From a virus: a stretch of DNA of 42,468 bases. This document shows, piece by piece, positions 1 through 42,468 of this stretch. The notes beneath the pieces are model-generated. The model saw only the letters and a list, made by a program, of their open reading frames with translations, was not told the DNA's origin and searched no databases. The stretch is from the IMG/VR virus record IMGVR_UViG_3300035670_000470, positions 1-42,468 of that record; one strand, written 5' to 3'. The position numbers and the translations under genes were made by a program. Every line of letters starts with the position of its first letter. Within the stretch, counting starts at the first letter, position 1.

Positions 1-569
1 TCGTCATTCCAAGCCCGGGTGTTCTGATCCTGTGCACGCTGCTCGCTCTGTCCTGAGGTGAACATGTCCCAGCCTTCTTTGACTGCTGAGGCTCCGTCAC
101 TGCGCAGACCCGCCAGCCGAGCAACCGCGCCCTGGTCACCCCCAACCGCGCCCAACAGCTCCTGGGCATAGGCATCCCGGTTACTGCGATCGAACTCGCT
201 GTCTGCCCGCTGCTCACGCAAACCAAGCTGAGCGATCAGGTTCTGCTCCCACTCGTTGGCCGCCCCGCGTAGCTCGTTGCGGCGGTCGGGGGTCAGCTGG
301 GCATAGAGGGCCTGCATCTCCGCGCTGTCGCGGAGCGCGGCGAACTCCTCCATGTTGCTGGCCCGGGCCAAGCGGTCCTGGTAGACGGCGGCCTGGTCGT
401 TCTGGCCGTAGTCGAAGGCCTTCTGGCGGCCGTCCTGGAACTGCCCGAGGATCCGGTTCAGGCTGTCGAAGCCGGCCGCCACAGCATCCGCACTTCCCCG
501 CAGGGTGGAACCCGCGGAGTCACCACTCACGGTGGTGATGTTCCGCCAGGTAATCGGTTCTCGTGCCAT
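1..569 (-). CDS. Putative internal virion / DNA-ejection protein, N-terminal part (runs off left edge)
   Basis: An open frame starts at ATG 569-567 and stays open to base 1, giving 189 residues and no stop in the window. It begins MAREPITWRNITTV and continues as a very hydrophilic, Ala/Gln/Arg-rich, mostly helical sequence. This style, a short start followed by long helices with Leu-Arg-Asp repeats, is typical of podovirus internal core or ejection proteins. It is the last gene in a run of minus-strand virion genes, only a few bases after its upstream neighbour. In N4-like phages this position leads toward gp51 and the giant virion RNA polymerase gp50, so it could be either an ejection protein or the start of the polymerase; no polymerase motif is visible in the part present. 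Confidence 0.7.
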   Translation of the reverse strand, partial: MAREPITWRNITTVSGDSAGSTLRGSADAVAAGFDSLNRILGQFQDGRQKAFDYGQNDQAAVYQDRLARASNMEEFAALRDSAEMQALYAQLTPDRRNELRGAANEWEQNLIAQLGLREQRADSEFDRSNRDAYAQELLGAVGGDQGAVARLAGLRSDGASAVKEGWDMFTSGQSEQRAQDQNTRAWND

Positions 570-572
570 AGC

Positions 573-998
573 TTAGATCCTGTTCTGTTGCATGTAGTCG
601 CCCACCGACTGATAGGCCGTCGGATTGGACGCGACGCGGGCTGCCTGGCGATCTTCCATCTGGGTGTTGAGCATCTTGCGCTGGGTGTTGTAGTTCAGAT
701 CGAACTGCCGGCGAGCCTCTGCCAGTTGCTGTTTGGCCAGGCCGTACTGCTTCATGCCCAGGTAGGACGAGGCCAAGCCACCCGCGGCGCCCAGGGCCAG
801 CTGGCCCCAGCCCGGAGCACCCGTCATGGGGTTGCCCAGGAACCTGTCGCCAGTGAGTAGGCCGCCCTCTTGGCGTTGCCCGCGCCCCCAGCTCATCAGG
901 CCTTGGACCAGGCCCTGCGGTTGTGCCGCGGCCCTGCCCACATTGGCACCAAGTACTGGAGTGCTGTAATCGGGAATCAGATCCATTTGGTTATACAT
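573..998 (-). CDS. Small virion-associated protein, N4 gp52-like position
   Basis: This encodes a 141-residue protein starting MYNQMDLIPDY. The ATG at 998 is preceded by a perfect AGGAGG (complement of 1007-1012) eight bases upstream; a GTG nine bases earlier lies next to that site and is a poor start. A Gly/Ala-rich hydrophobic stretch (roughly residues 60-80) is followed by a Gln/Arg-rich helix with the pattern YGLAKQQLAEARRQFDLNYNTQ. Such small proteins with a Gly/Ala segment and a Gln-rich helix are common beside ejection proteins of podoviruses. Its start overlaps the end of the 752-residue protein upstream by eight bases, so the two are probably translationally coupled. The function in the virion is inferred from position only. 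Confidence 0.75.
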   Translation of the reverse strand: MYNQMDLIPDYSTPVLGANVGRAAAQPQGLVQGLMSWGRGQRQEGGLLTGDRFLGNPMTGAPGWGQLALGAAGGLASSYLGMKQYGLAKQQLAEARRQFDLNYNTQRKMLNTQMEDRQAARVASNPTAYQSVGDYMQQNRI

Positions 999-3258
999 AG
1001 ACGACACCTCCTAAAGTGTCCTGAGGGGTGGGTAGACGAAGTGCGATCTCCGCATAATTGGTGACTGCATCGATGGCTTTGGCCCCGATATTACCGGAAT
1101 GTACTGTGCGTTGATAAAAGTTGTCCGGGGTCTCACCCAACACAATAAAGGGCTGCATCCCCACGAACTCGTAGGGGTTCAGTGGGGTGATGGTTTCAAG
1201 TGACTTGCGAATGTCCTCGAGCTCTTTGAACTGCTGCTCGGCCAGGAGGTTGAATGCCTGCAGTTGGCCCTGGTAGTCCTGGGCCATGCGCATGTACTCA
1301 TTGCCCGAAGCGTTCGCAAAGCCTGCGGATACGGTGAGCATCTGGGTTGCCATTGAGGCTTCCAGACTCCCTGAAGCCAGGTAGTCGAAGCCGCCGTAGA
1401 GGATAGCGGCGATGGCCAGGTACATGGCGATGTCTGCCCCAAGCTCCTTGGCCACAAACTTGAAGCCCTCCTGCATCGCCAGGGCAACCACGATCTCCGT
1501 GACAATGGCGATGACCGCAGCGAGTACCTGGCCTGCTTTGATTGCCAGGGCAATGGCCTCGAAGCGGCCGGTGTACGCGGTAATCGCGATCGCTGCGATG
1601 ATCAGCACCACCTTGAACGCACCGCGCTGATACCACTTCACCTTCTGCGTCACCCGACTGTTGAATACCAGGTGAAGTGAGGTGGTATAGAGCTTCTCGC
1701 GTTTGTGTATCGGGAGGCTCTTGGCAATCTCCAGGTCGATTGGGATCAGCAGACGATCTTCACCGATCTTGGCCGTCACTGAGTGACCCTCCCAGATGTC
1801 GTACTTCAGGGCCAGGTTGTAGACCCACACCTCCTCATAGGTGCTGGCAGTGATCTGTTTTCGGTACACCAGGATCGGAGTTTCTTTGCGCCTGAACAGG
1901 CCTCCTTGTACAGGCAGGCTCTTATCAGCCTTGGCTCGGTAGCTCGAGTAGGTGCCCTCGATCCCGATCCGGCCGGCAATCACCTTGCGCTGGACATTGC
2001 TCATGCTCAGGACTTGCTTGAAGTCCCGGTCTTTCAGAGTGATCGCTCTGGCCCCACTCCCTGTGGTGTTGAAGCTACTGAGGCTTGCCTGACTGAACAG
2101 CCCTCCGATGGAAGTAGGTCGGGTAGCACTGGTTTCTGCCTGTACCCGTGCCCCGGCCAAGACAGCGATATTACGGAAGTATTCGAACAGGTAGCGCACC
2201 TCGATGGGGTCCTTGCTGTCTGCGCGCACGCCCATCATCAGCACAGCCTGTTCGATCTGCCCTACATCAGGGTTGTCGTTTATCTCCTTCCCAAGGTCGG
2301 TGTAATCGATCCCGATGTGCTCGAGCAGCTTGGTGGAGGTCTTGTGTAGTGCGGTGCCCTCACGAGACGGATGGGCCAAGTTCTCCTTCCTGCTCCGGAA
2401 AAACACGAAGGGGAAGTAGGTGCCAGAGCCCTTGAAGCCAGGATCATGGAGCATGTCCAGGGTCGGGTACTGCCCGGCTCCGCTACGGTAGGTCCAGTAC
2501 TTGATCACCGTCTTACCTGACTGCGTATACCGGTATCTCACCTGGTAGTAGTCGGCGTCGAGGTCCTCGTTCTGCATGTTGATGATCAGGTCCTGGGTCT
2601 TCGATACCGCCCCTTCCTTCCAGGTCAGGATGACCCGGGCCCCTTCGAAAGTGGTGATCTCCGGTGCGGTGTATTGCTTGAACTGCCCCAGGATCTCGTT
2701 CATCGGTTCGTCTTCGGAGTAGCCACCACTTTCCGGATCCCCGAACACTTCATCGAAGATCTCCGGATCCGCCTCCTCGAAGCTCTCCACGGTGTATGCA
2801 GGCACGATGTCCCTCACATAGACCTTGGCTTTCTTCTGGGCCGAGAACGCAGTAACTTCGTTGGTGGCCGTGTCGTATCCATGCTGGTTGGTCAGCACCA
2901 TCCGAGCGTAGTGGCTGTTGTTAAGCACCCCGAACCGAGCGTAGTCAATCGTCACCGTACGTCCTTCCAGGACGTTGATGACCCCCTGCACGATGTTGGT
3001 CAGGCTGCTTGGCTTGATCAGGTCGGTGTTGGGCAGGCCGTGGGTGTAGGTGGTTCGGCCGTACTTGTGCATCTTCTCAAAGCTACGTGCAGGACTGCTG
3101 TACAGGCCCTCCACGATGGTGTCGCCCATGGAGGCCCGGCTGCCCACGACGGCACGCAGGACGGAAGCCATGAGCGTCTCAGGTACGTGCTCTCGCTCAA
3201 TGATCCGCACCACCTGGGTATCGACGGACGTCTTCTTCTTGCTGCTGAAAATCCCCAT
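991..3258 (-). CDS. Large virion protein with C-terminal hydrophobic helices (putative ejection/channel protein)
   Basis: This encodes 755 residues from ATG 3258 (MGIFSSKKK), four bases after an AGGAGG; the ATG 15 bases further upstream precedes the ribosome site and is rejected. The first ~500 residues are mixed alpha/beta with many Tyr and Arg. Near residues 545-640 lie two to three long hydrophobic helices (around VVLIIAAIAITAYTG, VLAAVIAIVTEIVVALAM and IAMYLAIAAILYGG), unusual for a capsid protein and suggesting insertion into the host envelope or a channel role during DNA ejection. It sits between the coiled-coil virion protein and the small gp52-like gene, where N4-like phages carry the gp53/gp54 virion proteins. 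The assignment to virion and ejection function is inference from position and hydrophobicity. Confidence 0.75.
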   Translation of the reverse strand: MGIFSSKKKTSVDTQVVRIIEREHVPETLMASVLRAVVGSRASMGDTIVEGLYSSPARSFEKMHKYGRTTYTHGLPNTDLIKPSSLTNIVQGVINVLEGRTVTIDYARFGVLNNSHYARMVLTNQHGYDTATNEVTAFSAQKKAKVYVRDIVPAYTVESFEEADPEIFDEVFGDPESGGYSEDEPMNEILGQFKQYTAPEITTFEGARVILTWKEGAVSKTQDLIINMQNEDLDADYYQVRYRYTQSGKTVIKYWTYRSGAGQYPTLDMLHDPGFKGSGTYFPFVFFRSRKENLAHPSREGTALHKTSTKLLEHIGIDYTDLGKEINDNPDVGQIEQAVLMMGVRADSKDPIEVRYLFEYFRNIAVLAGARVQAETSATRPTSIGGLFSQASLSSFNTTGSGARAITLKDRDFKQVLSMSNVQRKVIAGRIGIEGTYSSYRAKADKSLPVQGGLFRRKETPILVYRKQITASTYEEVWVYNLALKYDIWEGHSVTAKIGEDRLLIPIDLEIAKSLPIHKREKLYTTSLHLVFNSRVTQKVKWYQRGAFKVVLIIAAIAITAYTGRFEAIALAIKAGQVLAAVIAIVTEIVVALAMQEGFKFVAKELGADIAMYLAIAAILYGGFDYLASGSLEASMATQMLTVSAGFANASGNEYMRMAQDYQGQLQAFNLLAEQQFKELEDIRKSLETITPLNPYEFVGMQPFIVLGETPDNFYQRTVHSGNIGAKAIDAVTNYAEIALRLPTPQDTLGGVVYV

Positions 3259-3315
3259 CCAGCCTCCTATCAAGAAAAGGGGGCCAGTGGCCCCCTTGGT
3301 ACTGCCTGGCTTGGT

Positions 3316-4884
3316 TTACGCCCCCACGCCACTGAGCAGCTTGTTGATCACCCTTCCTACATGGGCATCGCTGAGCTGGTTGGTGGTGTTGGCCGAGGTG
3401 CCCTCGTCGGTGGTGCGACGGACGGTCCAGGTATCCACCAGCACCTTGGCCGCCTTCTGCTCTGCATCCCGCATCAAGCCAGTGGCCTGAGCCTGGTGCA
3501 GGGCCTTCTGCCGGCCGATCACACTGTCCGCAGCCACACCTGTCGGCTGCACCTGGGCACGCTCCGTGACGGTCTTCTGGCCCAGGAGCGCGGTCTCTGC
3601 CACGGTCTTGAGCTTGGTTTCCATCAGCACGTCGAACTCGGCCTGGAGCTTGCAGATCTGCTTGTCGAGGACCTCGTTCTCCTTGACGGCATTGAGGCGC
3701 TGCTGCTGCGTCAGTGCGGTCTGGGCATCGATCCTCAGCTTCTCTGCAGTGAGGTTGGTGCGCTGCTGCGCGATCAGCAGGGTCTCGGCAGCGGTCTTCT
3801 TCTCCTGCTGGCCCAGCAACACCACCTCGGCCTTGAGCTTCGCTTTCTGCTCGACCAGGAGTTCGTTCTCCTTCTCGACCTTCTCGATCTCCTTACGGGT
3901 CAGGTCGTGCTGAGCCCCCATCAGCTTGATCTCGGCATCGGTCTTCTCGATGCCCTTGAGCATGACGAGGTTCTCGGTGACCGCGTTCTTGGCCTGCTGG
4001 TCGACCAGCTTGGTGCGTGCCTTGGTGTGGAGGATCTCCTCGATCATGTTCAGCTTCTGCTGTTCCTTGACCTGGGTATCCACCGTCACGTTGGCGGTCT
4101 CTGCCACCAGCTTCAGGCGCTGCTGGGTACTCAGCGCGATCTGCTCGGTGATGTGCTCCCGCTCCTTGGCCATGTTCAGGGCCTGCTCGGAAACCAGATC
4201 CGTCTGCGCTTTCACGTAGAGGGTGTCGGCATCCAGCTTGGCCTGCTGCTTGATCATGGTGACGTTCTCGGTCACCGCATTGGCCGCCTGCTGGTTGGTC
4301 AGCTTGGTTTGGGCCTGGATCAGCAACTTCTGCTCGAGGGCGTTGGCGGTCTCGGCCTGGATCTGAGCGGTCTGCGCCAGGGTCCGCTTGTCCTCGTTGA
4401 CGAGGTTGGCGGTCTGCTGCAGGGCCTGGGCAGTGAGGGCATCGGTGCGCAGCTTCTCAGCCACGGCATTGATGACCTGCTGTTGGATCAGGCTGGTTTG
4501 GGCTTCGGTCTGTGCCTTCTCCGCTACCAGGTTGTCGAGCTTCTGCACGGACAGGTTGATCTCTGCCCCCAGCAGTTCGATCTCCTTCCCGGTCTTGGCC
4601 ACCTGGGCGTCCAGCAAGCCTTGCTGCTTACGCTCGGTCTCGGCCTGTTCCCGCAGCAGCTCAGCTTGGGCATCGGCCCGCTGTCGCTCCAGGAGGAAGG
4701 TGATGGACTGCTGCATGACCGCGGTCATGGAGCCAAGGTAGACCTCGGCATAGTCCGGCCCCTTGATGCGTCCCTTCGAATACTCTTCGTGAAGGTGGGC
4801 CTTCGTTGCCCGCATGAGCTCATCAAAAACGCCACCCCCAGAGAGGGTGGCTTCAGTGAGATGCTCGGTAGTGATTTCTGCCAT
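3316..4884 (-). CDS. Long coiled-coil virion protein with ~21-residue repeats
   Basis: This encodes 522 residues starting [14 protein letters not shown], with GAGGT upstream of the ATG. After a ~75-residue N-terminal head, residues ~80-440 form one long coiled coil very rich in Gln, Ala, Thr, Leu and Lys. Successive segments begin AQTSL, AQTAQ, AQTKL and AQTDL about 21 residues (three heptads) apart, some separated by an extra two heptads; two segments read almost the same ([10 protein letters not shown] and [10 protein letters not shown]). The tail (residues ~440-522) is less repetitive. It lies in the minus-strand virion operon beside the capsid gene, matching a coiled-coil structural gene in N4-like phages. 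Its role as an internal or neck structural protein is inferred. Confidence 0.8.
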
Positions 4885-4901
4885 CGGTCTACCTCACTGG
4901 G

Positions 4902-5459
4902 TCACTGGCTGCCGGAAGCCATGGCCTGACGCTGGGCCAGTTCCTTGAGCTCTTGCTCGGTCAGGGGCGGCAGCACCTCGATAGCGAACTCCTTGATGAG
5001 CTTGCCTTCGGAGGTCTGCAGGCCACGCACGCGCTTCTTGACGAAGATCTGGCACTCGCGCTGCTTGAGCTGGTTCAGGATGATCTGCTCGACGTGCCAG
5101 CCCTCTTCGGCGTTGAAGGGCACGTAGCGCTTGAAGGTGCCGACCACGGAGTTGGAGGCGGTAAAGATCTCGCCATCCCACTCCTTCTTGTTCGGGTTCA
5201 TACACGTCACCCGGATGCGCACCAGCTTGCTGGCTTCATCACGCAGGCGACGCACACGCTGATTCCTGGTTTCACCCTCATGGGCTTCCCCGGTGTCCTT
5301 GGCGCCCTGGGTCGGATCGCCCTCGGCCATGGCCGCGTTGATCTTCTCGCGCAGCTTGTCGGCACCGATGGACGGGTGGTAGGACACGCCCAGCTTGTCG
5401 GCGCGGGCCTTGAGGTTCTCGAGTTCGTTCACGTTCAGGTCGTCGTTATGCTCGGACAT
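4902..5459 (-). CDS. Conserved protein encoded after the major capsid gene, HeH/LEM-like N-terminus
   Basis: This encodes 185 residues. The N-terminal segment (residues ~10-45, LKARADKLGVSYHP then KLREKI) resembles the helix-extended-loop-helix fold of HeH/LEM/Rho-N domains that bind nucleic acid or protein. The central part (MNPNKKEWDGEIFTASNSVV) and the C-terminal part rich in Lys, Glu and Leu resemble a protein often found directly after the capsid gene in podoviruses. It is separated from the capsid gene by a hairpin terminator and one cluster of TGCAAT motifs, so it may be expressed at a lower level than the capsid. The exact function is not known to me. Confidence 0.8.
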   Translation of the reverse strand: MSEHNDDLNVNELENLKARADKLGVSYHPSIGADKLREKINAAMAEGDPTQGAKDTGEAHEGETRNQRVRRLRDEASKLVRIRVTCMNPNKKEWDGEIFTASNSVVGTFKRYVPFNAEEGWHVEQIILNQLKQRECQIFVKKRVRGLQTSEGKLIKEFAIEVLPPLTEQELKELAQRQAMASGSQ

Positions 5460-5491
5460 TGCAGTGTTTCCCTATTGCAATAATGCAGTAA
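5460..5491 (-). repeat. TGCAAT repeat cluster in front of the post-capsid gene
   Basis: On the minus strand this stretch contains TACTGCATTATTGCAATA, and a further ACTGCAAT just before and over the start codon at 5459. The same tandem motif occurs at 17567, 29236 and 36378. On the plus strand the core TATTGCAATAATGCAGTAA (5473-5491) matches the 29236 copy with only two A/G changes. See the separate finding. Confidence 0.6.
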
Positions 5492-5516
5492 AGGGGGCCG
5501 GAAACCCGGCCCCCGA
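5491..5516 (-). terminator. Hairpin terminator after the major capsid gene
   Basis: GGGGGCCGG (5493-5501) pairs perfectly with CCGGCCCCC (5506-5514) around the loop AAAC. On the minus strand it is followed by TTTA. It stands five bases after the capsid stop codon, the expected place for partial termination below a very highly expressed gene. Confidence 0.8.
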
Positions 5517-5520
5517 TTCA

Positions 5521-6714
5521 TCACAGAATGGCAGTGGTCTTGGCCACGGCCAGGCGCTCGGGGCGCAGGACCATGAAGCCGTAGTACCACTTGATGGACA
5601 TGAAGCCAGTCTCACCATAGGGGTCGTTGCGGTCGGCAGTCGCCTCGCCAGGAGCCTTGTGGTAGATCTTGAACTTCACGGTCTTGCCATCGGTCTGGAA
5701 GCCAATGGTGGTGAAGGAGCCGTCACCCACGACCAGCATCGGGAAGATGTCGAACTTGCCGTTGGTGGCGTAGTGGTCAGCGTCCAGACCCACATCAGCA
5801 CCCTTGCCGGCCCACTTCAGCATCTCCGGCACCACGATGATGCGGAACTGATCGATGGAGCCCACTTCGCCCACCAGGGTGTTGCCACCGGCAGCGTAGT
5901 GCTGGACCGCGATGAAGGCCGGGTTACCGTGCAGGTCCTTCATGCCACGCAGCATCGGCAGCAGCTCGGAGCCGACATACATCGCACGAGAGGCCGGGAT
6001 GGTCTTGGTATCGATCATCCGGGTGCCGGTGAAGACCTTGGTGTGCTTCGGGGTACGGTTGTTGTCCAGGTCGATGGACAGACGCATCAGGTCACCGTAG
6101 GTGATGTGGCTGGTGCCATTCATCTCGGAGTCCTGGGTGGCTTCACCGCCGTAGCGAACGACACCGGCCGCAGTCAGCAGGTCGATCTGCAGCACCGCTT
6201 CGGTCAGCTGGCTTGCGCCATTGATCATCTCGCGGTTGATGTGCATGCGCAGCTCGGAGTCAGAGTCGAAGTCCACAGATTCCTGGGTGTACTCTTCGAA
6301 GAAACCGAACTTGGCGATGGAACCCTCGAGCTCCTTACGCTTGAAGCCGACACGGTTCACGCGGCCACCGGTCTCGGACAGCAGGGGCAGCTTGCCAGGG
6401 ATGGTGCCGATGTCCTTGCTGGAACCGTAGAGGTTACCATTGGCGATCACCGCACCAGAGGCGTCGAGGCCCTGGTCGTTGATATTGGCATCATCGAGCA
6501 GCGGCAGGTAGTGGAAGCGCTTGATGGTCTTGCCCATGTGCTTGGGCATGCCAATGACGTCCGCCAGCTGCATGAAGTACTGCTCTTTGCGAGCCTCGAT
6601 CAGCGCCTTCTTCTGGTAGTAGAAGTCGGCAAGCTGATTACCGACGGAAGACTGCTGACCGTCGATCGGGCTGTTGTAGATCTTCTGGCCAGTATTACCG
6701 GGAAGTCCAGACAT
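5521..6714 (-). CDS. Major capsid protein, N4 gp56 family
   Basis: This encodes 397 residues. N4 gp56 is 401 residues, so the length fits. The N-terminal third has the segment characteristic of this family: [14 protein letters not shown]-like text (here [20 protein letters not shown]), followed by [20 protein letters not shown]. The protein builds the icosahedral head with an HK97-type fold, known for the family. AAGGAG lies six bases before the ATG, a strong ribosome site. The gene is placed scaffold then capsid then post-capsid gene, as in N4-like phages, and ends at a strong hairpin. The family assignment rests on recognised motifs and is the best anchor for calling the phage N4-like. Confidence 0.95.
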
Positions 6715-6728
6715 AGGTCACTCCTTAC

Positions 6729-7922
6729 TCACATCAGTTTTTCGTTCACCAGCCGCTCGAACTCTTCGTCAGACATGGCCAGGGGGTTGTAGTCGGCCTG
6801 CTGACCGCTCGGTGCGGCCGTTCGGGTTGAGCTTGCCGCTCGCCTTTTACTGCTCAGCTTCGGGTCCTGCTGCTTCGGCTTCGGGGCTACCACTTTCCTG
6901 GCCGGGGGTGGCGTCTGTTGCCGCGACTCTTCCTGGGAAGAAGCCAGCCGGTCAAACGCACCTTGCTCGTTCAGGGCGTCGCCCACCTGCTTGTATGCAT
7001 CCAGATCCGAGAGCCCTGTTAAGCGACCAAGCATCCGCTGACGCTCCACCTCGGTACTGATCTGGTCATAGATGCCACTGGCCATGTGGTCATTGATGAC
7101 TTTCAGCAGTTGAGGGGTCTCGCCAATGATCTGCTTGCTAGGCCCATCCCACTTATTGGTGACGACATTGATCGTGTCCCGGAAGGTGTGAGTGTCCCGA
7201 ATATCGGAGAGCACATCATCCAGTTCGATTTCTCGATCACTAACAGTGTAAGTCTGGGGCTGGTATTCGCTTGCGTTCTCCAGGTCCATATCCAGCGGAT
7301 CAAGACCGCTGTCCTTCACGAGCTTCTTGATTGCCTCGGGCTTCTTCTGCAGGAGGTCAATCGCAAAGCTGATCTTGCTCTCGTCCAGGAGCTGGTTGTT
7401 TTCCAGCACCTTGAGGAGTTTCAGATTCGGCTTCAGCGCCGCCATCTTCTTGTTGTAGTTCGCACCCATCTGCATGAGCTGAACGGCTTCGTCTACGTTA
7501 CTGACTCGCAGCTCTTTTCCGTTGGCTTTGAAGGGGGCGAGGAGCTTCTCGTACTCGGCCTTGTAATCGACATCTCCAGCCGGTTCCTCAGCCGCTTCAC
7601 CACCTTCCGCATCGTCTTCTGCTTCAGACGAATCGGCATCACCTGCCGGATCAGGCACGGCACCACCGTCCTCACCCGCATCATCACCGTCCAGATCACC
7701 ACCATCATCTGCAGAAGCATCGGACGCAGGATCGTCGCCATCCTCTTCATCACCAGCCTCCTGTTCGGAACCAGCAATGACGCCCTCTTGGGCGTCATCA
7801 CCGAAGTCCTGATCGAGGAAAGAGGGCTCCATTGCAGCGAAGTCTTCGTCGGACATGTTCTCAAAATCCGGCACTTCGTTGTTGATGACCTGCTCTTCGT
7901 TCACGGACTCGAACTCATCCAT
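6729..7922 (-). CDS. Scaffolding-like acidic protein (N4 gp57-like position)
   Basis: This encodes 397 residues starting MDEFESVNEE. Residues ~40-125 are extremely acidic and low-complexity (runs of Asp, Glu, Gly, Ala), then a helical middle (VDEAVQLMQMGANYNKKMAA) and a basic, Pro/Gln/Lys-rich C-terminal part (PPPARKVVAPKPKQQDPK), ending in a short acidic helix. Acidic N-terminus, helical core and basic C-terminus immediately upstream of the capsid gene are the usual properties of capsid scaffolding proteins. N4 gp57 in this position has also been called tape measure. The start ATG overlaps the preceding stop (TGATG), indicating translational coupling. Confidence 0.8.
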   Translation of the reverse strand: MDEFESVNEEQVINNEVPDFENMSDEDFAAMEPSFLDQDFGDDAQEGVIAGSEQEAGDEEDGDDPASDASADDGGDLDGDDAGEDGGAVPDPAGDADSSEAEDDAEGGEAAEEPAGDVDYKAEYEKLLAPFKANGKELRVSNVDEAVQLMQMGANYNKKMAALKPNLKLLKVLENNQLLDESKISFAIDLLQKKPEAIKKLVKDSGLDPLDMDLENASEYQPQTYTVSDREIELDDVLSDIRDTHTFRDTINVVTNKWDGPSKQIIGETPQLLKVINDHMASGIYDQISTEVERQRMLGRLTGLSDLDAYKQVGDALNEQGAFDRLASSQEESRQQTPPPARKVVAPKPKQQDPKLSSKRRAASSTRTAAPSGQQADYNPLAMSDEEFERLVNEKLM

Positions 7923-8263
7923 CACTCAAGACCCTCGTGCATCAGCTCTTCACGGGTACGCTCGTCTTCTTCGATCGCCTTCTCAGCCAGCATTGCCTGG
8001 TGGGAGATAGAGCGGAAGAAGTGGGTCAGGCAGCCGATGGCATCGATGCTCTTCAGCACGGCTTCCTGCATCTCCGGGGACTGCATGCTCGGGTCAGACT
8101 TGAGGTGGACCAGACGAACCGCCTCCTTCTCCAGGTAACCCTTCCCGATCACTTCCTGGAAGTCCCGGTTGGCGTAGAGACGCTCGAGTGCACGACCATT
8201 CTCCACGAAGGCCTTGGCTTGCTCGATGTTCAGTTCGATCTCTTCAATCTGTGACTGGCTCAT
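7922..8263 (-). CDS. Conserved small virion-operon protein (N4 gp58-like position)
   Basis: This encodes 113 residues from ATG 8263 (MSQSQIEEIELN); a GTG 30 bases further upstream is possible but less likely. The sequence is helical, charged and without Gly-rich or membrane segments (for example IEQAKAFVENGRALERLYANRDFQEVIGKG split by short turns). It lies between portal and scaffold genes, and its stop overlaps the scaffold start. Podoviruses commonly carry a small conserved helical protein of this size here; its function is unknown to me. Confidence 0.8.
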   Translation of the reverse strand: MSQSQIEEIELNIEQAKAFVENGRALERLYANRDFQEVIGKGYLEKEAVRLVHLKSDPSMQSPEMQEAVLKSIDAIGCLTHFFRSISHQAMLAEKAIEEDERTREELMHEGLE

Positions 8264-8317
8264 AGTGATTCCATTGGTTGATTGGTGGTTCACGCTCGGA
8301 CCTTAATACAGCCTTTT

Positions 8318-10462
8318 TCAGGTTGCAGAACTTTCTACATAGCTTCGGATCATTTCACGACGGTCTTTCTCCCGCTGCGCTTGAATGTCCATCGCCTTGA
8401 GTCCCATCTGGCTTCTTGCCTGTTCACCAACCTTCTCGAGATCGCGCTCCTGCTTCACGCCAGACTCCTGTTCCACGAAGTCCAGACTCTTCTGGTCAGT
8501 GTCCGCCTGAATGTTCTCAGCCTTGGCACCCTTCTGCATGGCATCAGCACCCAGCTGTTGTGCCTTGGCTTGATTGAGTGCGATCTCCGACTCGAGCTTG
8601 GCGATCTCCAGTTCCTGAAGCTTCTGCTGAATCGGGTCCGGCTCGGGCTCATATTCCTCAACGCGTTTGGCCAGATCCGGCATCTTGCGAAGACGCATGA
8701 TGTCACTGAGGATCATCTTCTTCAGGACCGGGTCCATGGTGTCGCCAGTGGCTTGCAGGATGAAAGCCAGCTCCTCTGCTTTCTGGTTGTCTTCCTCAGC
8801 CGTGGAGATGGTCAGCTCCAGGTCGAAGTTACCCGCCAGGTCATCACGACGGATCGCTACGAAGCTGTCGTTGGTGATGCGGATGATCTCCTCGTCGGAG
8901 AGGAACTCCTTGTTCATGGCGATCAGCTTGCGGCCTACTTCCAGCAAGCCAGCGGACAGACGACGCAGAATGCCCACCTCCCGCTTGGAGGCTGCGTCCA
9001 GAGCCCCACGGGCACCGGTAGCGGTCTTGCCCAGGGTGTCGCCAGAGATGCCCTGGTTGAATGCCTTCACCCCGGTCAGCGACTCGGCCTCGACGTTCTG
9101 CAGCTGCAGCATGAACTGGGCGCTGTTGGGAATCTCCGGGTACTTGTGGGTGTAGATCACCTGGTCGGGACTGACGTTGGCGTTGAACTCGTAGTCCTGT
9201 CCCTTCTCGAATTTGCGCTTGTTGGTGACGTCCAGGGCGTCCTTGCGAATGCCGGTCTGGCCATTCGCGCTCTTGCCCATGAGGTCGATCATGCCCCGGG
9301 TAACGGCGCCTATGATCCGTTGGTTGTCCTCAAGAAGGGCCCCGTCAGGTTCACCGTATAGAGATTTTCTGACCGGAAGGTAGGGCACTGCCACGAAAGG
9401 TGGGCGCTTGTCAGGGAAGGGGTTCTCTTCAAGTCGGATGAGGACATCGCCCACCCAGGCAGCGACGATAGGCTTAACAAGCCCACTACCATCAATATCC
9501 CAATATCCCCAGTATTCATGAACGGTAAACTTCTGACGGGGCTTGTCACGGAAGTTAAAGTCGCTCGAATTGTCGGGGCCATTGTCGGGTTCTCCGAGGA
9601 TGTTGTTGGTCTGCAGGTTGATGTGCTTCAGATTGGTGTAGCGACCATCCTTCTCCAGCTGTGACAGCGAAGAGGCAAACCGATAGACCACGAAGCCAGC
9701 CTTGTTCATGTCGCCCATGCACGTCGGATCGATGACCACGTTATCCGGGTCACACAGCTCCAGGGTGGGATCGTTCTTCAGGGTCTTGGTGACCGTCACT
9801 TCCTGCCAGTCGATGATGCGAGCCTCGTAGGGAATCCCCTCCGCCTCGAACATCTCTACTGCCTGGCGAAGCTCCTCAGGAACCTCATGCTCGAAGCCAG
9901 TAGGGTTCTCCTGCTTGAAGGCAACGAGCTCCTCGAACATCGGCATTAGCTCGAAGTTCTCGGTGAACTCCACCACCGGCTGCAGCTCCTCGACGTCTTC
10001 CTCTTCGGTCTCCCAACCGGTACGAATGATCGCCGTACCCTCGTCTACCGCGGCCCGGACATACTCATCGATGAAGGCGACCTTCTTCAGCTTGGTGTTG
10101 AACTGGTGGTTCAACAGCAGCTGGTTTTGCTGGGCAGCTTCACGGTCTTCCCAGGTCACTGGGGAAACCTTGAAGATGTCCCGTGAGGAGAGGAACGGCT
10201 CGCTCATTGCCGCGTACCGCCACTCTGCCTGTTTACGGATCAGCTTCGGTTGTACTCGGGATTGTCCCTTGGGGACATTCACCAGTGCCGTGCCCGTCAC
10301 ATGCAGGTTATCGAGCCATCGCTTGATCTTCTCGACTTGCACCTGGTGGGAGCCGTTGGCTTCCAGCAAGTCGTTCTTGAGATCCTGCACCGATGGTTCG
10401 TTCTTCCAGTCCGTCAATTTCTTGGCGGACACATCGATCAGTGCGTTATGTTCTTCGCTCAT
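8318..10462 (-). CDS. Portal protein, N4 gp59-like
   Basis: This encodes 714 residues from ATG 10462 (MSEEHNALIDVSAKKL). The upstream in-frame extension overlaps the divergent dUTPase gene and is rejected. The protein starts with the N4-like portal opening (ALIDV.AKKL..WKNEPSVQDLK), has the PFLSSRDIFKVSPVTWED region, and ends in a long Gln/Glu/Lys-rich coiled coil (residues ~600-714), all usual for large podovirus portals. It forms the dodecameric ring at the head vertex through which DNA enters and leaves. It is the first gene of the leftward capsid operon, so a late promoter should lie in the short 10463-10505 gap. Confidence 0.93.
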   Translation of the reverse strand: MSEEHNALIDVSAKKLTDWKNEPSVQDLKNDLLEANGSHQVQVEKIKRWLDNLHVTGTALVNVPKGQSRVQPKLIRKQAEWRYAAMSEPFLSSRDIFKVSPVTWEDREAAQQNQLLLNHQFNTKLKKVAFIDEYVRAAVDEGTAIIRTGWETEEEDVEELQPVVEFTENFELMPMFEELVAFKQENPTGFEHEVPEELRQAVEMFEAEGIPYEARIIDWQEVTVTKTLKNDPTLELCDPDNVVIDPTCMGDMNKAGFVVYRFASSLSQLEKDGRYTNLKHINLQTNNILGEPDNGPDNSSDFNFRDKPRQKFTVHEYWGYWDIDGSGLVKPIVAAWVGDVLIRLEENPFPDKRPPFVAVPYLPVRKSLYGEPDGALLEDNQRIIGAVTRGMIDLMGKSANGQTGIRKDALDVTNKRKFEKGQDYEFNANVSPDQVIYTHKYPEIPNSAQFMLQLQNVEAESLTGVKAFNQGISGDTLGKTATGARGALDAASKREVGILRRLSAGLLEVGRKLIAMNKEFLSDEEIIRITNDSFVAIRRDDLAGNFDLELTISTAEEDNQKAEELAFILQATGDTMDPVLKKMILSDIMRLRKMPDLAKRVEEYEPEPDPIQQKLQELEIAKLESEIALNQAKAQQLGADAMQKGAKAENIQADTDQKSLDFVEQESGVKQERDLEKVGEQARSQMGLKAMDIQAQREKDRREMIRSYVESSAT

Positions 10463-10505
10463 GAAGGCAGCGCCCCTTTTATGAAACCAACTGGAACGCA
10501 TCTTA

Positions 10506-10934
10506 ATGAACATCCAACCCCTTAATCCGAACTTTCGCCTGCCCACCCGTGGCACCGACCTGGCTGGAGCGTTCGATATCTACATGCCAGAAGCCGGCCG
10601 CATCTCTGACTGGGATGCCGAGGGCGTCATGACCCCTCTTGGCTTTGCTGCCGAAGTCCCGGAAGGCTATGTCGCTCTGCTGCTTCCCCGCTCTGGGGTG
10701 GGCTGCCGACATGGCATCGAGCTACACAACACCTGCGGTGTGATCGACGCGGATTACCGGGGTGAGTGGAAGGCCTGTCTCTCTTCCAAGCAGCCGGGCA
10801 AGTTCGAATGGTTCAAGGGCGATCGCATTGTTCAGTTCCTGCTCGTCCCGGTACTGACTCCCCAACTCAATATCGTCCACCAACTCTCCGATACCGCTCG
10901 GGGCACCGGTGGCTTTGGCTCCACCAACAGGTAA
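10506..10934 (+). CDS. dut: dUTP diphosphatase (dUTPase)
   Basis: This encodes 142 residues, the normal length of a trimeric dUTPase. The five motifs are present: RGTDLAGAFDIYMP (residues 15-28, with the conserved Asp), PRSGVGCRHG (61-70), GVIDADYRGEW (78-88), a GDRIVQFLLVPV motif (about residue 104) and the Gly-rich RGTGGFGSTNR at the C-terminus. It converts dUTP to dUMP and PPi, keeping uracil out of phage DNA and supplying dUMP. It is transcribed rightward, divergent from the portal gene, and starts a three-gene unit that ends at the terminator near 11650. Confidence 0.96.
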   Translation: MNIQPLNPNFRLPTRGTDLAGAFDIYMPEAGRISDWDAEGVMTPLGFAAEVPEGYVALLLPRSGVGCRHGIELHNTCGVIDADYRGEWKACLSSKQPGKFEWFKGDRIVQFLLVPVLTPQLNIVHQLSDTARGTGGFGSTNR

Positions 10935-10940
10935 GAAACC

Positions 10941-11282
10941 ATGTCCGATGACCAGCAAGTAGAACAGCAGATTCAAGCCAAGGGGCTGACTGCCCCTCGG
11001 GTGACTCCTGCCCGTATCGAGGAAGTGATCGTCAGCGAGCACTACTTCACCGCGGCTGAAGGGGTGCGCATCCTTCCCGAAGACTCCCCCCTCCACTGCC
11101 TGACCTTCTGCGTCCTGGTGCTGAAGAACGGGTATACCGTTACCGGTGAGTCGGCCTGTGCCTCGCCCGAGAACTTCGACGCCGAACTCGGTCGCCAGAT
11201 CGCCCGACGCAATGCCCAGGAGAAAATCTGGGGTCTCGAGGGTTACCTTCTCCGCCAGCAACTGCACGAGGCACGCGCATGA
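10941..11282 (+). CDS. N4 gp49 / Sf6 gene 66 family phage protein
   Basis: This encodes 113 residues. The pattern LTFCVLVLKNGYTVTGESAC followed by NFDAELGRQIARRNAQEKIW and EGYLL is the signature of the Phage_gp49_66 family named after N4 gp49. The family is widespread in phages of Gram-negative hosts and its function is unknown. The gene overlaps the next one by ATGA, so the two are probably co-translated. Confidence 0.88.
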   Translation: MSDDQQVEQQIQAKGLTAPRVTPARIEEVIVSEHYFTAAEGVRILPEDSPLHCLTFCVLVLKNGYTVTGESACASPENFDAELGRQIARRNAQEKIWGLEGYLLRQQLHEARA

Positions 11283-11539
11283 CCAGTTTCCGTCGCTACG
11301 AGTCTCGCCCCATCACCCGCCTGGCCTACGAGCTCCAGGAGGATGACCCCATCAATGCCCTGCCTGACAGCACCTACCACATTGTGGTCGATGCCCAGGA
11401 CGTGTTTTTCAAGGCCTACCAGACACCCTTGCCTGGGGACTTCGTCGTGTACCTGAATGACGAGGACATCTACCACGTAGCCCGCTCGGTCTTCATCGAG
11501 CGTAACGTAGTCGAAGAAGAGGAAGAGTATTCCACCTGA
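11279..11539 (+). CDS. Conserved small phage protein
   Basis: This encodes 86 residues (MTSFRRYESRPITRLAYELQ...). It has the layout seen in a small conserved phage protein: PITRLAYEL near the start, then GDFVVYLNDEDIYHVARSVF and an acidic tail. It overlaps the gp49-family gene by ATGA and is the last gene of the dUTPase unit. The function is unknown. After the stop codon there are ~90 bases of uncertain content, then the terminator. Confidence 0.8.
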   Translation: MTSFRRYESRPITRLAYELQEDDPINALPDSTYHIVVDAQDVFFKAYQTPLPGDFVVYLNDEDIYHVARSVFIERNVVEEEEEYST

Positions 11540-11631
11540 GGAGGTGATCGCCCTGAGCCTGGGGCATATCTGGAAGCAGCGAAGCCTGACGTCTGCAGAA
11601 CCCTAGCTCCCTGGGAAGGGATACAGAGGTT

Positions 11632-11664
11632 GAAGCCCCCGCCATCGGGGGCTTCCTTTTTTTA
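11632..11664 (+). terminator. Rho-independent terminator between convergent units
   Basis: GAAGCCCCC (11632-11640) pairs with GGGGGCTTC (11647-11655) around GCCATC and is followed by seven T. It ends the rightward dUTPase unit. The stop codon of the convergent minus-strand gene (11662-11664) touches the T run. Confidence 0.9.
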
Positions 11665-12315
11665 CACCCAGCCGTTCTTCTCGAAGCGGGTCTTCTCCGC
11701 TTCCTGGCTGATCTGATAGCCACCGTTCTCCAGCACCCGGCAGGCCTGCTCGAACTTGGCCGCGTAGTTGTTGCCTTCGTGGAACTCGGCCCGGCCACCG
11801 TCTGCCCCCATGGGGTTGAAGATGCGGCTGGCCACGTAGTAGAGCAGCGCTTCCAGGTGGGTGCGGGGCAGGTTGATCTCCACCCGATCGGGGGCCTGGG
11901 CGGCATCCCGGGCACTCAGCACCGGGTGATCGGCCCGGTACACCACCTCCAGCACCGGGGTCACCAGGCCCATAGGTAGGCTCAGGGTCCGGTAGCCGAT
12001 GGTGTGCAGGGAGTCCGGCTTGCCCAGTTGGTTCAGGGCCAGCTCCTGACCCTCGGCATAGACCCGTTCGATCTTGTGGATGTCGTCAGCCGCCACGTCG
12101 TAGTCACGCAAGCCAGGCACCACGAAGATCTGGGTCCGGCCTTCCCTGAGTAGGAACCGTTTGTGCAGCTCGGTCAGGCCCAGGTTGATGTGAGTCACCA
12201 GACGGTGACGGGTCTCCGGGGTCACCCCGAACTGGCCCTCACCATCCGGGTTGCCTACCTGCAGCTGGGCAAACTCGCCGTAAGCCAGGTGATCAAACAC
12301 TTCCTGAAGTTTCAT
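11662..12315 (-). CDS. Head-tail adaptor-like virion protein
   Basis: This encodes 217 residues starting MKLQEVFDHLAYGEFAQL. This opening, together with NLGLTELHKRFLL and a C-terminal half with LPRTHLEALLYYVASRIFNP, is a pattern I associate with a conserved podovirus protein encoded beside the terminase and resembling tail adaptor (gp4-type) proteins. In N4-like genomes the gene next to terminase gp68 is the ~30-kDa virion protein gp67, which fits by position and size. It follows terminase by nine bases on the same strand. The adaptor role is inferred. Confidence 0.75.
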   Translation of the reverse strand: MKLQEVFDHLAYGEFAQLQVGNPDGEGQFGVTPETRHRLVTHINLGLTELHKRFLLREGRTQIFVVPGLRDYDVAADDIHKIERVYAEGQELALNQLGKPDSLHTIGYRTLSLPMGLVTPVLEVVYRADHPVLSARDAAQAPDRVEINLPRTHLEALLYYVASRIFNPMGADGGRAEFHEGNNYAAKFEQACRVLENGGYQISQEAEKTRFEKNGWV

Positions 12316-12324
12316 TCTCTACCC

Positions 12325-13980
12325 TCACACGATGTAGGAGGCCATGCGGTCCTCGGGTTCGTCGTCTTCGTCCACTTCCCACATACCGTTCTCGTTCTGC
12401 ATCAGGTCACCCGTCTCACTCGGCTTCCAGGGGGTCAGGCTGCTCAGCATGGAGATGGTATCGATGAAGTCGTCATGCTTGCTCTTGAATCCACCAGGGG
12501 TGGCCAGGGAGAGCTCGGAGTACATCTCCTTGAGCTCCTCACTGTTCTTCTTCTCGATGGGGAAGAAGATCTTCCTGGCTTTGAACTGGGGCACCATGGT
12601 GTTGAAGCGGACCAGCTTGTTGGTATTGGGGCGGATGCCCGGCTTCATGTCGTTGCCTTCGGAAGCCAGAGGGAAGTACACATTGCGCTCCAGCATCTGA
12701 CCCTGGATCCAGCTGACGAAGCCTTGCTGTTGTCCCGAGACCTCGATACCCACCTGCTGTGGCCGGTACTGCTGGGCCAGCCGGAACAGGGCATCGACGT
12801 TCTTGCTCATGTCCTGGCGCTTGCAGATCCCGTCCACCCAGAGCCAATCGCCCACGTTGTTGTAGGCCCACACGCTGATCACTGAGAAGTCGCTCTTCTG
12901 CTTCTCGCTCGTCGCAAAGTCGGTAGTGATGTAGAAGTTGAACCGGCCCTTGTTCCTCAGTACCGCGTCGATCTTGTACCAGACAATGTCGTGGTCCTGG
13001 ATCAGACGATCCTCGTCCGACATGATCCTGAGCATTAGCTCCTGGTTGAAGGTATCGACCTTGCCCAGCTTGACCGCGGTCTCATACTGCTCGAGCACGT
13101 AGTCGTAGGTGAATCGGTCCTCCCAGGAGCCCCGGAAGTCCTCCCGCGAGCAGGGGAACTGCTCACACACCGGGAACACGTTGACCGCCCAGGCCCCGGA
13201 CTCCACCGCCTTGTAGAGCGGGTCCTTGGCGTTGAAGGGGGTGCCCGACCAGATGATCATGTTCTTGGCCGGGTGCAGGGCGTAGTTGACCGCCTTGTAG
13301 ACGGTGTCTTCCACCGCAGCAATCACCGTGGCCGATCGGGCATCCTCGTCCGAGATCAGGTCATCGAGCACCGCCAGCTGCGGCCGCTTACCCATCTCCT
13401 TGGCACCGCGCACACCCGTCTTGGCACCGTAGCCCTTGACGATGAACACCTTCCCATCCGCGTTGTGGAACTCCCAGCGGATGTCGGTGAACTTGATCTG
13501 AGGAACGTATTCGCGCAGGAAGTCGGAGTTCTCCCAGCGGAACTCCAGGTTCTTGCGCATGTTCTTCACGCCGTTCTCGATCGAGTCCGAGACGTAGAGC
13601 GCGAGGTCGATCCGACCGAAGCCAGGAATCTCACCGTAGGTGGCGATGTACAGGAACAGGTACTCACCCATCACCGTGGTCTTGGCGATGCCTCGGTGAC
13701 ACAGGTTGAGCACCCGGGCCCCGTTCTCGGTGAGGGTGTCGAGCATGTAATAGTGGACCAGGGGGGTCTTGTTCTCCTCCCCCTCGGATCCGTTCACCAG
13801 CTTGATGAAGGTGACGAACTCCAGCGAGAAATCACTGGGCACGTAATCCGCAGGCACCGCATAGCTGACGTTGTTGAGGTAGTCCTCCACCTTCCAGGGG
13901 GCATTGGCTTCAGTAGGGGATAGGCCGCCCAGGCCCACCCCTACGGCCACTGCAGCGGCCAGAGCGGTCTTACGTAACAT
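12325..13980 (-). CDS. terL: Terminase large subunit (N4 gp68-like)
   Basis: This encodes 551 residues from ATG 13980, six bases after GGAGG and overlapping the previous stop. The ATPase domain has a deviant Walker A (CHRGIAKTT, residues 94-102), a Walker B with adjacent acid (PQLAVLDDLISDED) and coupling motif SGTPFN. The nuclease domain shows FYITTDFAT and, near the C-terminus, HDDFIDTISM, giving the acidic residues of the RNase H-like fold. It packages DNA into the prohead through the portal. Oddly, the first ~27 residues look like a Sec signal peptide: MLRK, then a hydrophobic run AALAAAVAVGVGLGG-like, then an AxA-type ANA. This is not needed for a cytoplasmic motor. Confidence 0.95.
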   Translation of the reverse strand: MLRKTALAAAVAVGVGLGGLSPTEANAPWKVEDYLNNVSYAVPADYVPSDFSLEFVTFIKLVNGSEGEENKTPLVHYYMLDTLTENGARVLNLCHRGIAKTTVMGEYLFLYIATYGEIPGFGRIDLALYVSDSIENGVKNMRKNLEFRWENSDFLREYVPQIKFTDIRWEFHNADGKVFIVKGYGAKTGVRGAKEMGKRPQLAVLDDLISDEDARSATVIAAVEDTVYKAVNYALHPAKNMIIWSGTPFNAKDPLYKAVESGAWAVNVFPVCEQFPCSREDFRGSWEDRFTYDYVLEQYETAVKLGKVDTFNQELMLRIMSDEDRLIQDHDIVWYKIDAVLRNKGRFNFYITTDFATSEKQKSDFSVISVWAYNNVGDWLWVDGICKRQDMSKNVDALFRLAQQYRPQQVGIEVSGQQQGFVSWIQGQMLERNVYFPLASEGNDMKPGIRPNTNKLVRFNTMVPQFKARKIFFPIEKKNSEELKEMYSELSLATPGGFKSKHDDFIDTISMLSSLTPWKPSETGDLMQNENGMWEVDEDDEPEDRMASYIV

Positions 13981-14668
13981 CGACCACCTCCGCTTCCCCA
14001 TCGATCACCACGCGGCTGTGGGCCACCTGCTGGGCGTTCATGACCCCGGCCTCCATTGCCAGCCGCTGTTGCTTAGCCAGCTCCAAGGTGGCTTGGCGCA
14101 ATACGGCAATACTGCTGTCTTCCTTCACACCAATATCGAGCTCGAGCTTCTGGGTCTCCGGGCGCTTCAGGTGCGTCAGCAGGGAGTTGGCCGCATCAGA
14201 GCGCACCTTCTCGCTCTTGGCGCTCATCATCAGCTCAGCCTGGGTATTCAGGGCCTTCTGGTAGAGGTCCTGGTTCAACACCCAGCTGGGCACCAGGGTC
14301 TGCTCCATGATCAGGTTGACCAGCTTGCTCTTGTTGTAGGCCGTCACGTAGCTGGCAATGTCCTTGCTCGCCATGCCCGCGGCATTCCACTTCGCCAGCT
14401 TGTCCGGGAACGTCTTCGAGAACGCGGCGATGTTCGAGTCCCCCATCAGCTTGTGGCTGACGTACTTCACCGCATCGATGTACCCGGTGATCTTGAACTT
14501 CCCCTCGGCCATCACCTTGGTGTAGCTGAGCAGATTCTCCCGGTAGGTCTCATACATGTCCGGGTCGTTCAAAGTCTGCTGGATCTTCTGGATCAGCTCC
14601 GGGTTCACGCTCTTCTTCAGCGTGGCCGGCAGCGCTCCCTTGAACTGGTCGATCGTCTGCTGATCCAT
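13970..14668 (-). CDS. Probable terminase partner / small subunit (N4 gp69-like)
   Basis: This encodes 232 residues, almost entirely helical (MDQQTIDQFKGALPATLKKS...), with a coiled C-terminal third (KSEKVRSDAANSLLTHLKRP and KQQRLAMEAGVMNAQQVA). It lies directly upstream of the terminase large subunit and overlaps it by 11 bases, the position of gp69 in N4-like phages. Small terminase subunits are often encoded exactly here and are helical. No clear HTH is visible, so the small-subunit call is inference from position. Confidence 0.65.
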   Translation of the reverse strand: MDQQTIDQFKGALPATLKKSVNPELIQKIQQTLNDPDMYETYRENLLSYTKVMAEGKFKITGYIDAVKYVSHKLMGDSNIAAFSKTFPDKLAKWNAAGMASKDIASYVTAYNKSKLVNLIMEQTLVPSWVLNQDLYQKALNTQAELMMSAKSEKVRSDAANSLLTHLKRPETQKLELDIGVKEDSSIAVLRQATLELAKQQRLAMEAGVMNAQQVAHSRVVIDGEAEVVDVT

Positions 14669-14669
14669 C

Positions 14670-15338
14670 TCACACCCCCAGGACTTTCACCGCCAGGTTG
14701 TACCGGGCAGTCCGATCAGCCAGACCGTTCTCACCCCCATTCACCTGACGCGTAGTGGTTTTGATGTTGGTGCCCGACACCCGATCTCTCCAGAACCACA
14801 GCGCACTCTCTACAGCGGCAGCAGGTTCACGTACCAGAAGATCAGGGTTACGCACAATGTCCAAGCCAGTAGCTTGGGCGCATCGCTCATAGTTGCCTCT
14901 CCCCGTCAGATGAATCAGACCACCCCCCCGGAAATCCCAACCGTCATTGGCTTGGGTGTTCCCCAGGTTACGGCGACCCCAATCACCCCCGTACAGGGTA
15001 TTGGCGATCATCCTCTGATTGGCAGGCTGGCTTGAAGTCCTACCATAGGCCCTGGCTTCTTCCTCGGTAATCCGATGCCGGCCAAAGGTCTTCAGCAACC
15101 CTTCCACGGAGTAGTTCATGTTCTCTCGAGTGGCATTCAAGTCCTTGGACTCATGCCCCACTTGAGCGAGGAACAGCGCAATCTCTTCCTTGGTGTCCAG
15201 ACCGTAGCGGTCCATGTACAAGCCAAGAAGATCGGCCCAGAGTTCCGGGTCTTTGCACCCGGGCATCATGCGCTTGAGTTTCGCCCCAGTCAGGGTAGCG
15301 GGAACAACCAACAGTGCTTCGTCAATCCAGTGCGTCAT
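14670..15338 (-). CDS. Endolysin, glycoside hydrolase family 19 type
   Basis: This encodes 222 residues. The GH19/chitinase-like lysozyme pattern is clear: GHESKDLNATRENMNYS (His62-Glu63 plus a second Glu72), then YGGDWGRRNLGN, GWDFRGGGLIHLTGRGNY and the Trp-rich end AVESALWFWRD. It cleaves peptidoglycan at lysis. There is no signal peptide or cell-wall-binding domain, so it needs a holin for release, which is consistent with a phage of a Gram-negative host. It is the first gene of this leftward unit. The holin candidate lies far away at 35889 in another transcription unit. Confidence 0.93.
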   Translation of the reverse strand: MTHWIDEALLVVPATLTGAKLKRMMPGCKDPELWADLLGLYMDRYGLDTKEEIALFLAQVGHESKDLNATRENMNYSVEGLLKTFGRHRITEEEARAYGRTSSQPANQRMIANTLYGGDWGRRNLGNTQANDGWDFRGGGLIHLTGRGNYERCAQATGLDIVRNPDLLVREPAAAVESALWFWRDRVSGTNIKTTTRQVNGGENGLADRTARYNLAVKVLGV

Positions 15339-15629
15339 GGCTCCGATCTCGAAAAGAAAACTCGGAGTAGTGTACGAACCGGACCCGCAGGTTTTTCATA
15401 ATTTTGCTAGAGGGGTACGGGTTCAGAGACCCGCAGGTTTTTCCAGAATGCATCATCTGGGTATGAACCCAGGGCTGACTGTCTGAAGGCCGAAAACCGA
15501 AAGGCACCCCCCCGGGGGTCACTCCGGAAAAAAACTCGGAGGGGTACCCCCATGTCACTGGGCCTCCGGCCATGTGTTGGCGCGGTAGACGTGCCGTGAC
15601 CTATTCCATCCTACGTAGGAGTACTACCC
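15339..15629. promoter_or_regulatory. Divergent promoter region with repeated elements
   Basis: This non-coding stretch separates leftward late genes from rightward early genes. It holds a 16-bp direct repeat (GACCCGCAGGTTTTTC at about 15383-15398 and 15427-15442), each copy preceded by a related GTACG-containing segment. AACTCGGAG occurs near 15359 and again near 15532, and there is a 10-bp palindrome GGGGTACCCC (15541-15550). Three related modules therefore seem to be stacked here. At the right end lies a TCC-loop hairpin (15561-15571). Promoters for both directions are expected, but no sigma70 -35/-10 pair is convincing. Confidence 0.55.
15561..15571 (+). promoter_or_regulatory. Candidate N4-type early promoter hairpin 1
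   Basis: GGCC-TCC-GGCC forms a hairpin with a three-base loop. The template strand reads C(GGA)G, a GNA triloop closed by C-G with a purine in the centre. This matches the known structural rule of N4 virion-RNA-polymerase promoters (three-base loop, central purine at -11). The downstream bases CATGTGTTGG resemble those after hairpins 2 and 3. Confidence 0.5.
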
Positions 15630-15872
15630 ATGTTCGCCATGTTCGCTCAGCTCTTCGCCATGTTCACCTCCCTGTTCTCTGCCGGTGCAGTAGGCGCATC
15701 AGCACTCGAGGACTACGCCGGTGCAGCCAAGGTCCACAGCCACGGGTTCAAGAAGCGTGTCGAGGCCAAGGAAGGTATCGAACTCCAAGACCTCCTGGTT
15801 GAACTCGAAGCAAAGAGAGCTCAACCGAAGGTACTGTCTGCACCCAAGCAGGAAGAAGAACTCGCACTGTAA
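15630..15872 (+). CDS. Small early protein with N-terminal hydrophobic helix
   Basis: This encodes 80 residues. TAGGAG stands eight to ten bases before the ATG. Residues 1-25 (MFAMFAQLFAMFTSLFSAGA...) are hydrophobic and Phe/Met-rich, suggesting one membrane helix or a membrane-associated amphipathic helix. The rest is charged (EAKEGIELQDLLVELEAKRA). It is the first gene after the putative early promoter and ends at a terminator. Small membrane proteins in this place often act early on the host envelope or exclude other phages, but no family is recognised. Confidence 0.7.
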   Translation: MFAMFAQLFAMFTSLFSAGAVGASALEDYAGAAKVHSHGFKKRVEAKEGIELQDLLVELEAKRAQPKVLSAPKQEEELAL

Positions 15873-15880
15873 TCACGGGC

Positions 15881-15915
15881 CTCAACTCCTTCGGGAGTTG
15901 GGGTCTATTTCTTTT
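15881..15915 (+). terminator. Terminator after the first early gene
   Basis: CTCAACTCC (15881-15889) pairs with GGAGTTGGG (15894-15902) around a TTCG tetraloop, including one G-T pair. It is followed by the T-rich TCTATTTCTTTT. Confidence 0.85.
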
Positions 15916-15947
15916 CACACACCACACACCACACACCACACACCACA
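15916..15947 (+). repeat. 7-bp tandem repeat ACACACC x4
   Basis: Four exact copies of ACACACC (15917-15944), with partial copies at both sides. The strand is C/A-only here. It lies just after the terminator and before the CATAGACAGAC motif (15945-15955), which recurs at 16388-16398. A shorter ACCACACACCAC segment also recurs at 16346. The region 15916-16195 otherwise holds hairpin 2 and no gene. Confidence 0.85.
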
Positions 15948-16001
15948 TAGACAGACCGTTCTAGTAGAGCCCCAAGCTCAACATCCTTCTCCCTGTTGCA
16001 G

Positions 16002-16012
16002 AGCCTCCGGCT
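16002..16012 (+). promoter_or_regulatory. Candidate N4-type early promoter hairpin 2
   Basis: AGCC-TCC-GGCT, again a four-pair stem with a TCC loop (GGA on the template strand), followed by ATGAGTCGG. Hairpins 1 to 3 share GCCTCCGGC and a downstream pattern WTGWRWYGG. The motif is about 190 bases before the next gene. Confidence 0.5.
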
Positions 16013-16195
16013 ATGAGTCGGAAGGGAATGAGACAGACAGTGCAGGTTTTCAGTGAGCATGTGGTTGGAGGTTAGTAATCATTGGTTCCCTCACCATCAA
16101 CTCCATCGAACTCCTTCCTATCTCTCATTTCCTCATACCGATACATAGCCGATGTTCTATCTCAATTCCGAGATAGGACTACTTGGAGAAGTCCC

Positions 16196-16342
16196 ATGAA
16201 GCTCGAATTCGTCTACGTCTGCAACTGCGGTCTGACCTGGTCATCGATCGTTGCTACCAAAGGTCTCGGTTTCATCGACACCACCTGCAAGTGTCCTTCC
16301 TGCTCCGAAGAGCAAGAGGCTGTCGAGACCAGGGTGGTCTAG
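16196..16342 (+). CDS. 48-residue zinc-ribbon-like protein
   Basis: The start at ATG 16196 is supported by TTGGAG nine bases upstream; in-frame upstream starts have no ribosome site. The protein (MKLEFVYVCNCGLTW...) contains five Cys: a CxC pair at residues 9/11 and CKCPSC at residues 33-38, a spacing able to hold one zinc ion. Such mini zinc ribbons are common among early phage proteins that bind host enzymes or nucleic acid. No specific family is recognised. It is followed by a hairpin (16355-16375). Confidence 0.65.
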   Translation: MKLEFVYVCNCGLTWSSIVATKGLGFIDTTCKCPSCSEEQEAVETRVV

Positions 16343-16354
16343 TTACCACCACAC

Positions 16355-16375
16355 ACCACTCCGCATAGGGGTGGT
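16355..16375 (+). terminator. Hairpin, possible weak terminator
   Basis: ACCACTCC (16355-16362) pairs with GGGGTGGT (16368-16375) around GCATA, with one G-T pair. There is no T run after it, so it may pause or process RNA rather than terminate. Confidence 0.45.
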
Positions 16376-16405
16376 GCTGTAGTTCCCATAGACAGACATG
16401 CATGT

Positions 16406-16418
16406 AGGCCTCCGGCCT
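16406..16418 (+). promoter_or_regulatory. Candidate N4-type early promoter hairpin 3
   Basis: AGGCC-TCC-GGCCT is the best of the three hairpins, with five pairs and a three-base loop (template loop GGA). It is followed by TGTAATGG and lies about 45 bases before the 98-residue gene. Its upstream flank has the CATAGACAGAC motif. Confidence 0.55.
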
Positions 16419-16462
16419 TGTAATGGGCATGTGCCCAACCTCACTGATATTGGAGAATGACC

Positions 16463-16759
16463 ATGGCTTTCCAGACCAACACTCAATCCGCTCTGAACAA
16501 CGTCGCTGCCCTCGTGGGTCTTACCCAGGAGAAGGACGACAGCTGGAAGTCTCAGGGCTTCCTGAACCTCTACATCCCGACCAAGAGTGGCAGCCGCCGT
16601 AAGGTAGGCACCATCTTCCTGAAGGAGTCTCGTGCCACCGACAAGCAGCTGCTGGATGCCTTCAAGCGTGATCCCGAGGCAACCATGAAGAAGCTGATGT
16701 CCGTGATGGAGCTCGAGTTCAACACCGCCGAAGGGTCCGAGGATCTGCTCGATCTCTGA
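16463..16759 (+). CDS. Conserved 98-residue early phage protein
   Basis: The start at ATG 16463 (MAFQTNTQSALNN) has GGAG at the right distance; the ATG six bases earlier is too close to it. The block SQGFLNLYIPTKSGSRRKVG then TIFLKESRATDKQLLDAFK resembles a small protein repeated in many phages and prophages, whose function is unknown to me. It has the composition of a soluble alpha/beta protein with an acidic tail (SEDLLDL). Its strong ribosome site, and its place behind the best early-promoter hairpin, suggest high early expression. Confidence 0.8.
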   Translation: MAFQTNTQSALNNVAALVGLTQEKDDSWKSQGFLNLYIPTKSGSRRKVGTIFLKESRATDKQLLDAFKRDPEATMKKLMSVMELEFNTAEGSEDLLDL

Positions 16760-16769
16760 GGTCGTGCAT

Positions 16770-16799
16770 GGCCTGCTCCCGCAAGGGTGCGGGCCTTTT
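16770..16799 (+). terminator. Terminator after the 98-residue gene
   Basis: GGCCTGC (16770-16776) pairs with GCGGGCC (16789-16795), with one G-T pair, and TTTTC follows. An alternative inner stem CCCGC/GCGGG is also possible. Confidence 0.7.
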
Positions 16800-16820
16800 C
16801 TTTGCTTGGGGGACAGGCCC

Positions 16821-16955
16821 ATGTCTGCACGTATGAAGAATGTTCTGACTGCTGTGGCCATCGTTCTGGCCTTCCTTGTCGTGGGTGCTATGGATGCCCA
16901 TGACGCTGAATGTTCTTGGAATGGTTGCGGGGATGCCCGCTATACGCAGGAGTGA
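16821..16955 (+). CDS. Small membrane or exported protein (44 residues)
   Basis: It starts MSARMKNVLTAVAIVLAFLVVGAMDAHDAEC. A basic N-terminus and ~17 hydrophobic residues form a single membrane helix or uncleaved signal anchor, followed by a short Cys-containing tail (CSWNGCGDARY). GGGGGACAGG precedes the ATG. It lies in the early region in a chain of small genes. No family is recognised. Confidence 0.6.
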   Translation: MSARMKNVLTAVAIVLAFLVVGAMDAHDAECSWNGCGDARYTQE

Positions 16956-16960
16956 AACCA

Positions 16961-17098
16961 ATGAAAGAGTTCAAGCTGATCATGGCTGGTGGTCGTGACT
17001 TCGTGGACTATCAGCGAGCACACGCTGTGCTGTTCGCCCTAGCTGAGGGGGGCTGGGCAAGCCTGTGCACATCGAGATGTACTGATGGAAGCGAGTGA
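16961..17098 (+). CDS. SLOG/DUF2493-like start, probably frameshifted
   Basis: From ATG 16961 (AGGAG upstream) the protein reads MKEFKLIMAGGRDFVDYQRA, the typical beginning of DUF2493/YspA-type SLOG nucleotide-binding proteins (IxAGGRDF). After about 30 residues the reading becomes odd (SLCTSRCTDGSE). A run of six G (17047-17052) lies at that point. One extra G would give GGLGKPVHIEMY followed by TGA at 17083-17085, which overlaps the next ATG (TGATG) exactly as most gene pairs here do. Either the sequence lacks one G, or slippage is used. Even so corrected, the protein is much shorter than a full SLOG domain. Confidence 0.5.
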   Translation: MKEFKLIMAGGRDFVDYQRAHAVLFALAEGGWASLCTSRCTDGSE

Positions 17099-17324
17099 AG
17101 GACGTCCTTTCGGCATCACCAATGAAGATGTTGCCGACTGGGCGTCCCGGTACACCACGCCACTCGAAATACAGATGGCAGCGGCCAACTGCAAGGCTTG
17201 GATCGATGCGTGTAGGCGGCGCACCGATCCCGATGAAAGGGCCAGAGGTATTCAGCACTGGGAAGAGCGTCTGCTCTTCCTACGCACCAAGGCCCTGATC
17301 ATGGGCGTCTACCTAGAGGAATGA
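17085..17324 (+). CDS. Hypothetical early protein (79 residues)
   Basis: It starts MEASEGRPFGITNEDV and is mostly helical, with a Trp/Arg-rich centre (CKAWIDACRRRTDPDERARG) and a Leu-rich end. The ATG overlaps a TGA in another frame (see the preceding entry), suggesting coupling. No family is recognised. Codon use matches its neighbours, so it is likely real. Confidence 0.65.
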   Translation: MEASEGRPFGITNEDVADWASRYTTPLEIQMAAANCKAWIDACRRRTDPDERARGIQHWEERLLFLRTKALIMGVYLEE

Positions 17325-17327
17325 GCC

Positions 17328-17534
17328 ATGTACGCAATGCAAATCGCACCAGAAGGTGAGCCCACCACTATCGGTGAGCTGAGGCAGTATCTGGTAGCCC
17401 TCGAGGCTGAATGGTCTGAGGAGGGCGTGCAGTACCTGGGCGAGTTCGACGACCAAGCCCTGTACATGGATACGGGCAAAGGCGTTGCGTATGCGACGTT
17501 CCAGTACGTAGCTGAGTTCGGGCTGGTGGCATGA
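17328..17534 (+). CDS. Hypothetical early protein (68 residues)
   Basis: It starts MYAMQIAPEGEPTTIGEL, three bases after the previous stop, with GAGGAA upstream. It is acidic, with alternating hydrophobic residues (YLGEFDDQALYMDTGKGVAY) that suggest a small beta-rich fold. There is no recognised family. The next feature is the TGCAAT repeat and a terminator, so this ends a sub-operon. Confidence 0.65.
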   Translation: MYAMQIAPEGEPTTIGELRQYLVALEAEWSEEGVQYLGEFDDQALYMDTGKGVAYATFQYVAEFGLVA

Positions 17535-17566
17535 GAGAGGGACTTCCTTCCCAGCACCTTCTGAGG

Positions 17567-17584
17567 TACTGCAATACTGCAATA
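17567..17584 (+). repeat. Tandem ACTGCAAT motif
   Basis: TACTGCAATACTGCAATA: two back-to-back copies of an 8-bp unit, with a third partial copy (GGCTGCAAT) inside the following terminator stem. It is the same motif as at 5460, 29236 and 36378. Confidence 0.7.
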
Positions 17585-17609
17585 GGGCTGCAATCACGCA
17601 GCCCTTTTT
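17585..17609 (+). terminator. Rho-independent terminator
   Basis: GGGCTGC (17585-17591) pairs with GCAGCCC (17598-17604) around AATCAC and is followed by TTTTT. It directly abuts the TGCAAT tandem repeat. Confidence 0.9.
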
Positions 17610-17626
17610 CGTGGGAGACAGTAGCC

Positions 17627-17794
17627 ATGCCCGAGACAGAAACCAAGCAGACCAAGCCGGTAAGAGAGCTCACTGCCGAGGATATCTTCTCCATGGATGA
17701 TGATGAATTCATGGAGATGTGGGAGGCATGGGAGAGCCGGGATACCCTGGCGCTCCAGGAGAATCTCAACAGCAAAGAGGAGTGGTTACCGTGA
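17627..17794 (+). CDS. Small acidic protein (55 residues)
   Basis: The start at ATG 17627 (MPETETKQTKPVRELT) has GGGAG upstream. It is very acidic (FSMDDDEFMEMWEAWESRD). Small, highly acidic early proteins can act as DNA mimics or bind host enzymes, but nothing specific is recognisable. It overlaps the next gene by GTGA, so it is the first gene of the unit leading into RNAP1. Confidence 0.6.
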   Translation: MPETETKQTKPVRELTAEDIFSMDDDEFMEMWEAWESRDTLALQENLNSKEEWLP

Positions 17795-18009
17795 GTACAA
17801 TCTTCATGTTTGTCATCGCCCTGGCCCTGCTGCCAGTGGCATTCCTGGTAGGCCTGACTCTGATCCGCATCGCCTTCCGTGTCGTCATCCTGGTGCTCTA
17901 CATCCTAGGTGGATTCTTCGAGGGCCTGTTCTCGAAGCCAGATCCCACCATCCACGATGGCGAGTTCGATGTCCTTGACCATGATCCCAAAGAAGGAGAC
18001 CGCGAGTGA
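17791..18009 (+). CDS. Small membrane protein upstream of RNAP1
   Basis: A GTG start at 17791 (overlapping the previous TGA, with GAGGAG upstream) gives 72 residues. Two hydrophobic segments (STIFMFVIALALLPVAFLVG and IRIAFRVVILVLYILGG) predict two membrane helices, followed by a charged tail (HDGEFDVLDHDPKEGD). N4 RNAPII works with membrane-associated early proteins, so a role near transcription is conceivable, but this is speculation. The gene overlaps RNAP1 by GTGA. Confidence 0.65.
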   Translation: MSTIFMFVIALALLPVAFLVGLTLIRIAFRVVILVLYILGGFFEGLFSKPDPTIHDGEFDVLDHDPKEGDRE

Positions 18010-18935
18010 ACGCACCTGTCCATATGCTCCCACACGACATGCAGCTGTCCAATGAGTACCGCTTCAGCCGGAAGCACATTGACAAGTACATCGACAAGGA
18101 GATCCGTGAGAACCCCGAGACAGAAGCCAAGGTGATGGATGGTATCCGGCGTCTTGAGGACTGGCTGGCCGGCACCTACTACGAGTCCAAGCAAGCCAGG
18201 ATCGATCAGATCAGGAACCTCGAGGTCGAGGCCATCGTGAGGAAGACCTTCGTCCTGGCCGCCTACTGCCAGATCCCTGAGCTGTTCACTTCGATCAGTG
18301 CCCAGCTGGCTGGTGCCCTGAAGATGGACAACCGCAGGGATGCCATCACCACCATGGCTGAGATCCTGGCTGTGCTGTGCCTGACCGATGCCTACGACAT
18401 CATCAGGCCTACGGTGAACGCTCAGTTCGTGGTCAAGTCGAACATCCCACTCAGCGAGAAGCTGCTGGTATATGTCGACAACTCCCGCTATCTCCCACCG
18501 ATGGTATGTGAACCTGCTGACCTCACCAGCAACTTCGAGTCAGCCTACCTGACCCACAACGACTGTGTGATCTTGGGCAGCAACAACGCCCACAGCGAGG
18601 ACGTGTGCCTCGACACCATCAACACCCTCAACAAGGTGCCCTTCAGCCTCAAGGTGGACTTCCTCAAGACCGTCGAGGAGATGCCCTCCGAGAAGCAGGC
18701 AGCCGGCCTCTCTGACCCGGCCAAGCGCATCCAGTGGGATCGCTTCAAGGAGCAGAGCTACGAGCTCTACCGGCTGATGTACAAGCAAGGCAACCGCTTC
18801 TGGTTCACCCACAAGGTGGACAAGCGCGGCCGCAGCTACTGCCAGGGCTATCACCTGTCCTATCAGGGATCAAGCTTCAAGAAGGGGATGCTGGAACTGG
18901 CTGACAAAGAGCCAGTCACCGGTGTTCCGATGTAA
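18006..18935 (+). CDS. RNA polymerase, N-terminal polypeptide (RNAP1, N4 gp15-like)
   Basis: This encodes 309 residues from GTG 18006, with AAGGAG seven bases upstream. Near the C-terminus, DKRGRSYC (residues 272-279) followed by YQGSSFKKGMLELA matches the T7 RNA polymerase DxxGR motif and its PQGNDMTKGLLTLA context. The polypeptide therefore holds the N-terminal and thumb part of a single-subunit polymerase and stops just before the palm motif A. N4 RNAPII is likewise made of two proteins (gp15, gp16) that together transcribe middle genes. The second half follows 140 bases downstream. The split point agrees with N4, so it is ancestral and not damage. Confidence 0.92.
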   Translation: MNAPVHMLPHDMQLSNEYRFSRKHIDKYIDKEIRENPETEAKVMDGIRRLEDWLAGTYYESKQARIDQIRNLEVEAIVRKTFVLAAYCQIPELFTSISAQLAGALKMDNRRDAITTMAEILAVLCLTDAYDIIRPTVNAQFVVKSNIPLSEKLLVYVDNSRYLPPMVCEPADLTSNFESAYLTHNDCVILGSNNAHSEDVCLDTINTLNKVPFSLKVDFLKTVEEMPSEKQAAGLSDPAKRIQWDRFKEQSYELYRLMYKQGNRFWFTHKVDKRGRSYCQGYHLSYQGSSFKKGMLELADKEPVTGVPM

Positions 18936-18973
18936 GCCCAGGCTTGCGTCTACTGTCGGAGATCTCCCCGCCA

Positions 18974-18995
18974 AAAATTGATCTGGATCAATTTT
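18974..18995. promoter_or_regulatory. Perfect 10-bp inverted repeat between RNAP1 and RNAP2
   Basis: AAAATTGATC-TG-GATCAATTTT has ten perfect pairs around a two-base centre and is A/T-rich in a G/C-rich setting. It could be a protein-binding operator or an extruding hairpin. It precedes a terminator-like hairpin, and RNAP2 starts 80 bases later. Confidence 0.75.
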
Positions 18996-19029
18996 CGTAC
19001 ACCCACTTTACCGGTACATTCCACCCGCT

Positions 19030-19062
19030 TCAGGGGCCTGTCTGAGGGCCCCTGATCTATTT
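19030..19062 (+). terminator. Terminator-like hairpin between RNAP1 and RNAP2
   Basis: TCAGGGGCC (19030-19038) pairs with GGCCCCTGA (19047-19055) around an eight-base loop, followed by TCTATTT. It implies that the two polymerase subunits are not simply co-transcribed, or that their ratio is set here. Confidence 0.7.
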
Positions 19063-19075
19063 ACGGAGTATGACC

Positions 19076-20323
19076 ATGCAGACGTTCACCGGCTTCGAAT
19101 ACCTCCTGATCGATGCGGCCAACAACTTTGGCCTGGACAAGGAGACCTACGACTCACGCATCATCTGGACCAAGGCCAACCTCGACAAGCTCGAGACACT
19201 GGTGGAAGAGGCTGACGACAAGGAGCAGTTCTACTCTGCTGTGCTGGCCATCCGGGAAGCTCAGGCCGGCAAGCCCTCAGGCCACCTGGTGGGCTTCGAT
19301 GCCATCTGCTCAGGCATGCAGATCATGTCTGCCATCACCGGCTGCCACAGCGGTGCCCAAGCCACTGGCCTGATCGACACCGGCTACCGTCCTGACGCCT
19401 ACAACGAGACCACCGAGGAGATGGGCAGGGTCATGGGTGGCCAGTTCCTGGTCGACCGCAAGGACGTCAAGGCCGCGGTCATGACCATGCTCTACGGCTC
19501 CAAAGCCAAGCCCAAGGAGATCTTCGGAGAAGAGACCCCTGAGCTGGCTGGCTTCTACCAGGCAGTGGCCAACATCGCTCCTGGGGCCTACGAGCTCCTC
19601 CAGGTGCTTCTGGATTCCTGGCAACCCTTTGCCCTGATGCACCGCTGGGTGCTCCCTGACGGCTTCGTTGCCCGCGTCAAGGTCATGGAAACTGTGGACG
19701 CCAGGATCGAGGTGGACGAGATGGACCATGCCTCTTTCACCTATGAGTGGAAAGAGAACGTGGGCAGCCAGACCGGCCTCAGCAACGTGGCCAACGTCAT
19801 CCACTCGATCGATGCCTACGTGCTGCGTAGCCTGATTCGTCGCTGCTCCTACGATCCCTCAGTGGTGCAGAGAGCACTGCAATACTGCACTACTGAAATC
19901 ATGGAGCGCGACTTGGCAGGCCTGGCCCAGGACACCGACCTGAGCCGTGCACCGGAAGCCATCCAGAAGTACGTGGAGCGGTTCCAGGCCACCAACATCG
20001 TGGATGCAGTAATCCTGCCTCACCTCAACCATGACACCGTGATATACCTCTCTAACGACCACCTGCGTCGCCTCAACCTCATGATGGAGTCCATGCTCGA
20101 GCACAAGCCGTTCCATGTCGTGGCCATCCACGATGACTTCCGCTGCCACCCCAACTACATGAACTACCTCCGGGCCCACTACCGACATGTGTTCATCGAG
20201 CTGGCCAACTCCGAGGTGCTCTCCGACATCCTCTCGCAGATCCATGGCGTCGCTGGCACCTACCGCAAGCTGTCGTCCGATCTCTCGGAGAAGATTGCCG
20301 GGTCCCAGTACGCAATCTGCTGA
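19076..20323 (+). CDS. RNA polymerase, catalytic polypeptide (RNAP2, N4 gp16-like)
   Basis: This encodes 415 residues from ATG 19076, seven bases after GGAG; the ATG at 19070 is only one base from it. All three T7-family palm/fingers motifs are present: motif A GFDAICSGMQ (catalytic Asp75), motif B with Arg128, Lys132 and Tyr140 in the spacing RxxxKxxxxxxxY as in T7, and motif C AIHDDFRC (His352-Asp353). It is the active-site half that pairs with RNAP1 to make the middle-gene RNA polymerase. A strong terminator follows at 20401. Confidence 0.93.
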   Translation: MQTFTGFEYLLIDAANNFGLDKETYDSRIIWTKANLDKLETLVEEADDKEQFYSAVLAIREAQAGKPSGHLVGFDAICSGMQIMSAITGCHSGAQATGLIDTGYRPDAYNETTEEMGRVMGGQFLVDRKDVKAAVMTMLYGSKAKPKEIFGEETPELAGFYQAVANIAPGAYELLQVLLDSWQPFALMHRWVLPDGFVARVKVMETVDARIEVDEMDHASFTYEWKENVGSQTGLSNVANVIHSIDAYVLRSLIRRCSYDPSVVQRALQYCTTEIMERDLAGLAQDTDLSRAPEAIQKYVERFQATNIVDAVILPHLNHDTVIYLSNDHLRRLNLMMESMLEHKPFHVVAIHDDFRCHPNYMNYLRAHYRHVFIELANSEVLSDILSQIHGVAGTYRKLSSDLSEKIAGSQYAIC

Positions 20324-20400
20324 GTGCCCTCCGCTACAGTGAGACTTAGAAAGACCCCACCCCAATAACAGATGCCCTCCGGGCATTGGAATGAGAATAA
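20324..20400 (+). other. Short gap with TCC-loop hairpin
   Basis: Contains ATGCCC-TCC-GGGCAT (20371-20385), a six-pair stem with a TCC loop like those at 25896 and 33269. No gene is seen. The downstream flank differs from that of the early-promoter hairpins. Confidence 0.5.
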
Positions 20401-20436
20401 GAGTGAGATCCCTTCGGGGGTCTCACTCTTTTTTTA
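20401..20436 (+). terminator. Strong terminator after RNAP2
   Basis: GAGTGAGATCCC pairs with GGGGTCTCACTC over 12 pairs around TTCG and is followed by eight T. It separates the RNA polymerase unit from the following genes. Confidence 0.95.
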
Positions 20437-20493
20437 TACCGACAACAGTGCGCCCTCAGTGGGACGCAGACAGTCCCCGGAGAGCAGACAGTC

Positions 20494-20916
20494 ATGGCCC
20501 ATATTCCCTTTTCAGAGTTGGTTGGTAAGACCCGGGTCACCGCGGAAGTCAACCAAGGCAGGGACGAGATCACCTTCGTCACCACCGAAGGTGAGCGCTA
20601 CAAGCTACTGCACTTCAACGACTGCTGTGAGTGCGTCTCCATCGAAGACATCGATGGCGACATGGAAGACCTGATCGGCAGTCCCATTCTGGTTGCTGAA
20701 GAAGTCTCCAACCAGGAACCCGACACCTTGCGCCTGATCACCCCTGAAGTGTTCAAGGCAGAACAGGGGGCCGACTCCTTCACCGGGACCTTCTACAAGA
20801 TCGACACCGCTCAAGGTGGTGTCTGCATCCGCTGGTTTGGTGAGTCCAACGGTTATTACAGCGAGTCCGTGGACTTCGTGAAGGCCGACGAAGACGGCGA
20901 GTTCCCTCGCTGGTAG
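20494..20916 (+). CDS. DUF7448-like conserved phage protein
   Basis: This encodes 140 residues. The central text YKLLHFNDCCECVSIEDIDG then DMEDLIGSPILVAEE is a pattern shared by a small phage protein family (HxxDCCExVxIEDIxGDxxDLIGxPI). The paired Cys and acidic residues may bind metal, but the function is unknown. GGAG lies upstream. Its last codons overlap the 19-bp palindrome that precedes the HTH gene. Confidence 0.8.
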   Translation: MAHIPFSELVGKTRVTAEVNQGRDEITFVTTEGERYKLLHFNDCCECVSIEDIDGDMEDLIGSPILVAEEVSNQEPDTLRLITPEVFKAEQGADSFTGTFYKIDTAQGGVCIRWFGESNGYYSESVDFVKADEDGEFPRW

Positions 20917-20933
20917 AAGTTCTCAGAACTTCT
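20915..20933. promoter_or_regulatory. Palindromic operator upstream of the HTH gene
   Basis: AGAAGTTCT-C-AGAACTTCT is a perfect 9+1+9 inverted repeat overlapping the stop codon of the previous gene. Further half-sites GTTCT follow at about 20942 and 20949. It stands 64 bases before the HTH protein, a typical autoregulatory arrangement. Confidence 0.75.
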
Positions 20934-20996
20934 CAACCGATGTTCTAAGTTCTCCGAAATCCCCCTTTCTGACCATATAAACCCGAGGGTTAAACC

Positions 20997-21449
20997 ATGG
21001 CTCGTACCAGCAAACTGAATGACAAGCAGAAAGACCGTGTGGTGGAACTGGTCCAAGCAGGCAAGTCCCGCAAGGATGTGGCCACCTTCTTCAACGTGTC
21101 GCCCCGGACCATCTACCGGGTGCTCTATGAGAAGGGGCTCCAGACAGACAGCAGTGAGCCTCGAGTGGTCACAGCCACTCTGGGGCCTGCCCAGGCCCGC
21201 CACCACCTCACCCATCTCTCTGATGATGAGCAGGCCATCCTGCGCATCTGCAAAGCCGCTGGCTTGAATGCAGACGCTCTGCGTCGCACCCTGGCCACGC
21301 CTGCCCTGACACCTGAGAACATCCGTACCACGCTCACCAGCCTGGCAGCCGACCAGCTCGGCATGTTCCTCGACTCCGTCTACACCACCCGTGCTCTGGC
21401 TTCCCTGAGCAAGGCCACCCAACCCGTGCAACAGGAGATGCCCGCATGA
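20997..21449 (+). CDS. Helix-turn-helix DNA-binding regulator
   Basis: This encodes 150 residues. Residues 5-45 (LNDKQKDRVVELVQAGKSRK then DVATFFNVSPRTIYRVLYEK) form a homeodomain/resolvase-type HTH with the usual GKS..DVA..F.VS..TIYR pattern. The rest is helical and may mediate multimer formation. The gene is preceded by a perfect palindrome plus extra half-sites, suggesting that it controls its own promoter, and it starts a run of six overlapping or near-touching small genes. It is a candidate switch for middle gene expression or lysogeny, by inference. Confidence 0.82.
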   Translation: MARTSKLNDKQKDRVVELVQAGKSRKDVATFFNVSPRTIYRVLYEKGLQTDSSEPRVVTATLGPAQARHHLTHLSDDEQAILRICKAAGLNADALRRTLATPALTPENIRTTLTSLAADQLGMFLDSVYTTRALASLSKATQPVQQEMPA

Positions 21450-21784
21450 GCGTGAAAGCAACTGGCGCTGAAATCAAAGCCTTCATGGGCGACGACAATT
21501 TCTGGTCACAGAAGGGCGAGTCGTGGGCAGAAGAGGTTGAGTTCGAAGTCAACGGCTCCGTGTCCTATGACCTCAGCCTGCACACCCTCAATGACAACGA
21601 TCAGATCAAGCTGGTCGACGGCTACGTCGTCATGGAGCAGGAGGAGGAACCGGTTAGCCTGGCCACCTTCTTCCGTCGCTGGCGGAAAACGCAGACCACC
21701 GCCTACCTGTCCGTCGAAGTACCGAAGGACAAGGCCGACATCATCAAGGCGGCCATCAAGGCAGCTGGCGGAAAGGTGATCTGA
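21446..21784 (+). CDS. Hypothetical protein (112 residues)
   Basis: It starts MSVKATGAEIKAFMGDDNFW and overlaps the HTH gene by ATGA. A beta-rich centre (VSYDLSLHTLNDNDQIKLVDGYVV, read in two parts) precedes a C-terminal segment with ATFFRRWRKTQT and VEVPKDKADIIKAAIKAAGG. It has no recognised family. Co-translation with the HTH regulator suggests a shared role or simply shared timing. Confidence 0.72.
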   Translation: MSVKATGAEIKAFMGDDNFWSQKGESWAEEVEFEVNGSVSYDLSLHTLNDNDQIKLVDGYVVMEQEEEPVSLATFFRRWRKTQTTAYLSVEVPKDKADIIKAAIKAAGGKVI

Positions 21785-21785
21785 T

Positions 21786-21983
21786 ATGACCCATCTACGC
21801 GTCGTAGAGCAAGCCAGGCCCCTGAGTGAGATCAAGGCCTGCGCCATGCCCATGTACCAAACCAGAGACAGTCTCGTGGAGGCTGTGCAGTACATCGAAA
21901 GCCAGGTCGACATGCCGCCCAATGAGCTGTTCCCGCTGCTCATGACCTACCACAACAGCCTGATCAAGGCCCTGACGGAGTAG
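21786..21983 (+). CDS. Hypothetical protein (65 residues)
   Basis: It starts MTHLRVVEQARPLSEIKACA, two bases after the previous stop, with AAAGGTG upstream. It is a small all-helical protein (LVEAVQYIESQVDMPPNELF). No family is recognised. Codon use and packing in the operon support it as a real gene. Confidence 0.65.
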   Translation: MTHLRVVEQARPLSEIKACAMPMYQTRDSLVEAVQYIESQVDMPPNELFPLLMTYHNSLIKALTE

Positions 21984-21987
21984 TGAC

Positions 21988-22242
21988 ATGCCCCTTACCG
22001 ATCCTGCTGCCATCACGGCCATCCGGGACCTGATGCAGTGGCATCGGGACCAGGTGGAATTCCTCACCGCCGTTAAAGAATCCTCCCAGAAGATCGTCAT
22101 TCTCGACTTCCCTGATCAGGACAGCCTGGAGCTCACCGAAGAGCAGTCCAAGGGCTTCCGCCTGGGCCTCATGCTGGCCCTCGAGTTCATAGGGGAGCTG
22201 CCCCTTGACCTCGCTCCAGAAGATACCCAGGAGGTGCACTGA
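21988..22242 (+). CDS. Hypothetical protein (84 residues)
   Basis: It starts MPLTDPAAITAIRDLMQWHR after GGAG. It is helical and acidic in the middle (KIVILDFPDQDSLELTEEQS), with a helical end (FRLGLMLALEFIGELPLDLA). Its stop overlaps the next start (TGATG). No family is recognised. Confidence 0.65.
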   Translation: MPLTDPAAITAIRDLMQWHRDQVEFLTAVKESSQKIVILDFPDQDSLELTEEQSKGFRLGLMLALEFIGELPLDLAPEDTQEVH

Positions 22243-22442
22243 TGGTCACCATGACCCTTGTTGTTGAGCTCCCCGACAACGAAGCCCACGCCAGCCAGAT
22301 CATGCGCGACTTGTCCGAATCGTTCATCGACGGCACCAGCTGTCACTCGGTTCTTGGCTTCAGGGTCCTGGACATGGGCTTTGGCAATAACCTTGCCCGT
22401 CCCATGACGTTCACCACTACCGAAACCAAGGAATCGACATGA
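22242..22442 (+). CDS. Hypothetical protein (66 residues)
   Basis: It starts MVTMTLVVELPDNEAHASQI. AGGAGG lies nine to ten bases upstream, and the start overlaps the previous stop. The pattern is beta-alpha-beta: a strand (TLVVEL), a helix (HASQIMRDLSESF), then a strand (SVLGFRVLDM). It may be a small ferredoxin-like fold. No family is recognised. Confidence 0.65.
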   Translation: MVTMTLVVELPDNEAHASQIMRDLSESFIDGTSCHSVLGFRVLDMGFGNNLARPMTFTTTETKEST

Positions 22443-22924
22443 GCGTTCCCGAGAATCCGGTCAACGACTTCATCCCACAGATCCACACTGCCGTGGAAGA
22501 GTGGCTCAGCGAACAGTCTCCCGTGCAGCTGCGTAGGGAAATTCGCGCACGCCTCGACAAGTCGCGCAACGAGATCCTCATGAAGCTCATGGGCTTTGAT
22601 CACTCCTATGGCAGCTCCTGGAAGATCGATCATTGTAACGGGCGTGCCGAAGGTAGCCTGGCGGGCAGGACACTCAAGGAGCATGTGGGAGACGAAGTCA
22701 GGGCATGGCTTCAAGACGTGGGCCTGCCCCAGCTCACGCAAGCCGAAACCACAGAGCTGAAGAAGTCCCTGCATACCGAGTACCTCAGCACGATGACCCG
22801 GGAACTCCGTGCGGTCGTCCGTACCCGTGCCAAGCAAGACCTCGACACCCTGATTGAGCAGGCAATCCCTGCCCCGGCCATCGAGCAGTACCTGGCCGCC
22901 CACGCACTGATCACCGATATCTAG
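22439..22924 (+). CDS. Hypothetical helical protein upstream of the AAA+ ATPase
   Basis: This encodes 161 residues starting MSVPENPVNDFIPQIHTAVE and overlapping the previous gene by ATGA. It is predicted to be almost all helical and rich in Arg, Leu, Glu and Thr, with no Cys cluster or membrane segment. It directly precedes the MoxR-like ATPase gene and may share its function, but no family is recognised. Confidence 0.7.
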   Translation: MSVPENPVNDFIPQIHTAVEEWLSEQSPVQLRREIRARLDKSRNEILMKLMGFDHSYGSSWKIDHCNGRAEGSLAGRTLKEHVGDEVRAWLQDVGLPQLTQAETTELKKSLHTEYLSTMTRELRAVVRTRAKQDLDTLIEQAIPAPAIEQYLAAHALITDI

Positions 22925-22932
22925 GAGACACC

Positions 22933-23958
22933 ATGAGCTGTGCCATCAACCTCAACGAAGCCAAAGCCAACATCATCGAGTGCTTCAAGGCTGGCTTGGT
23001 CCCGATGCTTCACGGCAGTCCCGGGATTGGTAAGTCAGACATCTTCCGCCAGATCGCCAAGGAGTTTGGCCTCCTCCTCATCGATGAGCGACTGAGCCAG
23101 GCAGACCCCACTGACCTACGCGGCTTTCCTCGGATCAACGAAGAGCTGTTGGTGGCTCAGTACATCCGCATGGAGACGTACCCGGTCGAAGGAGACGAGC
23201 TGCCTGAAGGGTACAACGGCTGGCTGCTGCTGTTCGATGAGGTGACCTCTGCCCCGTCTGCCATCCAGGCTGCGGCCTACAAAATCATCCTCGATCGCCG
23301 GGTCAACCAGAGCAAGCTGCACGAGAAGTGCTATGTCGCGGCAGCGGGCAACCTGGAGACCGACAACGCTGTGGTCGAATCCATGTCCACTGCTTTGCAG
23401 TCAAGGATGGTGCACTTCGAGGTGTCCGTCGATCCCGAGCAGTGGGTCGACTGGGCCGAGAGTAGCGATGTGGACTACCGCATCACTGGTTTCGTGAAGC
23501 ACCGCCCGGGGCTGCTCTACAACTTCGACCCGGACCATACCGACAAGACCTTTGCCTGCCCCCGTACCTGGTGCTTCCTGGATCGCCTGATCAAGGTTCG
23601 TGCTGACCAGAGCATCCCTGGGCTATCCCTGGTAGCCGGCACGGTCTCTCAGGGCGTGGCCCAGGAGTTCCGCACCTTCTGCGAGATCTACACGCAGCTG
23701 ACCTCCATCGACACTGTGCTGGCCGATCCGGACAACGCCCCGGTTCCGCACGAGCCGAGCCATCTGTTTGCCATGGCCGGCTCCCTGGCCAACTACATGA
23801 AGCCAACCAACATGGTGAAGCTGATCGCCTACATGTCCCGGATGCCCCCGGAGTTCCAGGTGGTGTGTCTGCGTGAAGCTGTCCGTCGTCAGAAGACCCT
23901 GATCAACGAGCAGGCCTTCAAGGACTGGGTTAAGAACTCCTCCACTGAACTTTTCTGA
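22933..23958 (+). CDS. MoxR-type AAA+ ATPase (N4 gp24-like)
   Basis: This encodes 341 residues with AGGAG before the ATG. Walker A is GSPGIGKS (residues 28-35), Walker B LLLFDEVT (98-105), a sensor-1-like AAAGN occurs around residue 135, and an arginine-finger-like LQSRMVHFEV follows. MoxR ATPases work with VWA-domain partners as chaperone-like machines, and N4-like phages keep such a pair (gp24/gp25). The VWA partner here is at 25938, separated by five small genes. The target of the pair in phages is unknown. Confidence 0.92.
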   Translation: MSCAINLNEAKANIIECFKAGLVPMLHGSPGIGKSDIFRQIAKEFGLLLIDERLSQADPTDLRGFPRINEELLVAQYIRMETYPVEGDELPEGYNGWLLLFDEVTSAPSAIQAAAYKIILDRRVNQSKLHEKCYVAAAGNLETDNAVVESMSTALQSRMVHFEVSVDPEQWVDWAESSDVDYRITGFVKHRPGLLYNFDPDHTDKTFACPRTWCFLDRLIKVRADQSIPGLSLVAGTVSQGVAQEFRTFCEIYTQLTSIDTVLADPDNAPVPHEPSHLFAMAGSLANYMKPTNMVKLIAYMSRMPPEFQVVCLREAVRRQKTLINEQAFKDWVKNSSTELF

Positions 23959-23967
23959 GGTACTCCC

Positions 23968-24408
23968 ATGATTCACCTGGAACCCTGTCCTTTCTGCGGC
24001 CAGGAGCTGGAGCAGCGGCACCGGAGATACAACCCCTACGCCCGTTGCGCCACCGATGACTGCATGGGCGGGAAGCTGCCCCTGATCAGCCTCGACGTTC
24101 CCGAGGACATCGAGAGATGGAATCGTCGTGGCCGCGAGCAGGCCTTGGTGGCGCTATGCGAAGACGCGGCGGCTATTCTCGAAAGAACCGCGAACGACAC
24201 GCTGGACGGCAGGAATATGGTGAGACGGCTGCGCGGAGCGACAGACACATCTATCGCCCGCCTCAAAGCCGAGTGGCAGGCGGAGGCACTGGAGCGGTGC
24301 GCCAAAGGTGTCGCCGCATGTAAGCCGGGAGCCACCCCGAGGGGCATCAGTATTGCGATCAAGATGGAAGCTGAAGAACTCCGCCGCCAAGCCGAGGAGG
24401 CACCATGA
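23968..24408 (+). CDS. Lar-like zinc-finger protein
   Basis: This encodes 146 residues. The N-terminus ECPFCGQEL-type text (here LEPCPFCGQELEQRHRRYNP) followed by CATDDCMGG at about residue 30 gives four Cys in the CPxCG...C....C arrangement of the Lar (restriction alleviation) family. The second half is helical, with many Arg and Ala. Lar-like proteins in Rac prophage relieve restriction, but many phage members are uncharacterised, so the anti-restriction role is only a possibility. It overlaps the next gene by ATGA. Confidence 0.72.
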   Translation: MIHLEPCPFCGQELEQRHRRYNPYARCATDDCMGGKLPLISLDVPEDIERWNRRGREQALVALCEDAAAILERTANDTLDGRNMVRRLRGATDTSIARLKAEWQAEALERCAKGVAACKPGATPRGISIAIKMEAEELRRQAEEAP

Positions 24409-24659
24409 GCATTACCAAGCCAGGAGATTACGTCACCCGTGACGGCACCCGCGTCACCATCCGAGAAATCAAGGGGCCAAGCAGTTGGCCCTGCAAGGGG
24501 ACGGTGTGGCGCATGTTCCGGGGCAAGTACGTCCCCGGGGGTTACGCCATCTGGCAAGCCAACGGTCGGTATCTTGCGGTAGGCGAGCACCGCCTGGACT
24601 TAATTGAGCAAGAAGAAGGCGACAGCATCTGCCGCCAAGCCGAGGAGACCACCCCATGA
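24405..24659 (+). CDS. Hypothetical small beta-rich protein (84 residues)
   Basis: It starts MSITKPGDYVTRDGTRVTIR and continues with WPCKGTVWRMFRGKYVPGGY and IWQANGRYLAVGEHRLDL. This pattern (GxYxTRDGxxVxIxxI... WxxNGRYxxxGEHxLDL) is a common small phage cargo protein of unknown function. It ends in the same kind of tail as the preceding gene (RQAEE), so the two C-termini may have been duplicated from each other. Confidence 0.7.
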   Translation: MSITKPGDYVTRDGTRVTIREIKGPSSWPCKGTVWRMFRGKYVPGGYAIWQANGRYLAVGEHRLDLIEQEEGDSICRQAEETTP

Positions 24660-24865
24660 TCCCTGAACAAGCTACCAAGGCAAAGGAGGAAGCCCTCCGT
24701 CAAAGCCAACTGGATCTGTATCACCTGATGCAGGAGACCATGAACGAGATCGCCAACGAGATGCTGGGCGAGACTCAGTGGAAGACAGTACTTGTTGATC
24801 GCTCCTTTCAGGAGCTGATGGATGAACTCGTTGACCACTTTGGAATGGAGAACTCAAATGGGTGA
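24656..24865 (+). CDS. Hypothetical small helical protein (69 residues)
   Basis: It starts MIPEQATKAKEEALRQSQLD and is entirely helical and acidic (LYHLMQETMNEIANEMLGET). It overlaps both neighbours, upstream by ATGA and downstream by eight bases. No family is recognised. Confidence 0.62.
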   Translation: MIPEQATKAKEEALRQSQLDLYHLMQETMNEIANEMLGETQWKTVLVDRSFQELMDELVDHFGMENSNG

Positions 24866-25340
24866 TAGAACCACCGTCACACTCGATATCCGCAAGACGG
24901 ACTTCGAACGCATCAAAGGTGAGCCTTGGTTTGAGCACGGGGAGGATGAGGAAGAGTACGCCCGGGGCGACATAGTTTTGGTCTCCATTATCCACCACGA
25001 AGTCAACTACGGAGAGCTCCCGTTCCTGGAACACCTCGCGGAGAGAGGCATTCCTTACGATGTGAGATGGGAAGCCGGAGGAGGCTACACCGCTGGCTAT
25101 GGCTTCCTGCGTTTCACTCCCGAGGGCAAAGCCAAGCTAATCGAGTACAACGACGAGGACGAGAATCCCCCATTTCATAGGCTCCTGTTCCTGTCCCACG
25201 ACCTTCCTGATACCCACCCGCTCCGGCAGTACCTGCTGCAATGGCAGGAAGACCATGTACCGGACGGTTGGGAGAACCAGGAGCAGTACGGCGAGCTCTA
25301 TCGGACCCTGCAGCTGCTGGACCCCGCCCTCACCAAATAG
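24858..25340 (+). CDS. Hypothetical protein (160 residues)
   Basis: The start at ATG 24858 (MGDRTTVTLDIRKTDFERIK) has GGAGAAC upstream; an in-frame ATG 36 bases earlier lies inside the previous gene and lacks a site. The protein has a strand-rich N-terminus with a His-rich segment (VSIIHHEVNYGELPFLEHLA), a central GGGYTAGYGFLRFTPEG and an acidic C-terminal helix. It resembles proteins of unknown function in phage cargo operons. No catalytic motif is clear. Confidence 0.7.
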   Translation: MGDRTTVTLDIRKTDFERIKGEPWFEHGEDEEEYARGDIVLVSIIHHEVNYGELPFLEHLAERGIPYDVRWEAGGGYTAGYGFLRFTPEGKAKLIEYNDEDENPPFHRLLFLSHDLPDTHPLRQYLLQWQEDHVPDGWENQEQYGELYRTLQLLDPALTK

Positions 25341-25350
25341 GAGTTACCCC

Positions 25351-25893
25351 ATGCCTTCCCGTATCGAGATGGCGGCCGCCTTTGCGCGTGCTGCTCACCA
25401 AGCCGTGGGCCAGAAGCGCAAGTACTCGGGTGCGCCCTACTGGACCCACCTCACCGCCGTAGCCGCCATGGTACGTCAGGTAGACGGGGCCACCGAGGAT
25501 ATGGTCATCGCGGCCTATCTACACGACGTCCTGGAAGACACCCAGGTGGCGATGATCGACATCAGCATGCTGTTCGGTGCTGACGTCCTGGACCTGGTAC
25601 ATGCCCTGACCGATCAGTTCAGTGCACCCCACTACGGCAACCGGGCCTACCGCAAGAGCCTTGAAGCCGCACGCTTGGCTACGGTTTCTCCGGATGCGCA
25701 GACCATCAAGTACGCCGACCTGATCGACAACACCTCGAGCATCGTGGCGTTCGACCCTGGCTTTGCCCAGGTGTACCTGCCGGAAGCCAAGCACCTACTG
25801 TCGGTCATGCACCGGGGCGACCCGGGCCTGCGTAACCGTGCCTTGCGTGTAGTGGAAGAAGCTGAAGCCAGGCTCATGATGCTACCCGCTTAA
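25351..25893 (+). CDS. HD-domain hydrolase resembling small alarmone hydrolases
   Basis: This encodes 180 residues from ATG 25351 after AGGAG. The order of motifs fits the SpoT/Mesh1 hydrolase fold: YWTHL with His33, AAYLHDVLEDT (His58-Asp59 and Glu62-Asp63), and KYADLIDNTSS (Asp123, Asn127). In that family these residues bind Mn2+ and remove the 3'-diphosphate from (p)ppGpp. If active, it would lower the host stringent response during infection or plasmid carriage. It has no synthetase or regulatory domain. It could instead act on another nucleotide. Confidence 0.82.
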   Translation: MPSRIEMAAAFARAAHQAVGQKRKYSGAPYWTHLTAVAAMVRQVDGATEDMVIAAYLHDVLEDTQVAMIDISMLFGADVLDLVHALTDQFSAPHYGNRAYRKSLEAARLATVSPDAQTIKYADLIDNTSSIVAFDPGFAQVYLPEAKHLLSVMHRGDPGLRNRALRVVEEAEARLMMLPA

Positions 25894-25894
25894 C

Positions 25895-25910
25895 AGGCGC
25901 CCTCCGGGCG
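25895..25910 (+). terminator. TCC-loop hairpin after the HD gene
   Basis: GCGCCC-TCC-GGGCGC, six perfect pairs with a three-base loop, followed by TCTTTCCCCTTTC. It could be a weak terminator or an RNA-processing site. It resembles the hairpin at 33269 in both sequence and flank. Confidence 0.5.
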
Positions 25911-25937
25911 CTCTTTCCCCTTTCAAGAGGACGCCCG

Positions 25938-27074
25938 ATGACGACTGCAGCCGCCATAGCTGTGCCCGTGGAGTGCCCCGAGAAGGCGCTTAATAAGACC
26001 AAGATTGCCCTCATGGGCAATCATGACCTGGTGTTCTTCACCACCGTCTGCCTGAGCCTGAAGCACAGCTTCGATGACACCATCCCCACGGCCTGCACCA
26101 ACGGCCGTTGGATCAAGTACAACACCGCCTTCTTCATGAAGCAGACCCCCGCCAAGCGGCTGGGCCTGATGGTCCACGAGATCATGCACGTCGCCTACAA
26201 CCACATGGGCCGGCTGCTGGGCAAGGACATGACAAAGTGGAACTACGCCACCGACTACGTCATTAACCTGCAGATCCTCGACATGGGCCTGGAGCTACCG
26301 GCCGGAGGCCTGGTCGACCGCCAGTACGAGGGCATGTCCGCAGAGCAGGTCTACGACCTGATTCCCGATCCTCCGGAGGATCCGGCTGCTCAGCACTTCG
26401 AGATGAGCGATGGCGAAGACCCCAAGGCCCTCGAGGAGCACATCACCGACATCCTGGTGAAGGCTGCCACCCAAGCCAGGATGAGCGGCAAGCCGGGGAC
26501 CATCCCGGGCGACATCCTGATCATGCTCGACAAGCTGCTCAATCCGGTCCTGCCGACCAAGGTGCTGCTCAAGCGCTTCGTGGATGCCACCGCCCGGGAG
26601 GACTACTCCTGGCAGCGTTTCAACCGTCGCTACTTCCCCAAGCACTACCTGCCCAGTCTCTACAGCGAGTCCTTGGACCACGTGGCCGTGGCGGTGGATG
26701 CCTCGTGCTCGGTCACCGATGACGAGTTCCTGCGCTCGGTTTCCGAGATCGCCGGGACCTTCCGCTCCGTGCGGCCGAAGAGAATCAGCGTGGTCGTCTT
26801 CGATACCGGCATCCGGTCGGTGCACAAGGTGCGCAACATCAATCAGTTGCTGCGCATCGAGTTCAAGGGACGCGGGGGTACGGCCATCGGCCCGGTCATG
26901 CAGTGGGCCAAGGAGAACCGCCCCAAGGTGCTGCTGGTGCTCTCCGACGGGGAGTTCGGCTTCCGTGAGGTGGAGAACCCCAAGGTGCCCATCCTGTGGG
27001 CCATCAACAATCATCCTGGCTTCGAGTTCAAAGCCCCGTTCGGCAAGGTGGTCCGCTATGGAGAACCGATCTGA
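25938..27074 (+). CDS. VWA-like protein with metallopeptidase motif (DUF2201-type, N4 gp25-like)
   Basis: This encodes 378 residues. The N-terminal domain has a zincin motif HEIMHVAYNH (residues 80-89), giving His80, Glu81 and His84. The C-terminal domain has a VWA/MIDAS-like start VAVDASCSV (Asp254, two Ser), then FDTGI, GRGGTAIGP and VLLVLSDGEF. This two-domain layout is that of DUF2201 proteins, which pair with MoxR ATPases; the ATPase is at 22933. It probably acts in a chaperone or assembly machine, with unknown substrate in N4-like phages. The gene overlaps the next one by 17 bases. Confidence 0.9.
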   Translation: MTTAAAIAVPVECPEKALNKTKIALMGNHDLVFFTTVCLSLKHSFDDTIPTACTNGRWIKYNTAFFMKQTPAKRLGLMVHEIMHVAYNHMGRLLGKDMTKWNYATDYVINLQILDMGLELPAGGLVDRQYEGMSAEQVYDLIPDPPEDPAAQHFEMSDGEDPKALEEHITDILVKAATQARMSGKPGTIPGDILIMLDKLLNPVLPTKVLLKRFVDATAREDYSWQRFNRRYFPKHYLPSLYSESLDHVAVAVDASCSVTDDEFLRSVSEIAGTFRSVRPKRISVVVFDTGIRSVHKVRNINQLLRIEFKGRGGTAIGPVMQWAKENRPKVLLVLSDGEFGFREVENPKVPILWAINNHPGFEFKAPFGKVVRYGEPI

Positions 27075-27480
27075 CTCCCACAACTTGGATGGCCCGCCCA
27101 CATGGACCTCACCAGACCTTATCAAGGCTGGCGAACACATCTGGACCCCCACAGAGCGGGAGTTCTACAACATGGGTGCCTGTGTGGCCCCCCGAGGTAC
27201 CGGCGACGAGCTGCGCTTCTCCAGTCACCGGTATCACTTCTGGGTGATCCCGATGGTACAAGCCCACGACAACGCTTCCTTCAATGAGCCCCGCAGGCCC
27301 TGGCATACCGGCAATGCACGTCGCCCACGTTACTGGGCGGTGGCCAAGCTGCCCCTGGGCCAGGGGCCGGGGGCGATCTGGATGGAGAGCTGGTCCTTCA
27401 AAACTCAAGCCGAGGCCCGTGAGAAGGCCAAGGAGCTTGCCCACCACGACAAAGTCATGGACCTCCTTGAGGTCGAATAG
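27058..27480 (+). CDS. Hypothetical protein between VWA and helicase genes
   Basis: This encodes 140 residues from ATG 27058 (MENRSDSHNLDGPPTWTSPD), beginning inside the end of the VWA gene, with AAGGTGG upstream. The body is rich in Trp, His and Arg (SSHRYHFWVIPMVQAHDNAS, ARRPRYWAVAKLPLGQGPGA), with a helical acidic end (EAREKAKELAHHDKVMDLLE). No family is recognised. Its codon use fits its neighbours. Confidence 0.68.
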   Translation: MENRSDSHNLDGPPTWTSPDLIKAGEHIWTPTEREFYNMGACVAPRGTGDELRFSSHRYHFWVIPMVQAHDNASFNEPRRPWHTGNARRPRYWAVAKLPLGQGPGAIWMESWSFKTQAEAREKAKELAHHDKVMDLLEVE

Positions 27481-27489
27481 GAAACCAGA

Positions 27490-28737
27490 ATGAACCAGAT
27501 GACCCTGACCGCTGGCCAGCAGGCCGGCTACGACGCGTTTGCCAATTTCCTGATGGAGCCCTTGGAGACCGTGTTCGTGGTCGAAGGCTACAGCGGGACG
27601 GGGAAGACCACCCTGGTGAAGACCATGCTCGAGCGCCTGCCTGGCATCTACCAGACCATGCGCCTGATCGATCCCGACTACGAGGCACCCGAGCTGGTCC
27701 TCACCGCGACCACCAACAAGGCCGCAGAGAACTTCAGCCAGATCACCGGCCAGCAGGTCAAAACGATCCAGTCCCATCTAGGCCTACTGGTGCGCTACGA
27801 CAACCGCACGGGTAAGAGCAAGCTGGTGCCCAAGCCCAACAACGAGCCCCAGCGAGACCAGCTGCTGTTCATCGATGAAGCCAGCTACATGGACCAGCCG
27901 CTGCTCAACTACACCTTCCGCTACACCCGCAACTGCAAGATCGTACTGATCGGGGATCCGGCTCAGCTGCTGACCGTGGGCTGCGAGAAGAGCCCGGTGT
28001 TCAGTGCTGGCTTTCCGACCGCCAAGCTCACCGAGGTGGTACGTCAGGCCGGGGGCAGTCCGATCACCGATCTGGCCACGCTGTTCCGCACCACCGTCAA
28101 CACCGGGGAATGGTTCCGCTTCGTTCCTGATGGCAACCAAGTAGCCTGGCTTCCCCGCGACCAGTTCGAGACGGAGGTCATCAAGGAGTTCACCCGACCT
28201 GACTGGCACCACAACGACAGCAAGGTACTGGCGTGGACCAACAAATGCGTGATCGCCTACAACAAGGCCATCAGCAACCACGTCACCGGTGATCCCAACT
28301 TCCAGGTGGGCGACTACGCGATCTGCAACAGCTACATGTACTCCAAGGCCTGTTCGATCAAAACCGACCAGACGGTGTGCATCACCGACATCAGCGAACC
28401 CTCTGTTCAGCACTTCGTGAAGGGGCGCTTCTACACCCTCGACGGGAAAGGTCGCTGGTTCATGCCCGACAACCTGGCTGAGAAGAAGGCAGCCATGGCC
28501 CTGGCCAAGAAGGAAGAGCGGTTCTGGCACTTCCAGGACATGACCGAAAACTGGATCGATCTTCGGGCTGCCTACGCCTGTACCATCAACAAAGCCCAGG
28601 GCAGCACCTACGATCGGGTCTTCATCGACCTGGACGATGTGAAGCGCTGTACCAATGCCAACCAGCTGGCTCGCATGCTCTACGTGGGTGTGAGTCGCGC
28701 CCGCTTCCGTGTGGTTCTCACTGGAGACCTTGTCTAA
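27490..28737 (+). CDS. SF1 DNA helicase, RecD/Dda type (N4 gp37-like)
   Basis: This encodes 415 residues. Motif I is GYSGTGKTT (33-41), motif Ia lies around LTATTNKAAENF (70-82), motif II LLFIDEAS (125-132), motif III GDPAQLLTVG (155-164), and motifs V/VI near the C-terminus are ACTINKAQGSTYDRV and MLYVGVSRARFR. This is a compact RecD/Dda-like 5'-3' helicase and would unwind DNA at the phage fork. It is followed directly by the gp38-like gene and DNA polymerase, the same order as in N4. Confidence 0.94.
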   Translation: MNQMTLTAGQQAGYDAFANFLMEPLETVFVVEGYSGTGKTTLVKTMLERLPGIYQTMRLIDPDYEAPELVLTATTNKAAENFSQITGQQVKTIQSHLGLLVRYDNRTGKSKLVPKPNNEPQRDQLLFIDEASYMDQPLLNYTFRYTRNCKIVLIGDPAQLLTVGCEKSPVFSAGFPTAKLTEVVRQAGGSPITDLATLFRTTVNTGEWFRFVPDGNQVAWLPRDQFETEVIKEFTRPDWHHNDSKVLAWTNKCVIAYNKAISNHVTGDPNFQVGDYAICNSYMYSKACSIKTDQTVCITDISEPSVQHFVKGRFYTLDGKGRWFMPDNLAEKKAAMALAKKEERFWHFQDMTENWIDLRAAYACTINKAQGSTYDRVFIDLDDVKRCTNANQLARMLYVGVSRARFRVVLTGDLV

Positions 28738-29246
28738 TGAATCCCAACGTCCGTTCCCGGTCCGAATTTGTGGGGCATGTCATCGAGCAGGTGTATGCCC
28801 CGGCCATAGCCAAACAGAAAGCCATCCTCGACCAGATCATCATCGACAACACCGCCCTGCTGGGCAGTAGCAGCTTCTCCTTCAACTTCCTGGGCGAGAC
28901 CTACCGCATGAACTCCCGCGAGCCTTTGCCGCGGCGAGTCAATCGGCTGGCTCCCCAGCTGCACGAACGCATGCGGGAGTTCCTGAGGCAGCGTGCCGAG
29001 ATCCTGGTGGAGCAGCCCTACATCAATGGCTTCTTCCGTCAGGTGGTGTCGGTCGGCAGGAACTACACCGACTACATCGCGCTGACCCCCAGCGTGGTGC
29101 ACCAGATCATCCATAGCATCAAGAACGCCCTGCCTCAGGGCGAAGCCAGCCTGGATCCGGATGAGGTGGATGCGTTCCATGTGAAACACCGCCAGAGCAT
29201 GTTCATGGTGCAGCAGCGCATGGCGCTCAACCTCATATTGCAGTAA
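28737..29246 (+). CDS. N4 gp38-like protein of unknown function
   Basis: This encodes 169 residues starting MNPNVRSRSEFVGHVIEQVY, its ATG sharing a base with the helicase stop. It is helical and basic (RMREFLRQRAEILVEQPYIN, VVHQIIHSIKNALPQGEASL). In N4-like phages a conserved gene of about this size lies between helicase and DNA polymerase. Position, rather than a motif, supports the call. Its last codons lie inside a TGCAAT repeat cluster that precedes the polymerase. Confidence 0.75.
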   Translation: MNPNVRSRSEFVGHVIEQVYAPAIAKQKAILDQIIIDNTALLGSSSFSFNFLGETYRMNSREPLPRRVNRLAPQLHERMREFLRQRAEILVEQPYINGFFRQVVSVGRNYTDYIALTPSVVHQIIHSIKNALPQGEASLDPDEVDAFHVKHRQSMFMVQQRMALNLILQ

Positions 29247-29267
29247 TGCAATAATGTGGCACTGCAA
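29236..29267 (+). repeat. TGCAAT repeat cluster before the DNA polymerase
   Basis: TATTGCAGTAATGCAATAA (29236-29254), then ACTGCAAT at 29261-29268. It overlaps the stop of the gp38-like gene and lies directly upstream of the polymerase ribosome site. The 19-base core equals the 5473-5491 core except for two A/G changes. Confidence 0.7.
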
Positions 29268-29281
29268 TTAGGAGCCCTCTC

Positions 29282-31360
29282 ATGCGTCATCTTATCTTCG
29301 AGCAGTCCGACACCTACCCTGTCGTCGTCCTGATCAAGACCAGCTACCTGCGTCAGTACGAGTTGGAGCAGAACTACCTGCTGCCCCTGGTGCCCGAAGT
29401 CCCGATCAAGGACGTGGTGGCCATCGACCTGGCTTACGACCAGAACGGCAAGGCCCCGGCCAAGCTGATCAAGGAGTACCTGGAAGAGCTGCTGCCCGCC
29501 ATCGACTCGATCGGAGGCAAGTTCATCTACTGCGCGGATGCCACCTACTTCAAGGCGCTGACCAAGCAGACCAAGGGCAAAGCCGAGAGCCACATCGGCT
29601 ACGTCGTGCCTTGCCGCATCCCGGGCTATGAGCACCTCCAGGTCATCCTGGGGGTGAACTACGGTCAGCTGGTCTACAACCCAGATCAGTACCACCGGCT
29701 GGACCTCACCCTTAAGACGCTCAAGACGGCCTACTCCGGCAACTACCAGGAGCTGGGTCTGAACATCATCCACGGGGCTGAGTATCCCAAGAGCCCCACC
29801 GCTATCGCGGACGCCCTGCGCGGTCTCATGATCCACGAGACCCTGTCGTGTGACATCGAGGGCTTCTCCCTGCACCCCATGGACGCAGGCATCGGCACCA
29901 TCGCCTTTGCCTGGGACCACCACCATGGACTCGCCTTTCCGGTCGACTACCTCACGCTCCCTGAGCCTGAGGACGGTCTCCATGGGGTGCAGCGCGAGAA
30001 CCGCACTGTCAGGAAGCTGCTCAAGGAGTTCTTCACCCGCTATCAAGGCCGGCTGCGCTTCCACAACGCCGCCTACGACGTGCGCTCGCTGATCTACGCC
30101 CTGTGGATGGAGCACGCTGAGGACTGGGAGGGGCTGCTCGAGGGCCTACACATCATGTGCCGGTCCTTCGATGACACCAAGGTGATTGCCTACCTGGCCC
30201 TGAACTCCACGGCCGAGGTGAAGCTCAGCCTCAAGGACCTGGCCCACGAGTTCGCCGGCAACTACGCCCAGGAGGAGATCAAAGACATTCGGAAGATCCC
30301 CCAGGACGAGCTGCTCGAGTACAACCTGGTCGATTGTCTGGCCACCAACTACGTCTACGACAGGCACTACCCGATGATGGTGGCCGATCAGCAGGAGGAG
30401 CTCTACACGACCCTGATGCTGCCCAGCCTCAAGACCATCATCCAGATGGAGCTGGTGGGCATGCCGATGGATCCGGACAAGGTCCAGTACGCCAAGGAGG
30501 AGCTACAGAAGGAGGAAGCCAGCTACCTGGCGGTGTTCCAGAACAACCCGATCATCCAGCAGCTGGAGAAGACCCTGACCGATCGGGCCTGGGAGAAGGA
30601 CTATGAGGACCGCAAAGCCAAGGCCAAGAATCCGGACAAGATCATGCCCAAGCTGCGGGCTGGTTTCCCCACCACCGAGTTCAACCCGAACTCGGGCCCT
30701 CAGCTGCAAATCCTGCTCTATGAGCAGCTTGGCTTGCCGGTCATCGACAAGACCAAGACCAAGCAGCCGGCCACCGGTGGGGACACCCTGGAGAAGCTGG
30801 TCCACCACACCACCGATCCTGCGGTGGTGGAGCTGATCGAGGCCTTGATCGGATACGCTGGGGTGGCCAAGATCCTGACCGCATTCATCCCCAAGTTCGA
30901 GGAAGCCAAGAGCAAGGAGTCGGCTCACGTCACCTGGCTTCACGGCAACTTCAACCTGGGGGGCACGGTCTCCGGCCGGCTAAGCTCGAGCAAACCGAAC
31001 CTGCAGCAGATCCCCTCGAACAGCAAGTACGGCAAGCTGATCAAGGATGCCTTTGTGGCCCAGCATGGTTGGATCATGGCGGGTGCCGACTTCAACAGCC
31101 TGGAGGACTACATCAGTGCGCTGACCACCAAGGATCCTGCCAAATTGGATGTGTACCTCAGGGGCTTTGACGGTCACTGCTATAGGGCATACGCATACTT
31201 CAAGGATCAGATGCCTGATATTCAACAGGCAGAGCCTGAAGATAGGTGCTTTAAGGTAGTCTCAAATGGCCAAACTTTCTTCTGCAAAAGTGGGGATCTT
31301 ATTGTAGACTTAAACGGAAACAAGATTCCTGTGGAGGACTACTATGCGGCCAATTCCTGA
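29282..31360 (+). CDS. DNA polymerase A, N-terminal piece (exonuclease + palm motif A)
   Basis: This encodes 692 residues with TTAGGAG upstream. The 3'-5' exonuclease motifs are SCDIEGFSL (Asp191, Glu193), FHNAAYD (Asn262, Asp266) and EYNLVDCLA (Tyr347, Asp351). The polymerase part has GTVSGRLSSSKPNLQQIPS (561-579) and motif A AGADFNSLEDY (Asp603), as in N4 gp39. After about residue 655 the homology ends in a ~37-residue tail (CFKVVSNGQTFFCKSGDLIV and more), and a stop follows where the HNH gene begins. Motifs B and C are encoded after the HNH gene. Base composition becomes A/T-richer from about 31140, consistent with imported DNA. Confidence 0.92.
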   Translation: MRHLIFEQSDTYPVVVLIKTSYLRQYELEQNYLLPLVPEVPIKDVVAIDLAYDQNGKAPAKLIKEYLEELLPAIDSIGGKFIYCADATYFKALTKQTKGKAESHIGYVVPCRIPGYEHLQVILGVNYGQLVYNPDQYHRLDLTLKTLKTAYSGNYQELGLNIIHGAEYPKSPTAIADALRGLMIHETLSCDIEGFSLHPMDAGIGTIAFAWDHHHGLAFPVDYLTLPEPEDGLHGVQRENRTVRKLLKEFFTRYQGRLRFHNAAYDVRSLIYALWMEHAEDWEGLLEGLHIMCRSFDDTKVIAYLALNSTAEVKLSLKDLAHEFAGNYAQEEIKDIRKIPQDELLEYNLVDCLATNYVYDRHYPMMVADQQEELYTTLMLPSLKTIIQMELVGMPMDPDKVQYAKEELQKEEASYLAVFQNNPIIQQLEKTLTDRAWEKDYEDRKAKAKNPDKIMPKLRAGFPTTEFNPNSGPQLQILLYEQLGLPVIDKTKTKQPATGGDTLEKLVHHTTDPAVVELIEALIGYAGVAKILTAFIPKFEEAKSKESAHVTWLHGNFNLGGTVSGRLSSSKPNLQQIPSNSKYGKLIKDAFVAQHGWIMAGADFNSLEDYISALTTKDPAKLDVYLRGFDGHCYRAYAYFKDQMPDIQQAEPEDRCFKVVSNGQTFFCKSGDLIVDLNGNKIPVEDYYAANS

Positions 31361-32057
31361 TTACGAGAATGAATACTTGATATCAGAAACCGGTGAGGTT
31401 ACGCGCAGAGAAACAGGCCGGGTTATTCGGCCCTCTCTGAACCCCCAAAATGGCTATCTTTACGTCGGGCTGTGGAAAGACAACAAGGGCAAGACCTGCT
31501 CAGTTCACAGGCTTGTAGCGAGGACTTTCATCCCCAATCCCGATCAAAAGCCTTTTGTTAACCACAAAGACAGCAATCGAACCAACGCAAATAAAAACAA
31601 CCTTGAGTGGGCCACCCAATCTGAAAACATCCAGCATGGGTATGATTTCGGGAACATGAGTCAAAGAGTCCAACGAAGGTTTAAGGAGTTCGAGCTTGAT
31701 GTAATTCTTCAAACCTTTTTGTCTGGCATCACCATGACGGCCATTGCCCGGCAACATGAATGTGGGCTTTCTAGGTTAACCATCAACCTCCGTAAAAGAG
31801 CGGCCGATACCGGTCTGCTGGAAGACTTTGAAAGTCAACTTAGACTCCAGAAAGTATCCCGAAATACAAAGGCAAACGAAAACAAAAAGAAAAGGGTAAG
31901 TCAGTACACCCCTCAAGGAGAACACATTGCCACCTTCAGTAGCCTGAACGAAGCAGCAAAAGCTCTGGGTAAAAAGAGTGCAGGGTCTATTTCTAATGCC
32001 CTCAATCCTCTCCACCCTCAAGAAAAGGCGTTTGGTTTCTTATGGAAATACACGTAG
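31344..32057 (+). CDS. HNH homing endonuclease (NUMOD4-HNH-NUMOD1)
   Basis: This encodes 237 residues. A NUMOD4-like start (YENEYLISETGEVTRRETGR, then YLYVGLWKDNKGK and VHRLVARTFIPNP) leads into the HNH core VNHKDSNRTNANKNNLEWAT (His74, Asn residues, Glu88-Trp89). A C-terminal NUMOD1 helix-turn-helix follows (VSQYTPQGEHIATFSSLNEA, then KALGKKSAGSISNAL). It nicks or cuts DNA to spread into intact polymerase genes. GGAGG stands six to seven bases before the ATG. It overlaps the polymerase N piece by 17 bases and the next polymerase piece by 16 bases. It is clearly A/T-richer than the genome, a mark of transfer. Confidence 0.95.
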   Translation: MRPIPDYENEYLISETGEVTRRETGRVIRPSLNPQNGYLYVGLWKDNKGKTCSVHRLVARTFIPNPDQKPFVNHKDSNRTNANKNNLEWATQSENIQHGYDFGNMSQRVQRRFKEFELDVILQTFLSGITMTAIARQHECGLSRLTINLRKRAADTGLLEDFESQLRLQKVSRNTKANENKKKRVSQYTPQGEHIATFSSLNEAAKALGKKSAGSISNALNPLHPQEKAFGFLWKYT

Positions 32058-32170
32058 GTGCTGACTGTTCTATAGAGCAGATAGAAGCAGCTGAATACAA
32101 CGCATCTCAAATCAACCGGATCAAAAAGGAGTATGGGGCTCTTCGTCAGAAATCGAAGAGCCCCACCTAG
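32042..32170 (+). pseudogene. DNA polymerase A fragment ending in the middle of motif B
   Basis: From ATG 32042, inside the end of the HNH gene, 42 residues are read. After MEIHVGADCSIEQIEAAEYN they give INRIKKEYGALRQKSKSPT, the beginning of the polymerase fingers helix (motif B, RxxxKxPT). A TAG stop (32168-32170) then cuts it. The continuation FALTYAGT is in the -1 frame beginning at 32173. Five extra bases (TAGCT) between the two parts explain the break. It is either a mutation or a site of -1 frameshifting. Confidence 0.7.
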
Positions 32171-32199
32171 CTTTTGCTCTTACGTATGCAGGGACTTGG

Positions 32200-32811
32200 A
32201 TGACCTTGGTTAAGAATCTGGGTTTCTCCGAGAAAGAGGCAAAAGAAATCGAGAAGGCGTACCACGACCTTTACAAGGTCTCGGATGAGTGGGTGAAGGC
32301 CAAGATGGATCAGGCCTCCAAGGATGGCTACGTGGATGTGGCGTTCGGTCTACGCGTCAGGACGCCCCTGCTGGCTCAGGTGATCCGAGGGCACAGGACC
32401 ACGCCCTACCAGGCAGAGGCCGAAGCCAGGACCGCTGGTAACGCCCTGGGCCAGTCCTACGGGCTGCTCAACAACCGGGCCGCCAACGCCTTCATGGAGA
32501 AGGTGTGGGCCAGCAAGCACCGCACCTCGATCCTGCCGATCGCCCAGATTCACGATGCCATCTACCTCCTGATCAAAGACGACCTGGAGGTGGTGGAGTG
32601 GGTCAACGAGAACCTGATCGCTGAGATGCAGTGGCAGGACCTGCCCGAGATCCAGCATGACACCGTCAAGCTGGGTGCCGAGCTCGACCTGTTATGGCCA
32701 TCTTGGGCCCACCCGGTGACGCTGCCCAACGAAGCCAGTGCCGAGAAAATCCTGGCCCTCTCCCGAGAGCACCGTCAATCCCTGGAGGACGAGTTTCGGG
32801 AAGCTGCCTGA
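32200..32811 (+). CDS. DNA polymerase A, C-terminal piece (motif C)
   Basis: The first ATG (MTLVKNLGFSEKEA) gives 203 residues. The frame is open from 32095, so the ten residues before this ATG (FALTYAGTW, end of motif B) are also encoded. Motif C is AQIHDAIYLL (His118-Asp119), and the text YVDVAFGLRVRTPLL is typical of N4-like polymerases. With the N piece at 29282 it would rebuild a family A polymerase. A start at ATG 32200 would lose the key motif B residues. Whether an upstream start, frameshift or trans-complementing pieces are used cannot be told from the sequence. Confidence 0.85.
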   Translation: MTLVKNLGFSEKEAKEIEKAYHDLYKVSDEWVKAKMDQASKDGYVDVAFGLRVRTPLLAQVIRGHRTTPYQAEAEARTAGNALGQSYGLLNNRAANAFMEKVWASKHRTSILPIAQIHDAIYLLIKDDLEVVEWVNENLIAEMQWQDLPEIQHDTVKLGAELDLLWPSWAHPVTLPNEASAEKILALSREHRQSLEDEFREAA

Positions 32812-32891
32812 TGCTGCACTGGCCCGATCTGACCTTCCCGCCTATCAACCGCTACAACGCCCCCCCATGCGGGGGCATCTTCGCTACCTGA
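32811..32891 (+). CDS. Conserved 26-residue peptide
   Basis: The ATG shares its first base with the polymerase stop (TGATG). The peptide is MLHWPDLTFPPINRYNAPPC and six more residues. The core LTFPPINxYNxP resembles a short peptide or protein tail that recurs in phage genomes, in my recollection. An internal hairpin GCCCCC/GGGGGC spans its end. It is too short for confident calling, but overlap and composition support translation. Confidence 0.45.
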   Translation: MLHWPDLTFPPINRYNAPPCGGIFAT

Positions 32892-32901
32892 GGAGATCCC
32901 C

Positions 32902-33261
32902 ATGAGGGCTTTACTGATTTGCGCCCAAGGAATAATCGCTGTTGAGTTGGATCCCAGGGATTCGCTTACAAGCATGCTGAATCACATGCAGTGCCACACC
33001 GTCACCGGGGCCGGCTACCCAGACCAGGCCCACGCCTGCTGGGCCGACGATGAAGCCCTCCTCACCCTGGAAGCCAAGCTGGAAGAGAATGGCAGCGTGT
33101 TTGCCTGCCGAGCCAGCTGGTATCCAGAAACCCTGGTTGGCAACTTGCTGGTCACTGGCTTCGATCCCGAGACGGGAGAGACCACAGCCGCCACCATGGC
33201 GCTGGAAGACCTGGCTTCGATGATCAAGCCAGGAGCCATCAAGCCGCATCCCAAGCAGTAA
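32902..33261 (+). CDS. DUF3846-like small protein (119 residues)
   Basis: It starts MRALLICAQGIIAVELDPRD after GAGGAG. The layout resembles DUF3846 proteins: an N-terminal strand region followed by a short variable part, HACWADDEALLTLEAKLEEN, then a strand motif VGNLLVTGFDPETGE. These occur in phages and plasmids, with unknown function. The similarity is moderate and is called by pattern only. A TCC-loop hairpin follows. Confidence 0.6.
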   Translation: MRALLICAQGIIAVELDPRDSLTSMLNHMQCHTVTGAGYPDQAHACWADDEALLTLEAKLEENGSVFACRASWYPETLVGNLLVTGFDPETGETTAATMALEDLASMIKPGAIKPHPKQ

Positions 33262-33268
33262 TCAAGAG

Positions 33269-33284
33269 GTGCCCTCCGGGCACT
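33269..33284 (+). terminator. TCC-loop hairpin
   Basis: GTGCCC-TCC-GGGCAC, six perfect pairs, followed by TTCTTCCCATTC. It sits eight bases after a stop codon, as does the similar hairpin at 25895. It may be a weak terminator or processing site. Confidence 0.5.
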
Positions 33285-33309
33285 TCTTCCCATTCGTGGA
33301 GTTCGTCCC

Positions 33310-33795
33310 ATGGAACCCATCTACTGCATCAAGCTCACTCAGGCTGAGTACCTGTACCTGCTCAGGATAGCCCCAGATGGCATCCAGGCCGCTATGGAAG
33401 CTACCCTGTACCTGGAGTACCCTGACCTTGGCAATCCATGGGAGGAACGCCATGACGGATCTCGACGCCTTCGAGAAGGGCCTCAGTGCCCACCTGAACA
33501 AGTTCATCTCACCGCGGCCGCTACGCCCCAAGGTCAAGCCAGTGGCCAAACCGACCTCCGGTCTCTCCGTGTGTCTGCGTGCGTAAGCCAGGCGAGCACT
33601 GTGATTACCACTTCTCGCACCAGACCAACACCATCTCCAAGTTCCAAGCCAGAATCGAAGCCGAGCACGCTGCCCGTAAAGCGGGTTGGCCCATCGTGGC
33701 CTACGTGGTCGCATATACCTGATAGCGAACAACCCCAGGCGCAGGTGGGGCTAATAACAGCGTCAGTTGGAGCATCCAAATACCTCCGAGCGTAG
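33310..33795 (+). CDS. Hypothetical gene; only the first ~45 residues look coding
   Basis: From ATG 33310 (GGAG upstream) the reading MEPIYCIKLTQAEYLYLLRI, followed by AMEATLYLEYPDLGNPW, looks like a normal small protein. Beyond about base 33450 the sequence in this frame becomes Ser/Pro/Arg-rich, while the frame of the next entry has much better codon choice. The open frame continues to 33795 but probably does not encode protein to its end. An ATGA junction at 33452 would be the natural end if one base were lost or gained before it. Confidence 0.45.
   Translation: MEPIYCIKLTQAEYLYLLRIAPDGIQAAMEATLYLEYPDLGNPWEERHDGSRRLREGPQCPPEQVHLTAAATPQGQASGQTDLRSLRVSACVSQASTVITTSRTRPTPSPSSKPESKPSTLPVKRVGPSWPTWSHIPDSEQPQAQVGLITASVGASKYLRA
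33452..33586 (+). CDS. Short protein (44 residues), possibly part of a frameshifted gene
   Basis: The ATG follows GGAGG at the right distance. The product (MTDLDAFEKGLSAHLNKFIS, then a Pro/Lys-rich linker) has excellent codon use but stops at TAA 33584. A third frame then begins at GTG 33579 with equally good codon use. One +1 shift near 33578 would join them into a ~90-residue protein. Confidence 0.5.
   Translation: MTDLDAFEKGLSAHLNKFISPRPLRPKVKPVAKPTSGLSVCLRA
33579..33722 (+). CDS. Short protein (47 residues) from an overlapping GTG start
   Basis: The reading is MRKPGEHCDYHFSHQTNTIS, then KFQARIEAEHAARKAGWPIV and a hydrophobic end. The GTG overlaps the previous TAA (GTGCGTAA). No clear ribosome site precedes it, so it depends on coupling, or it is the true C-terminus of the preceding reading after a frameshift. 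It carries Cys and two His near the start. No family is recognised. Confidence 0.45.
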   Translation: MRKPGEHCDYHFSHQTNTISKFQARIEAEHAARKAGWPIVAYVVAYT

Positions 33796-33930
33796 TCTCC
33801 AGCCTGAAGCAATACGTTGAGCGTGGTTGCCCCGTCGGGATACCGGCTGTGCTCATCGAGGCGTGACAGGTGTGATGTGATCCAACCCCGGCCCCAGCAG
33901 CGGGTTATCTGCTGGGCATCGAGAAGGGCA

Positions 33931-33978
33931 TAGGTTTCAGGTGAATGGCTAGAGGTTCGACTCCTCACCTACAATCCA
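33931..33978 (+). other. tRNA-like minihelix 1 with encoded CCA
   Basis: The T-arm GAGG-TTCGACT-CCTC (33952-33966) is enclosed by TAGGT (33931-33935) and ACCTA (33967-33971), and is followed by CAATCCA with CCA at 33976-33978. The D and anticodon arms are missing; only 15 bases lie between the outer stem and the T-arm. Confidence 0.4.
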
Positions 33979-34026
33979 GGCAACACTCCTCACGTGCACC
34001 GCTGCTGAGTGAAGCCATGTAGCCCG

Positions 34027-34064
34027 GTAGGCAATAAGGTAGAGGTTCGAGTCCTCTCGCCTGT
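34027..34064 (+). other. tRNA-like minihelix 2
   Basis: The T-arm AGAGG-TTCGAGT-CCTCT (34041-34057) is perfect. Outer GTAGGC (34027-34032) pairs with GCCTGT (34059-34064). A D-arm-like GCCCGGTAGGC precedes. No anticodon arm fits in the eight bases between, so this is a tRNA remnant or a tRNA mimic. Confidence 0.4.
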
Positions 34065-34146
34065 GTCCTTCCCGATGTACCTCACCCAGCTTGACAGAGA
34101 TGGTTCGGCCACTCGGGAATCGCTGGGTACCCTTTCCCTGCCTTTG

Positions 34147-34170
34147 GCCCCTCTTCGGAGGGGCTTTTTT
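34147..34170 (+). terminator. Strong rho-independent terminator
   Basis: GCCCCTC (34147-34153) pairs with GAGGGGC (34158-34164) around TTCG and is followed by six T. Confidence 0.95.
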
Positions 34171-34188
34171 CGTTCCAAGGAGTAAGCC

Positions 34189-34359
34189 ATGCGCTATGAC
34201 CCGCCTGATGACTACGACGATATCCGTCGTGAAGCCGCCTGGGTGAAGCAGAAGATCAACAAACTCCGTCACCGTGCTGGCTTGCATCACATGGACCCGG
34301 ATGCCCTGGACGAAGACGAACGAGCTGAGCTCGAAGAACTGGAGAACTGGACGCCATGA
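34189..34359 (+). CDS. Small charged helical protein (56 residues)
   Basis: The ATG follows AAGGAG at the right distance. The sequence starts MRYDPPDDYDDIRREAAWVK and continues as a highly charged helical peptide ending LEELENWTP. It overlaps the next start by ATGA, as do most genes here. No family is recognised. The codon use and overlap make it a likely real gene. Confidence 0.7.
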   Translation: MRYDPPDDYDDIRREAAWVKQKINKLRHRAGLHHMDPDALDEDERAELEELENWTP

Positions 34360-34943
34360 TTTTTGCTGTTCACAAGCGCACGAAAGAGCATCGAGTCGTA
34401 AAGAGCAATGGCCTGATCTGTGAGAAGGAGTGGTACGCCGCCCATGGTTGGCTGCTGACCCGTGCCGACGCCGATGGGTGGATTCCGTGGCATGGAGGGG
34501 AGTGTCCTTTGCCGGATTCCGCTCAGTGCATGTACCGGATGCGTGACGGCGAGATAGACACCGCCAAGGGTTCCAGTCTTTGGTGGCATGTTGAGCAAGA
34601 AGATACCGACATCGTAGCCTACCGCCCCATCCTTGATGAGCCCAGTGAGCCCGAAGCCCCGGAGTGGGCGATTGGGGAGAGGTGCATATGGCGGCTTGCC
34701 GATGTATGCATGGGCGAGGATGACATGCTCGCAAAAGATGGCGACACCTACTGGATTCGAGACGATCACGGTGGGTACGACATGGCTGATCGTGAAGAGC
34801 TTCGTCCCATCCGCACCCCCGCCCAGCGGGCAGAGAATGAGGCGGTGGAGGGGATGCTCTCCATCATCAAGGATGCAGAGAGCGCCGCCGACTGCTGCCA
34901 AGCACTCTACCGTGCTGGGTATCGTAAACAGGAGGTGACATGA
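34356..34943 (+). CDS. Hypothetical protein with conserved phage motif (195 residues)
   Basis: It contains GWIPWHGGECPLPDSAQCMY and RMRDGE, then SLWWHVEQEDTDIVAYRP. This block (GWIxWxGGECPVPxxxxVxVxxRxGxxxxxxAxxxxWxHxxxxxDIxAYR) is widely spread in phage and prophage proteins of unknown function. A second part (residues ~105-150) repeats a beta-rich pattern. The C-terminal helix contains two adjacent Cys. It overlaps genes on both sides. Confidence 0.8.
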   Translation: MIFAVHKRTKEHRVVKSNGLICEKEWYAAHGWLLTRADADGWIPWHGGECPLPDSAQCMYRMRDGEIDTAKGSSLWWHVEQEDTDIVAYRPILDEPSEPEAPEWAIGERCIWRLADVCMGEDDMLAKDGDTYWIRDDHGGYDMADREELRPIRTPAQRAENEAVEGMLSIIKDAESAADCCQALYRAGYRKQEVT

Positions 34944-35023
34944 GCGGAGACTTGCTCTTCATCGCCACTATCGTGGCAGCCAACATCTGGCTTATCACCG
35001 AGCTCTGGGTACGGAGGAAGTAA
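34940..35023 (+). CDS. Tiny membrane protein (27 residues)
   Basis: AGGAGG lies immediately upstream, and the ATG overlaps the previous TGA. The peptide MSGDLLFIATIVAANIWLIT then ELWVRRK is one membrane helix with a basic end. The next ribosome site (GGAGG) lies within its last codons. Its role is unknown; single-helix peptides are common near holins. Confidence 0.55.
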   Translation: MSGDLLFIATIVAANIWLITELWVRRK

Positions 35024-35026
35024 GCC

Positions 35027-35314
35027 ATGGCCGTTCCTAACAGCACCCTCATCGAAGAGTACCAAGCCAGGATTGGCCGACTGAAAAAGGAGCTCGAGTG
35101 GGCTAACGACCTGATCGAGCACTACCGTCAGTTTGCCCCCGGCACCGAATCTGACATGCCACCCAGCTACTTCAACCACACCACCGCCCAGGGCCTGGTC
35201 ATGGGCCGTCTGATCGACGGTGATCTGGTCATTCTGGAGACTGGCTTTGCGGACTACGAAGGGGCGGTCGCTGCGGCACAGAAGCACTACAAGGCACTGA
35301 TCATGGAGAAGTGA
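35027..35314 (+). CDS. Hypothetical protein (95 residues)
   Basis: It starts MAVPNSTLIEEYQARIGRLK, a coiled N-terminal helix (KELEWANDLIEHYRQF), followed by a compact alpha/beta region (GLVMGRLIDGDLVILETGFA). GGAGG lies upstream. It has no recognised family. Soluble and acidic, it is in a run of small middle genes. Confidence 0.68.
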   Translation: MAVPNSTLIEEYQARIGRLKKELEWANDLIEHYRQFAPGTESDMPPSYFNHTTAQGLVMGRLIDGDLVILETGFADYEGAVAAAQKHYKALIMEK

Positions 35315-35318
35315 CTGC

Positions 35319-35501
35319 ATGATGTATATCGACCTTCCCTGCTCGCAATTCACCCGGGTAGTGGCGCAGTACCGAGCCAAGAAAATGGCTCAGGTTTTCC
35401 GACTGGAATGCACCTGCTCACGGGTCACCAATGCGGAAGGGATTTCGGTCTATCGACTGCAGTTGCAACACGATAGAGCCGAACGGAAAAGTGCGGCATG
35501 A
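35319..35501 (+). CDS. Hypothetical protein (60 residues)
   Basis: It starts MMYIDLPCSQFTRVVAQYRA; either of two adjacent ATG codons could be used, with GGAG upstream. It is basic, with CTCSRVTNAEGISVYRLQLQ in the centre, suggesting a small beta hairpin. No family is recognised and support is modest. Confidence 0.5.
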   Translation: MMYIDLPCSQFTRVVAQYRAKKMAQVFRLECTCSRVTNAEGISVYRLQLQHDRAERKSAA

Positions 35502-35536
35502 TACCTCCCATGTTCGACTGAAGAGGGGGACTCAAG

Positions 35537-35605
35537 GTGGCACTTTTCTTGAAGCTCTTTGCCGGAGCTATTCTCTTCATCCTGATCAGTGAGGTGCATG
35601 TCTAA
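35537..35605 (+). CDS. Tiny membrane peptide (22 residues)
   Basis: A GTG start after GAGGGGG encodes MALFLKLFAGAILFILISEV plus two residues, a single hydrophobic helix. Its TAA overlaps the next ATG (TAATG), which supports translation. The function is unknown. Confidence 0.5.
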   Translation: MALFLKLFAGAILFILISEVHV

Positions 35606-35823
35606 TGCCAAGAAGATCCAACCAAGAAGCCATCGCCAATCCTGACGACATTCGTCATGGATTTGGCACGGTCAAGGCTGTCCATACCGAGAAGGGACTC
35701 CACTGGGTTCTGCCCGGGAATGCCCTGACGATGTGCAAGAACGAGGCCCAGGCTGCTGCAGAGAAACTGGATCGCATGATCCAGTCCAATGTGAAGCGAA
35801 CGGGTCGGAGCCTTATCTGGTAA
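35605..35823 (+). CDS. Hypothetical basic protein (72 residues)
   Basis: It starts MPRRSNQEAIANPDDIRHGF. The text HGFGTVKAVHTEKGLHWVLP suggests a small beta sheet; the C-terminal helix is basic (KLDRMIQSNVKRTGRSLIW). It is coupled to the membrane peptide upstream by TAATG. No family is recognised. Confidence 0.65.
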   Translation: MPRRSNQEAIANPDDIRHGFGTVKAVHTEKGLHWVLPGNALTMCKNEAQAAAEKLDRMIQSNVKRTGRSLIW

Positions 35824-35888
35824 TTCTTCCGGCAGCGTAACAATCTGCCCGATACAATCCAGGCTGGTTTGAAACCTGGGGGTGCCCC

Positions 35889-36230
35889 ATGAACGATTCA
35901 ACTCCTCCCGAGTTCCTCGGGATCATCGGGGCCATCGTGATCAGCTGGATCAGTGGTTTCATTTCCATTGCCCAACGGATTGTCCGCGGCTACCAGGCCT
36001 CCGTGCTCTGGGTCACCAGCGAGTTCCTCTCAGCCATCTTGTGTGGCTACCTGATGTACGTCACCTACCCCCGCCTCGAAGCGTCACTCCCTGAGTGGAT
36101 GACGATGCCCGTGCTCGTGGCTTTGGCGGCTCATGTGGGTGGACGTGCGTTTCAGGGATTGGAGAACCTGCTGTACCGCAAGTACGGGGTCGACCTGGAT
36201 GGGACGAGGCAGATACCCAAGGAAGATTGA
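35889..36230 (+). CDS. Holin-like membrane protein
   Basis: This encodes 113 residues with three hydrophobic segments: FLGIIGAIVISWISGFISIA, a second around SEFLSAILCGYLMYVTYP and a third around MPVLVALAAHVGGRAFQGL, with a charged C-terminus (KYGVDLDGTRQIPKED). Size, helix number and tail fit class I holins, which form pores to release the endolysin (14670). It is far from the endolysin and in a rightward unit ending at a terminator. Confidence 0.68.
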   Translation: MNDSTPPEFLGIIGAIVISWISGFISIAQRIVRGYQASVLWVTSEFLSAILCGYLMYVTYPRLEASLPEWMTMPVLVALAAHVGGRAFQGLENLLYRKYGVDLDGTRQIPKED

Positions 36231-36244
36231 TCAGTGTGGTCCTT

Positions 36245-36265
36245 GCCCTCTTCGGAGGGCTTTTT
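36245..36265 (+). terminator. Terminator after the holin-like gene
   Basis: GCCCTC (36245-36250) pairs with GAGGGC (36255-36260) around TTCG and is followed by five T. Confidence 0.9.
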
Positions 36266-36358
36266 CTTGAGGTGTCGTGTAATGGCGACAGTTCACAGAA
36301 AAAATCAAGATAAGCCGCGTAATCTTGCTTTTGCTGCACCCGCAGCATGTAGGTTATC

Positions 36359-36375
36359 CGTAATTACGTATTACG
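36359..36375. promoter_or_regulatory. Inverted repeat CGTAAT-N5-ATTACG
   Basis: CGTAAT (36359-36364) and ATTACG (36370-36375) are perfect inverted arms separated by TACGT. It lies directly beside the TGCAAT tandem repeat. The stretch 36266-36422 holds no gene and looks like a control region. Confidence 0.6.
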
Positions 36376-36377
36376 AA

Positions 36378-36465
36378 ACTGCAATACTGCAATACCCATT
36401 CACTGCAACAGGTATTGAAGCCATGACTGCAATCGCTACTGCCACCAGCATTGAAGTACTGCAAC
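36378..36465 (+). repeat. Cluster of five ACTGCAA motifs
   Basis: ACTGCAATACTGCAATA (36378-36394) is a tandem pair. Three further copies are ACTGCAAC near 36402, ACTGCAAT near 36426 and ACTGCAAC near 36458, extending into the start of the next gene. It is the densest cluster of this motif in the window and lies close to the partition genes. Confidence 0.7.
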
Positions 36466-36608
36466 AACTCCAGGGCACCAACGAGCTGCTCCTGAAACGC
36501 ATCGAGGAGCTCGAGGAAGACAAGATGATGCTGCTCGCTGAACGGGATGTTCACGAGGCCGAGATGAAGGAGATCCGGCGTCAGCTTGGATCCATGCGCG
36601 GGGCCTGA
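36423..36608 (+). CDS. Small coiled-coil protein (61 residues)
   Basis: It starts MTAIATATSIEVLQQLQGTN, then a coiled coil (LLKRIEELEEDKMMLLAERD). The motif ACTGCAAT overlaps the start codon. No strong ribosome site is visible. The short leucine-zipper-like form could mediate dimer formation with a partner; the function is unknown. Confidence 0.6.
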   Translation: MTAIATATSIEVLQQLQGTNELLLKRIEELEEDKMMLLAERDVHEAEMKEIRRQLGSMRGA

Positions 36609-36638
36609 GATCATGGCCCCCCACACCAGGAGGCTCCC

Positions 36639-36857
36639 ATGTCAGATCTCAGGAAGGAGCGGGTAGGCATCACTCACGTCGCCCGCATGCTCAACGTCAG
36701 CGTCACCGAAATCAAAGAGGCCCTTCACCAGGGCCTCCCTCTCCGCGGTCACCCCCTCCCCAAGCCGATTGCGCGAGGCCAGGGCTCCACCGGTACCCAG
36801 GTCAGCTTCTACCTGGGTGACATCATGGACCTGGCCCAAGCCATGAAAGGAAGGTAA
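36639..36857 (+). CDS. Small DNA-binding protein, winged-HTH/excisionase-like
   Basis: This encodes 72 residues with AGGAGG upstream. The text VGITHVARMLNVSVTEIKEA then a short wing (PLRGHPLPKPIA) and FYLGDIMDLAQ resembles MerR/AlpA/excisionase-type small regulators, in which the HTH recognises DNA and the following loop forms a wing. It is convergent with the partition operon, only seven bases from its last gene. It may regulate the neighbouring plasmid or early promoters. Confidence 0.65.
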   Translation: MSDLRKERVGITHVARMLNVSVTEIKEALHQGLPLRGHPLPKPIARGQGSTGTQVSFYLGDIMDLAQAMKGR

Positions 36858-36864
36858 CGGTATA

Positions 36865-37143
36865 TCACTCAGGCTGCTCAGGGATGTCTCGAGAGCCCAT
36901 GCGCCGGTAGTAGAGCAGCAGCTCGCTCTCCATCGGGATCAGACCCATCGGGTAGAGCAGCTGTCGCTCCCAGGAGTCTGGTCTGGCCGAGCCCTCAGCT
37001 ACCGTGACAGCCACATGCCGGATAACGTCCGCCACACTCTCCAGGGGGAGACGCCACTCTCCCCCATGGGTCTGCATCTCTTCCAGTAGTATCTCGAGCT
37101 CCCGATAGGTCTGCTCGTGCAACTCGAAAGTGACGACCTTCAT
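36865..37143 (-). CDS. Third gene of the partition operon (92 residues)
   Basis: The start at ATG 37143 overlaps the stop of the RHH gene (TGATG), with GAGGT upstream. The N-terminus MKVVTFELHEQTYRELEILL has a strand followed by a helix and could be the beginning of a ribbon-helix-helix-like fold, but the rest (EWRLPLESVADVIRHVAVTV) is not typical. No family is recognised. Its strict coupling to parA and the RHH gene suggests a role in plasmid maintenance or copy control. Confidence 0.65.
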   Translation of the reverse strand: MKVVTFELHEQTYRELEILLEEMQTHGGEWRLPLESVADVIRHVAVTVAEGSARPDSWERQLLYPMGLIPMESELLLYYRRMGSRDIPEQPE

Positions 37144-37409
37144 CAGTCGCACCTCACCTTGTTCTTGATCTGCCAGTCGGTCAGGGCCTCTTCGATCAGG
37201 TCGGCCTCGGCCACCTTGGTGCCCGACTCGATGGTGCGACGATAGGCCTCGTCACGCAGCATCTCCGAGAAGCGCAGCTTCATGCGCACGGTCTTGGTGA
37301 TGCGAATGTCTCGACCGTCCGTCCGGTTGTCGACCTTCTCTGGCTCTTGTCCGCGCCAGGTCTCGAGATTTAGGGCATCCTCATTGCTCAGTTCCGGCTT
37401 GGTTTTCAT
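37143..37409 (-). CDS. Ribbon-helix-helix partition adaptor (ParB/ParG-like)
   Basis: This encodes 88 residues. A flexible N-terminal tail (MKTKPELSNEDALNLETWRG) is followed by a strand and two helices (DIRITKTVRMKLRFSEMLRD, ADLIEEALTDWQIKNK), the RHH pattern of ParG, Omega and similar centromere-binding proteins that partner short ParA ATPases. Its ATG overlaps the parA stop (ATGA). Dimers of such proteins bind tandem 7-8 bp motifs. The ACTGCAAT repeats are therefore plausible targets, although this is only inference. Confidence 0.78.
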   Translation of the reverse strand: MKTKPELSNEDALNLETWRGQEPEKVDNRTDGRDIRITKTVRMKLRFSEMLRDEAYRRTIESGTKVAEADLIEEALTDWQIKNKVRCD

Positions 37410-38038
37410 GACCAGTTCTCAACCTCTTCGTAGAACTTGCTGGTTTCATAGGTCGCCGCAGCGATCTTCGGCTTGTACTCGTTGACCGTCAGCCCTTCCC
37501 CGGTGGAGTGGCGATAGACCGCACGCTCCCCGATGTTGGTACTGAACAGGGGCAAGCCCCGCTCTTCCACGAAGGCCCGTAGCTCTTCGTCCTGGCTCCG
37601 GGAATCGATCCGGCTCAGCAGCACCATGACCTCAAGACTTCGGTTGAAGGCTCTGGCTTCTTCAACACGATCCATGAACTCGTCCAGAGGGGCTGCGTCC
37701 ATGCCTGAGTTACCGATCGGAATGATCAGACGCTCAGCCAACAACAGTGCGTTGCGCAAGCCAGCCCCATCACGACCGCCCGCATCAATCACGGTGTTCT
37801 GGAAGTTGGTGGACAGTGCCAGGCCCTCGTCGTAGACGGCCTTGCCCCGCAGACGGACAGTGGTGGGAGACTTCAGATTACGGTGCTCACGACGCCAACC
37901 TGCCCAGGTTGCAGAGCTCTCCTGGGGGTCACCATCGATGAGCAGGGTAGGCCCGGACTGCGCGAAGCGGGTGGCCAGGTGGACAGCAATCGTGGTTTTG
38001 CCCACTCCCCCCTTCTGGTACACGACGGCGTAGCGCAT
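37406..38038 (-). CDS. parA: ParA-type partition ATPase
   Basis: This encodes 210 residues, the size of type Ib (ParF-like) plasmid ParA proteins without an N-terminal HTH. A deviant Walker A KGGVGKTT lies at residues 9-16, Walker A' LLIDGDPQESS at about residues 34-44, and Walker B-like TVIDAGGRDG follows. It would position replicons by binding the nucleoid and cycling ATP with its RHH partner. AAGGA lies upstream of the ATG. It is transcribed away from the rep gene, with the 370-base control region between. Confidence 0.92.
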   Translation of the reverse strand: MRYAVVYQKGGVGKTTIAVHLATRFAQSGPTLLIDGDPQESSATWAGWRREHRNLKSPTTVRLRGKAVYDEGLALSTNFQNTVIDAGGRDGAGLRNALLLAERLIIPIGNSGMDAAPLDEFMDRVEEARAFNRSLEVMVLLSRIDSRSQDEELRAFVEERGLPLFSTNIGERAVYRHSTGEGLTVNEYKPKIAAATYETSKFYEEVENWS

Positions 38039-38289
38039 ACTGCGTTCCTTCTTGGCTTATGGCGTTATTGCAACATTGGCTTCAATGCGTGATGCAGAGA
38101 GCAGCGTAGGCACCGAAACGGCCCCTGACAAGGAGCGATGAAAAAAATCAGACTCTGCCCCGAAACGGATTAGCGAGGGAGCCTGCGACCGAGTCTGTCC
38201 GTGAGGGGGAGGGTCATCCCAAAACCACCTCCCATAGATAGAGAAGGGGAGCGTTTTTCCAGCCCGTAAAATCAATCACTTACTGAGTG

Positions 38290-38399
38290 ACATGTGTCAC
38301 CCCATGACACATACATGTGTCATCCCATGCAACATCCACCTTGCCCTTAGACACCTATGGTGTCTAAGATGAACCCATCATGTGTCATCCCATGCAACA
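38290..38399 (+). repeat. Three iteron-like 22-bp direct repeats
   Basis: Consensus ACATGTGTCATCCCATGCAACA at 38290, 38313 and 38378. Copies 2 and 3 differ by one base and copy 1 by a few. Spacing is 23 and 65 bases, close to two and six DNA turns. Copy 3 ends ten bases before the rep ATG, so binding there would also control rep expression. Confidence 0.85.
38347..38367. promoter_or_regulatory. Perfect 9+3+9 inverted repeat in the rep leader
   Basis: TTAGACACC-TAT-GGTGTCTAA. A dimeric regulator or a Rep dimer could bind here. It lies between iterons 2 and 3, 42 bases before the rep start. Confidence 0.8.
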
Positions 38400-38408
38400 G
38401 GAGCCGGT

Positions 38409-38834
38409 ATGGCCTTCCCCGCAGAGGCGCCCAGCAACGTGAACTTCACCCAGTTCAGTAACGCTTACCTACCCGCCTGGCGTGCCCTGATACGCAAGAA
38501 CCCCATCGCTGCCGAGATCCTGATGTTCCTCATCGAACACATGGGCAAGCAGCACAACGTGGTCATGCTGTCCCAGGCCACGATGATGGAGCTTACTGGA
38601 CGTTCCCGATCAACCATCTCCAGGGCCATCAAGACCCTGCGAGAGGATAACTGGATCGACGTCGTGCAGATAGGCAAGGCCTCGGCCTATGCTGTCAACG
38701 AGCGCATCGCCTGGCGTACCCACGCCAACCAGAGGAAGTACGCCTACTTCAGCGCCTCGATCGTAGCGACCTCTACCGACCAGGTGGAGATCAAGAAAAG
38801 CAAGCTCAAGCACATACCCGTCATAGACGACTAA
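38409..38834 (+). CDS. RepL-like winged-helix plasmid replication initiator
   Basis: This encodes 141 residues from ATG 38409 (AGGAG upstream; a GTG 27 bases earlier lies inside iteron 3). The pattern YLPAWRALIRKNPIAAEILM, then NVVMLSQATMMELTGRSRST, then ISRAIKTLREDNWIDVVQIG and AYAVNERIAWRT is that of RepL-type and related plasmid initiators, a winged helix with a recognition helix at SRSTISRAIK. It would bind the iterons, start replication and repress itself. It could instead act only as a repressor. Confidence 0.78.
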   Translation: MAFPAEAPSNVNFTQFSNAYLPAWRALIRKNPIAAEILMFLIEHMGKQHNVVMLSQATMMELTGRSRSTISRAIKTLREDNWIDVVQIGKASAYAVNERIAWRTHANQRKYAYFSASIVATSTDQVEIKKSKLKHIPVIDD

Positions 38835-38851
38835 GGCCCCCGAAGGGGCCT
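38834..38851. terminator. Bidirectional hairpin between convergent genes
   Basis: AGGCCCC (38834-38840) pairs with GGGGCCT (38845-38851) around CGAA. T content after it is low, so strength is uncertain. Confidence 0.6.
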
Positions 38852-38871
38852 CATTCACAGGACTGCCTGGC

Positions 38872-39147
38872 TCACAGGGTCAGCTCAGTCCACCGCTCCA
38901 GGCTCTTGGCACTGATCCCCTTGATGCGGGTGAGCTCTTCCAGGGCTGCCCAGGGCCGGCCCTCGATGATCTGCTGGGCCATGGCTTCACCCAGGCCGTT
39001 GACCGCCACCAGGGCCTCCAGAGACGCCTCGTTGACCGAGACACCCTGAGCTACCGGGATCTCTGTGACGGGCGCCTGAGCGACCTCTGCAGCCGGCTCG
39101 GGGAACTTCTTGTACTGCATCTTGAACAGCTTGTGGATCTGAGTCAT
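38872..39147 (-). CDS. Small helix-hairpin-helix (ComEA-like) protein
   Basis: The start at ATG 39147 gives 91 residues (MTQIHKLFKMQYKKFPEPAA). After a Pro/Ala/Val linker, the C-terminal half reads VNEASLEALVAVNGLGEAMA, then IIEGRPWAALEELTRIKGIS, two HhH hairpins with the VNGLG and IKGIS turns. This fold binds DNA without sequence specificity, as in ComEA. It lies downstream of the tail-fibre module, two bases after another small gene. Its role in the phage is unclear. Confidence 0.78.
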   Translation of the reverse strand: MTQIHKLFKMQYKKFPEPAAEVAQAPVTEIPVAQGVSVNEASLEALVAVNGLGEAMAQQIIEGRPWAALEELTRIKGISAKSLERWTELTL

Positions 39148-39148
39148 C

Positions 39149-39361
39149 TCAGCGGAGCTCCCGGTAGAGGTTGGTCGGTCGGTTGTACTGCTTGTCCAGG
39201 GCCTCCTTGAACACAGCGAAGGCCTTGTTGTCCAGGTCATTGGAGGTGCGCTTCACCAGCCAGTCGCCCAGGACGATCACGAGGTTGATGATAACCCTCT
39301 CCGTGAAGAGGGTTTTGGTAATCCCTGAAGCCAGGGAAACAGCCAGTAGTCCAAGTTTCAT
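39149..39361 (-). CDS. Small membrane-associated protein (70 residues)
   Basis: It starts MKLGLLAVSLASGITKTLFT, then VIINLVIVLGDWLVKRTSND, which is hydrophobic enough for one membrane helix, followed by a charged helical tail. The text LGDWLVKRTSNxLD recurs in small phage proteins near lysis and tail genes, in my recollection. It may be part of a lysis or tail-tip function; unproven. Confidence 0.65.
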   Translation of the reverse strand: MKLGLLAVSLASGITKTLFTERVIINLVIVLGDWLVKRTSNDLDNKAFAVFKEALDKQYNRPTNLYRELR

Positions 39362-39370
39362 GTGCGCTCC

Positions 39371-39862
39371 TTATGCCTCAATGGTTGCTGCGAACTTGAA
39401 GAGAGCATCAAGCTGCTCATCGGTAATACCAAGGAGCGCAGCCAGTTCAAGGACGGTGGGTGAGAGACGCCGGAAGGTTTGCGCCTTGTTCCAGGCGAGG
39501 ACAGTGAGAGGATCAGTGGTAGGGTCTTCGAGTAGGGCCTTGATGTCCTTCATGTAGCCCGCCATGGTGAGTGCTGCCTGAGCCTGAAAGGCAGACACCT
39601 CGCAGGTCTCCCGCCACTGCTGCAGCTCGACCAGGGGGTCTACTACAGGAGCCTTAACCAGGGCCATGAGGGAGGCCGGTACTTCCAGCTCTACCGGCTC
39701 TGGCGGACGCATAGCCTCGATCTGGTAGTCGATCTCTTCCTGGCTGGCTTCGGGGTGTTCCAGAAGGTACAGCGGGATGTCGTGGTTGAGGGTGACGAAA
39801 CCCCAGTCGATGACCATGGACTTCTGTGAAGTGTCAATAGACACGATGGTGTAGGTACTCAT
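39371..39862 (-). CDS. Tail-fibre assembly/chaperone-like protein
   Basis: This encodes 163 residues. A beta-rich N-terminus (IVSIDTSQKSMVIDWGFVTL) is followed by PPEPVELEVPASLMALVKAP and a helical C-terminus (AFQAQAALTMAGYMKDIKAL, LEDPTTDPLTVLAWNKAQTF). Proteins of this layout follow fibre genes and include fibre chaperones. It overlaps the adhesin gene by ATGA-type coupling. The chaperone role is inferred from position. Confidence 0.7.
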   Translation of the reverse strand: MSTYTIVSIDTSQKSMVIDWGFVTLNHDIPLYLLEHPEASQEEIDYQIEAMRPPEPVELEVPASLMALVKAPVVDPLVELQQWRETCEVSAFQAQAALTMAGYMKDIKALLEDPTTDPLTVLAWNKAQTFRRLSPTVLELAALLGITDEQLDALFKFAATIEA

Positions 39863-40707
39863 GATGTCGCTCCGTGGCGTGTGCCAGCGTTGGTGATAGT
39901 GACTGTCTTACCGTTAAGTTGGATGGCGCGTCCGGCAGCACCTGTTGTTCCGTTGGACTCGACGTAGCTGCCTGAGATGTCACCTGAGCCGGTACCACCT
40001 GCTGCCCCTCGCGCACCTCCGGTGCCTCCATAGATTGTGCCGCTGTGGCCAAACATGACGGCTCCTCCCGTGCCTCCTCCAGTAGCTGAGCCAGCGGAGG
40101 CGTTTCGCACCAAGGTAAAGAGTACGTAGTACGACGTACCACCCGCTCCCCCTCCGTTGACACCCGCACCTCCACCGCCACCTGCGTTGCCCGAGAAAGA
40201 CCCGCTGACACTACGCCGCCATGCCCCTCCACCGCCGCCGCCGCTGATAGTCCCGCCGGAGTTGTCCAGGGTGCAGTTCATGTCGATGTAGAGGGCTGTT
40301 CCACCCGCTCCACCGGCACCTGAATGGGTACCACCATTACCTCCCTTACCCCGGATCGTGCCCTTGTTGATGATCGTAAGGGTCGATCCTGCTGGGAACG
40401 TTCCGGTGCGGAGCGCGTAGCTGAAGGTGCCTGCTGAGATGACTGCGGTGTTCTCGAAGATGTAGTTACCTGCCGTGGTTGGCGACCCCATCAACTCAAA
40501 GATGCTAGCCGCAGTCCGGTCGGTAGAGTTGACGAACCTGATCTCGTAGGACTTACCCCTCAAGTCAGCCATCGAGATTGCCCCGCTGGCTTTCCCAGCG
40601 AGGCTACGGATGGTGGCGTCGTTCAATGACAGGGTATTGGTGGAGGGGCGTTTGATCTCGGTGTTGATCTGAGAGAAGGAAATGGGCCCTGTACTAGGTA
40701 GTGCCAT
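39859..40707 (-). CDS. Glycine-rich tail-tip adhesin
   Basis: This encodes 282 residues starting MALPSTGPISFSQINTEIKR. Residues ~35-120 are beta-rich. From about residue 120 there are many Gly-rich motifs (GKGGNGGTHSGAGGAGG, GGTISGGGGGGAW, NAGGGGGAGVNGGGAGG, GGTGGAVMFG) separated by short strands. This is the polyglycine-II sandwich layout of phage tip adhesins (Gp38-like), which bind surface receptors, with the variable loops between Gly runs setting specificity. It directly follows the S74-type fibre gene and overlaps it by 14 bases. Confidence 0.85.
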   Translation of the reverse strand: MALPSTGPISFSQINTEIKRPSTNTLSLNDATIRSLAGKASGAISMADLRGKSYEIRFVNSTDRTAASIFELMGSPTTAGNYIFENTAVISAGTFSYALRTGTFPAGSTLTIINKGTIRGKGGNGGTHSGAGGAGGTALYIDMNCTLDNSGGTISGGGGGGAWRRSVSGSFSGNAGGGGGAGVNGGGAGGTSYYVLFTLVRNASAGSATGGGTGGAVMFGHSGTIYGGTGGARGAAGGTGSGDISGSYVESNGTTGAAGRAIQLNGKTVTITNAGTRHGATS

Positions 40708-42468
40708 TCAGTTTCTCCTTCAGTTCTTCGATCTCTGACTTCAGTTCTTTGATGGCCTCGATCAGTAAGCCGACCATGTTGCCGTAGGCCACCGAGTAAT
40801 GCCCTTCCGGATCCGCTTCGGTAGGACCGCCCGTCACCGCTTCAGGAATTACCTCCAGCACCTCCTGGGCAATCACCCCGGTCTGACGCATTCCGGTATC
40901 CGTCCGATCAAAGGTGTAGCCCGACAGCTTGCTCACCTTCTCCAGTGCATCCGGAATCACCTCGATATTAGTCTTCACCCGCACATCGGAATAGGCCGTG
41001 ACGTTGCCAGAGGTCCAGATGTTGTCACCCATGGCCGCCCTGCCCACACCGTTGGCACACCACACCATCATGTGTCCACCAGCCATCGTGCCGCCAGTGG
41101 CGTTGTTGGTGTGCTTGTAGGCTAGGCCGTAGAGATTTCCGAAGTCGGCTCCGCTTGCAGCAATGGCATAGGCCGTACCCATGGACCAGATATGCCCGAT
41201 GAGGGTCGAGTTGTAGATTCCGTACATACCCGCTTGGCGGGTACCGGTGTTGTTCACCGAGATCTTGCCATCGGACGCCACCGACAAGTGGTTGCCCAGC
41301 ACCGTTACTTGGTCCCCGGCGTGCGTGTGCGCAGCAGGGGCAAAGGTAGATGGCTTGCTAGTCACCTCACTCCAGGTGGGCCAGCGGGTCGCCGTCGTAG
41401 GCAGACGTGCGTTAGCCACCGTGCCGGTGCTCAGGTTGCTGGCGTTTAGGTCGGTGAGCCCGGCACCGCTTCCCACTACGTCACCGAAAACCGTCTGCAG
41501 AGTGGCCCTGACGGTCCCGCCACCCGCGGTGTAAGTGGTGATCGGAGTGAAGCCCCCTGCACTAATTAGGGCAATGGTAACTGTGTATTCGTGATCACCT
41601 GCACCCACTGCACTATCTAAAACTTCAACAAAGCAGTTGTTGGCATCTATATCTGTGAGCCTCACCTGAACCTGGGTGTAGTTGCCACTCTGAAGCTGCA
41701 TAAGTCGCCTAGAGTTGCTGTGATTACAGGTAACCATGAAAGCCGTGTTAACAACAACACTGGTTCTCGTATGGTTTAGCGAGACGAGGTACACCCCGCC
41801 TAAGGAGTTCACTACCGTCCGGCCGATCCTTGACCAAGACCCTTGTCGAACAATGGCCCTATAGGAGTGGCGCCCCAGATAGCGACTATCGTGATCCCCA
41901 GACGTCCGGTGATCGTTCATCGCCTTGGCATTCAGCAGGGTCACCGTACTGGAGTTGGTCCGGGAATCCGTGGTCAACGGCTTGTCGGAAACTTCCGCGT
42001 AGGTGGGCCAGCGAGTCGCGGTATCCGGTGCCGCCACAATCTGGCTCCAGTCGTGGCTATGCGTAGAAGGGACAAAGGTCGTCGGCTTGCCCGTGACCTC
42101 ACCCCATGTCGGCCACCGGGTTGCCGTAGCCGGAGCCCCGGTCACCTCAGCCCAGGGGTGGGTATGACTGGCTGCTGCTGCACCGATCTCCGCCAGGGTC
42201 CAGGAGACGTCCGCGGCACCATTCACCGACTTGCCGGTACTCCCGATCGTGAAGGTACGTGCCGTGCCCCACAGCGCGGTGGTGATGTTGGCCGTGCCAT
42301 TGAAGCCAGTGCCGTTGATGGTGCGGCTGGTTTGCAGCGCGGAGGCTGTCGAGGCATTGATGGTGTAGCTGCCCGAAAGTCGCGCAGCCGGCACCGTACC
42401 AGACGCCAGGGCCCCGGCACTGAGGTTGGTCAAGCCAGCCCCGTTACCGGTGAACTGAGCGCCCTGTG
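40694..42468 (-). CDS. Tail fibre with C-terminal S74 self-cleaving chaperone (5' end beyond window)
   Basis: The frame is open to the right edge, so the start lies outside. The visible ~590 residues contain repeated blocks RWPTWxEVTxKPxTFxPxxHxH and GxGxGLTNLxAxxLAxGTVPxARL, typical of trimeric fibres. The C-terminus has the Peptidase_S74 domain: SDVRVKTNI with the Ser-Lys pair, then LSGYTFDRTDTGMRQTGVIA and QEVLEVIPEAV, ending in a coiled coil. In this family the domain folds the trimer and cuts itself off at the Ser. The fibre binds host receptors. Confidence 0.93.
   Translation of the reverse strand, partial: QGAQFTGNGAGLTNLSAGALASGTVPAARLSGSYTINASTASALQTSRTINGTGFNGTANITTALWGTARTFTIGSTGKSVNGAADVSWTLAEIGAAAASHTHPWAEVTGAPATATRWPTWGEVTGKPTTFVPSTHSHDWSQIVAAPDTATRWPTYAEVSDKPLTTDSRTNSSTVTLLNAKAMNDHRTSGDHDSRYLGRHSYRAIVRQGSWSRIGRTVVNSLGGVYLVSLNHTRTSVVVNTAFMVTCNHSNSRRLMQLQSGNYTQVQVRLTDIDANNCFVEVLDSAVGAGDHEYTVTIALISAGGFTPITTYTAGGGTVRATLQTVFGDVVGSGAGLTDLNASNLSTGTVANARLPTTATRWPTWSEVTSKPSTFAPAAHTHAGDQVTVLGNHLSVASDGKISVNNTGTRQAGMYGIYNSTLIGHIWSMGTAYAIAASGADFGNLYGLAYKHTNNATGGTMAGGHMMVWCANGVGRAAMGDNIWTSGNVTAYSDVRVKTNIEVIPDALEKVSKLSGYTFDRTDTGMRQTGVIAQEVLEVIPEAVTGGPTEADPEGHYSVAYGNMVGLLIEAIKELKSEIEELKEKLNGTT

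Follow-up and report, generated by a model that had tools for sequence, protein, structure and literature searches.

The DNA polymerase gene of this phage is split by a free-standing HNH homing endonuclease gene, and the downstream polymerase piece is itself broken inside motif B by a 5-nt insert with a stop codon. The same combination of split, HNH gene and stop-containing motif-B insert occurs in eight further metagenomic phages, giving nine loci: the window (the whole analysed stretch of 42,468 nucleotides), L012, L203, L208, L228, L310, L318, L346 and L419. We consider it likely that these loci are mobile homing cassettes resembling mobA/gene 60 of phage T4, in which the insert keeps the element from cutting its own motif-B sequence and the ribosome passes over it by programmed translational bypassing. 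The break in motif B, which the initial annotation had missed, is the more surprising part of the arrangement.

Split polymerase and broken motif B

The interrupted gene is a Schitoviridae-type (N4-like) family A polymerase, split between motifs A and B. Pfam and the sequence agree with the initial annotation that the exonuclease and motif A are encoded 5′ of the HNH gene and motifs B and C 3′ of it (Table 1). In the Pfam search the N piece matched PF00476 with an E value of 7e-30, and its end falls past motif A; it shares 40–54% identity with other N pieces and approximately 50% with intact Schitoviridae polymerases. The C piece matches the same family (E 1e-13) when the gap is skipped. Further structural claims of the initial annotation were likewise confirmed, namely the overlaps of the HNH gene with the N piece (17 bp) and the C piece (16 bp), its own ribosome site, and the A/T-rich flanks, which appear as a fall in GC from ~0.60 to 0.41–0.55 between positions ~31150 and ~32260, followed by values of 0.57–0.69. 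A comparison with uninterrupted relatives had been suggested; such polymerases exist, which fits the creation of genes in pieces by a homing endonuclease.

Table 1. Features of the interrupted polymerase locus in the window
Feature	Position	Strand	Basis or remarks
DNA polymerase N piece	29282..31360	+	Exonuclease and polymerase domain through motif A, foreign C-terminal tail; 692 aa
N-piece tail coding sequence CFKVVSNGQTFFCKSGDLIVDLNGNKIPVEDYYAANS	31247..31357	+	Comparison with intact and split relatives; holds the HNH ribosome site
GGAGGA ribosome site of HNH gene	31333..31338	+	Sequence
Free-standing HNH homing endonuclease gene (NUMOD4 + HNH_3)	31344..32057	+	Pfam E 1e-8 and 8e-7
Polymerase C piece ORF1	32042..32170	+	ATG, N-terminal extension, motif B start RQKSKSPT, then TAG; 42 codons to takeoff
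Internal Shine-Dalgarno-like AAGGAG	32126..32131	+	33 nt 5′ of takeoff codon
11-bp hairpin GGGGCTCTTCG-TCAGAAAT-CGAAGAGCCCC	32135..32164	+	End directly adjoins takeoff codon
Proposed takeoff codon ACC (Thr)	32165..32167	+	Inferred from nine-locus alignment
5-nt coding gap TAGCT	32168..32172	+	Stop TAG 32168–32170; proposed landing triplet GCT 32170–32172
Polymerase C piece ORF2	32173..32811	+	Rest of motif B (FALTY), motif C, C terminus

The tail encoded by CFKVVSNGQTFFCKSGDLIVDLNGNKIPVEDYYAANS is absent from intact polymerases, as judged against intact and split relatives, and is modelled as a small beta domain; a search of the phage collection returned no relatives of it. In eight records with this arrangement, among them three of 69–74 kb, no second DNA polymerase was found. 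Presumably the polymerase consists of two polypeptides, the N piece with its new tail and the C piece with its new N-terminal extension, which reassemble into what would be an active enzyme.

The downstream piece had been read as a single frame, which does not hold. ORF2 (FALTYAGTW...AA) lies in the −1 frame relative to ORF1, with 5 nt in surplus inside motif B (ACC[TAGCT]TTT), and deletion of TAGCT restores SPT-FALTY. Since the insert adds both a stop and a frame shift, translation would have to skip it. At motif B, TAGCT is found in none of 146 control polymerases, and the identical five nucleotides are present in L228, L318 and L419. Across the nine loci the insert measures 5, 6 or 9 nt and reads TAGCT or TAGCTT in five; skipping it restores motif B in every case, and at no locus is the C frame interrupted before its natural end. 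Each locus holds two disjoint ORFs of one protein with a noncoding gap between them, and those with inserts of 9 nt (L208) and 6 nt (L310) need no frame change. A lone sequencing error, a random indel or an assembly error is ruled out, because the stop-containing insert recurs in the same motif and the same surroundings in eight other phages.

Presence of the insert follows the type of endonuclease: all nine splits with a NUMOD4-type HNH gene carry it, whereas the five polymerases that are divided at this position but lack such an HNH have an intact motif B and no insert. In the alignment scans intact polymerases ranked first, and the split ones surfaced with C-piece queries. Nearly all instances are uncultured contigs. 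Neither the genome contigs nor the matches listed from the phage collection, where a listing covers no more than 60 records out of several hundred, include a cultured phage with this arrangement.

Signals flanking the insert and the proposed bypass

The window hairpin has a minimum free energy of −21.7 kcal/mol, and its score was matched by none of 4000 synonymous recodings. It covaries with those of L228 and L203, with three double compensatory changes at site 1. At eight of the nine loci a hairpin with a stem score of 22–30 ends 0–2 nt before the takeoff codon, whereas the 146 control polymerases score 8.8 (sd 2.8) and 10.4 (sd 2.9); values of at least 20 are reached at 8/9 insert loci versus 0/146 and 1/146 controls. 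The same eight loci have a Shine-Dalgarno-like match of 5–7 nt located 30–35 nt upstream, and L310, with its in-frame insert, is without a hairpin. Hairpin position moves with the takeoff site, so that hairpin and Shine-Dalgarno sequence are placed nucleotide-exactly at two different sites.

A stop follows the takeoff codon immediately at eight of the nine loci, L208 having AGG and then TAA. Takeoff and landing codons are identical in L012 and specify the same amino acid in L346, L203 and L208; in the window, L228, L318 and L419 takeoff ACY is set against landing GCU, with which tRNA-Thr would pair by wobble only, and L310 has CCT/CTT. The 5–9 nt gap has no room for a takeoff stem-loop, which is absent. 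No phage tRNA was found in the window.

These features suggest the following course. The most likely target of the HNH enzyme is the DNA encoding motif B, the site of the introns that carry HNH relatives, and the cassette copy would be protected from its own HNH enzyme because its target sequence carries the insert TAGCT. During translation, while ACC occupies the P site and the stop codon the A site, the peptidyl-tRNA may detach; the hairpin would fold behind the ribosome and pull the mRNA, assisted by the internal Shine-Dalgarno sequence. The tRNA would then re-pair 5 nt downstream, and the next codon read would be UUU, encoding the F of FALTY. We also lean towards the broader view that a family of mobile HNH cassettes carries its own miniature bypass signal (Shine-Dalgarno sequence, hairpin, takeoff codon and a stop-led gap of 5–9 nt) as an immunity tag at the cleavage site. 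Programmed ribosome hopping would on this account be recurrent and transmissible, and the phage would survive although a homing element sits in the best-conserved motif of its replicative polymerase.

Alternatives to translational bypassing

A stop and a frame change within a catalytic helix would normally mark a pseudogene, and the carriers found are all metagenomic contigs; the polymerase gene could accordingly be in decay, split by HNH invasion and then disabled by the motif-B insert, for instance as a scar of imprecise repair. We regard this as improbable, however, given the open C frame at all nine loci, the lack of another polymerase in the eight records, the exact placement of hairpin and Shine-Dalgarno sequence at two sites, and the recurrence of TAGCT or TAGCTT in five inserts. 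It also appears quite improbable that another form of recoding crosses the insert, be it stop readthrough or a −1 frameshift at CCC ACY, with motif B tolerating the few residues added. The target frame is indeed −1 for a 5-nt insert, a C precedes CCC in the window so that −1 re-pairing is possible, and internal Shine-Dalgarno sequences stimulate −1 shifts at a spacing of 9–14 nt. As a common mechanism, though, frameshifting is contradicted by L208 and L310, which require no change of frame; moreover, it would place additional residues within the O helix (SPHLAFALTY), L228, where a T precedes CCC, does not preserve the slip site of the window, and the hairpin lies on the 5′ side of the site.

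Removal of the interruption by RNA splicing or intein trans-splicing is very improbable, even though group I-type introns with HNH genes occur in the same gene of the relatives pYD6-A, nACB1 and L434 and the N-piece tail resembles intein block A. A spliced intron, the outcome that the initial annotation had named as speaking against its reading, is not indicated by the sequence: the Rfam model gave no group I intron match in the window, whether gathering or permissive thresholds were applied. A split intein was rejected, as the nucleophile position of the tail is C, V, A or another residue in relatives, and there is no C-intein but ~20 extra residues before the C piece. Neither process would take out 5 nt in motif B. 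Equally improbable is a polymerase of three polypeptides, in which the N piece and the 42 residues of ORF1 assemble with a C piece made by downstream reinitiation. The stop codon and the Shine-Dalgarno-like sequence could serve reinitiation, for which an ATG is present at 32200 in the window, but the O helix would be broken between SPT and FALTY with loss of FALTYAGTW, and the C frame of L012 has no ATG, GTG or TTG from the gap to position 6084.

Mobility and relation to known systems

Insert carriers are dispersed on the polymerase tree, and in the C-piece tree the ten insert rows require ten changes, seven of them forced by supported branches. This scatter among polymerase lineages, together with replacement tracts resembling co-conversion, supports a gene fragmented by a homing endonuclease. 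L203 differs at the gap from its intact close relative L201 by exactly TGACT (5 bp). Among split polymerases, the nearest relative of the window HNH is that of L228 (47%). The HNHs of four insert carriers cluster with intron-borne HNHs located in motif B, and since the L203 HNH groups with HNHs belonging to another split site, inheritance of HNH and insert is not strictly coupled. When the HNH proteins of the window and L012 served as queries, most matches were unrelated HNHs.

As side observations, L201 set against L203 represents a natural empty site, and L382 is a possible relic of the arrangement. These two, the many instances and the splits without the HNH gene open to comparison and testing how bypassing arose, how it spread and what minimal signal it needs. 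Gene callers would list such genes as fragments or pseudogenes. A selfish gene would here be able to occupy the catalytic helix of the phage's only detected DNA polymerase.

The initial annotation had likened the locus to the ribonucleotide reductase of Aeromonas phage Aeh1. The likeness stands as far as a homing endonuclease has left the gene in pieces, with uninterrupted relatives, no group I intron match in the window, a scattered insert and no second polymerase found in the eight records, but the two-piece model is insufficient. In Aeh1 a homing endonuclease gene (the mobE insertion) likewise splits the essential gene nrdA into two polypeptides, although no downstream stop or frame break is described for it (PMC2988022). 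Because motif B of the C piece contains both a stop and a change of frame, T4 mobA/gene 60, where the split gene likewise depends on ribosomal bypassing, is the closer analogue. There, too, an HNH gene splits an essential replication gene (gene 39-gene 60), the downstream piece has a stop-led noncoding insert near codon 46 (38–47 codons to takeoff here), a 5′ stem-loop is present and the insert has been proposed to protect against the endonuclease. The T4 gene encodes a topoisomerase rather than a DNA polymerase, however, and has a gap of 50 nt and a takeoff stem-loop; in the present loci the hairpin abuts the takeoff codon more closely than the T4 5′ stem-loop, an internal Shine-Dalgarno sequence lies 5′ of it, and the takeoff codon is mostly Thr. 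Reviews describe T4 gene 60 as the one proven case of efficient phage translational bypassing, with an inferred origin; it is confined to one lineage, whereas the arrangement described here, for which bypassing is proposed, occurs in many.

A phage DNA polymerase in two polypeptides with an associated homing endonuclease gene is also known from gene 43 of Aeromonas phage 25, the products of which (43A/43B) co-purify and are active (PMC2988022); that enzyme belongs to family B, its endonuclease is of the GIY-YIG (seg) type, and no bypass is described there. Some Schitoviridae polymerases are split after KVY (Escherichia phages SP5M and PD205; L185, L215, L218 and L304); they have an overlapping NUMOD4-type HNH gene and a similar tail and C-piece extension but differ in the split site and have an intact motif B, and therefore need no bypass. 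The HNH genes that introns carry into motif B (Acinetobacter phage nACB1; L434) are related to those of four of the carriers (50–59%) and occupy the same polymerase motif, yet they lie within an intron-like insertion at the site itself, without the small stop-led insert.

Split polymerase and motif-B insert

In the window, an IMG/VR virus record of 42,468 bases, a helicase gene, a small gene and a family A polymerase gene follow one another, in the order known from Schitoviridae phages; further upstream lies a gene with putative metallopeptidase (DUF2201) and VWA-like domains (PF13203, PF09967). The polymerase is divided into an N piece and a C piece by an HNH gene. As reported in the initial annotation, this HNH gene overlaps them by 17 and 16 bp, has its own ribosome site and is flanked by A+T-rich DNA. 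Motif B was also correctly placed downstream of the HNH gene, but the C piece is not a single ORF, as a TAG and a change of frame lie inside motif B. The continuation of the polymerase, FALTYAGTW, sits in the -1 frame relative to the first C-piece ORF (ORF1). Relatives have an uninterrupted KAPTFALTY at this break, and in the window motif B, which forms the O helix in family A polymerases, is longer by exactly five bases: CCC ACC [TAGCT] TTT GCT CTT ACG TAT.

Features of the window and of other polymerase loci
Record	Feature	Position
Window	DUF2201/VWA-like gene	25938-27074
Window	Helicase gene	27490-28737
Window	Small gene of unknown function	28737-29246
Window	Polymerase N piece	29282-31360
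Window	A+T-rich tract	about 31150 to 32260
Window	HNH gene ribosome site, GGAGGA	31333-31338
Window	HNH gene	31344-32057
Window	ORF1, MEIHVGADCSIEQIEAAEYNASQINRIKKEYGALRQKSKSPT then TAG	32042-32170
Window	Polymerase C piece	ATG at 32042; family A polymerase extends to 32811
L382 (IMGVR_UViG_3300028797_001397)	Hairpin before intact motif B	near 3350
L331 (IMGVR_UViG_3300035698_001335)	Tad2-like gene	about 2860-3370
L203 (IMGVR_UViG_3300011802_000007)	Second HNH insertion	about 1760-2600
L012	HNH-free break	near 4620
L019	HNH-free break	near 255-303

Interrupted polymerases were sought among the 165 distinct loci collected for comparison (L-numbers, mostly uncultured metagenomic contigs), and one more was found by its DNA pattern. 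Because the window architecture, a tailed N piece, an HNH gene and an ORF1 ending at a stop-containing motif-B insert, recurs in eight phages, the interruption is no accident. The inserts occupy two sites within motif B, about four codons apart, and deleting them regains the canonical motif in every locus. ORF1 has 42 codons in the window and 42, 45, 46, 47, 47, 47, 47 and 38 in the other eight (61 in L318 if a longer start is used; the start in L203 is GTG), a range of 38-47 compared with 46 codons for ORF1 of T4 gene 60.

Inserts (in brackets) after the last codon read in the eight further loci
Locus	Sequence
L228	ACT[TAGCT]TTC
L203	ACC[TGACT]TTC
L310	CCT[TAGCTT]ACG
L012	ACG[TAACG]TAC
L346	ACG[TAACA]TAT
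L318	ACT[TAGCT]TAT
L419	ACC[TAGCT]TAT
L208	CTC[AGGTAACTT]ACC

Hairpin and Shine-Dalgarno-like signal

A strong stem ends at the takeoff codon, the last codon read before the insert, in eight of the nine loci; in L346, 2 nt before this codon. Stem scores were 22-30 in eight loci versus 8.8 (sd 2.8) and 10.4 (sd 2.9) in 146 controls at two homologous positions, and scores of at least 20 occurred in 8/9 insert loci versus 0/146 and 1/146 control polymerases. When the same peptide was recoded synonymously, 0-22 of 4000 trials per locus scored as high as the real sequence in these eight. The insert loci had been chosen by their broken motif and not by the hairpin, although that of the window had been spotted first. 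Loci with the insert further on have a different hairpin, which likewise abuts the takeoff codon, and in L208 takeoff and hairpin are both one codon earlier. Double compensatory changes in three of eight stem pairs of the window, L228 and L203, with none broken (reached by 16 of 500 shuffles), are suggestive of pairing in these three sequences; sequence variation at site 2 is too small to add much covariation support. The polymerase of L382, which is split without an HNH gene, has a strong hairpin just before an intact motif B; it is the highest site-1 control (score 19) and perhaps a relic of a lost insert.

The eight hairpin loci also have a Shine-Dalgarno-like sequence that matches over 5-7 nt and lies 30-35 nt upstream of the takeoff codon; of the 146 controls, 16 and 20 have a match of at least 5 nt, and one has a match of at least 6 nt. 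Once the hairpin is folded out, the distance from this match to the takeoff codon is 3 nt in the window. Published work describes 3 nt as the spacing known to stimulate +1 frameshifting (PMC5009743), and hairpins that shorten the Shine-Dalgarno distance in T4 genes 25 and 38 (PMC3014915); by analogy, we infer that this geometry may apply to the insert loci.

Putative bypassing and its alternatives

Exact skipping of the insert by the ribosome would yield a normal motif B, and this one kind of event, putative bypassing, would explain all nine loci. A -1 frameshift could also carry translation past the insert, but would be superfluous in L208 and L310 and would place extra residues inside the helix in the others. 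Reinitiation downstream of the stop could yield the rest of the polymerase, but FALTY would be lost, and L012 has no nearby start codon. Bypassing has a precedent in T4: there the topoisomerase gene is interrupted by an HNH gene, and the ribosome skips a stop-led gap that follows codon 46 of the downstream gene, aided by a 5' stem-loop (PMC5009743, PMC3014915, PMC11194080). The insert loci follow the same logic of an HNH-split gene and then a stop-containing gap, although bypassing in them is putative. A full-text search of open-licence literature that linked translational bypassing in phages to homing endonucleases and DNA polymerases turned up only two reviews, both cited here, in excerpts that do not mention the present case.

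A polymerase in two pieces can be active, as 43A/43B of phage 25 shows (PMC2988022). In the split polymerases, the N piece has a tail of about 35-45 residues that matches no Pfam family, and the C piece has an extension. In an AlphaFold2 prediction for the window N piece (12 sequences), the tail forms a small beta structure (mean pLDDT of 49-76 by block over residues 641-692), and the severed palm/finger region is poorly predicted (blocks from 551 to 640 at 28-54, with one at 74); the tail may aid reassembly of the polymerase. Use of another replicative polymerase, which the initial annotation had considered, found no support in eight records (the window, L228, L208, L310, L203, L318, L346 and L012), where PF00476 matched only pieces of this gene and PF00136 and PF07733 had no match; three records span 69-74 kb, and the rest, the window among them, are shorter and possibly fragmentary.

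Mobility and association with the HNH gene

The ten insert rows on the FastTree tree of C pieces (the nine loci and L422) need ten changes, at least seven of which are forced by well supported branches. The C pieces of L203 and the intact L201 are 99% identical. The DNA replaced between them begins shortly downstream of TTKDPNKL and reaches roughly to the gap, and ACC and TTC are separated in L203 by exactly five bases (TGACT); the right boundary of this tract can be placed only to within about 30 nt, as motif-B DNA is conserved. L418 and L422 do not differ up to the end of the insert, but their sequences part within the next 20 nt or so. Both patterns would be expected if homing started from a break in motif B and co-converted the DNA around it.

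All nine insert loci have an HNH gene at the split site (NUMOD4 and HNH_3 in those tested against Pfam, the remaining ones assigned by alignment), and motif B is intact in all five polymerases that share the split site but have no NUMOD4-type HNH (Fisher p 0.0005). The split holds no HNH gene in L252, a Tad2-like gene in L331 (PF11195, E 5e-22), other genes in L382 and L403, and an HNH_3 protein without NUMOD4 match in L320. These five loci show that the two-piece polymerase persists where this endonuclease is missing. With its Tad2-like (Thoeris anti-defence) gene, L331 has cargo related to defence within the polymerase gene.

The HNHs of L012, L346, L318 and L419 cluster with those of Acinetobacter phage nACB1 and L434, which sit in intron-like insertions within motif B. 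This grouping points to motif B as the probable HNH target and to the insert as the likely protection; as exceptions, the L203 HNH falls among those from the other split site and that of L310 is distant. The polymerase of L434 (Gastranaerophilales MAG contig CALVEJ010000102.1) is split at the site of the window; in addition, its motif B contains an intron-like insertion whose HNH gene is a relative of those in the putative bypass cassettes.

Further breaks were observed in this gene. Besides its putative bypass cassette, L203 has a second HNH insertion, between NSL and EDYISAL, which looks like a group I intron. The polymerases of L012, L346 and L019 are additionally split near residue 510 by an HNH-free break, with an ATGA stop-start overlap in L012. 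The intact polymerase of L423, a contig of Acinetobacter sp. A47 that represents the same region as L222, has an extra VEAYASTTDTKERVFI between QMPDI and VNSI, similar to the start of the tail and a possible scar of a lost cassette.

Follow-up and report, generated by a model that had tools for sequence, protein, structure and literature searches.

The window analysed here is the entire 42,468-bp virus record IMGVR_UViG_3300035670_000470, and all motif counts cover that record. Its capsid, RNAP1/RNAP2, DNA polymerase and gene order identify it as an N4-like phage, with the gene content and order of the Schitoviridae; the capsid shares 67% identity with its counterpart in Pseudomonas phage LUZ7, and the RNA polymerase and DNA polymerase are assigned to N4-like families. 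By a gene list made by hand, 9.3% of the window is noncoding. The DNA polymerase gene is split (29282-32811): an N-terminal ORF that ends in an intein-like tail (CFKVVSNGQTFFCKSGDLIVD) is followed by an HNH-type ORF (31344-32057) and then by the C-terminal ORF (32200-32811).

Beside this N4-like core, the window encodes a small ParA ATPase and an adjacent, putative ribbon-helix-helix (RHH) protein (Table 1). ParA matches Pfam CbiA (6e-14) and phrog_164 (5e-37), carries the P-loop KGGVGKTT at residues 9-16 and, as in type Ib partition systems, is a short Walker-type protein that lacks the N-terminal HTH. The RHH protein has no Pfam match, and its sequence found no match among PDB sequences; its AF2 model contains two confident core helices (pLDDT ~95), and the best fold match, weak by score (Z 4.6), is the RHH ParB of pCXC100. 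No family match was obtained for the small protein whose gene overlaps that of the RHH protein. The iteron-like repeats that precede the Rep-like gene are likely a plasmid origin and are an element separate from the 8-bp boxes described below.

An earlier note on this DNA had reported tandem pairs of an 8-bp motif, ACTGCAAT, dispersed at gene boundaries, and had proposed a count against a shuffled background. The motif proves to be far above chance, with 9 matches in the window against 1.16 expected and none of 100 shuffles reaching 9; the tandem pair with up to three mismatches (<=3) also gives 9 matches, against 0.17 expected. All four pairs, reported at 5473, 17567, 29236 and 36378, lie within one base of those positions, although those at 5473 and 29236 deviate from an exact ACTGCAAT pair by one or two mismatches. 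The third copy said to lie near each pair is found at 5458, 29261 and 36402, each 16 bp away and in register, but the one at 17588 is off register and part of a terminator hairpin. A weaker pair noted inside RNAP2 is likewise present, at 19876.

The repeating unit is better described as AYTGCART, a near-palindrome around a TGCA core, with a step of exactly 8 bp or a multiple of it. Cores fall in register at 5460/5476/5484, 29239/29247/29263, 36380/36388/36404/36428/36460 and 38069/38093, and over the whole window 16 TGCA pairs are spaced 8, 16, 24, 32 or 40 bp apart (5 at 8 bp, 3 at 16 bp, 6 at 24 bp), compared with about 0.6 at each other distance. The geometry TGCANTANTGCARTAN7ACTGCA has three exact matches in the window where 0.01 would be expected; this box-8-box-16-box order is common to three sites, with the third box closest to the start codon.

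The four strong sites (A at 5458, B at 17568, D at 29237 and E at 36378) occupy gene starts or ends, as had been claimed: A, B and E are entirely noncoding and D partly so. Site A sits between the capsid-gene terminator and the start of the next gene (4902-5459, phrog_2130), and site E, the largest array of the window, is upstream of and reaches into the gene at 36423-36608; most of the window's arrays have two or three boxes. The RNAP2 site is entirely coding, no array was detected in the orthologous RNAP2 coding part of the related contig G016 (see below), and these boxes are probably incidental, a call made with low confidence. A further noncoding site upstream of parA, absent from the earlier list, is weaker than A, B, D and E. 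It resembles positions 36400-36433 (76%, inverted), and 8-bp tandem units are present in this flank, where lag 8 is the best of lags 5-14. No sigma-70-like promoter was recognised near site E or parA. Upstream of E, two inverted repeats at 36305-36375 (AATCAAGATAAGCCGCGTAATCTTG; CGTAATTACGTATTACG) are conserved in G016 and could be N4-type hairpin promoters. Elsewhere, an intergenic simple-sequence stretch at 15916-15947 holds 4.6 copies of the 7-bp unit CACACAC.

Table 1. Box arrays and associated features of the window, with orthologous sites in G016 (coordinates of that contig).
Feature	Coordinates	Strand	Remarks
Site A	5458..5489	-	Boxes 5482-5489, 5474-5481, 5458-5465
Site B	17568..17583	+	Two perfect boxes, then terminator hairpin 17585-17610
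RNAP2 internal boxes	19876..19899	+	Three boxes inside coding sequence
HTH_7 protein	20997..21449	+	Rival candidate binder; common to G016
Site D	29237..29268	+	Boxes 29237, 29245, 29261; just 5' of DNA polymerase gene (29282)
Site E	36378..36465	+	Boxes 36378, 36386, 36402, 36426, 36458; spacings multiples of 8
Small protein	36865..37152	-	Overlaps RHH gene; partner or unrelated
RHH protein	37143..37409	-	88 aa, beside ParA; candidate box-binding ParB-like protein
ParA ATPase	37406..38038	-	210 aa, no N-terminal HTH (type Ib size)
parA upstream boxes	38054..38096	-	AATGTTGC AATAACGC CATAAGCC, plus GATGCAGA 24 bp beyond
Iteron-like repeats	38290..38399	+	Three, 21-23 bp (CATGTGTCATCCCATGCAACA), before Rep-like HTH_36 gene
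Rep-like protein	38382..38834	+	HTH_36 / replication-initiator-like; conserved in G016
G016 site B orthologue	20775-20798		Hairpin follows here too
G016 site D orthologue	32376-32399		
G016 site E orthologue	41666-41713		Six boxes

A search with the capsid gathered 80 N4-like loci, namely L059, L060, L069 and 77 others (~1 Mb together). In the three named loci, 8-bp arrays follow the capsid terminator at the position of site A; the 77 others contain no array, with single chance matches in L101 and L123, and in about 19 other close N4-like phages the terminator directly adjoins the gene, with no insert at site A. G016, the N4-like contig of L069, measures 42,820 bp, shares 36 genes in colinear order with the window and holds 22 matches to the box pattern against 0 for the reversed pattern. 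Its arrays are at 21, 8719, 9967, 13720, 18926, 20775, 23121, 32376, 41037 and 41666, and four of them (8719, 20775, 32376 and 41666) coincide with the boundaries orthologous to those of A, B, D and E, respectively, so that the sites are conserved in a relative, a point on which the earlier note had staked its proposal. With ten arrays scattered at random over ~45 boundaries, the chance of a match at all four is near 0.001 by our own rough estimate. Further arrays precede the capsid, portal, lysozyme and RNAP2 genes, and the arrays occupy leaders of genes from several temporal classes. Between G016 and the window the box sequences have drifted and the 8-bp register has been kept. The arrays, their register and their conservation at orthologous boundaries are real.

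When 2.9 million viral contigs were scanned without bias for the box geometry, four matched; one of them (L054) is N4-like by its primase, Sak4 and SSB and has four in-register boxes before the SSB gene. Tandem matches in L008, L010 and L012-L014 were set aside as unrelated, the exact pair there being inside coding sequence (GLDTAILQYL). The DNA polymerase of G016 shows a split comparable to that of the window, with an HNH-like ORF of its own. In other respects G016 differs: it lacks the protein encoded at 36639 in the window, no counterpart of the iteron-like repeats was seen in it, and it carries a CI/XRE-type HTH gene (G016 37039-37320; L140 17039-17320), a candidate lysogeny repressor, that was not found in the window.

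Relatives of the RHH protein, 29-36% identical and starting with MKxKPxL, are encoded immediately after ParA in Rhodocyclales genomes and on plasmids of Pseudomonas, Stutzerimonas, Burkholderia, Xanthomonas and Stenotrophomonas; the window ParA itself shares 51-54% identity with ParA proteins of plasmids. Whether on plasmids or on phage-like contigs, these RHH genes beside ParA are flanked by 8-bp, usually palindromic arrays whose sequence is specific to the member. When lags of 5-14 were compared without bias in the parA-RHH flanks, lag 8 ranked first, alone or in a tie, in 14 of 18 loci, among them the window; the exceptions are L045, L047, L052 and L144, and L045 and L047 show no clear 8-bp array. 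Plasmids of the Pseudomonas/Burkholderia/Xanthomonas type have TACGTA arrays at parA-RHH, and three whole plasmids gave 44, 34 and 39 matches to this pattern against 1, 2 and 0 for its reverse; on the one plasmid where dispersed arrays were checked, they are intergenic. We found no paper on the centromere of these modules. The closest relatives of the window RHH, L046 and L048, have AATAACGC arrays, and the sole exact copy of the AATAACGC pair in the 3.2-Mb genome bin of L046 adjoins the RHH gene. The window's two best matches to this array are both upstream of its own parA, in a comparison where one control pattern resembles the query closely. Among viral contigs, neither the window ParA alone nor an RHH alignment recovered a relative, and a search with a ParA alignment yielded L143 and L144; L143 has ATAGCTAT arrays only beside parA-RHH, and the L144 array is AAAGCTTT-like. 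The family-wide link between the RHH/ParA operon and 8-bp arrays is real, and since the box sequence varies among relatives, the prediction of binding leans more on architecture than on sequence.

Type Ib RHH proteins repress their own operon or genes and bind tandem boxes (PMC5016525, PMC9499535). Omega-Delta (pSM19035), ParF-ParG (TP228) and ParAB (pCXC100) resemble the window in having a small ParA without HTH and, beside it, a small RHH partner, of which the 88-aa protein of the window is the candidate counterpart, and type Ib systems also share tandem short boxes upstream of parA and several arrays per replicon (PMC9499535, PMC5016525). The window departs from them in the short arrays at phage lytic genes and, with regard to Omega, in boxes that are 8-bp TGCA palindromes and not 7-bp WATCACW heptads; its RHH protein has no detectable sequence similarity to Omega or ParG, and no Omega match in Pfam. 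The ParA-RHH modules of Pseudomonas, Stutzerimonas, Burkholderia and Xanthomonas plasmids (for example, NZ_CP071900 and pBVIE04; ParA 52-54% and RHH ~30% identical to the window) likewise have 8-bp arrays at par and at other intergenic places, although their boxes are TACGTA, unlike the TGCA of the window. In cluster A mycobacteriophages, many stoperators are distributed over short intergenic spaces of a temperate phage genome, and such dispersed sites can block elongation (PMC9283540). The window sites are spread over the genome in the same kind of space, but stoperators are 13-bp, asymmetric and bound by an HTH repressor. In the phage-plasmid N15, with its dispersed centromeres, and in RK2, with its KorB operators, scattered sites let a single protein act in both partition and gene control, there through HTH ParB-type proteins and inverted repeats.

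We conclude that the boxes are most likely binding sites for the phage's own plasmid-partition protein. The RHH protein at 37143, which the earlier note had put forward as a binder, is the best candidate, with the HTH protein at 20997 a weaker one. Relatives of the RHH protein beside ParA are flanked by 8-bp arrays, and the region upstream of the window's parA carries the array type of the closest of these relatives. From the behaviour of the family, we think it probable that an RHH dimer, one per 8-bp box, binds the arrays. We lean, by a smaller measure, towards boxes that act as cooperative RHH sites for partition and autoregulation, with the distant arrays as extra partition sites and/or operators of lytic genes. 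Under such a scheme, one dimer of the ParB-like protein would bind each near-palindrome cooperatively; the parA-proximal boxes and the five-box site E would provide autoregulation and the centromere, by analogy with type Ib systems; ParA would move the plasmid-state phage; and the distant arrays A, B and D, placed in the gap between a terminator or stop codon and a start codon, would act as additional partition sites and/or as operators keeping lytic genes (the DNA polymerase and the gene after the capsid) repressed during plasmid maintenance. Silencing of lytic genes is plausible, and its attribution to A, B and D, suggested by their placement, is tentative, at slightly under even chances. 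Taken together, the arrays would most likely form a type Ib (RHH) set of operators and centromeres dispersed over an N4-like phage that lives in a plasmid state.

Several observations weigh against this reading, among them the L045 and L047 loci without a clear 8-bp array, the difference in box sequence between RHH relatives and the lack of a recognised sigma-70-like promoter near E or parA. Full activation of ParA by Omega takes four contiguous repeats (PMC9499535), and the few boxes per array in the window count against an RHH partition role. A real difficulty is that G016 has the arrays and no ParA or RHH relative anywhere in its 42.8 kb, including the position homologous to the partition operon, where two other genes stand between site E and the Rep gene. 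N4-like contigs found in the capsid search run to ~70-79 kb, and G016 is likely about 60% of a genome; as G016 is a fragment, an RHH gene could be encoded outside it, or some other protein could bind the arrays. Such a protein, retained in all box-bearing relatives, could be the HTH protein at 20997 or a repressor encoded in the unsequenced third of the genome; the arrays would be its operators, and it would serve as a global lysogeny repressor of the stoperator kind, with ParA/RHH a separate module. The HTH protein is common to the window and G016 (35% identity), array-bearing leaders belong to genes of several temporal classes, and stoperators are an established dispersed design (PMC9283540). 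However, relatives of HTH 20997 occur in N4-like phages (G001, G023) that lack boxes in the parts searched, which makes it a weaker candidate and weakens its case as sole binder; 8-bp steps of a near-palindrome also suit RHH proteins better than HTH dimers, and the window RHH gene belongs to a family linked with 8-bp arrays. We give a different binder a minor, if appreciable, chance.

That the arrays are solely a distributed centromere (parS) for ParA/RHH, with no role in gene control, would accord with family arrays that flank parA-RHH and with the dispersed centromeres of N15-type phages, but arrays directly 5' of start codons at lytic genes have been kept over evolution. Gene repression is also a property of the RHH centromere proteins known to date (PMC9499535), and we judge a purely segregational role improbable. 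Position just 5' of genes, and the one orientation and geometry of three window sites relative to the downstream gene, could mark promoters or processing signals for the phage's N4-type RNA polymerases. Yet these polymerases are conserved in N4-like phages without arrays at site A and around the capsid, site B precedes a terminator, and L011, a siphovirus with no N4-type polymerase in view, carries this box across the promoter of a gene for a small RHH protein; we judge polymerase signals very improbable. Chance or low complexity probably accounts for the RNAP2 copy, and the five viral-contig matches in L008, L010 and L012-L014 are coding coincidences, but for the arrays at large it is barely credible in the face of the excess of motif and geometry, the 8-bp register and the G016 pattern matches, and it is refuted because the arrays are conserved at orthologous boundaries.

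If the phage's own RHH protein is the binder, one protein would couple plasmid-style inheritance to phage gene silencing. N4-like phages are usually called lytic, and integrated N4-like proviruses have been reported (PMC10654107); the lineage described here carries a plasmid partition operon and genome-wide conserved sites. The passages of PMC10654107 consulted mention neither a partition module nor dispersed arrays, and among the papers searched none describes N4-like phages with a partition operon accompanied by conserved, scattered boxes of the RHH type. More speculatively, and somewhat doubtfully, an N4-like clade may live as partitioned plasmids in which a single RHH protein segregates the replicon and silences lytic genes through dispersed arrays that stay at orthologous boundaries as their sequence drifts, with the same RHH/ParA family spreading equivalent arrays over bacterial plasmids. 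A further outcome is a ParA-RHH family, present on plasmids of several proteobacterial genera, in which box differences between members could serve to read RHH-DNA specificity. The PutA operator GTTGCA was considered as a possible parallel in binding specificity.

Comparable arrangements were encountered outside this family. Two Bacteroidota-like mobile elements (L009 4801-6700 and L056 11470-13430) have parA and a 119-126 aa protein without a family match, flanked by TATTGCAATA arrays in 8-bp register; these TGCA-type arrays beside an unrelated small protein may reflect convergence or a remote link. In the low-GC siphovirus L011 (3801-3990), three 8-bp boxes, ATTGCATT ATTGCAGT ATTGCAGT, run into a promoter and precede a gene for a 44-aa RHH protein (Pfam HicB/Omega-like). 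Pantoea phage G19 (PV483189; L035), which is of N4-like size and has no TGCA boxes, encodes ParA and a different RHH protein (2270-2530) surrounded by TCACAYT-like 7-bp repeats, together with UmuD-like and PemK-like genes.
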